A DNA stretch of 33,273 bases from Bacteroidota bacterium (lineage in GTDB: Bacteria > Bacteroidota > Bacteroidia > Flavobacteriales_C > GCA-002722245): assembly GCA_026390935.1 (NCBI GenBank), contig JAPLEZ010000112.1, forward strand, positions 1 to 33,273. The letters are read 5' to 3'. Position numbers and translations under genes: made by a program. This document shows positions 1 to 33,273 of this stretch, piece after piece. The notes below the pieces were generated by a model. That model was given only the letters and a program-made list of their open reading frames with translations, searched no databases and was not told where the DNA came from. Positions within the stretch are counted from its first letter, which is position 1, and each line of letters starts with the position of its first letter.

Positions 1-89
1 AAAAATCCATCTCCCTCCCCTCACACTTTCCAACGCACCCCTCTCCTCCGAGAGGGAAGCCCACACTCTGAAGCACATAATTTAAATCA
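1..89. repeat. Gene-end dispersed repeat copy with hairpin (copy A)
   Basis: This is the non-coding stretch downstream of the nnr gene, whose stop is at 90-92. Bases 1-57 have the same layout as two copies around 19105-19275: AAAATCC, a pyrimidine-rich stretch, a CGCAC-like segment, then a hairpin ending in GAAG. The hairpin here has stem CCCTCTC (39-45), loop CTCC and stem GAGAGGG (50-56). It may help end nnr transcription, but there is no clear U-run, so that role is inferred. The repeat may continue past the left edge. Confidence 0.5.
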
Positions 90-1574
90 TTATAAAGAAA
101 TCTGCAAAAACGCCTTCCCTAAATTCTTCACTAAATCTCCTGCTACCATTCCTTCCTGAGAATTTTCCTTTGCAGCGATATCGCCCGCTAATCCATGAAG
201 GTAAACACCTAAACGCGCTGCATCCAAAGGAAGATAACCTTGAGCCAATAATCCCGTGATTATACCCGATAGCGCATCACCTGTGCCTCCAGTGGCCATT
301 CCCGGATTTCCTGTGGTATTGAAATAGCATTTTCCTTCTTCGGAGCAAACAACAGTATGCGCGCCTTTCAAAACTGTAATCACAAAATTTTCTTTGCTGA
401 ATTTTTTCAATTTTTCCAGCGCTTCAAAGCTGTTGGAAAAATCGCCCACCAATCTTTCAAACTCACGTGGATGCGGCGTTAATATTGCGTTTGCAGGCAG
501 CAGACTCAAAAACTCCATGTTCATTGCCAAAATATTTAGCGCATCGGCATCCAGCACCATTGGGTATTTTACTTCCTCCATCAACTGCTGCACAGCGCCA
601 ACCGTAGCGTCATCGGTGCCCAATCCCGGACCCACACCTATGGCCGCATAATTATCAAAATCGTTCACTTCCTCCACTAGGTAATGATCTCCTGCTTTGG
701 AAGCCATTGCCTCAGTAACTGATGATTGCAAAATGGTAAATCCACGAGCAGGAATTGCAGCCGTCACCAAACCTGCTCCCGAACGAGTGCAAGCCGAAGT
801 TGCCAACACTGCAGCACCCATCTTCCCTTCTGAACCTGCAACAATCAGTGCGTGTCCGTATGTCCCTTTGTGTCCAAACTTTTCTCTCTTCTTGTATATT
901 TTTTTGATATCTTCTAATTCAGTCGTGAAATTTTCATTGGCGAAAGTGGCAATGAAATTGGCGTTTAAACCAATAGGCAGAATTTTTACTTCACCAACGT
1001 GAACTGCACCTTCTTTGAAGAAAAACGACAATTTCGGACGCTCGAAAGTTAAGGTGTACTTGGCTTTTACAATTGCACCTTCCGACAATTTATCGCAATA
1101 CAATCCCGAAGGAAGATCAATGGATACAACGGTATTATCTGATTCATTTATTTTTTCAATCGCCTTTGCCCACTCTCCATCAACTTTTCTGTTCAAACCT
1201 GAACCGAACAATCCATCAATGATTACAGCGCCTGGAAGTAAATGAAATTTATCAACGCTGCTGCATTCATCAACAGAAGACAGCTTCGATAAATTGATTT
1301 TAAAATCTTCCGATGCTTCGCCACCAAAACGCAGCACATCCACTTGTACTTTGTATCCATCGGCCAAAAGCAAGCGAGCCAAAGCCAAAGCATCACCGCC
1401 ATTGTTGCCCAAACCTGCCACAATCTGGAAGGTCAAATCTTTGAGAAAAAGCTGCACAATTTCTTTTTTGAGCGCTTCAGCAGCAGTTTCCATCAAGTCG
1501 ATGGAAGCAATTTTTTTCTTCGTGATGGTGTATAAATCTGCGTCTTTAATTTGTTGAGCCGATAGAATTTCCAT
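90..1574 (-). CDS. nnrD: Bifunctional NAD(P)H-hydrate epimerase / ADP-dependent NAD(P)H-hydrate dehydratase
   Basis: This 494-residue protein repairs hydrated NADH and NADPH. The N-terminal half (about 1-210) is the YjeF_N epimerase: it opens with MEILSAQQIKDAD, typical of the family, and carries a GLGNNGGDAL nucleotide-binding loop. The C-terminal half (about 225-494) is the ribokinase-like dehydratase, with a GVGPGLGTD segment and the GNPGMATGGTGDALSG glycine-rich ATP/ADP site. Length and domain order match the fused form common in bacteria (nnrE and nnrD in one chain). The gene is the last of the minus-strand run, and its first 29 bases overlap the end of coaE. The start is secure because the conserved N-terminus begins at this ATG, so translational coupling with coaE is likely. 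Confidence 0.95.
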   Translation of the reverse strand: MEILSAQQIKDADLYTITKKKIASIDLMETAAEALKKEIVQLFLKDLTFQIVAGLGNNGGDALALARLLLADGYKVQVDVLRFGGEASEDFKINLSKLSSVDECSSVDKFHLLPGAVIIDGLFGSGLNRKVDGEWAKAIEKINESDNTVVSIDLPSGLYCDKLSEGAIVKAKYTLTFERPKLSFFFKEGAVHVGEVKILPIGLNANFIATFANENFTTELEDIKKIYKKREKFGHKGTYGHALIVAGSEGKMGAAVLATSACTRSGAGLVTAAIPARGFTILQSSVTEAMASKAGDHYLVEEVNDFDNYAAIGVGPGLGTDDATVGAVQQLMEEVKYPMVLDADALNILAMNMEFLSLLPANAILTPHPREFERLVGDFSNSFEALEKLKKFSKENFVITVLKGAHTVVCSEEGKCYFNTTGNPGMATGGTGDALSGIITGLLAQGYLPLDAARLGVYLHGLAGDIAAKENSQEGMVAGDLVKNLGKAFLQISL

Positions 1575-2169
1575 ATATATTTTTTAGGTTATGATGTATC
1601 TCTAACACTTGTGGAATAAGCATTTCATGATTGTCGTTGCGCACAATAAAATGAGCCCACTTCACTTTTTCATCCACTGGCATCTGATTGGCAATGCGCT
1701 GTTTTACCTGCTCAGCAGAAATTCCATCTCGTGCTATAACACGAGAAATGGCAACACTTTCCGGCGCAACCACCATAATTATTTTATCACAGTTTTTGTA
1801 GCTTCCGCTTTCAATTAAAATGGCGGCTTCCTTCACAACATAAGGAACATCGTGCTGTTGTTGCAGCCACAAACGATAATCCTCGGCAACCAGAGGATGC
1901 AATATAGCATTGAGTTTTTTGTGTTCTTCAGGTTGAGAAAAAACCAAAGCTGCCAATGCTTTTTTATCGATACTTCCTTTTGAATCCAACACAGTAGCGC
2001 CCCACTCTTTCACAATTTTTTCCTTTGCAGAAGAATCGCTTTGCAAAATAAATTTTGAGCGATCATCGGCATAATACACAGGAATACCTATGGTTGAAAA
2101 TATTTTAGCAACAGTAGATTTTCCACTTCCAATGCCTCCTGTTAATCCTATTTGAAGTGTTTTGCTCAT
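1546..2169 (-). CDS. coaE: Dephospho-CoA kinase
   Basis: This 207-residue cytosolic enzyme phosphorylates the 3-prime hydroxyl of dephospho-CoA using ATP, the last step of coenzyme A synthesis. The Walker A P-loop GLTGGIGSGKST lies at about residues 8-19, followed by the YYADD segment typical of CoaE. Length fits the family (about 200). Its start overlaps the stop of the upstream ybbR-like gene by 4 bases (ATGA), and its 3-prime end overlaps nnrE/nnrD by 29 bases. The order yajC, ybbR, coaE is, as I recall, recurrent in Bacteroidota. Confidence 0.95.
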   Translation of the reverse strand: MSKTLQIGLTGGIGSGKSTVAKIFSTIGIPVYYADDRSKFILQSDSSAKEKIVKEWGATVLDSKGSIDKKALAALVFSQPEEHKKLNAILHPLVAEDYRLWLQQQHDVPYVVKEAAILIESGSYKNCDKIIMVVAPESVAISRVIARDGISAEQVKQRIANQMPVDEKVKWAHFIVRNDNHEMLIPQVLEIHHNLKNIYGNSIGSTN

Positions 2170-3143
2170 TGGCGTAAAATATATTCCACTTTAGCAGGAG
2201 CCAATCCGGGAAGTTCAATACCAGCTGGAAATTTCTCCAGATGCACTTCAATTTTATTTTGTGAAATAATTACATCGCGGTAATCGGCTGTGACCAAAAA
2301 ATCTTTTTTATTCAAGATATTGTAAGTAGAATCGGTGGCCAAAAAATTCACTTTAACCACGCCAGGCAATAACTTCAACTCCTCACCTTGTGGAACATTA
2401 ACCGCAGTGATAGTCAGTTCAAAACTTCTGTTTTTTAAACTTTGCATTAAAAACTTCAGCAGCACAGTATTCCCTTCACTGACTGTTGTTCCTTCGGGAA
2501 TACGCAATTTCACTTGCTTTTCTACCGGACCTTCATAATTGGTAAAATGCACTGAATCGGTATACAAATAGGTGAGATTGTTCAACAAATGTCGCGCTCC
2601 CGTAACGTGAACCGAATCGGGGAAAATTGCAACTGAACCAATAATTTTTAGGTTTTGAGCGAAAGAGCTTTTGTTAGAAAAACGCACAGGCAATACTTTG
2701 CTCAACTTGTAATCCATTACAATAGGAAAGGTATCGGGCTGAACACTTAAAATGGAAAAACTGTTTTCAGGCGAGGACAAATCCGACAGATGTTGGGCAT
2801 TTACCCAGTCGTACCTATAATAATCGCCTCGTTTTTGAAAGTTGATGTTTTTAAAATCAATGATAATTTCTTCTTGAGAAAGGCCGCTGCGAACACCCAA
2901 TATTTTAAATCCCTTTGCTTTAATGAGCACTTTTGCCTCGGCAGGCAATTGATGCAATAAAACCTTGTCGTCGGGCAAATTCTTGTACCTCACTTTCAAC
3001 ACCACAAACTCATTGTACTCCTCGGAAAGCGACAACAGAAGCCAGAACAATGCCGACAAAATCAGGCAGGCCACAAAAATCACCATACTCTTGCGATCGG
3101 TGAAAATTTTAAGTCGGAATTTATGTGGTTCAGCTGTTTCCAT
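2166..3143 (-). CDS. YbbR-like (CdaR-type) domain membrane-anchored protein
   Basis: This 325-residue protein has one N-terminal membrane segment (about residues 18-40, IFVACLILSALFWLLLSL), followed by beta-rich sequence of the YbbR-like type, so the bulk should lie outside the cytoplasmic membrane. In Firmicutes YbbR/CdaR regulates the diadenylate cyclase CdaA. Whether this distant version does so is unknown, and no cyclase gene is in the window. The assignment rests on overall architecture and position between yajC and coaE, not on a catalytic motif. It overlaps coaE by 4 bases and lies 60 bases after yajC. Confidence 0.75.
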   Translation of the reverse strand: METAEPHKFRLKIFTDRKSMVIFVACLILSALFWLLLSLSEEYNEFVVLKVRYKNLPDDKVLLHQLPAEAKVLIKAKGFKILGVRSGLSQEEIIIDFKNINFQKRGDYYRYDWVNAQHLSDLSSPENSFSILSVQPDTFPIVMDYKLSKVLPVRFSNKSSFAQNLKIIGSVAIFPDSVHVTGARHLLNNLTYLYTDSVHFTNYEGPVEKQVKLRIPEGTTVSEGNTVLLKFLMQSLKNRSFELTITAVNVPQGEELKLLPGVVKVNFLATDSTYNILNKKDFLVTADYRDVIISQNKIEVHLEKFPAGIELPGLAPAKVEYILRQ

Positions 3144-3203
3144 AAAAGACGAAGCAGTGGTAAAAGTACCACTGCTTCTTTATAAGTCAAAAAAACTAAG
3201 CGC

Positions 3204-3521
3204 TTATTTTGGTTGATTCGCCATTTGTGAATTAGCGTCCATAGAGATCGCTGATTTTTCAAATCTTATTTTTGCACCGCTTTCTACAGTTATCACTATG
3301 GTTTTTTCTTCAACTTTAGCAATGGTCCCGTAAGCACCACCTATAGTAATGATTTGATCACCTTCTTTGATGTTCTCTCTGAATTTTTTCAATTCTTTTT
3401 GTTTTTTCTGTTGAGGACGGATCATGAAAAAATACATCACCACGAAAATACCACCGAACATTGCCATGGTCATCCAACTTGAACCTCCACCTGCTGCTTG
3501 TAACAAATACATATTCATCAT
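3204..3521 (-). CDS. yajC: Preprotein translocase subunit YajC
   Basis: This 105-residue inner-membrane protein is an accessory subunit associated with SecDF of the Sec translocon. It has a short N-terminal segment, one membrane helix (MAMFGGIFVVMYFFMIRPQQ, about residues 19-38) with the characteristic FMIRPQQKKQK boundary, and a cytoplasmic domain with the GDQIITIGGAYGTI motif seen across YajC proteins. Length is typical. Two adjacent ATG codons could serve as start. It follows the DUF1573 lipoprotein by 15 bases, so the two are probably co-transcribed. Confidence 0.95.
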   Translation of the reverse strand: MMNMYLLQAAGGGSSWMTMAMFGGIFVVMYFFMIRPQQKKQKELKKFRENIKEGDQIITIGGAYGTIAKVEEKTIVITVESGAKIRFEKSAISMDANSQMANQPK

Positions 3522-3536
3522 TTAATTTTTAATTGT

Positions 3537-3962
3537 TTATTCTTCTGTTAATACTTCACCTATTATTTTAAGCTCTTTTCTTCCTGATTTAGCATTGGAC
3601 TTAACTGAAACCGTTAGTTTGGTTTGTCCTCTTTTGTGACTTGTGTCGATTTTAACCCCTAACTCAGCAGTTGCACCCGGCGCAATTGGATCTTTAGGAA
3701 CTTCGGGAACTGTGCACCCACAACTGCCTTGAGCTTCCACCACTAAGGGTTGGTCACCAGTGTTTTTAAACTTAAAAACATGCCTAACTTCTTCGCCCTG
3801 TTTTACTTTACCAAAATCATAAACATCGGTTTCAAAAGCGATGTCGGCTGATCCTGTTGTAGTAGAAACCATATCTGTTGCAGCTGTTTCTGTACCCCCG
3901 CAGGCAGAAAACAACAATGTACCTGATAATAAAATGCTGATATATTTTCTCATGACTTTCAT
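3537..3962 (-). CDS. DUF1573 domain lipoprotein
   Basis: This 141-residue protein has a lipoprotein signal (hydrophobic stretch then LLFSAC at about residues 16-21), followed by a single DUF1573 domain. The domain shows the usual signature: VYDFGKVKQGEEVRHVFKFKNTGDQPL, then a GSCGCTVPE loop. DUF1573 proteins are common and functionally undefined in Bacteroidota; the fold is Ig-like. A second ATG three codons in (3953) is possible. A TATTTTTG element sits six bases upstream of the ATG, so this gene and yajC may have their own promoter inside the end of nusB. Confidence 0.9.
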   Translation of the reverse strand: MKVMRKYISILLSGTLLFSACGGTETAATDMVSTTTGSADIAFETDVYDFGKVKQGEEVRHVFKFKNTGDQPLVVEAQGSCGCTVPEVPKDPIAPGATAELGVKIDTSHKRGQTKLTVSVKSNAKSGRKELKIIGEVLTEE

Positions 3963-3968
3963 TTTTTA

Positions 3969-3976
3969 CAAAAATA
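3969..3976 (-). promoter_or_regulatory. TAnnTTTG-type -7 promoter element before DUF1573 gene
   Basis: Read on the minus strand this is TATTTTTG, an exact match to the Bacteroidota -7 consensus TAnnTTTG, six bases upstream of the ATG at 3962. A TTTG lies 17 bases further upstream (3994-3997), slightly closer than the usual 19-21. Confidence 0.45.
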
Positions 3977-3984
3977 GAAAAGTT

Positions 3985-4932
3985 TTATTCTACCAAACCT
4001 CTTCCCTCCTTGTTTATTTTTCCTTCTCGTTTTAAGGCAGGAACCAACTTGTCCAAAATACCATTGATAAACACTTTACTTTTAGGAGTACTGTAGTTTT
4101 TAGACAATTCAATGTATTCGTTTAAAGTTACTTTTACCGGAATAGATGGAAACTCTGTCAGTTCGCAAATGGCCATTTTCATTAAAATAAAATCCATTAC
4201 GGCAATACGATCTTCCTCCCAGTTTTTGGCCTGATTCACAATTAAATCCTGGTATTCCTTGGTGTTGGTAATAGTTTTTCTGAACAGTATTTTGACAAAC
4301 TCCAAATCATCTTCTTCATCCTTGAATAAGCCAGGCAAAGATCTGTTAGGAGAATGCTCAGGCATCACATCTTTCAAATATTTTAAAACATAACCATTGA
4401 TAAAATACCAATCGTCGGACCAGTGAATATTCAATTCTTCAAAGCGATGCAACAACATCTCTTCGTCGGCAAGGTAGCTTTTGTAAAAACGAATCACCAG
4501 TTCTCTGTCTTCTTCAAAAGAACCAGCTGGTGTGTTCATGTATTCAATATAGGCTTCGGAAGTCTTAAAACTATTGTATATTTTTTTCATTAAATCGGCG
4601 TATTCCGACCATTCAATACCGTTGGAAGTGATTGCTTTTTTAACCGATTCGTTTTTTTCAATGTAAACCAGTAATTTGTTTTGAACAAACTTAAGATTGG
4701 GAGCCAGATCTTCTTTAGTGGGAAGGCGTTTGGATTTTGCTTCTTCAAGGGTTTTTTCTGCAAAGTGACGAATCTCCAGTAACGAAGAAAGGAAATAAAG
4801 AAACAGTTCCTCGGTTTTGTAAATGCTTTTCATCAATTCCTTTTCGTGCACAGGAATGCTTTCATTTTCAAATTGACTAAAGGCGTATACAGCCTGCATT
4901 ACCTTGATTCTCAGATGTCGTCTGCTCAGCAT
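3985..4932 (-). CDS. nusB: Transcription antitermination factor NusB (long form)
   Basis: This 315-residue protein is far longer than the roughly 140 residues of E. coli NusB. It starts with the NusB-like MLSRRHLRIKVMQAVYAF segment, continues through a long helical middle part, and ends with the conserved NusB C-terminal block (DRIAVMDFILMKMAICEL, then SIPVKVTLNEYIELSKNYSTPKS, then FINGILDKL, about 235-300). This extended form is usual in Bacteroidota. NusB with NusE (S10) promotes antitermination on rRNA operons. It lies 22 bases upstream of the DUF1573 gene, and a -7-like element lies 52 bases before its start. Confidence 0.93.
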   Translation of the reverse strand: MLSRRHLRIKVMQAVYAFSQFENESIPVHEKELMKSIYKTEELFLYFLSSLLEIRHFAEKTLEEAKSKRLPTKEDLAPNLKFVQNKLLVYIEKNESVKKAITSNGIEWSEYADLMKKIYNSFKTSEAYIEYMNTPAGSFEEDRELVIRFYKSYLADEEMLLHRFEELNIHWSDDWYFINGYVLKYLKDVMPEHSPNRSLPGLFKDEEDDLEFVKILFRKTITNTKEYQDLIVNQAKNWEEDRIAVMDFILMKMAICELTEFPSIPVKVTLNEYIELSKNYSTPKSKVFINGILDKLVPALKREGKINKEGRGLVE

Positions 4933-4983
4933 ATTAAAGACCGTTATATTAAAATTATAAAGCGCAAATTGTTATATCCTCGG

Positions 4984-4991
4984 CAAATATA
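4984..4991 (-). promoter_or_regulatory. TAnnTTTG-type -7 element before nusB
   Basis: On the minus strand this reads TATATTTG, followed by C. It lies in the 91-base gap between the lipoprotein gene and nusB. A partial -33 match (GTTG, 5013-5016) lies 21 bases upstream. It would give nusB a promoter separate from truA, with a leader of roughly 45 bases. Confidence 0.45.
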
Positions 4992-5023
4992 TAAAAACAA
5001 ATAGGTTTTCGGCAACTATCTTA

Positions 5024-5815
5024 TTACTCCTCACCAACAAAGCCAAACACCGTTTTCTTTCCTTTAACGGCAACGGTGTATTTCCAAGCTGCTTCAATTA
5101 CTCTTCCATCAAAAGAAGAAATTTTAAAGTAGGCCAATCTGTCTTCGCCATCCGATTCTTTGCGCAAAAACTCTATTTTCTCAATTTCAGTGAAATCGAT
5201 ACAAGCTCTTTTTTCGCTTTTTTCAATACCTTTCAATACCTCACCGCAGTATTGCTCATTCATACAACGGGCAGTATCATTATCCAAAGCAGCTATGCAA
5301 TGACGGGCCACGTATGCTGAATCGTAAAAAAACAACATGTCGTAAATATTTCCATTTTGTACATAGGCCACAAAAGATCGAAAGAAATTATTGGTATCAA
5401 TTCTTTCGAAAGGAATCACCGATGACACGCTTTCTTCGGGCTTGTCGCTGGTTTTAACGCTTGATATTATTTTATAGGAAGAATACACAAAGGTTTTTAC
5501 GGGTTCACCATCTTCACCGAAGGGTTGTTTTTCTACATAAAAATTTCCTGTGAAATCAATGCAAACACCTGGCAATTCATCCAAAGCCAGTTTCACACTG
5601 TCGTTAGCCGCCAAAAGTTGATAGCATTCATCTTCACAACTCACTTGAGTAGGATCGGTTTTCACTCGCACCCAGCCTTCGCAATCGCAATCGGCAGGAG
5701 CCATCTGAAAGGAAATGGTACTCACGTCTTCTTCCAAATCTTTAGATGGTCCGGAAGTACAGGCTGCAAAGCTCATGAGCAAAACAGCACTAAAAAATAT
5801 AGATTGCATTTTCAT
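5024..5815 (-). CDS. Hypothetical cysteine-rich lipoprotein
   Basis: I do not recognise this 263-residue protein. Its N-terminus is a lipoprotein signal (MKMQSIFFSAVLLMSFAAC), so Cys19 is probably lipidated and the protein sits in the envelope. The mature part begins with a cluster of cysteines (DCDCEGW, then SCEDECYQLL, then GVCIDF at about 40-90), with further cysteines near the middle, which suggests disulfides. There is no membrane helix after the signal and no catalytic motif I can name. It starts 12 bases after truA ends, so the two are probably one transcript. A second ATG at 5809 is an equally good start. Confidence 0.8.
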   Translation of the reverse strand: MKMQSIFFSAVLLMSFAACTSGPSKDLEEDVSTISFQMAPADCDCEGWVRVKTDPTQVSCEDECYQLLAANDSVKLALDELPGVCIDFTGNFYVEKQPFGEDGEPVKTFVYSSYKIISSVKTSDKPEESVSSVIPFERIDTNNFFRSFVAYVQNGNIYDMLFFYDSAYVARHCIAALDNDTARCMNEQYCGEVLKGIEKSEKRACIDFTEIEKIEFLRKESDGEDRLAYFKISSFDGRVIEAAWKYTVAVKGKKTVFGFVGEE

Positions 5816-5827
5816 CTTACACTAAAC

Positions 5828-6562
5828 TTAAAAATTATACTCCACTTTTGAAAGATACAAGGCTTGAGCGGGAACTGAAATTCCTGCTTTACCTCTATCC
5901 CTCGACTCAATTATTTTTTTAAAATCATCAATCGATATAGTTTCTTTTCCTACCTCTAACAATGTTCCCACGATGGCCCGAACCATGTTTCGTAAAAAAC
6001 GATTGGCGCGAATGTGAAAAACAATTCCGTTTTCAGTTTCGCTAAAATAAGCATGATGCACCTCGCAAAGGAAATGCGCCACATCGGTATTCACTTTTGA
6101 AAAACACTCGAAATTTTGGTAAGTCGGCAATAAAGCCGCCGCCTCCTTCATTTTTTCCACATTCAGCGGCAAATTGTATTGATAGGTTCTTTCAATGTTA
6201 AACGGATCTTTATTAAATGAAATCCAATATTCATATTCCCGCCATTTAGCATCGAAACGGGCATGGAAATCATCGGCCACTTTAAACACTTTGAAAACTG
6301 AAATATCGGGCGGTAAAAAACGATTGAGCTTGTGTTTGAAATCTTCTTCGCTGTAAGGAAGTTCATCCACGTCCATGTGCGCGTAATAATCTTTGGCGTG
6401 AACACCAGTATCGGTTCTACCGCAACCCAGCACTTCAATTTCTTTGCGCAACATGGAGCTGATACAATGCTCCAGCTGCTCCTGCACCGTGATGCCATTC
6501 AATTGCCGCTGCCAGCCATGATATTTTGTTCCGCAATAACTTAAATGAATGAAATAGCGCAT
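5828..6562 (-). CDS. truA: tRNA pseudouridine(38-40) synthase TruA
   Basis: This 244-residue enzyme isomerises uridines 38-40 in the tRNA anticodon arm. The catalytic motif CGRTDTGVHAKDYYAH is present, with the nucleophilic aspartate at residue 51. The N-terminus (YFIHLSYCGTKYHGWQRQ) and the C-terminal FLRNMVRAIVGTLLEVG block are also typical, and length fits the family. The gene diverges from the exporter at 6603 with only 40 bases between start codons, so the two promoters overlap in that gap. Confidence 0.97.
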   Translation of the reverse strand: MRYFIHLSYCGTKYHGWQRQLNGITVQEQLEHCISSMLRKEIEVLGCGRTDTGVHAKDYYAHMDVDELPYSEEDFKHKLNRFLPPDISVFKVFKVADDFHARFDAKWREYEYWISFNKDPFNIERTYQYNLPLNVEKMKEAAALLPTYQNFECFSKVNTDVAHFLCEVHHAYFSETENGIVFHIRANRFLRNMVRAIVGTLLEVGKETISIDDFKKIIESRDRGKAGISVPAQALYLSKVEYNF

Positions 6563-6566
6563 GCAT

Positions 6567-6574
6567 CAAAAATA
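6567..6574 (-). promoter_or_regulatory. TAnnTTTG-type -7 element before truA
   Basis: On the minus strand this reads TATTTTTG and ends four bases before the truA ATG. No good -33 TTTG was found at the expected distance. If real, transcripts would start at or next to the ATG. Confidence 0.4.
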
Positions 6575-6590
6575 GAAAATTTGAATTACT

Positions 6591-6598
6591 TATCTTCG
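6591..6598 (+). promoter_or_regulatory. -7-like element before the DMT exporter
   Basis: TATCTTCG, followed by CACC and the ATG at 6603, is one base off the TAnnTTTG consensus. It lies back to back with the truA element in a 40-base divergent gap. Confidence 0.4.
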
Positions 6599-6602
6599 CA
6601 CC

Positions 6603-7469
6603 ATGTATTTCTATCTCATTACAGGCATTCTTTGTTCGGCACTGATATTTGTAGCTTTTAAGCTATTTGCGAAATACAACATCAATACATTTAATGCCAT
6701 TGTATTTAACTATCTCACTGCCTTTTCCTTGGGCGCTATAATAGGCAAAGGACAAGTGATTACTGATTTCGTGAATTCGGAATGGCAAGGACTGAGCATT
6801 TTGCTTGGATTTATTTTCATTGGCCTTTTTAACGTGATGGCTAAATCGTCGCAGGAAGCAGGTGTGGCCATTACTGGCGTGGCCAATAAAATGTCCTTCG
6901 TGGGCCCCATCCTTTTTGGTGTGTTTATTTTAAACGAAAGCTTTTCTGCTTTGCAAACAATAGGTGTGTTGCTGGCCATCATCGCTGTATTTTTAACTTC
7001 CTTCTCCAAAGAGAAAAAAGAGGGCGAAAAGAAAATGCTTCTCCCTATATTGTTGTTTTTTGGAGGCGTTGCTTTGGATACGTTGCTAAGCTACGCGCAA
7101 TCGGGTATTGCAGGGGATGTAAACACGCTTTCATTTACTGGAAGTATTTTTGGAATGGCGGCAATAATTGGTGTTGTTATTCTGACTTTCATCGCCTTAA
7201 AAACAAAAAAAATGCCGGCCAAAAAAGATGTTATTGCCGGAATTCTTTTAGGAATCCCTAACTTCTTATCGATTTACTTTTTTCTTCATTCTCTCGATTT
7301 TAAAGAACTCGACAATGCGCAAATTTTTCCCGCTTTCAACCTCAGCGTAATTTTATTAAACACCGCCATTGGCTTAGTTCTTTTCAAGGAAAAACTACAA
7401 TCATACAACTACATTGGAATTTTATTGGCCATTGCTTCCATATTACTCATAGTATTTATAAAACCATAA
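6603..7469 (+). CDS. EamA/DMT-family transporter
   Basis: This 288-residue integral membrane protein has about ten predicted membrane helices arranged as two five-helix halves separated by a charged KEKKEGEKK linker near residues 135-143. That is the pattern of the drug/metabolite transporter superfamily. A typical GPILFGVFILNESFS segment ends the first half, matching the EamA pattern of a conserved glutamate after a helix, and LFKEKLQSYNYIGILLAI ends the second. The substrate cannot be told from sequence. It is probably monocistronic or reads into the protease gene 38 bases downstream. Confidence 0.85.
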   Translation: MYFYLITGILCSALIFVAFKLFAKYNINTFNAIVFNYLTAFSLGAIIGKGQVITDFVNSEWQGLSILLGFIFIGLFNVMAKSSQEAGVAITGVANKMSFVGPILFGVFILNESFSALQTIGVLLAIIAVFLTSFSKEKKEGEKKMLLPILLFFGGVALDTLLSYAQSGIAGDVNTLSFTGSIFGMAAIIGVVILTFIALKTKKMPAKKDVIAGILLGIPNFLSIYFFLHSLDFKELDNAQIFPAFNLSVILLNTAIGLVLFKEKLQSYNYIGILLAIASILLIVFIKP

Positions 7470-7507
7470 AAAAACAACCTGTAAAGGGATAAAGCGTCTT
7501 AATAAAA

Positions 7508-9292
7508 ATGTTCAGAGTTATAGTATTCATATTGTTTTGCAACGTGGCTTTTGCTCAAAAAAATGAAAGCAGAAATGCCTATTGGCCTATTGATGAATTG
7601 AAAGCAACATCCTACTCTTTTGCTGCAAATGGATTTCCAGTGGAAGAAACAAAAATTAGCGACTTTCTTTCTCATAACATCAATCACCTTCCTTCCTTAA
7701 AACTATTGTACACCAAGCAAAGTATGGGCGGCATGCATTATTGCTATCAGCAAAATATCAACGGAGTAAGTGTGTATCGCGCTCAGGTAAAAGTGAATGT
7801 TTTAAAAAACAAAAAGGCGGTGAACGTTTACGCGCTGACTTTCCCTTCGCAAGGACTTTCCGTCGACTTTCCCACAAGCAATTTAGCGCAGCAGTTTGTA
7901 CTCCAACAAAAGCATCTTTCAAAATACAAAATCGAAAAAACTTACTTCTTCCAGCACACAAAATTAATTCCGGCTTACCTCATCTACATTGAAAAAACTG
8001 GTGCTTTGAGCTATGAATATATTATGGATGAAAGCGGAGCAATTGTATACAGCAGCGACTTACTGAGCTATTCGGGAAAGAAAGACAGCACTGCTGTTTT
8101 CGCGGTTTTCAACCCCGATCCAATCACTTCGGCGCAAACGGTTTATGGAGCTCCTTATGCCGATGACAATGATTCCGACAATCCTTCTTTGAACAACGAA
8201 ATTCAGCACAAAACGCTCAGTGTGAAATTTGAAAACGATACATTCTTTTTGGAAAACGACTTCTATAAAATTGAGGACATTGATCAACCCAACAACACAC
8301 CAGCGATTTCCAAAAATGATTCTTTCGTTTTCAATCGATCGGAAATTGGTTTTGAAGAAGTCAATAGTTTTTATCACATCAACACTTTCCGCACTCATGT
8401 GAAATCACTTGGATTTAATGACATTGTAGATTTTCAATTATCTATTGATGCCCACGCACATTCTGGTGGCGACAATTCTTCTTTCAATGAATTCTCTACT
8501 CCTGTATCCTTACTTTTTGGCGATGGCGGCGTTGACGATGCTGAAGATGCTGATGTGGTGGTGCACGAATTCGGACACGCAATTTCTGCCGCAGCTGCCC
8601 ATTTCTCCAATAATGGTGGAGAAAGAAAAGCCATCGACGAAGGCTTTGGAGATTACTGCGCTGCCTCCTATTCCCGCTCCAATAGTAATTATCATTGGGA
8701 AGAAATTTTTAATTGGGATGGTCACAACGAATTTTGGGACGGGAGAACTGCTGTAACAAACAAACATTATCCCGAAGACTACAGCTCTACCAAATGGAAG
8801 GACGGTCAAATGTGGTCGGCAACATTAATGCAAATTCAAGACGATATAGGTGCGAACAGCACCGACAGCATTGTGCTGCAAGCTTTATACAGTCAGGCAC
8901 AAAACACTACCATGAGCGATGCCGCACGTTTATTGCTTGATGCCGACACTGCCTTGTTTAATGGGAAATACGCCACTGTTTTGTACCAACGACTTTCGGC
9001 GAGAGGTTTCTTAGGTGCTATTGACACCACTATTTATAAGCCGACAAAAGAAATTGAAATATTTATTCATCACGATTTATACAAAGACGGCGGACTCGCT
9101 AGCATCTATTTAAAAACGCCTGCTGATGCTACTATTGAGCTGTTTGATCTTTCGGGCCGACTGATAGACAAGACAACTTACAGTAATCTTTCTCAAACAG
9201 ATTATTTAGCCGCCAACATCAGCAGCGGCGCATATCTGTTGCGCGTTAGCACATCCCTAAAAACCCTTACAGTAAAGCTTGTAAGGTATTAG
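7508..9292 (+). CDS. Secreted thermolysin/fungalysin-like metalloprotease with T9SS sorting domain
   Basis: This 594-residue protein has a signal peptide (MFRVIVFILFCNVAFAQ) and an FTP-type propeptide region (about 70-170). It has a zinc protease core with H353-E-F-G-H357 and the downstream glutamate E378 in AIDEGFGDYCA, the HExxH plus glutamate ligand set of gluzincins. The C-terminal 80 residues resemble a type A T9SS sorting domain (ELFDLSGRLI, then SSGAYLLRV, ending KLVRY), so secretion by the type IX system is likely. It could be called M4 or M36; the HEFGH form and long propeptide do not settle this. It is followed by another predicted T9SS cargo gene. Confidence 0.87.
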   Translation: MFRVIVFILFCNVAFAQKNESRNAYWPIDELKATSYSFAANGFPVEETKISDFLSHNINHLPSLKLLYTKQSMGGMHYCYQQNINGVSVYRAQVKVNVLKNKKAVNVYALTFPSQGLSVDFPTSNLAQQFVLQQKHLSKYKIEKTYFFQHTKLIPAYLIYIEKTGALSYEYIMDESGAIVYSSDLLSYSGKKDSTAVFAVFNPDPITSAQTVYGAPYADDNDSDNPSLNNEIQHKTLSVKFENDTFFLENDFYKIEDIDQPNNTPAISKNDSFVFNRSEIGFEEVNSFYHINTFRTHVKSLGFNDIVDFQLSIDAHAHSGGDNSSFNEFSTPVSLLFGDGGVDDAEDADVVVHEFGHAISAAAAHFSNNGGERKAIDEGFGDYCAASYSRSNSNYHWEEIFNWDGHNEFWDGRTAVTNKHYPEDYSSTKWKDGQMWSATLMQIQDDIGANSTDSIVLQALYSQAQNTTMSDAARLLLDADTALFNGKYATVLYQRLSARGFLGAIDTTIYKPTKEIEIFIHHDLYKDGGLASIYLKTPADATIELFDLSGRLIDKTTYSNLSQTDYLAANISSGAYLLRVSTSLKTLTVKLVRY

Positions 9293-9307
9293 TAGCCTCA
9301 ATTCGGA

Positions 9308-9338
9308 TTTGCTTTTTTCTCATTTTTACCTATCTTGC
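9308..9338 (+). promoter_or_regulatory. TTTG-N19-TATCTTGC promoter before CHU_C-domain gene
   Basis: TTTG (9308-9311), a 19-base spacer and TATCTTGC (9331-9338) fit the Bacteroidota promoter layout TTTG-N19-TAnnTTTG closely (one mismatch in the -7 box). It lies inside the longest open frame's first codons, which supports the later ATG at 9374 as the true start. Confidence 0.6.
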
Positions 9339-9373
9339 GAACAACAAAGCACGGGGGTGCTGAAACTATTACT

Positions 9374-12178
9374 ATGAGAAAACTACTAACGGGCGTCATG
9401 CTATGCATGGCTGTTACCACGCAATTATTTGCGCAAGATGAAGTATGGTATTTTGGTGGCTACTGGACCAATCCTTCAACCTCTGCCGGAATTCAGTTCA
9501 ATGGCGGATCTCTAACCAGTAGAAACAACGAAGCAGCTTATTATTTTTACGAATCCAGTTCGGTTGTATCCGACGGAGCTGGCAATGTTTTGTTTTATAC
9601 CGATGGATTGAAAGTATGGGATAAAAACCATGCTGTGATGACCAATGGCAGCGGACTCATTGGCAGCAATGAACCAGGAAATTCTTCGGGCAGCGGTGTA
9701 CAGGGTGTGCTAAGTATCAACGATCCCGGAAATCCGCAACGCTATTATATTTTCACCGGTCCTTCTGTTGAGCAAACCAGCAACAACGTAGGGCTGCATT
9801 ACAATGTAGTTGATCTTTCGGTAGGCGCTGCAGGTAGCGTAATCACAAAAAACCAAACATTGCTTAACGGTAATACCACCAAAGTAGCCGAAGCAATGGC
9901 GGCTATTTCCAAGTCATGCGACACTACCTGGTTGGTGGTGCATGGCGTAAACAATTCTTTTTATGCTTTTGAAATTACCGCGGCGGGAGTGAACACTACA
10001 CCGGTGACTTCATCTGTAGGCCCCACCCTTTTGGGAACTCAGTTCGCACAAGGCTCAATGGATTTTTCTCCGCAAGGCGATCGCTTGGCGTACAGTTCAG
10101 GATATGGATTGTATCTTTTCGACTTCGATATTAAAACTGGAAAAATAAGTAATTCGCTTCCTGTTGCGTCCACCACCAGCTATTGGGGAACTGAGTTTTC
10201 TCCTGATGGAAGCAAATTATACTATTCTCAATATACGCTTGGTGAACTGCGTCAATACGATGTGTGCACCGGAACAATCACTTTGCTAGATGCATCAGTA
10301 AGCACTCTTGGCGAATTGACTACAGGGAAAGATGGAAAAATTTATGGTGTATACAACGGAAATAATGTGTTCTCGGGAAACACACTACTTTGCATAAATA
10401 ATCCAAACAACGCAGGCGCGGCTTGCAACGTGAATCTCAATGCATATAATACAGGAATGGGCCTCGGACCGGGATTACCTCAAATGTATTTTTCTCCGCA
10501 ATTTTTAAACGGCGGCCCGGTGCAGGTGAACATTACCCGAACCCTACCCGATACTGTTTGTGATAGTTTTATACCTACATGCGCTGGCTTATCTGTTGCC
10601 CCCGCCGTTTCTGGAGTTTGGAGATCAGTGCCATCGGGCTATGTAAATGCTCATGGTGTATTTGATCCTTCCATCAATACCAACGATACTACTGTAGTAA
10701 AAATATTTTTCGGAATGGAGCCTTGCGTTTTGGAAGATTCCACCACAATTGTTGTTATCAACTGTTGTAAGAAAATAAACACCAATGCTCCTGCAGGAGC
10801 GATTTGTCCGGGTGATTCACTTGACCTTAACGCATTAGTTACTGATGGTATTGGTAACTGGAGTATTTTTCAAAAACCAGTAGGATCAAAACCAGCCACT
10901 GTTGCTGCTCCGTGGTTTAAATCAAAATTAAAAACTGATCCTGGAACCTACCAAATCACCTTTAAATTAACTACGCCTGAGCCGGGCTGTAAAGACAGTA
11001 CCATTGAAAAAATAGTGATAAAAACGCCACCACCAGCTCCAGCCAGCTTAACAGCAAATTTCTGTGTGGGAGATTCGGTAAGCATTAGCGCAGGCGACTT
11101 ATCATACAACTATCTGTGGAATCCCGGAGGATCAAGCGCCAACACTTTAAAAGTAAAAAGCACTGGGAATTACATAGTCACTAAAACATCACCGCTAACA
11201 AGTTGCATTGCCATTGATACTATTGCTGTTTCTTCGCTGCCTCTTCCAAACGGAAGCATCGCCGACACTTCAGTTTGCGTGGGAGGCACCATAAACATCA
11301 ATGCCGGAAATTGGACCAACTATTTGTGGGACGACAATATTTCAAGTACTCAAACGCACTCTATTTCCAGTACCGGCAAACACTGGGTCATTGTGGGGAA
11401 TAGCTCGTGCAAAGACACCCTGTTTTTCAATGTAAATGCTGGCGACTCTCTGAAAGTAGCTTTAAACAATCCGGGGAAAATTTGTAGCGGCGCATCAGTG
11501 ACTTTGAATGCCGCGTTGAGCGGAGTATTTGCAAATCCATTAACGTACAGTTGGGACGGAATTGCCGGAACTTCTTCAAAAGTTTTCAATAGCGGTATCA
11601 GTCACAATGTGCTGGTAAGTGACGGTAGAAATTGCAAAGGAACAAAATCAGTATCCTTGATTTTTGCAGCAACGCCATTTGTTTCTTTGGGCATTGACAC
11701 CTCAAGATGTTTTAAAGAACACGAAAAATATACAGCTGCAATCACCGACACCTTTGCGAGCATTACGTGGATGGATGATAGCACTGAACCTACGCTTACC
11801 ATTTCGTCGGCAAAAATTGTTTCAGTTAAGGTTACCAATAGCGACGGTTGCTCCGATACTGATTCTATCTTGGTCAATAATTCCTGCAAACCAGCAGAGC
11901 CATGCTTTACCAATGTGGTTACGCCAAACAGCGACAGCTACAACGACAACTTTACAACTTGCGATAGTGTATCCATTGAAAAGTTTGAAGAAATATCAAT
12001 CATCATCTATGATCGCTGGGGAATTAAAATGTTTGAAAGCTCAGGAGTTATGCCAAAATGGGATTGCAAATTCAATGGAAATACTGTCGCTCCGGGTGTG
12101 TACTATTGGATTTCGAGATGGAAAAATACAGCAGAAATTGACGGTGAAAAAACCGGTTGGATGCAAGTGATGTATTAA
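9374..12178 (+). CDS. Large T9SS type B secreted protein with gliding-motility-associated C-terminal domain
   Basis: From the ATG at 9374 this is 934 residues with a signal peptide (RKLLTGVMLCMAVTTQLFAQ). The open frame extends 13 codons upstream, but those overlap a good promoter and give no signal peptide. Residues about 20-390 look like a beta-propeller (repeated FSPQGDRLAYSS and FSPDGSKLYYSQ segments). About 400-840 are Ig/PKD-like modules rich in C, D and T. The last 90 residues are the CHU_C (gliding motility-associated C-terminal) domain: NVVTPNSDSYNDNF, YDRWGIKMFES, WDCKFNGNTVAPGVYYW. That is the type B T9SS signal. The role is unknown; surface adhesin is a guess from architecture. 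Confidence 0.88.
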   Translation: MRKLLTGVMLCMAVTTQLFAQDEVWYFGGYWTNPSTSAGIQFNGGSLTSRNNEAAYYFYESSSVVSDGAGNVLFYTDGLKVWDKNHAVMTNGSGLIGSNEPGNSSGSGVQGVLSINDPGNPQRYYIFTGPSVEQTSNNVGLHYNVVDLSVGAAGSVITKNQTLLNGNTTKVAEAMAAISKSCDTTWLVVHGVNNSFYAFEITAAGVNTTPVTSSVGPTLLGTQFAQGSMDFSPQGDRLAYSSGYGLYLFDFDIKTGKISNSLPVASTTSYWGTEFSPDGSKLYYSQYTLGELRQYDVCTGTITLLDASVSTLGELTTGKDGKIYGVYNGNNVFSGNTLLCINNPNNAGAACNVNLNAYNTGMGLGPGLPQMYFSPQFLNGGPVQVNITRTLPDTVCDSFIPTCAGLSVAPAVSGVWRSVPSGYVNAHGVFDPSINTNDTTVVKIFFGMEPCVLEDSTTIVVINCCKKINTNAPAGAICPGDSLDLNALVTDGIGNWSIFQKPVGSKPATVAAPWFKSKLKTDPGTYQITFKLTTPEPGCKDSTIEKIVIKTPPPAPASLTANFCVGDSVSISAGDLSYNYLWNPGGSSANTLKVKSTGNYIVTKTSPLTSCIAIDTIAVSSLPLPNGSIADTSVCVGGTININAGNWTNYLWDDNISSTQTHSISSTGKHWVIVGNSSCKDTLFFNVNAGDSLKVALNNPGKICSGASVTLNAALSGVFANPLTYSWDGIAGTSSKVFNSGISHNVLVSDGRNCKGTKSVSLIFAATPFVSLGIDTSRCFKEHEKYTAAITDTFASITWMDDSTEPTLTISSAKIVSVKVTNSDGCSDTDSILVNNSCKPAEPCFTNVVTPNSDSYNDNFTTCDSVSIEKFEEISIIIYDRWGIKMFESSGVMPKWDCKFNGNTVAPGVYYWISRWKNTAEIDGEKTGWMQVMY

Positions 12179-12200
12179 GGGCTTATGCACTAAAAACAAA

Positions 12201-12230
12201 AAAAGTGCTCTGAAAATTCAGAGCACTTTT
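12201..12230. terminator. Bidirectional terminator between convergent genes
   Basis: This is a perfect 13-bp hairpin, AAAAGTGCTCTGA (12201-12213), loop AAAT, TCAGAGCACTTTT (12218-12230), with A-rich sequence on the left and TTTT on the right. It can therefore act as an intrinsic terminator on both strands. It lies between the plus-strand secreted protein (stop at 12178) and the minus-strand DUF4476 gene (stop at 12248). Confidence 0.9.
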
Positions 12231-12247
12231 CTTTATAGAAGTAAAAA

Positions 12248-12808
12248 TTATTTTTGTGTTTTGAGATAAGCAGTCAAATCATCAATACTCGCTTCAAAAG
12301 TGAAGGCATCATTGACTTTATAGTAATTCTTTTTATCGGTAGTTTTTGAATAACAATACTTAGCAATTTCCAGTTTTTGTTCTTCGTAAGTAAACAATCC
12401 CATGAGTTGCTTCACCTGATCAGCAGAGAAACAGTTGTTGTCGATAATTTGCTTTGCCACTGTCATTTTTGTATCGGCAAATGTTTTTGATTCTATTGAT
12501 CCCTTTGCCTCAGTAAAATCGGTAGAAGATATAGCTGTACAACCTGCATCTTCAACAGGCTGAGAAACTACTGTATTGGTTTTTGATCCAGCATTTCCAT
12601 TTCCTTCCATTTCAGAAGAAGAGGAGCTTGAAGTGGTAGTTGTTGTAGTGGTGGTTTGCTGGGTTTGCGTTCCAGTCATATTAACATTCATGTTCACGCC
12701 TCCGCCCATTCCATCGTTGACATTCATATTCACGTTAACATCATTCTGCGCATTCATAACTACCGAAGCCATCATCAATGCCGACAATAAAATAGTATTC
12801 CTCTTCAT
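12248..12808 (-). CDS. DUF4476 domain exported protein with low-complexity N-terminus
   Basis: The chosen ATG at 12808 gives 186 residues and a clean signal peptide (MKRNTILLSALMMASVVMNAQ). An upstream start at 12847 would add 13 residues before it. After the signal comes an Asn/Val/Met repeat (NVNMNVN type), then runs of threonine and serine (about residues 40-60). The C-terminal 90 residues match DUF4476: CTAISSTDF, FADTKMTVAKQIIDNNCFSADQVKQL, then YEEQKLEIAKYCY. Function of DUF4476 is not known. The gene runs into a bidirectional terminator. Confidence 0.85.
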   Translation of the reverse strand: MKRNTILLSALMMASVVMNAQNDVNVNMNVNDGMGGGVNMNVNMTGTQTQQTTTTTTTTSSSSSSEMEGNGNAGSKTNTVVSQPVEDAGCTAISSTDFTEAKGSIESKTFADTKMTVAKQIIDNNCFSADQVKQLMGLFTYEEQKLEIAKYCYSKTTDKKNYYKVNDAFTFEASIDDLTAYLKTQK

Positions 12809-13053
12809 AAGATTTATTTTTTTGGGTTGTGCAACTCCAAATTTCAATATCTATGCCACAAAAATTAACGTTTGTCGTTTCTCTTTTTTATGTAAAGAAA
12901 AGCAGGCTGAGTTTTTTTTCTGAAAGGCTTCAATATTAAACAAAGTAATAAGAAAGCAGAAGTGATAAATAGTATCATAAGCAGGATTTAAAGTTTATCT
13001 CACTTATCCGTCTACGGGCAATTCATTGAAATGGTTATACTATTGCTGATTTA
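12809..13053. other. Non-coding gap between two minus-strand genes
   Basis: This 245-base gap holds no convincing gene, tRNA or strong terminator. Near the DUF4476 start there is a short dyad around GTTG-TG-CAAC (12827-12836, extended imperfectly to 12821-12841), which could fold in its 5-prime leader. No clear TAnnTTTG promoter was found for the DUF4476 gene. Confidence 0.4.
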
Positions 13054-14625
13054 TTAATAATTCTTCGCGTTTTGAGCCACTACTCTTTTTAAAACTTTAG
13101 AGCGAATAATTTCCTGAACGGGCTTATGATAAATCTTAGATTCGAGCCAGGAAATAATATCAAAATACATGAATGCCCTTTTTTCATAAGGGTTTCCAGT
13201 GAGAGGTTCTAGCTGATCACGCAATTCTTTAAAGGCAGTGCGCAACTCTTTATCGGTGCGCACCATGTTGAGTTTTTTAAGAAAGCGGATGATTCTGGTT
13301 TGAAAAAGATGCAAATCTTCCTTCTTGCTCAGGAAGCGATAAGTGGATTTCACATAGTAATCTACCAGATCATTGTGCTTCAATTCGTAATGACAAATCA
13401 AATTTAAAATCCTTGCAAAACTTAAAATATCAGCGCGCAAATCAACATCCTTTGTATTGATGATTTCATTCAAAAAATGAACAGCTTCCTTGTACTGATC
13501 ATTTCCAAAATACATGCAAGCAAACTTATAGTAGAAAAGCAAAAGATCATATTGATTGAGCTTATCCTTGAATAAAACCAACTCTTCTGCAATTTTATCC
13601 ACTTCCAATGAGCCCTTATCAAATTCACCCAGCATGAAATAACATTCAATTTTATGCTTGGAAGAATATTTAAACAATTGAATGCTTACGTTATCAGGAA
13701 TATATATATCGGGAAGGGTTTTTACTTCTTCGAATTTGCGATTGGTATCCAAAAAATCATTGAACAAACTTAGTTTCGACTGCGACTTCAGTAAACTGTT
13801 CACTCCCTTGATATACATTTCCAATTTAGAAATTATCAAACTCGGATTTTCATCAAACAAAGCCACCCACTTTTTAGCATAGTCGTAGCCTCTATTGTAG
13901 TCTTGAGTAAAGAAATAATATCCTACCAAGGAATCAAACAAATGAATTTTTTCTTCAGTTGACAACATTGTCTCCTGAAAAACTGGTAAAGTGGAATACA
14001 AAAAACTGTTGGCCAATTCAAAGTCTTTGCTGTTACGTATAAATCCGATTTTAAGATAGAAAGCGTACAGCTTCATTGACAAATTGGAGAAAGTATTTAT
14101 GTTGTTCAACTGCGATTGCAAACGCTCTCCTTCCGGAATAAGCTCCTCTACCCTGCCCTGAATATTCCTTTTCACAAACTTAGTCACCAGCTTCTTCTCC
14201 ATCTCATGAATGTCCAGCATCAATACGGTTTTACCGTACTTTTTAGCCATCTCTTTGGCTTTTTCCAAAACCTTTGAGCTTTGCTGATAGAGGCATTTGT
14301 TGTACAAAATACTGGCATAATCTATTTGCTCCCTGATTTTTAAATCCAAATCATTTGATGCATGCAGCATTCGTAAACTTTGCATGATCTGTTTGTACAA
14401 GTGCTGCTTCAGATTGGGCAATTGAGAAGGACTTATGGCTTTTTCCTTTTCCAGAATTTTCTCTTCATTGTAATTCGACATGCTGTCAACCAAGTCGAAA
14501 AGCTTTAAAAACTTAGCGTTTTCGCCACCTTTGTGACGAGTAACCACCAATTTAAAATGCCTCTTTTCGCCCTTGCTTAAAGTTTTTATCAATTGGTAAA
14601 GCTGGTCGGAATTCTTAATAGACAT
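13054..14625 (-). CDS. Helical-repeat (TPR-like) protein of unknown function
   Basis: This 523-residue protein has no signal peptide or membrane segment and is almost entirely helical. Repeated helix pairs such as YNKCLYQQSSKVLEKAKEMAKKYG and YKFACMYFGNDQYKEAVHFLNEII resemble tetratricopeptide repeats, so a cytosolic scaffolding role is plausible. It begins MSIKNSDQLYQLIKTLSKGEKRHFKL, which I recall from conserved hypothetical proteins of Bacteroidota, but I cannot give a function. It is monocistronic, with a TATCTTTG element 65 bases upstream, and it diverges from leuA. Confidence 0.8.
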   Translation of the reverse strand: MSIKNSDQLYQLIKTLSKGEKRHFKLVVTRHKGGENAKFLKLFDLVDSMSNYNEEKILEKEKAISPSQLPNLKQHLYKQIMQSLRMLHASNDLDLKIREQIDYASILYNKCLYQQSSKVLEKAKEMAKKYGKTVLMLDIHEMEKKLVTKFVKRNIQGRVEELIPEGERLQSQLNNINTFSNLSMKLYAFYLKIGFIRNSKDFELANSFLYSTLPVFQETMLSTEEKIHLFDSLVGYYFFTQDYNRGYDYAKKWVALFDENPSLIISKLEMYIKGVNSLLKSQSKLSLFNDFLDTNRKFEEVKTLPDIYIPDNVSIQLFKYSSKHKIECYFMLGEFDKGSLEVDKIAEELVLFKDKLNQYDLLLFYYKFACMYFGNDQYKEAVHFLNEIINTKDVDLRADILSFARILNLICHYELKHNDLVDYYVKSTYRFLSKKEDLHLFQTRIIRFLKKLNMVRTDKELRTAFKELRDQLEPLTGNPYEKRAFMYFDIISWLESKIYHKPVQEIIRSKVLKRVVAQNAKNY

Positions 14626-14689
14626 AGTATAATAATTGAGTTTTCAATTTTACCAAACAACTGTTAATCAAATAATTATTTAATGTAAT

Positions 14690-14697
14690 CAAAGATA
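14690..14697 (-). promoter_or_regulatory. TAnnTTTG-type -7 element before the TPR-like gene
   Basis: On the minus strand this reads TATCTTTG, an exact consensus match, 64 bases upstream of the ATG at 14625. No clear -33 box was found at the usual spacing. Confidence 0.45.
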
Positions 14698-14809
14698 ACA
14701 AAAAGTTTGAACGTAATTAAATGAAAGAATATGAATCAGCAATTTTTTCAAAACAGAAAATCAATTGTATAGTTTTGAAATACGGGACAGCTTATAACCT
14801 AAAAATAAT

Positions 14810-15952
14810 ATGACTAATAAAGTAGATATTTTCGACACCACATTACGCGACGGAGAACAAGTGCCGGGCTGCAAATTAAACACAGAGGAGAAAATCATTA
14901 TTGCCAAACAACTGGAGGAATTAGGAGTTGACATTATTGAAGCAGGATTTCCTGTATCGAGTCCGGGTGACTTTCGTTCGGTAGTTGAAATTTCCAAAGC
15001 AATTAAAAACCCTATCGTTTGCGCATTGTCAAGAGCCGTTGAACAAGACATTAAAGTTGCAGGCGAATCTTTGGCTTGGGCAAAAAGAGGAAGAATACAT
15101 ACAGGTATCGCCACTTCTGAAATGCACAGGGTGCATAAATTAAGATTGACTGAAGAACAGTTGATGGAAAAAGCGGTTTACTGCGTAAAGTACGCAAAAA
15201 CCTTTGTGGAAGATGTTGAGTTTTACGCAGAAGACGCCGGAAGAACCGACAATGTTTTTTTAGCTAAAGTCATTCAGGCCGTCGTCAACGCAGGAGCAAC
15301 TGTATTAAACATCCCCGACACCACAGGATATTGCCTTCCTCAACAATACGGAGAGAAAATAAAATTCTTGAAAGAAAACGTAAAAGGCATTGATAAATGC
15401 ACTCTTTCCACCCACTGCCACGACGACTTAGGATTATCTACAGCAAATTCTGTTAGCGGAGTTTTCAATGGCGCACGCCAAGTGGAATGTACCATCAACG
15501 GTATTGGAGAACGAGCTGGAAATACTTCTTTAGAAGAAGTAGTAATGATTTTAAAACAACACAGTTACTTAGGATACGACACCAATATCAACACTAAATT
15601 GCTTTCTAAAACAAGTAAAATGGTGGCTGATATTATGAAAATGCCTGTTCAGGCAAATAAAGCAATCATTGGCGACAATGCATTCGCTCACTCTTCTGGC
15701 ATCCATCAGGACGGCGTGATCAAACACCGCGAGAACTATGAGATCATGAATCCATTAGACGTAGGTGTTGACCAAAGCACCATCACTCTAACCGCTCGTA
15801 GCGGAAGAGCTGCTGTTGCCTACAAAGCAAAATTGCTTGGCTACAACGTTACTAAAGATGAACTCAACGTGATTTACGCGAACTTCATCAAAGTAGCCGA
15901 CAAGCAAAAAACGGTTAGCGACGAAGATCTTTTAGCGATCTTAAAAGGCTAA
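14810..15952 (+). CDS. leuA: 2-isopropylmalate synthase, short form without regulatory domain
   Basis: This 380-residue enzyme condenses acetyl-CoA with 2-oxoisovalerate, the first committed step to leucine. The DRE-TIM core is intact: [13 protein letters not shown] (residues 8-20), [10 protein letters not shown] with metal ligands H202 and H204, and [15 protein letters not shown]. It ends shortly after the core ([17 protein letters not shown]), so the roughly 130-residue C-terminal leucine-binding domain of long LeuA proteins is absent and direct leucine feedback is not expected. Homocitrate or citramalate synthase are related alternatives, but the leuCDB genes downstream favour leuA. No T-box, leader peptide or clear promoter was seen in the 184-base upstream gap. 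Confidence 0.92.
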
Positions 15953-15997
15953 TACACTTTCAACATTCAACTTTGAACCTTAAACCAAGAACTTAAT

Positions 15998-17401
15998 ATG
16001 GCTGGAAAAACTTTATTCGATAAAATCTGGGAAAAGCATGTCGTTACAACGATTCCCGACGGACCAGATGTTTTTTATATCGACGTTCAATACATTCACG
16101 AAGTAACCTCTCCACAGGCTTTTGACGGCCTTAGAAAAAGAGGAATTCCTGTATTCAACACAAAACAAATTGTTGCTACACCCGATCACAACGTACCTAC
16201 TCTGGAGCAGCATTTACCAATCAAAAATGATTTGTCGAGAAAACAAGTTGATCAATTGATAAAAAACTGTGCTGATTTTGGCATTGAATTGTATGGATTG
16301 AATCATCCTTTCCAAGGAATTGTGCACGTTGTTGGACCTGAATTAGGCATCACCAAACCAGGGATGACTATGGTGTGCGGCGACAGTCACACTTCAACCC
16401 ACGGTGCATTTGGTTGCATTGCCTTTGGTATTGGAACCAGCGAAGTAGAGCAAGTTTTGGCAACACAATGTTTGTTGCAAAACAAACCTAAAAGAATGCG
16501 CATCAACATCGACGGCGCTTTGCACAAAGGTGTTTATTCTAAAGACATCATCTTATATCTTATCGCTAAATTAACTGCTGGCGGTGGAACGGGTTATTTC
16601 ATTGAATTTGCTGGATCAGCGATTCGCTCATTGTCGATGGAAGCAAGAATGACCATCTGCAACATGAGTATTGAAATGGGAGCGCGTGGCGGTTTGATCG
16701 CTCCGGATGACATCACTTTCAACTATGTAAAAGGTAGAGAATTTGCGCCAAAAGGAGATGATTTTGATGCGGCTGTAGCCGAGTGGAAAAAATTATTCAG
16801 TGATGCCGACGCCGAATTTGATGCAGAATTCTCTTATGATGCAGCAGACATCACCCCTATGATTACCTATGGAACCAATCCGGGAATGGGCATTAAAATT
16901 TCAGAAAATGTACCGAACTCCAAAGACATTAGCGATGTGAAAGAACGAGAGTCTTTCGACAAATCTTTGGAATATATGGGCTTCCATTCAGGCGACAAAT
17001 TGATTGGCAAACCAGTAAACTATGTGTTTGTAGGAAGCTGCACCAATGCGCGAATTGAAGATTTCAGAATTGTAGCGGAAGTAGTGAAAGGTCGACAAAA
17101 AGCTGCAAATGTTAAGGCTTATATCGTCCCGGGATCGAAACAAGTTGAAAAACAAATTTATGCAGAAGGCATCGACAAAGTTTTGGAAGCTGCGGGTTTC
17201 CAAATTCGTCAGCCAGGATGTTCAGCATGTTTGGCGATGAACGACGATAAAGTTCCAGCCGGAGAATATTGCGTATCCACTTCCAACAGAAATTTTGAAG
17301 GCCGACAAGGTCCGGGTGCAAGAACATTACTAGCCAGTCCGGCAACAGCAGCTGCCACAGCCATCAATGGCTATATCACCGATGTTAGAGAATTAATTTA
17401 G
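15998..17401 (+). CDS. leuC: 3-isopropylmalate dehydratase large subunit
   Basis: This 467-residue aconitase-family protein isomerises 2- to 3-isopropylmalate together with LeuD. The three 4Fe-4S cysteines are in place: C348 ([11 protein letters not shown]), C408 and C411 (GCSACLAMN). [12 protein letters not shown] and the N-terminal [11 protein letters not shown] are also typical, and the length matches the family. It lies 45 bases after leuA and 11 bases before leuD in one operon. Confidence 0.97.
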
Positions 17402-17412
17402 TTAAAAAATTT

Positions 17413-18003
17413 ATGGAAAAATTTATATCCTTAACCAGCACAGCAGTTCCTTTGTCGATAGAAAATATTGACACCGACCAAATTATTCCTGCGCGATTTT
17501 TAAAAGCAACAACTCGCGACGGGTTTGGCGAAAACTTATTCAGAGACTGGAGATACAACGCCGACAACACGCCAAAAGATTTCGTGTTGAACGATAAAAA
17601 ATATTCAGGAAAAATACTGGCTGCCGGAAAAAACTTCGGTTGCGGATCAAGTCGAGAACACGCCGCATGGGCCATTCACGATGCCGGATTCAAAGTAGTA
17701 GTATCGAGTTTCTTTGCTGATATTTTTAAAAACAATGCTTTGAACAACGGATTATTGCCTATCACGGTAAGTTCCGATTTTTTGAAAAAAATATTCACTG
17801 CTATTGATGCCGATCCTAAAGCAGAAATAAAAGTGGATTTGGAAAACCAAATCATTCAAATTGTTTCTTCCGGTGAGAAAGAATCTTTTGAAATCAATGC
17901 TTACAAAAAAACATGCATGATCAATGGTTATGACAACATTGATTATTTGTTGAGCATCAACGACAAAATCAAAGAATACGAAGCAAAAAGAACTATAGCT
18001 TAA
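17413..18003 (+). CDS. leuD: 3-isopropylmalate dehydratase small subunit
   Basis: This 196-residue swivel-domain partner of LeuC shows the family motifs [13 protein letters not shown] (about 18-30) and [17 protein letters not shown] (about 75-91), then [18 protein letters not shown]. Length is typical. It is tightly spaced between leuC (11 bases) and leuB (18 bases). Confidence 0.97.
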
Positions 18004-18021
18004 AATTTTAAAAACACTAAG

Positions 18022-19095
18022 ATGAACTTCAAAATTGCAGTAATTAAAGGTGATGGTATCGGACCCGAAATCGTTGACCAATCTATAAAAGTATTAAACG
18101 CCATTGCGAAAAGATTCAACCACAACTTTCAGTACACTGAAGTATTGATGGGTGCTTGCGCCATTGACGCTACAGGTGTTCCGCTACCTGATGAGACTTT
18201 AGAAGTTTGTAAAAATTCCGACGCTATTTTATTTGGCGCCATCGGTCATCCGAAATACGATAACGATCCAAACGCAAAAGTGCGTCCGGAACAAGGTCTA
18301 TTGAAAATCAGAAAAGAATTGGGCCTCTTCGCCAATATCCGTCCGGTGGAATATTTCCCGGCGCTGGCACATCTCTCTCCATTGAAATCAAGTGTTATTG
18401 AAGGATCTGATTTTGTTGTGATTCGTGAATTAACAGGTGGAATCTATTTTGGTGAAAAAGGAAAATCAGCAGATGGAAATACTGCTTTCGACAATTGTAC
18501 TTACTCAAAACATGAAATTACAAGAATTACTAAAGTAGCTTTTGATTTGGCGATGAAACGTCGGAAACACGTGACTTTAGTAGACAAAGCCAACGTTTTA
18601 GAAACATCAAGATTGTGGAGAGAAGTGGTGAAAGAATTTGCAGCTGGATATCCTGAAGTGACTTTAGAAATGATGTTTGTTGATAACGCAGCTATGCAAC
18701 TCATTCAAAATCCACGCAGATTTGATGTGGTGTTGACAGAAAATATGTTTGGTGATATTTTAACTGATGAAGCTTCTGTAATTACAGGATCAATTGGTTT
18801 ATTGCCTTCAGCTTCTACTGGAAGTAAAGTAGGATTGTACGAACCAATTCATGGTTCATACCCACAGGCAACTGGAAAAAACATTGCCAATCCTATTGGA
18901 ACAATATTATCGGCAGCATTGATGATTGAATCTGCTTTCAATTTAAATGAAGAAGCCAAAGCAATTCGCAAAGCAGTTGCTGACGCTATTGATGCCAATT
19001 GTTTGACCGAAGACTTAATTAAAACCGGTGCTAAATCAACCACTGAAGTTGGTGATTTTATAACGAAAAAGGTTTTAGAAGGAGTGTTGGCGTAA
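18022..19095 (+). CDS. leuB: 3-isopropylmalate dehydrogenase
   Basis: This 357-residue NAD-dependent enzyme oxidatively decarboxylates 3-isopropylmalate to 2-oxoisocaproate. The N-terminus [14 protein letters not shown], the [13 protein letters not shown] active-site segment, and the family signature [25 protein letters not shown] (about 238-262) are intact. It is the last gene of leuACDB and is followed 10 bases later by a dispersed repeat with hairpin. Confidence 0.97.
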
Positions 19096-19104
19096 ACCAT
19101 TCTC

Positions 19105-19275
19105 TAAAATCCTCCTTGCCCTCGCACCATCAACACACTCCTCCTTTTCCAAAGGAGGAAGTTGGTTAGCTGGCATTTCCTAAAAAACATAAAATTCAAT
19201 GAATGAGTATTGCACTTCTCCCTTTGTAAAAGGGAGAGTGCGGTGGCTTGTGGTGCGACGGCAAGAGGGATTTTA
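19105..19275. repeat. Inverted pair of gene-end repeats (copies B and C) between convergent genes
   Basis: Two roughly 60-base copies of the AAAATCC element lie in opposite orientation. Copy B runs rightward from about 19105 to 19161 and has hairpin CCTCCTTT-TCC-AAAGGAGG (19140-19158). Copy C runs leftward from about 19275 to 19215 and has hairpin TCTCCCTTT-GTA-AAAGGGAGA (19217-19237). The arms match over most of their length, including a TTGCC-TCGCACCA segment, so they could also pair with each other. They lie between leuB and the aminopeptidase gene, and copy C touches the aminopeptidase stop codon. A terminator role for both strands is plausible. Confidence 0.65.
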
Positions 19276-20307
19276 CAACGTTGAATACCTCGACTTCAAA
19301 TAAGTCAGGTATTCCTTAAAATTCGAATGAAACTTCGTTTTGAATTCCTCTTCAAATAAATTCTGTTCTTCCCTATACATCACGTACGTAAGAAAAAAGT
19401 TGTTATTCGCTTCAAAATCGGGAGCGAAAACCTCTGCAAATCTTGCTCTGTTATAAAAGGGAATAGTATCGGCAGAAGTCGTGATTTGCTTTATTTTTGC
19501 TGATTTCTCCAATTTTTTCTGAGCATCAGGAAGCGCAATAAATCTTTCACTTTTATACAAAGAATCCAGCGACCTCATCCCTGTCAGCACATGAGTAGAA
19601 AACTTTTCAATGTCGGAGATATTTCCCAAATAATCTTGCATCTCTTTTGATTGCTCGCCGTACTTAAATTTCAAAAACAATACAGCACCTTGGTCGCCCA
19701 CAAACGTCGCCAAATTCTCGTTGTAAGTCACACTGTCCTTAATGTACAAAGTGCCATGAGTAAGCTCATGAATAATCAAACGCGCAATGGATCCCGGCGG
19801 ACTTTTCAGCATTCCCGATAAGATGGGATCTTTAAACCAACCCAAAGTTGAATATGCTTTTGCAGTGCCCAACTCCGTATCATAACCTTCTTCCTTGAGT
19901 TCGGCCAATTCCTTTTCAGCTCTTTCTTTTTTAAAATGACCCTTGTAAGTAAACTTCCCTAAAAAAGGAAAACGCCATTCGTAAGGTTTGAATTCGTAGG
20001 GTTTGCATGCAGTGATCACATACATAATAGGTTTTCCCTTTTGATCGTAAACCGTAGTATAGTTATCGCTTTTATAGATGCCTAAAGAATCAACAGCAAA
20101 TTGCTTGATCTCCTGAATGAGGAGCAGCTTCTTTTTTAAAGAATCGGGGAAAGATTTATCAGCCATCACCTCTTCAATAGGTTTAGCATCACGTATAATT
20201 TTTACCTGCCCAACGCCTTGGTTAATGCCATATAAAATTACGTTGCAGTTCCAAGCGCAAAAGGCGATGACTACCAATAAAATGCCGAGTAGAATTTTTT
20301 TAAACAC
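19273..20307 (-). CDS. Membrane-anchored putative aminopeptidase (Aminopep family)
   Basis: This 344-residue protein has one N-terminal hydrophobic segment (KILLGILLVVIAFCAW), then a gluzincin-like domain with H180-E-L-T-H184 and a likely third ligand E197 in YNENLATFVG. Spacing and the LATFVGDQGA segment match the predicted aminopeptidase family of bacteria (PF10023), which is poorly studied. The start is GTG (20307), supported by TATCTTTA three bases upstream. There is no clean lipobox. It is convergent with leuB and divergent from the helicase gene. Confidence 0.85.
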   Translation of the reverse strand: MFKKILLGILLVVIAFCAWNCNVILYGINQGVGQVKIIRDAKPIEEVMADKSFPDSLKKKLLLIQEIKQFAVDSLGIYKSDNYTTVYDQKGKPIMYVITACKPYEFKPYEWRFPFLGKFTYKGHFKKERAEKELAELKEEGYDTELGTAKAYSTLGWFKDPILSGMLKSPPGSIARLIIHELTHGTLYIKDSVTYNENLATFVGDQGAVLFLKFKYGEQSKEMQDYLGNISDIEKFSTHVLTGMRSLDSLYKSERFIALPDAQKKLEKSAKIKQITTSADTIPFYNRARFAEVFAPDFEANNNFFLTYVMYREEQNLFEEEFKTKFHSNFKEYLTYLKSRYSTL

Positions 20308-20310
20308 AGG

Positions 20311-20318
20311 TAAAGATA
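20311..20318 (-). promoter_or_regulatory. -7-like element before aminopeptidase gene
   Basis: On the minus strand this reads TATCTTTA (one base from TAnnTTTG), with three bases (CCT) before the GTG start. The same close placement occurs at several other genes here. Confidence 0.35.
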
Positions 20319-20324
20319 AAAATA

Positions 20325-20383
20325 AACCCCTGCTATTGTAATGTCCGGGAAGAAGAGGATTAGGAAACGCAATAGCAGGGGTT
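20325..20383. repeat. 14-bp inverted repeat in a divergent intergenic region
   Basis: AACCCCTGCTATTG (20325-20338) and CAATAGCAGGGGTT (20370-20383) are perfect complements separated by 31 bases. They lie between the divergent aminopeptidase and helicase starts, upstream of both. On the minus strand the structure is followed by TATTTTTATCTTT, which would suit a terminator of some upstream minus-strand transcript, but no gene is seen there. It could equally be an operator or a folded leader. Confidence 0.6.
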
Positions 20384-20502
20384 AGCTGAATTTAAAAAAG
20401 AACAGGTACGATTACTTATATCTAAGACAAATAAAAATTTATTTGGTTGCCTGAAATTCAAATAAATCTTTTTTAAAGAGAGAAAATTTGTACTTTTCAA
20501 GG

Positions 20503-23500
20503 GTGGAAGTACATGACAAAAAATTTCTGGTTTATAGATCATCTGCGGGTTCTGGCAAAACCTTCACCCTCGTGAAAGAATATTTGTCAATTGTACTAAA
20601 AGAAGAAAGTCCCTACTCCTTCCGCTACATTTTAGCAGTTACTTTTACCAACAAAGCAGCCAATGAAATGAAAGAAAGGGTGTTGAGCAGCTTAAACGCT
20701 TTTGCCAACAATGAAATTCTTTCTTCAGGTGAAAAAACAATGATGAGTATCTTGCAACATGAACTCTTTGTTGGCGAAGAATTCATTCGCGAAAAATCAA
20801 AAAACGTCATCACAGCCATCCTCCACAATTACGGCGATTTTAATATTACCACCATTGATAAATTCATGTTGCGTGTAGTTCGCGCCTTTGCTCATGAATT
20901 GAAATTACCTGTGAATTTTGAAGTGGAACTCGACGAAGAGTCATTGATTTCACGTGCTGTTGACGGATTAATCGCCAAAGTTGGCGAAGACCCCGAACTC
21001 ACCGCCGCACTATTAAAATACTCGAAGTTTCAGGCCGAAGAAGAGAAATCATGGAACATTGAAAAAGAACTGAAAGAAGTAGCGCCTCAATTGCTAAAGG
21101 AACAAGGCTACCGACACATTCAAAAACTCCGCAATTTTGATCTCGCACATTTTGTGGAGCTGAATAAAGAATATTCTGAAAAGATAAAAGTGTATGAAAA
21201 CAAGCTGAAAAATCTTGCCACAAAAGCACTTCAACTCATCCATCAGCAAGGCCTCAACGGCGAAGAATTTTATAAAGGGAAAAACGGACTCTATTCGGTG
21301 TTTAAAAAAGCAAGTACCAATAGTTTCGATAAACTTAAAAACAATGCCTCCTTTGCTGCTGTTCAGGAAGACAAGTGGTATGCAGGCAAAACCAGTAAAG
21401 AAGACAGCGCGAAAATTGATGCGATAAAGTTGGATCTCAAAAAGATAGTGGATGAAATTTCAACCATCGTCAGCGAAGAGCAAAAAGACTATGAATTGAA
21501 TCTGCTTATCAGTCAGAATTTATACGCCGTAGCCCTCTTAAATGAAATTGAAAAAATTATTGAAAACCTTAGAGCCGAAAATAACTCGGTGCACATTTCA
21601 GAGTTCAATAAAAGAATTTTAGACATCGTCCTCACCCAACCTATTCCCTTTGTTTACGAGCGAATAGGAGAAAAATACAAGCATTATTTAATTGACGAAT
21701 TTCAAGACACCTCTGTTTTGCAATGGCAAAATTTATTGCCACTCATCGACAATGCGCTTGCCTCAGGCAACAAAAATTTAGTGGTGGGTGATGCCAAGCA
21801 AGCCATTTATCGCTGGCGCGGCGGCGATGTAGAGCAGTTTGCCAACATAGGCTCCACCGCAATTGCCAGCAATTCAAACGTTCAGGAACGACTGGAATCG
21901 ATCAACCGTAATTTCGAAGAAAAAATCTTGAGTCAGAATTTCCGCTCTACTAAAAACGTGATCGCATTCAATAATTTATTTTTTGAAAAAATACTCGATA
22001 TTCTTCCTCCACAACTGAAAGAATTTTACAAAGACTATTTTCAAGAAGATGAATACGCTAAGGATGGCGGGTATGTTCGATTGACAAAACTAGAAGAAAA
22101 GAGCGACGAATACACAGAAAGAACGCTGCAAGAAATTAAATTAATTGTTCATGATGCTGTTAGCAGAGGCTACCTATACTCCGATATTGCTGTGCTCAGT
22201 CGACGAAATGAAAACGGAAATATTGTAGCTGATTTTCTCACAGAAAATAACATCCCTGTGGTTTCATCGGAAAGCTTGTTGCTGCACAAAAACAAACAAG
22301 TACAACTTATCATCGCCCTGCTTGAACTCTCCTTCAATCCTCAAAACAAACCGGCGCTAATCAAAGCCATCAGCATTTTACACAGCATTGGATTTATCAA
22401 AGGTGAGCTACATGTTGAGTTTGAAAAGCAAAGTAAAAGTCCTCAACTCTTTTTTAATTTACTACAAGAAAACGGTATTGATTTAAAGCATTTTCAATTT
22501 CTATCCTTGCCTGAAATTGTTCAGCTGTGGGTCAATAAATTGCAGTTGAACAACAACGATCCGTACCTCGTTCAGCTGTTTGATTGTGCCAATCAGTACG
22601 CCATTCAAAACGGTCCGGATACCGGTCGTTTTCTCGAGTGGTGGCAAGAAAAAGGAGAGAAATTATCGGTGCAAATGAGCGACGATGAAAATGCGGTAAA
22701 GATAAGCTCCATCCACAAATCCAAAGGTTTGGAGTTTCCAATTGTCATACTTCCCTTTACCGACACCAAGATATACCGAACAGAAAATATATGGCTCGAT
22801 CAGGAAAGTGAAGCCCTACCTTCTGCCTATGTGAAAGCCAAAAAATCATTGGAAGAAACCGATTTTTCAGGCACCTTCACCGATGAGCAAAACAAAATGC
22901 TGCTAGACCAAATCAATGTGATGTATGTAGCTATGACGAGGGCTAAAAACGAAATGTACATTTTCTCAAAACCCGGAAAAAATAGTGCTTCTCCTCAAAA
23001 TACTGCCGACTTGCTGGAGCTTTGTTTTCAGGAAAATCCCGCTGCTATTTTTGAATTGGGAAAGAGAAGTCTGCGCGCAAAAAGTACTGCTCTTGCGAGT
23101 GAAAAAATCACGCCTTCGTCGCATGTTTCCAATAGCTGGCGGGAACACATAATGATTAGCCGACAAGCGCCAACCCTATGGGATGCTGTGAGTCCGAAAG
23201 AATATGGAAATGTCATTCATAGCATTTTTGCTAAAATGGATTATGAAACACAACTTCAAACAGTGTTGAATGAAGCGATGGCCGACGGATTGATTGACGA
23301 CAGCAAAGGAGCTGAACTCGCAACAAAAATTCGTTCGCTGTTGAATCATCCTCAAATTAAACCTTTGTTTGAGGAAGGTGCTATCATTAAAAAAGAACAG
23401 GAAATCATCACCGATCAAGGCGAAATCATTCGTCCCGACCGAGTTGTTGAACTAAAAAATGGAATTTCCTTACTCGACTTCAAAACTGGTGAAGGCAATG

Positions 23501-23616
23501 AAAGTCATCACAAACAAATCAAAAAATACGCCTTTCATTTGTCGAAAATCACCAGCAAACCCATCAAATGCTACCTCCTATACATTGAAAACAATGAGGT
23601 AGTAGAAGTAAATTGA
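20503..23616 (+). CDS. UvrD/AddA-like helicase-nuclease
   Basis: This is a large DNA repair enzyme. All superfamily 1 motifs are visible: Walker A SSAGSGKT near the N-terminus, LIDEFQDTS, VVGDAKQAIYRWRGGD, SQNFRS, HKSKGLEFPIVILPF and VAMTRAKNEMYIF. The C-terminal 100 residues carry an intact PD-(D/E)xK RecB-type nuclease (RPDRVV, then LLDFKTG; catalytic D984, D997 and K999 counted from the TTG start at 20488). It should unwind and resect broken DNA ends, probably with an AddB-like partner that is not in this window. No in-frame ATG exists near the start: TTG 20488 gives 1042 residues and GTG 20503 gives 1037. I prefer GTG because a TACTTTTC element sits just before it. Confidence 0.9.
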   Translation: MEVHDKKFLVYRSSAGSGKTFTLVKEYLSIVLKEESPYSFRYILAVTFTNKAANEMKERVLSSLNAFANNEILSSGEKTMMSILQHELFVGEEFIREKSKNVITAILHNYGDFNITTIDKFMLRVVRAFAHELKLPVNFEVELDEESLISRAVDGLIAKVGEDPELTAALLKYSKFQAEEEKSWNIEKELKEVAPQLLKEQGYRHIQKLRNFDLAHFVELNKEYSEKIKVYENKLKNLATKALQLIHQQGLNGEEFYKGKNGLYSVFKKASTNSFDKLKNNASFAAVQEDKWYAGKTSKEDSAKIDAIKLDLKKIVDEISTIVSEEQKDYELNLLISQNLYAVALLNEIEKIIENLRAENNSVHISEFNKRILDIVLTQPIPFVYERIGEKYKHYLIDEFQDTSVLQWQNLLPLIDNALASGNKNLVVGDAKQAIYRWRGGDVEQFANIGSTAIASNSNVQERLESINRNFEEKILSQNFRSTKNVIAFNNLFFEKILDILPPQLKEFYKDYFQEDEYAKDGGYVRLTKLEEKSDEYTERTLQEIKLIVHDAVSRGYLYSDIAVLSRRNENGNIVADFLTENNIPVVSSESLLLHKNKQVQLIIALLELSFNPQNKPALIKAISILHSIGFIKGELHVEFEKQSKSPQLFFNLLQENGIDLKHFQFLSLPEIVQLWVNKLQLNNNDPYLVQLFDCANQYAIQNGPDTGRFLEWWQEKGEKLSVQMSDDENAVKISSIHKSKGLEFPIVILPFTDTKIYRTENIWLDQESEALPSAYVKAKKSLEETDFSGTFTDEQNKMLLDQINVMYVAMTRAKNEMYIFSKPGKNSASPQNTADLLELCFQENPAAIFELGKRSLRAKSTALASEKITPSSHVSNSWREHIMISRQAPTLWDAVSPKEYGNVIHSIFAKMDYETQLQTVLNEAMADGLIDDSKGAELATKIRSLLNHPQIKPLFEEGAIIKKEQEIITDQGEIIRPDRVVELKNGISLLDFKTGEGNESHHKQIKKYAFHLSKITSKPIKCYLLYIENNEVVEVN

Positions 23617-23658
23617 GGCAACCCTATGAAATTAAGTTCGTCTAACGCGCATAAATTG

Positions 23659-23666
23659 TATATTTG
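23659..23666 (+). promoter_or_regulatory. TAnnTTTG-type -7 element before first paralogous lipoprotein
   Basis: TATATTTG, followed by CATC and the ATG at 23671, is an exact consensus match. A TTCG at 23637-23640, 18 bases upstream, is a weak -33 candidate. It supports 23671 over the upstream ATG at 23626 as the start. Confidence 0.5.
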
Positions 23667-23670
23667 CATC

Positions 23671-24474
23671 ATGCGTTTAAAAAGTTCAATAGTCGCTTTC
23701 TCCTTGATTCTGTTCATCGGAATGGCTCTTGCATCCTGCTTTAAACCCAGAACCGACACCAACGATACCGACACTTCAATTGCCCAAAACTACAGCAATA
23801 TTGAGCAAAACAACAACGAAATAAACAATATCGTTATTGAAGTAATGGAAAAAGATACCCTCACTTCTTTAAAAACCAGCGACGCTGGAGATCTTTTATC
23901 CTCTTGTGTTAACTTCCATAAAACTATTTACAACGATTCTATTTTTATTTTGATTGACTTTGGAACCAACAATTGCCTTTGCAACGACCAAAAATACAGA
24001 AGAGGAAAAATTGCGATCCGCGCACTTAAAAACAAAACCTGGGCTAAAGCCGAAACCATTGATTTTTACGTTAACGACAATCGTCTTGAAGGATCAAGAA
24101 TTCTTTCTAAAGGTTCTTTGCTGGAAATAAGTGTGAAGGGATCCACCAAAATCACTTTAGGTGACACCGCCACCTTTACAGAAAGTTTTGAAAGAACCAT
24201 CATGATGACAGAAGGCTACCTTACTCCCGATGTCAGCGATGATCTTTTTTCAATTACAGGAAAGACATCCGGTTATTCAAAAAATGGATCTTACACAACA
24301 GAAATTGTTTCACCACTCAAAAGAAAACGAACTTGCTTAAACATTATAAGTGGCGTATTGGAAATTAAACCTGAAGGAAAATTAAAACGCCTTGTCGACT
24401 TTGGTAATGGCGATTGTGATAACTTAGTCACCTTATCTGTTGGAAAATATTCCAAGATCATTTCGTTAAAATAG
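23671..24474 (+). CDS. Hypothetical lipoprotein, paralogue of the next gene
   Basis: From the ATG at 23671 this is 267 residues with a lipoprotein signal (SLILFIGMALASC). An upstream ATG (23626) would add 15 residues before it. I cannot name the family. The mature protein contains two related beta-like blocks: LIDFGTNNCLCNDQKYRRGKI (mid-part) and LVDFGNGDCDNLVTLSVG (C-terminus). The neighbouring gene at 24566 has the same two blocks in the same positions, so the two arose by duplication. It ends in an intrinsic terminator that overlaps its stop codon, so the paralogues are separately transcribed. Confidence 0.82.
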   Translation: MRLKSSIVAFSLILFIGMALASCFKPRTDTNDTDTSIAQNYSNIEQNNNEINNIVIEVMEKDTLTSLKTSDAGDLLSSCVNFHKTIYNDSIFILIDFGTNNCLCNDQKYRRGKIAIRALKNKTWAKAETIDFYVNDNRLEGSRILSKGSLLEISVKGSTKITLGDTATFTESFERTIMMTEGYLTPDVSDDLFSITGKTSGYSKNGSYTTEIVSPLKRKRTCLNIISGVLEIKPEGKLKRLVDFGNGDCDNLVTLSVGKYSKIISLK

Positions 24475-24501
24475 TCTGAACCTTGATTCAGACTTTTTTT
24501 T
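24473..24501 (+). terminator. Intrinsic terminator after first paralogous lipoprotein
   Basis: Hairpin AGTCTGAA (24473-24480), loop CCTTGA, TTCAGACT (24487-24494), then a run of eight T. The left arm overlaps the TAG stop codon. Confidence 0.9.
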
Positions 24502-24565
24502 CTTCCCTCTAGCAACCATTCAAAATATAGTTGGTCTTACTAAAAAACTAACTCATTTATCTCTT

Positions 24566-25399
24566 ATGAAAACACAAACTTTTGTAAAAAGCGGATTGAT
24601 CCTCCTCACCTCTTTCGGATTATTATTGACGTCATGTAAAAAAGATGATAATAGCACAACAGCTGCTGAAGATCATGCTATGTCGGAACAAACCGCTGAC
24701 GACATGGATGCAATTGCTGATGAAGCAGAAAGTTCAAACAAACTTTCATCTTTCAAAACCGATGAAGTTGATGGAATTTTAGCCGACTCAGTAGTGATAA
24801 CAAAAACAATTAAAGGAGACACGATTTCAGTGACTGTTGATTTTGGTACAACAGGTATCGTTTGTAAAGACGGAAAAACAAGAAAAGGAAAAATTAAATT
24901 CTACAGAATAGGAAATCCATTGAACCAAGGTTCAGTTAGAATAGCTACCACAGATGGCTACTCTGTAAACGGCAACGGCGTGGTAGCACAAAGAACTGTT
25001 ACTTTCAATGGTTTACAAGCTACCAACGGACATCCGAGCTGGAATATCGCAGCTAGTTATACCATCACTTTGGCTGACGGATCAGGAACAATCACTGGAA
25101 CTACAGCTCGTTTGAGAGAATGGTCGGAAGGTTCATCAACACCTTTAGTTAGAGCTGACGACGTATTTATCGTATCAGGAACAGCTTCAGGAACAAAAGC
25201 AAACGGTACTGAAGTTGCAGTTGAAATCACCACCCCTTTAACATTCAAAGCATCTTGTCACCAAATCGTTAGTGGTGTAATTAAAATCACTCCTTCAGAA
25301 AAAGAAACAAGAACCATAGATTTCGGAACAGGCGACTGTGACGATACAGTAACTGTAACTGTTGGTAAAAAAACAAAAACCTTTACTGCTAAAAAATAA
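24566..25399 (+). CDS. Hypothetical lipoprotein, second paralogue
   Basis: This 277-residue protein has a lipoprotein signal (SGLILLTSFGLLLTSC), then an acidic stretch rich in D, E and A (about 30-60), then the blocks VDFGTTGIVCKDGKTRKGKI and IDFGTGDCDDTVTVTVG. Related DFG-C-DG-RKGKI sequences occur in uncharacterised Bacteroidota surface proteins, as far as I recall. It shares the overall layout of its neighbour at 23671 but is clearly diverged. No catalytic motif is visible. It ends at a strong terminator 33 bases downstream. Confidence 0.82.
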   Translation: MKTQTFVKSGLILLTSFGLLLTSCKKDDNSTTAAEDHAMSEQTADDMDAIADEAESSNKLSSFKTDEVDGILADSVVITKTIKGDTISVTVDFGTTGIVCKDGKTRKGKIKFYRIGNPLNQGSVRIATTDGYSVNGNGVVAQRTVTFNGLQATNGHPSWNIAASYTITLADGSGTITGTTARLREWSEGSSTPLVRADDVFIVSGTASGTKANGTEVAVEITTPLTFKASCHQIVSGVIKITPSEKETRTIDFGTGDCDDTVTVTVGKKTKTFTAKK

Positions 25400-25431
25400 T
25401 CGATCTCCAGTACATATAGGTTAAGTTAGGA

Positions 25432-25460
25432 AAACCCCGATCCGTCGGGGTTTTTCTTTT
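25432..25460 (+). terminator. Intrinsic terminator after second paralogous lipoprotein
   Basis: Hairpin AAAACCCCGA (25432-25441), loop TCCG, TCGGGGTTTT (25446-25455), followed by T-rich sequence. The GC-rich stem and U-run are textbook. Confidence 0.92.
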
Positions 25461-25570
25461 ATACACACCCTCCTCATAAAATTTGTCGATTCATGCATTG
25501 AGATTAACTTTTCCACATTCTGCACAGACTGATTTTTTGTTTTTAAATTCGTTGAAATCAATTTTACATC

Positions 25571-26509
25571 ATGATAAAAGAACACCACAAATGCCTTATT
25601 ATTGGCGCCGGACCAGCAGGATACACAGCAGCAATTTACGCAGCAAGAGCAGATTTGAAACCAGTAATGTATGTAGGAATGCAACCAGGCGGGCAGCTGA
25701 TGGACACTACTGAAGTGGACAATTTCCCTGGATATCCCAAAGGTGTTGAAGGTCCGCAGATGATGGAAGATTTCCGCGGTCAGGCTGAAAGATTTGGAAC
25801 TGATGTAAGAACAGGCTTGGTGACCGAAGTATTTTTGAATGAGAATCCTAAGAGAGTGCTTGTTGAAGACAAAGCTGAAATCACAGCCGACACAATAATT
25901 ATTTGCACAGGAGCTACTGCAAAATGGCTCGGATTGGAATCAGAAGAAAGATTAAAAAGCGGCGGAGTTTCTGCTTGTGCAGTATGCGACGGATTTTTCT
26001 ACCGCAACCAGGTAGTGGCTATTGTGGGTGCCGGAGATACTGCTTGTGAGGAAGCTTCATACCTTTCAAAAATTTGCAAGAAAGTAATCATGTTGGTGAG
26101 AAAAGACAGCTTCCGCGCTTCCAAAGCAATGAAACACCGAGTGGAAAACACACCAAATATTGAAATTCATTACAGCACTGAAACCGTTGAAGTTTTAGGT
26201 CAGCAAACAGTAGAAGGCGTTAAAGTAAAAAATAATGTAACTGGCGCCGAACAAGTAATTGAAGTAACAGGATTTTTTGTGGCCATTGGTCACAAACCGA
26301 ACACTGGCATTTTCAAAGGTCAGCTGGACATGGATGAAAACGGTTATTTAATTACTCAGCCTGATAGCACTTACACCAACATTGAAGGTGTATTTGCAGA
26401 GGGCGATGTGCAGGATCATAAATACCGTCAGGCAGTTACTGCTGCTGGAACAGGTTGCATGGCGGCATTGGATGCTGAAAGATGGTTGGCGGCTAAAGGA
26501 GATCATTAG
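25571..26509 (+). CDS. trxB: Thioredoxin-disulfide reductase
   Basis: This 312-residue flavoenzyme passes electrons from NADPH to thioredoxin. The N-terminal FAD-binding motif GAGPAGYTAAIYAARA, the redox pair C136-A-V-C139 (CAVCDGFFYR), the NADPH-binding GAGDTACEEASYL, and the C-terminal EGVFAEGDVQDHKYRQAVTAAGTGCMAA are all intact, and the length is typical. It is monocistronic with no clear TAnnTTTG box. It is followed by the hairpin array and is convergent with the TonB-receptor operon. Confidence 0.97.
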   Translation: MIKEHHKCLIIGAGPAGYTAAIYAARADLKPVMYVGMQPGGQLMDTTEVDNFPGYPKGVEGPQMMEDFRGQAERFGTDVRTGLVTEVFLNENPKRVLVEDKAEITADTIIICTGATAKWLGLESEERLKSGGVSACAVCDGFFYRNQVVAIVGAGDTACEEASYLSKICKKVIMLVRKDSFRASKAMKHRVENTPNIEIHYSTETVEVLGQQTVEGVKVKNNVTGAEQVIEVTGFFVAIGHKPNTGIFKGQLDMDENGYLITQPDSTYTNIEGVFAEGDVQDHKYRQAVTAAGTGCMAALDAERWLAAKGDH

Positions 26510-26562
26510 TTGATGTGAAGTGGCGATAGGTCCTTCCTTCGTCAGGATGACACACTCCGTAG

Positions 26563-26971
26563 TTTCAGATTTTCAATCTGAAACAAAACTTAAAGCGATT
26601 TTTAATCGCAATTCACTCGCTCCGACAAGTTTAGCGAAGCGTAACTTGGCGGCATTGCGAGTGTGCTTAGAAGCTTTCAGCTTCTTTCCTTCGCAGAAGG
26701 AACATAAAACAAAATAGTTTTTCTTTCAGAAAAAGGAAGTTGAAAACTTCCAAGTAGACTCGTTGTTCCGCTAAGTTTCGCTTCGCTTAAACTTAGCGGG
26801 GCGGGGGATTTTTAATCGCAATTCAATGGGCATTAAAAATGCCTCCCACTCGCGCGCGTCTCTGACGCGTGCGGATTTATTAAGGCATTTGAAATGCCAA
26901 AAATTAGAAACAATACAATTGTAAGGATAAATCCGCACGCGTCAGAGACGCGCGCGAGGGAAAATCTGAAA
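26563..26971. repeat. Triloop hairpin array bounded by an 11-bp inverted repeat
   Basis: The block is bounded by TTTCAGATTTT (26563-26573) and its complement AAAATCTGAAA (26961-26971). Inside are perfect stems with three-base loops at 26563-26583 (9 bp, TTC), 26595-26609 (6 bp, TTT), 26670-26684 (6 bp, TTC), 26688-26700 (5 bp, GCA), 26718-26734 (7 bp, TTC), 26735-26751 (7 bp, GAA), 26807-26817 (4 bp, TTT), 26829-26843 (6 bp, AAA) and 26884-26898 (6 bp, TGA), plus the two arms of the 32-bp repeat. Two larger hairpins lie at 26614-26663 and 26768-26799, and their central parts are diverged copies of each other. A 19-base direct repeat lies at 26597-26615 and 26807-26825. The size suits a non-autonomous mobile element, but no target duplication was identified. 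Confidence 0.7.
26849..26958. repeat. Perfect 32-bp inverted repeat, GC-rich
   Basis: Arms 26849-26880 and 26927-26958 are exact complements over 32 bases, with a 46-base centre. The arms are far richer in G and C than the surroundings. Each arm also folds alone: CGCGTC-TCT-GACGCG at 26855-26869, extendable to 10 bp with one G-T pair, and the mirror form with AGA in the right arm. The centre holds the GGCATT-TGA-AATGCC hairpin. Confidence 0.9.
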
Positions 26972-27002
26972 TCACACCCCCGAAAGGGGAAGAAGGATTT
27001 TT

Positions 27003-29423
27003 CTACAACTTCACCTGCACAGTCAAATAAAAACTTCTAGCGTCAGATGGAATAATCCCCGGACCGGGATATGCCTCTGCCCTTCTGGTGAAATAACGAT
27101 TGTCTAATAAATTATTGATACTTCCTTCCAGCGTGAATAATTTGTAAGTGTACGACAAACTTAAATCCATTACGTTATAGGCCGGAATCAATCCATTCAC
27201 AGCATTGGCTGTAAAGGTAGAATTGGTGGCATCGGTAAACTGCTGAGCGGTGTATGAATACTGGTAGGACGCACCAAACTTTTTGTATTTGAATTTCAAT
27301 CCCGATTTAAACAACACCGGAGGAACCAGTTCTACACGTTTACCTTCAAAAGCCTTTTCCTTGCTACCGGTATAGCTTGCATTCATCCATGATAAATTAC
27401 TGAAAACAGAAATCTTCATGTCTTTTTTTCCTTTGATGAGCCATTTATAAAAATCAACTTCTACCAGACTTTCAAAACCATAAGTTCTTGAATCGGAAAC
27501 ATTGGTGCGCAATGCATAAACCGTATAGCTTGTAGTATCGGTTTTAAGCACCGAACCGATGCGATTGTTGTAGCCTAAATAAAAGAAGGTAGCATCGAAA
27601 TACAAAAAGTTTTTGTAGCTCCCTCTATATCCTAAATCACAAGTAAATCCGGTTTCATCCTTTAGGTTAGGATCCACCTGAAAATTAGGATTCACCACAC
27701 GCATGTCGTTAAAATTTATGGAGCGGTAGTTTTGCGAAAAATTGGAATAGAGTTCTGTATTATTTGTTACATCATAACTTAAGCCAATACCAGCCAACAC
27801 AAACGAACGCTTGCTTTCCCTATTGTCGGATTTTTGTTCGTGGTAAATCACCTGTCCGGCTAAATTTTTATTTTCAATATTGTAATATCCACCCGAACGC
27901 GTATCTATATATTCAAAGCGTACACCAGGTGTGATGCTTAATTTTTTACTCACTTTAAAAATGTTTTCACTGAACACAGCAATGTTTCTGCTTGGAAAAG
28001 TATAGGCAGAAAATTCAGGATTGGCGGCATTTAAAAAGGTAAAATGAGGCTGATTGGTACTGTCGGCCAAACCTTGTTTTCTATCGGTTTGTCCCTGATA
28101 ATATCTTCCACCGATTAAAAACACTGATGGGATTTTCCATAACGAATAATAATGCAGCCAACGAATTTCACTACCAAAGTTTTTGTATTGATCGTTGAGT
28201 AAATTTCTCTCGGTGCCTTCATCTGCTCGATTGATTTGATCCAGAGTTCCCAAAGCATCACGCGATGCAAGGAGTCCGAAAGCACGAAAATTCAATCTTG
28301 TTTTTTCACTGAAATTATAATCCAGAGTAAAAGCCATTAAGTTCCAGTTGACATTGAACCAGTTTCGCTCACGAATGGATTGTTGCGGATTTTGTTTGTA
28401 CATTCCATCTGTTAGTCCGCCCGGTTGATGCGCGAGATATTGCATGGCCGTATATTCCAACCCGATTTTAAACTTCGCAGAAAACTTATATTGCAAAGAA
28501 GCATAACCTGCATTCACTGAAAAATCAGCATTCGGCCGCCAGCCTTCCCCCTGCTTTCTTTGCGCATAAGCGTAGTAAGTCAGCTTGCCCACTGTTCCAC
28601 CAATGCTATTGAAAGAATTGACGAAGCCCCATGAACCAGTGGTTTGACGGGTGGTGAATTCCAGTTTTTTATTTTCGGGACCTTTCTTCAAATTGAAATT
28701 TAAAAAGCCGCCAAACTGTGTTCCATATTGTAAAGACGCCGCTCCTCGTACAATTTCGATTTTATCGATGGCTTCTGACGGCGGACTGTAATAGCTCTCC
28801 GGATAGCCCAGCGCATCAGCTGAAATATCATAACCATTCTGACGCGTATTGAAATTAGAAACTCTGTTAGGATTTAAACCTCTGCCGCCAATACTCAACT
28901 GAATCCCTGCACCATCACTTTCCCAAATATTGAGTCCGCTTACTTTACCATAAATTTCGCGAGCGTTATTGGTAGATTTATTTCCGGAAGTATTATTCAT
29001 GTCGATGACTTCCGATTTTTTTCCTTCATAAATAGAAGTGCCTTCCACTGCATTCAGCTTACCAATACTGGAGTTTTTTGATTTTTCAATCACCACTACT
29101 TCTGTTTTGGTAATCTCAAGTGACAATTTAAAACTTACCCAAATGTCTTTATCCCTAACAACTACAGTGGTTTTTTGTGGTTGTTTATTTTGAGCGTGAA
29201 CTACCAAAGTATATGTTCCTGAAGAAATATTGGCAAATGAAAATTCACCCTTTTGATTGGTAAAAGTCTTTTGATTTGTTTCTTCAATTGTGACCTGAGC
29301 ATGTTCAACATCCAATGAATCATCAACCGAGATAACCTTTCCAGAAATAGAAAAAGAAAATGCAGAAAGAGGTAACAACAAGAAAGTTGCGATGCGAATG
29401 ATATGAAGAAAAAAATTATTCAT
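27003..29423 (-). CDS. TonB-dependent outer-membrane receptor (FecA-like)
   Basis: This 806-residue protein has a signal peptide (IIRIATFLLLPLSAFSFS), an N-terminal carboxypeptidase-regulatory-like beta domain (about 25-115, ISGKVISVDD to VSFKLSLE), a plug domain (about 140-250; GLNIWESDGAGIQLSIGGRG, IEIVRGAASLQYGTQFGG) and a long beta-barrel ending in an aromatic strand (SFYLTVQVKL). The likely cargo is an iron or other metal complex, inferred from the imelysin neighbour. A TTG one codon earlier is possible, but the ATG at 29423 overlaps the imelysin stop (TGATG), giving translational coupling. Confidence 0.92.
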   Translation of the reverse strand: MNNFFLHIIRIATFLLLPLSAFSFSISGKVISVDDSLDVEHAQVTIEETNQKTFTNQKGEFSFANISSGTYTLVVHAQNKQPQKTTVVVRDKDIWVSFKLSLEITKTEVVVIEKSKNSSIGKLNAVEGTSIYEGKKSEVIDMNNTSGNKSTNNAREIYGKVSGLNIWESDGAGIQLSIGGRGLNPNRVSNFNTRQNGYDISADALGYPESYYSPPSEAIDKIEIVRGAASLQYGTQFGGFLNFNLKKGPENKKLEFTTRQTTGSWGFVNSFNSIGGTVGKLTYYAYAQRKQGEGWRPNADFSVNAGYASLQYKFSAKFKIGLEYTAMQYLAHQPGGLTDGMYKQNPQQSIRERNWFNVNWNLMAFTLDYNFSEKTRLNFRAFGLLASRDALGTLDQINRADEGTERNLLNDQYKNFGSEIRWLHYYSLWKIPSVFLIGGRYYQGQTDRKQGLADSTNQPHFTFLNAANPEFSAYTFPSRNIAVFSENIFKVSKKLSITPGVRFEYIDTRSGGYYNIENKNLAGQVIYHEQKSDNRESKRSFVLAGIGLSYDVTNNTELYSNFSQNYRSINFNDMRVVNPNFQVDPNLKDETGFTCDLGYRGSYKNFLYFDATFFYLGYNNRIGSVLKTDTTSYTVYALRTNVSDSRTYGFESLVEVDFYKWLIKGKKDMKISVFSNLSWMNASYTGSKEKAFEGKRVELVPPVLFKSGLKFKYKKFGASYQYSYTAQQFTDATNSTFTANAVNGLIPAYNVMDLSLSYTYKLFTLEGSINNLLDNRYFTRRAEAYPGPGIIPSDARSFYLTVQVKL

Positions 29424-30499
29424 CAATCGCCATCATTGTCTTGAAAGGAAATCAACACGCCCAAATTAGAAGTTAGATCCACCTTTAATGTTGGAACAAT
29501 TTTTTGCAGTTTGGTATAAGCAGCCTGTACTGAAGTCTGGTTGCTAATAATAGTTTGCGACAAGGGATCACCTAAGGCTGAACAAGCAGAGAAAGCATCT
29601 GCCAAATTACTTTGCATGGTTTGATCAGTGACTGCACCACCGTCAACAGCATTTAAATTATCGTCGAAACCCAAACCATTGGTTGAGCCATATTTACCAA
29701 GATACAAATTCTGAAAATTTTGTATGCTTGCTGTAAGCAGTTCCACTGAAAATCCGCCATAATAAGCTTCTGTTTGCTCAGGCAAGGCAACGCCAGCAGA
29801 TTTAACACCAACAGGAATAGCCACTTTTCCATCGCGGATAAATTTTTCGTAGTATTTAATCATCGCGTTGATCAGCAAACTTGGAGAACCTCCCAAATCA
29901 TATCCGGTATTGCTTTTAAAAGTACTGAGGTAAGTATTCCACCCTGTAACAACTTCATCGGTTTTGGCTTTAATAGAAGCTACTACCGCTTTTAAATATA
30001 ATTTTCTATTGGCTGAAGCATACAAAGCAACTATCTCAGCATCGGTTTTATTAGGATAATACAAAAGATAATCAATTGCCGGAAATCCTTTCGCAGTAGT
30101 GTTACTCAATACATCAACGGTAAAAAATCCGTTCAAAATATTTGCTTGAATCTTTGCAGTATCTGTTGGATAAACATTCAGGTTTGCTCTTAAAGAAGCA
30201 TCTGAAGCAGGACCGAATTCAAACACATCACATTTTTGCCATTCAATATAAGCTTGCTTATAACTGCTGCGTAAATTTTGTAAATTTTGCACTGTAGGAT
30301 TATCACAAAAAGTATCGGTTTCTGCACTCAAATCATCCACACTTACTTTAAAAGAAGCGTAAGCCGGAACAATAATGTTGCTACCAATATTTGCGAGCAT
30401 TCCTTTTGTATCAAAAGAATTTTTATCAGGATCTATTACATCTGGTTTGCAAGCAAAAACACTTGCCATCAAACACAATATCAGAGTGGTTTTTTTCAT
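29423..30499 (-). CDS. Imelysin-like (peptidase M75 family) lipoprotein
   Basis: This 358-residue protein has a lipoprotein signal (LILCLMASVFAC) and a helical imelysin-like body. YIEWQKCDVFEFGPA matches the first conserved block. The second, normally GxHxxE, reads GFPAIDYLLYYP here, so the histidine is proline and the glutamate is aspartate. This variant is, as I recall, common in Bacteroidota. Imelysins are linked to iron uptake and are probably binding proteins rather than proteases; with this motif a peptidase role is unlikely. It sits between the DUF4856 gene (17-base gap) and the TonB receptor (1-base overlap). Confidence 0.88.
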   Translation of the reverse strand: MKKTTLILCLMASVFACKPDVIDPDKNSFDTKGMLANIGSNIIVPAYASFKVSVDDLSAETDTFCDNPTVQNLQNLRSSYKQAYIEWQKCDVFEFGPASDASLRANLNVYPTDTAKIQANILNGFFTVDVLSNTTAKGFPAIDYLLYYPNKTDAEIVALYASANRKLYLKAVVASIKAKTDEVVTGWNTYLSTFKSNTGYDLGGSPSLLINAMIKYYEKFIRDGKVAIPVGVKSAGVALPEQTEAYYGGFSVELLTASIQNFQNLYLGKYGSTNGLGFDDNLNAVDGGAVTDQTMQSNLADAFSACSALGDPLSQTIISNQTSVQAAYTKLQKIVPTLKVDLTSNLGVLISFQDNDGD

Positions 30500-30516
30500 C
30501 GATTTTTTATCAGGAA

Positions 30517-31590
30517 CTAAATAGAATCTTTAATTGAATCCCAGCCATACAATGCGCTGATCGCATTCACCACTTTGTTCACCTTATCTGTAGTTAATTC
30601 GTAAAGGTTATCACCAAACATGGCAATGATTTCATCCACCTTTGCATTAGTGATATATTTTTTTGAGTTGTTATACTTCATAGATTGCAAAAACGCAATA
30701 GCTTCAGAAACTTTTGTATTTACAACTGGCGTATTGGCAAAATCGGCTTTTACATCTTTTAATTCATGAATGACGGCTGCAGCAGTCATCTTTTCAAATT
30801 CTTCAATGATAATAGCAGCTTGTGCATTTTTAGTTGCGATATCTCCGTTACTAATGGCAGCGCGACCTTTAAGAAAAGCATCCATCACCACTTTATTGCT
30901 ACCTATAGTATTGACCTGATTGCAGTAGTTACTCCAAAATTTCAAACCAGAAAGATTGCTTGGAAAATCAATTGGCGCATAAAAAATACCGAAAGCACGG
31001 TCCCAGTCGTGTTCCATTGCTGTACCTTGTCCGGCTATCACCGTAGTGTTATCAGCAGAAGAAGAAACCAATTGCGTAATTTGGTATGCCACGAAGGTGG
31101 ACATCAAAGTTTTTGAAACCATTTGTTGGTAATTGATTCCTTTGGCCGACAAAAGATATTTTTTGGACACATCCACAGTGCTAACACCAATTCCAGCAAC
31201 ACCATTAGCAGCAACATTGCCATTACTTGCGCTCATCAGCGCCAAACTATCCATGTATGATTCAACTTGTATTCTTGATGCAAGAAGAGTATTGCTCTTT
31301 ATATCAACAGCTGCAGAATCAAGATATCCACTAACAAACTGATCGTTTACATTGGCAAACATATCTTGCAGCTTTGCAGAACTAACCGAACTTGACACCG
31401 CCTTTTTCATCTCGGTTTCCAATTCAGTAAACATCAATATCAATGTGCTTTCGTCTTCATGCTTAACATTAGAAAAATTATAAGTAGTTGGAACGGTGTA
31501 GTCGATTCCATCAACATCAATTTTTGGATCTTTTTTACATGCAGTAAATACTAGAGCAAGAGACAAAACGCCAGTGGCCGATAATTTCAT
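30517..31590 (-). CDS. DUF4856 domain lipoprotein
   Basis: From the ATG at 31590 this is 357 residues with a lipoprotein signal (KLSATGVLSLALVFTAC). A start at 31617 would add nine residues. The mature protein opens with YTVPTTYNFSNV and has the AMEHDWDRAFGIFYAP segment, both typical of DUF4856. The family is uncharacterised but recurs next to imelysin and TonB-receptor genes in Bacteroidota. Here it is the first gene of that operon, so it is probably a surface component of the same uptake system. Confidence 0.88.
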   Translation of the reverse strand: MKLSATGVLSLALVFTACKKDPKIDVDGIDYTVPTTYNFSNVKHEDESTLILMFTELETEMKKAVSSSVSSAKLQDMFANVNDQFVSGYLDSAAVDIKSNTLLASRIQVESYMDSLALMSASNGNVAANGVAGIGVSTVDVSKKYLLSAKGINYQQMVSKTLMSTFVAYQITQLVSSSADNTTVIAGQGTAMEHDWDRAFGIFYAPIDFPSNLSGLKFWSNYCNQVNTIGSNKVVMDAFLKGRAAISNGDIATKNAQAAIIIEEFEKMTAAAVIHELKDVKADFANTPVVNTKVSEAIAFLQSMKYNNSKKYITNAKVDEIIAMFGDNLYELTTDKVNKVVNAISALYGWDSIKDSI

Positions 31591-31662
31591 GCTGTTTTTT
31601 GTTGTTAAGTTTGCCATTTTTAAAGAATTCTATGTTTCGAATAAGTATTAAGAAATTAGTGC

Positions 31663-31797
31663 TTAGTGTTTCGGACACTTTTTGCAGGCCCTTCCTTTTT
31701 TGTACTTTTTACAGCAATCTTTCTTTTTGGAATCGCATGCGGCCAATATCTGAAGCAGTATACATTCTGGACCAATTTGTTTCTCCGAAAAATTCAT
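31663..31797 (-). CDS. Small Cys/Lys-rich protein, possible lipoprotein
   Basis: This 44-residue reading frame starts at ATG 31797. A longer frame to 31851 runs through the promoter and is unlikely. The second half is striking: LAAC, then DSKKKDCCKKYKKGRACKKCPKH, with five cysteines (C21, C28, C29, C38, C41) and many lysines. LAAC looks like a lipobox, but the preceding 20 residues contain charges and are a poor signal peptide. The Cys pattern suggests metal binding or disulfides. It stands alone with a good promoter, just upstream of the metal-uptake-type operon on the same strand. I recall similar CCKKYKKG-C-CP tails in small Bacteroidota proteins, but cannot verify this. Confidence 0.6.
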   Translation of the reverse strand: MNFSEKQIGPECILLQILAACDSKKKDCCKKYKKGRACKKCPKH

Positions 31798-31820
31798 AAC
31801 TATCTGTTTAAAGTACGTTG

Positions 31821-31852
31821 CAAATGTATTCTCGAAACCTTGGGGGTACAAT
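31821..31852 (-). promoter_or_regulatory. ATTG-N20-TACATTTG promoter before small Cys-rich gene
   Basis: On the minus strand ATTG (31852-31849), a 20-base spacer and TACATTTG (31828-31821) match the Bacteroidota consensus with one mismatch in the -33 box and none in the -7 box. It predicts a leader of about 20 bases before the ATG at 31797, and it may also drive the operon that follows 45 bases after the small gene. Confidence 0.6.
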
Positions 31853-31904
31853 ACCTAAAAAGTGGTATTATGAAAAAACGGTTCTTTTGTTGAAGAAATC
31901 TAAA

Positions 31905-31912
31905 TAGCTTTG
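31905..31912 (+). promoter_or_regulatory. TAnnTTTG-type -7 element before fatty acid hydroxylase gene
   Basis: TAGCTTTG ends five bases before the GTG start at 31918. A TTTG at 31886-31889 is only 15 bases upstream, closer than usual. Confidence 0.4.
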
Positions 31913-31917
31913 AATCA

Positions 31918-32844
31918 GTGGAAAAGACCCTGAAAGCCATACAAGATGCCCTGCTTTATTTTGCGCAACCCGATGAGCGGATTTACTATCCTTACCTCAT
32001 CAGCAGCTTGATTATTGCCATCCTTTTGTTTTTAACATACAACAAAAGCTTTAAGGGCTTAATGACTTACATTTTTCCTTATAAACGCCTACTGCATATC
32101 TCTTCGCTGAATGATGTATTGCTTTTGATCATCAATCATGTGATTAACGTGGTGTTTTTTGTCCCCTTTTTAATCAACTCCATTTTACTGGCCTACCTCA
32201 TACAACAATGGATGGAGAGCTTGCTGGGCTACTCTACTATTCAGATTTCGGATGAAGCAGCCATAGTATATTATGCCGTTGCGTATTTCATCATCAGTGA
32301 TTTCAGCAGATACGTGCTGCATTTTCTATTGCACAAAATTTCCTTTTTATGGGAATTTCACAAAGTACACCATTCGGCAGAAGTGCTTACTCCAATTACA
32401 TTGTACAGAGTTCATCCTGTGGAAAGCATGCTTTTTCAATTGAGGTCGGTGTTCATTGGCGGATTGGTTTCGGGCATATTTTTATGGATCTATCCCTACT
32501 CCATCACCCCTTATGTAGTTTGGGGAGTTCATGTGGGGACTTTTGTTTTTAATATCCTTGGAGCCAACTTGCGCCATTCACACGTTTGGTTTTCGTTTGG
32601 AAAATATTTGGAAAGAATTTTTATCAGTCCGGCACAGCACATCATCCACCACAGTTCCGACCCTAAACATTTCAATAAAAACATGGGCTCCGAACTGGCC
32701 ATTTGGGACTGGCTATTCAAAACGCTATACATCACCAAAGAAAAAGAAGAGGTAAAATTCGGTGTGGAGGAAAGTAAGGAACACCGTAATTTGCTAAAAA
32801 TAATTTTTCAGCCTTTCGTGAAGGCATTTAGAAGAAATAAATAA
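31918..32844 (+). CDS. Fatty acid hydroxylase / sterol desaturase family membrane protein
   Basis: This 308-residue protein has about four membrane segments and the complete di-iron histidine set of the family: H135-xxx-H139, H148-xx-H151-H152 and H241-xx-H244-H245, plus H220 and H222. Members oxidise lipids, for example hydroxylating fatty acids or carotenoids; the substrate here is unknown. The start is GTG: upstream in frame there is a stop at 31891 and no ATG between, and the next in-frame ATG would remove the first membrane segment. It diverges from the small Cys-rich gene. Confidence 0.9.
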   Translation: MEKTLKAIQDALLYFAQPDERIYYPYLISSLIIAILLFLTYNKSFKGLMTYIFPYKRLLHISSLNDVLLLIINHVINVVFFVPFLINSILLAYLIQQWMESLLGYSTIQISDEAAIVYYAVAYFIISDFSRYVLHFLLHKISFLWEFHKVHHSAEVLTPITLYRVHPVESMLFQLRSVFIGGLVSGIFLWIYPYSITPYVVWGVHVGTFVFNILGANLRHSHVWFSFGKYLERIFISPAQHIIHHSSDPKHFNKNMGSELAIWDWLFKTLYITKEKEEVKFGVEESKEHRNLLKIIFQPFVKAFRRNK

Positions 32845-32916
32845 TGACAAAACACTTAATACCTACTTCACTGACTATAAGTAGAAATCAATAGTAGCTT
32901 GAAGTTGTCACCCACT
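32845..32916. other. Short gap between convergent genes
   Basis: This is a 72-base gap between the hydroxylase stop and the partial membrane-protein stop. Only a weak CTACT/AGTAG dyad (about 32863-32883) was seen, not a convincing terminator. Confidence 0.4.
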
Positions 32917-33273
32917 CTAAATTGCTTCGATCTCGATGTTCAGGTCGCGATCTTTATTGAAATGCAACTTATATGCAATCATCAACAAAATAAACTCAGG
33001 CAATACAATTAGTACTTTGTTGAAAATTTGAAAAAATGTTGAAGTAAAAAATGCTAGGAAATATTCATTATCATCAATAATATCGGTTGAAAAAAGGAAT
33101 ATAATTAACAAAGCAGCAATTTTAAGTGCCGATATCCATTTCAGTTGTCTTTTGAACTTATTTATTGCCAAACGGTAAATAAGAAAGAACAAAATCAATC
33201 TAACAATATTAACCAGTGGCATGTAGTACCGAACGAAGTATTCCAGCACAAGTGATTGATCACCTCCATTCCA
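32917..33273 (-). CDS. Partial membrane protein, N-terminus outside the window
   Basis: At least 118 residues are present, hydrophobic, with three or four likely membrane helices (LVNIVRLILFFLIYRLAI, ISALKIAALLIIFLFS, VLIVLPEFILLMIAYKL) and an acidic tail (DRDLNIEIEAI). An internal GTG at 33249 could start a 110-residue protein, but the frame stays open to the window edge (WNGGDQSL precedes it) and there is no promoter-like sequence. A longer gene starting beyond 33273 is therefore more likely. I do not recognise the family. Confidence 0.6.
   Translation of the reverse strand, partial: WNGGDQSLVLEYFVRYYMPLVNIVRLILFFLIYRLAINKFKRQLKWISALKIAALLIIFLFSTDIIDDNEYFLAFFTSTFFQIFNKVLIVLPEFILLMIAYKLHFNKDRDLNIEIEAI

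Follow-up and report, generated by a model that had tools for sequence, protein, structure and literature searches.

Between two convergent genes of a Flavobacteriales-like genome, trxB on the forward strand and a TonB receptor gene on the reverse, lies a block of 409 bases (26563-26971) crowded with perfect hairpins whose stems differ and whose loops are alike. What kind of sequence is this, and why should pairing persist where the letters do not? The block belongs to a contig of 33,273 nucleotides (JAPLEZ010000112.1), the whole of which we call the window, and has the highest hairpin density in it. Ten perfect stems, each of 6 bp or more and closed by a 3-nt loop, lie at 26562, 26595, 26669, 26686, 26718, 26735, 26829, 26855, 26884 and 26938; a further 5-bp stem lies at 26910, and one more match of 5 bp, at 26571, shares bases with the first hairpin. 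In 1000 dinucleotide shuffles of the block such stems averaged 0.23 and numbered 4 at most. An earlier note, made from the letters alone, had the count and loop style right. The inverted repeat that it saw bounding the block exists, at 12 nt (26563-26574 / 26960-26971) instead of 11 bp, and consists of the two outer hairpin arms of the repeat family called A below. Its statement that the stems are unrelated in sequence is only partly correct: GGCATT and CGCGTC each occur twice, and AGAAGCT/GGAAGTT and TTCCTTC/TTTTTCT are homologous hairpins differing by compensatory changes.

Across the genome the excess of hairpins over shuffles is not specific to triloops: in intergenic sequence sampled without bias, every loop size from 3 to 8 nt was about 3-fold above shuffles. 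The bias to GAA/TTC loops was traced to a few repeat families, and a genome-wide preference for triloops or GNA/TNC loops lost its support on collapsing the families (7 of 43 distinct stems) and comparing loops of other sizes. A scan of the window against Rfam gave zero matches and hence no support for the structured RNA that the note had offered as one option. Just upstream, AGGTCCTTCCTTCGTCAGGATGACA (26528-26552) is half of another widespread palindromic repeat, matched at six places in G053 and at one in G026, genomes that belong to other families.

Searched as DNA against its own genome (3.75 Mb, 155 contigs), the block gave 88 matches, which grouped into three separate intervals, and alignment of the fetched copies resolved three dispersed families of interspersed palindromic repeats, A, B and C. 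The note knew of no named element of this form, but a named class exists, the REPs, REPINs and BIMEs of RAYT (TnpAREP) transposases, to which we return. The block is a composite in which the three are inserted into one another: B interrupts A, and C occupies the place at which the right outer hairpin of A would have its left arm, the original order of A being visible in uninterrupted copies elsewhere (L043, L046, L024). The parts are as follows.

26551-26615, forward strand: left half of A; copies in the own genome (nhmmer, BLAST) are two-hairpin units with GTAG, GTAA or GTAC tags
26559-26562, forward strand: GTAG tag of the left half of A
Same half, forward strand: left outer hairpin of A, TTTCAGATT-TTC-AATCTGAAA
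26595-26609, forward strand: left inner hairpin of A, GCGATT-TTT-AATCGC
26597-26615, forward strand: 19-nt piece of A, GATTTTTAATCGCAATTCA, first copy of an exact direct repeat, left of B
26616-26704, forward strand: left half-unit of B; covariance model match of 96.6 bits, and covariation
26622-26652, forward strand: B left hairpin 1
26669-26685, forward strand: B left hairpin 2, AGAAGCT-TTC-AGCTTCT
26686-26702, forward strand: B left hairpin 3, TTCCTTC-GCA-GAAGGAA
26716-26805, reverse strand: right half-unit of B, inverted; covariance model match of 95.4 bits
26718-26734: B right hairpin 3', TTTTTCT-TTC-AGAAAAA
26735-26751: B right hairpin 2', GGAAGTT-GAA-AACTTCC
26768-26799: B right hairpin 1'
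26807-26825, forward strand: second copy of GATTTTTAATCGCAATTCA, right of B
26826-26848, forward strand: A continued, with the right-half inner hairpin GGCATT-AAA-AATGCC (26829-26843), in the order of the uninterrupted copies
26849-26958, forward strand: C, with CGCGTC-TCT-GACGCG in each end and GGCATT-TGA-AATGCC and ACAAT-ACA-ATTGT inside; at least 18 further copies aligned; C-like hairpins flank a RAYT gene, G001:C44
26960-26977, forward strand: remnant of A's right outer hairpin by comparison with uninterrupted copies, comprising loop and right arm GAAAATCTGAAA, plus TCACACCC

Such nesting is not unique to the window, since A, C and a B half stand side by side at a second place in the same genome (L029 8967-9239). 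Element blocks are centred inside open reading frames in 2 of 58 cases. Comparison of orthologous trxB loci, which the note had proposed, revealed presence and absence: in congener G002 the gap between trxB and the TonB receptor gene is without A, B and C and holds a different hairpin repeat. A fourth hairpin repeat, CTCCCTTT-GAA-AAAGGGAG / CTCCTCCTT-GAA-AAGGAGGAG, is common in the window's own genome and also occurs in the orthologous gap of G002 (sites at L098, in the gap after trxB, L053 204-224 and 13537-13632, and L116 7439).

Two 88-nt half-units of three hairpins each, set in inverted orientation, make up B. The covariance model found 86 half-units in the own genome, 76 more in four congeners (44, 20, 10 and 2) and 0-2 in the sister genus, and 20 inverted pairs lie in the fetched third of the own genome. 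Folded as single-stranded DNA, the two halves of B close into one stem carrying four triloop hairpins (z -8.3). Across 37 distinct half-units 94.3% of cells are paired, and the stems hold 103 double-changed cells against 30.3 in shuffles, which ignore relatedness among half-units, and at most 16 with slid partners, a control that keeps it; at one stem position all four Watson-Crick pairs are seen. This covariation supports the note's view that pairing is kept and not sequence. Of 19 B copies, 18 are free of any flanking duplication above chance, which is what Y1 enzymes would leave; the copy in the window, with a 19-nt flanking duplication, is the sole exception and counts against the reading preferred below. 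That B in general duplicates its target site was rejected (1 of 19). Longer copies of B (L035, L040, L042, L050, L051) have a central module, AAATTTGATATTAAGAGGAGAAGCGCAGCTTCGG..., between the halves; the loop of hairpin 1, TTTAGCGNAGCG, recurs on different stems beside RAYTs of other families (L151, L156, L168); and dispersed B-like units occur in G301.

The window's genome has three Y1_Tnp genes. The RAYT gene on contig C135 of this genome has inverted B halves on both sides, an arrangement repeated at G000:C106 and G003:C36, while G002:C10 and G001:C31, both close to a contig end, have a B unit on one side. The C135 protein (181 aa) contains SNHVH, WQQ, YIHDNP and an SS motif, with a HuH-Tyr spacing of about 82 (81-84); the D of YIHDNP is Q or N in relatives. 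H60, H62 and Y143 are invariant among 33 sequences, and with scores of 30.2 bits against PF01797 (cut-off 23) and 104.7 bits against NCBIfam REP_Tyr_transpos NF047646 (cut-off 80) the protein has the Y1/HUH domain, HuH motif and catalytic tyrosine of a RAYT/TnpAREP enzyme above curated cut-offs. Its AlphaFold model (pLDDT 92) finds 4er8, the E. coli RAYT bound to a REP hairpin, as its best fold match in the PDB, though a PDB sequence search with a five-row RAYT profile gave no match. Judged by its motifs, it fits TnpAREP subclass 2.6, or RAYT group 5, which PMC6006769 tabulates as proteins of Bacteroidetes about 179 aa long with NH[LIV]H, WQ, YIH[QN]NP, an SS motif and some 82 residues between HuH and Tyr; its YIHDNP alone departs from the table. 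There are two RAYT lineages, about 71% identical, and each comes with its own B subtype, as cognate pairs should. The own genome and G004 also contain TIRYT-type elements, in which subclass 2.1-like RAYTs are flanked by GGGGACAG repeats (L081 645-1337; L082 1195-1920).

C is a 110-nt palindrome with 32-nt perfect inverted ends (z -13 as folded DNA) and has no GTAG/GTGG tag. Counterparts of C's hairpins, two of which differ by one compensated pair apiece, flank the RAYT gene G001:C44, of a more distant subclass 2.6 type, and the C-like units of this locus are dispersed in G001. In the own genome no RAYT cognate to C was found, which speaks against the preferred reading. In a distant genome (L214, G191:C1) the flanks of a RAYT contain CGCGTC-TCT-GACGCG, identical to the outer hairpin of C.

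A pairs two inverted copies of a unit that has two hairpins and a GTAG-like tag; in the window its right outer hairpin lacks the left arm at the junction with C. GTAG, GTAA, GTAC or GTGG stands at the hairpin foot in many copies, and no RAYT is linked to A. A is probably a GTAG-tagged relative, and that no RAYT cognate to it was found also weighs against the preferred reading; as the assembly of the own genome is fragmented, RAYT genes are possibly absent from the data.

B has the organisation of a REPIN, an inverted dimer of palindromic units that is multi-copy and intergenic, and of a REPtron, since its unit flanks a RAYT gene; at its foot are CTTAG, CTTGG or CGTAG variants instead of GTAG/GTGG. 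From the repeat families, the inverted B units around RAYT genes, the covariation and the loop pattern, all of which are observed, we infer cleavage, mobilisation and loop recognition by the RAYT. It is very probable that the block is a nest of three REPIN-like miniature elements in which B is the non-autonomous form of a REPtron mobilised by a C135-type RAYT, and C is likewise mobilised through a sister RAYT lineage. Of the note's options, the non-autonomous mobile element is supported, in the form of three nested elements, two with RAYT-linked counterparts. The three-hairpin half-unit of B would be the REP, recognised as single-stranded DNA by its cognate C135 RAYT, a HUH/Tyr nuclease that would spread B copies between genes; C would be the same kind of element, served by the sister lineage. 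On the best-supported reading, B and C copies arose as the RAYT nicked and joined single-stranded REP units, a reaction shown for E. coli TnpAREP (cited in PMC6006769, PMC3733652). The enzyme may read hairpin shape and a few loop bases, leaving stems to drift provided that both strands change together; different stems with alike loops would then follow.

The loops around RAYT genes elsewhere bear on this. A search of 395 Bacteroidia genomes turned up subclass 2.6-like RAYTs in 130, and flanking inverted repeats were detected at 37 of 63 such loci outside the genus with enough flank, against 2 of 107 control ORFs; the other 26 have no detectable repeat, a point against the preferred reading. 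In the 300-nt flanks of 65 RAYT loci elsewhere in Bacteroidia, triloop hairpins with stems of 6 bp or more number 140, where shuffles give 12.7; they represent 66 distinct apical stems. Read towards the gene, 101 of the 140 loops begin with T, 75 of these being closed by a T-A pair, and the next pair below 6-bp apical stems is G.T in 17 of 40. These figures are partly post hoc, the rule having first been noticed on the same loci; in a later-fetched set of thirteen loci from named genomes (Pedobacter, Flavobacterium, Siphonobacter, Balneolaceae and others) 17 of 22 hairpins were T-first, where about 28% was expected. A T-first triloop lies near 46 of 65 RAYT loci and 18 of 109 control ORFs of the own genome. 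In the window the rule fits, reading inwards, the loops of A (TTC, TTT), B hairpin 2 (TTC) and C (TCT, TGA, TGT); B hairpin 3 (GCA/GAA) breaks it, to the detriment of the preferred reading. The pattern of different stems with the same loops reaches beyond the window's genus, and suggests that subclass 2.6 RAYTs recognise a hairpin with a freely variable stem and a three-base loop starting with T. There is perhaps an even chance that the recognition code of RAYT group 5 is mainly structural, consisting of paired hairpins with a T-first triloop (TNY, usually T-A closed, often with G.T below a 6-bp apical stem) on stems of free sequence that diverge by compensation.

Could the hairpins instead be kept for transcripts, as bidirectional terminators or stabilisers of mRNA 3' ends, their mobility being lost or of minor importance? 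The genes on either side of the block are convergent, 16 of 47 element blocks in the genome are in convergent gaps, to which 72 of all 411 gaps belong, and such blocks are rare in divergent gaps, and compensatory changes keep the pairing. The positional bias is equally expected from selection against insertion into promoters, however, and inverted flanking of RAYTs, presence and absence among congeners, dimeric organisation and the loop rule around RAYTs elsewhere are left unexplained, so that this account is unlikely, although an additional role at mRNA 3' ends is possible given the over-representation in convergent gaps. Perfect stems might otherwise be made by template-switch (snap-back) copying in replication, rather than by selection for recognition. 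Two-sided pair changes (103 cells) do exceed one-sided standard pairs, and stems are perfect while loops vary between families; but neither the dispersed copies nor T-first loops facing the gene on 66 different stems, around RAYTs only, would follow, making it very unlikely as the sole cause. It may act jointly with RAYT mobilisation as a source of compensated stems, which could come from selection for pairing, template switching or both. It is very unlikely that C, instead of being a RAYT REP, is by itself a classical MITE mobilised by a DDE transposase or a TIRYT: its 32-nt perfect inverted ends and a solo C end about 140 nt from a subclass 2.1-like RAYT (G004:C78) would suit such an element, but that RAYT and its relative G000:C118 carry their own GGGGACAG-type repeats, for which reason a TIRYT was rejected, no longer element bounded by C ends was found in the own genome, so that C as the ends of an autonomous element there was dropped, and the counterparts of C's hairpins flank a subclass 2.6 RAYT in G001.

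RAYT mobilisation would place these elements beside known ones. Like the REPINs and BIMEs of Proteobacteria (RAYT groups 2 and 3), they are inverted palindromic dimers, intergenic, multi-copy and RAYT-linked; a canonical REP is a single hairpin with GTAG/GTGG at its foot, whereas units of B and C have two or three hairpins and no GTAG, and a GTAG-like tag is found in A only. TIRtrons or TIRYTs (PMC3733652) also place a Y1 transposase between inverted repeats, the inverted ends of C being themselves palindromic; they are mostly of subclass 2.1 with GGGGWSAS repeats, and such repeats are separate here (G000:C118, G004:C78), unlike C. Closest are the subclass 2.6 REPtrons of Bacteroidetes (PMC6006769), with the same protein length, NH[LIV]H, WQ, YIHxNP, spacing of about 82 and SS motif, and with flanking secondary structures that are copied elsewhere in the genome and have no consensus GT[AG]G. 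In the main text of that 2018 paper their REPs are 'atypical secondary structures' without GTAG, of 'weaker secondary structure'; set against it are the multi-hairpin half-units, covariation, T-first triloops, frequent G.T pair and two REP subtypes with two RAYT lineages described here. On such Bacteroidota REP structures we found only PMC6006769 and PMC3733652. Elements of this kind are already known, while the build from several hairpins and the T-first rule for loops seem to be new relative to these texts, the latter provisionally because the supplement of PMC6006769 may list such structures.

In the main literature consulted, subclass 2.6 REPs were known only as atypical structures needing manual inspection. 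An architecture backed by covariation, with a phylum-wide loop rule, would permit automatic detection of these elements in Bacteroidota, and makes recognition of widely differing stems by a HUH transposase testable. If true, a structural code would allow one genome to hold many REP families side by side, and would account for such REPs having been missed in searches based on GTAG.
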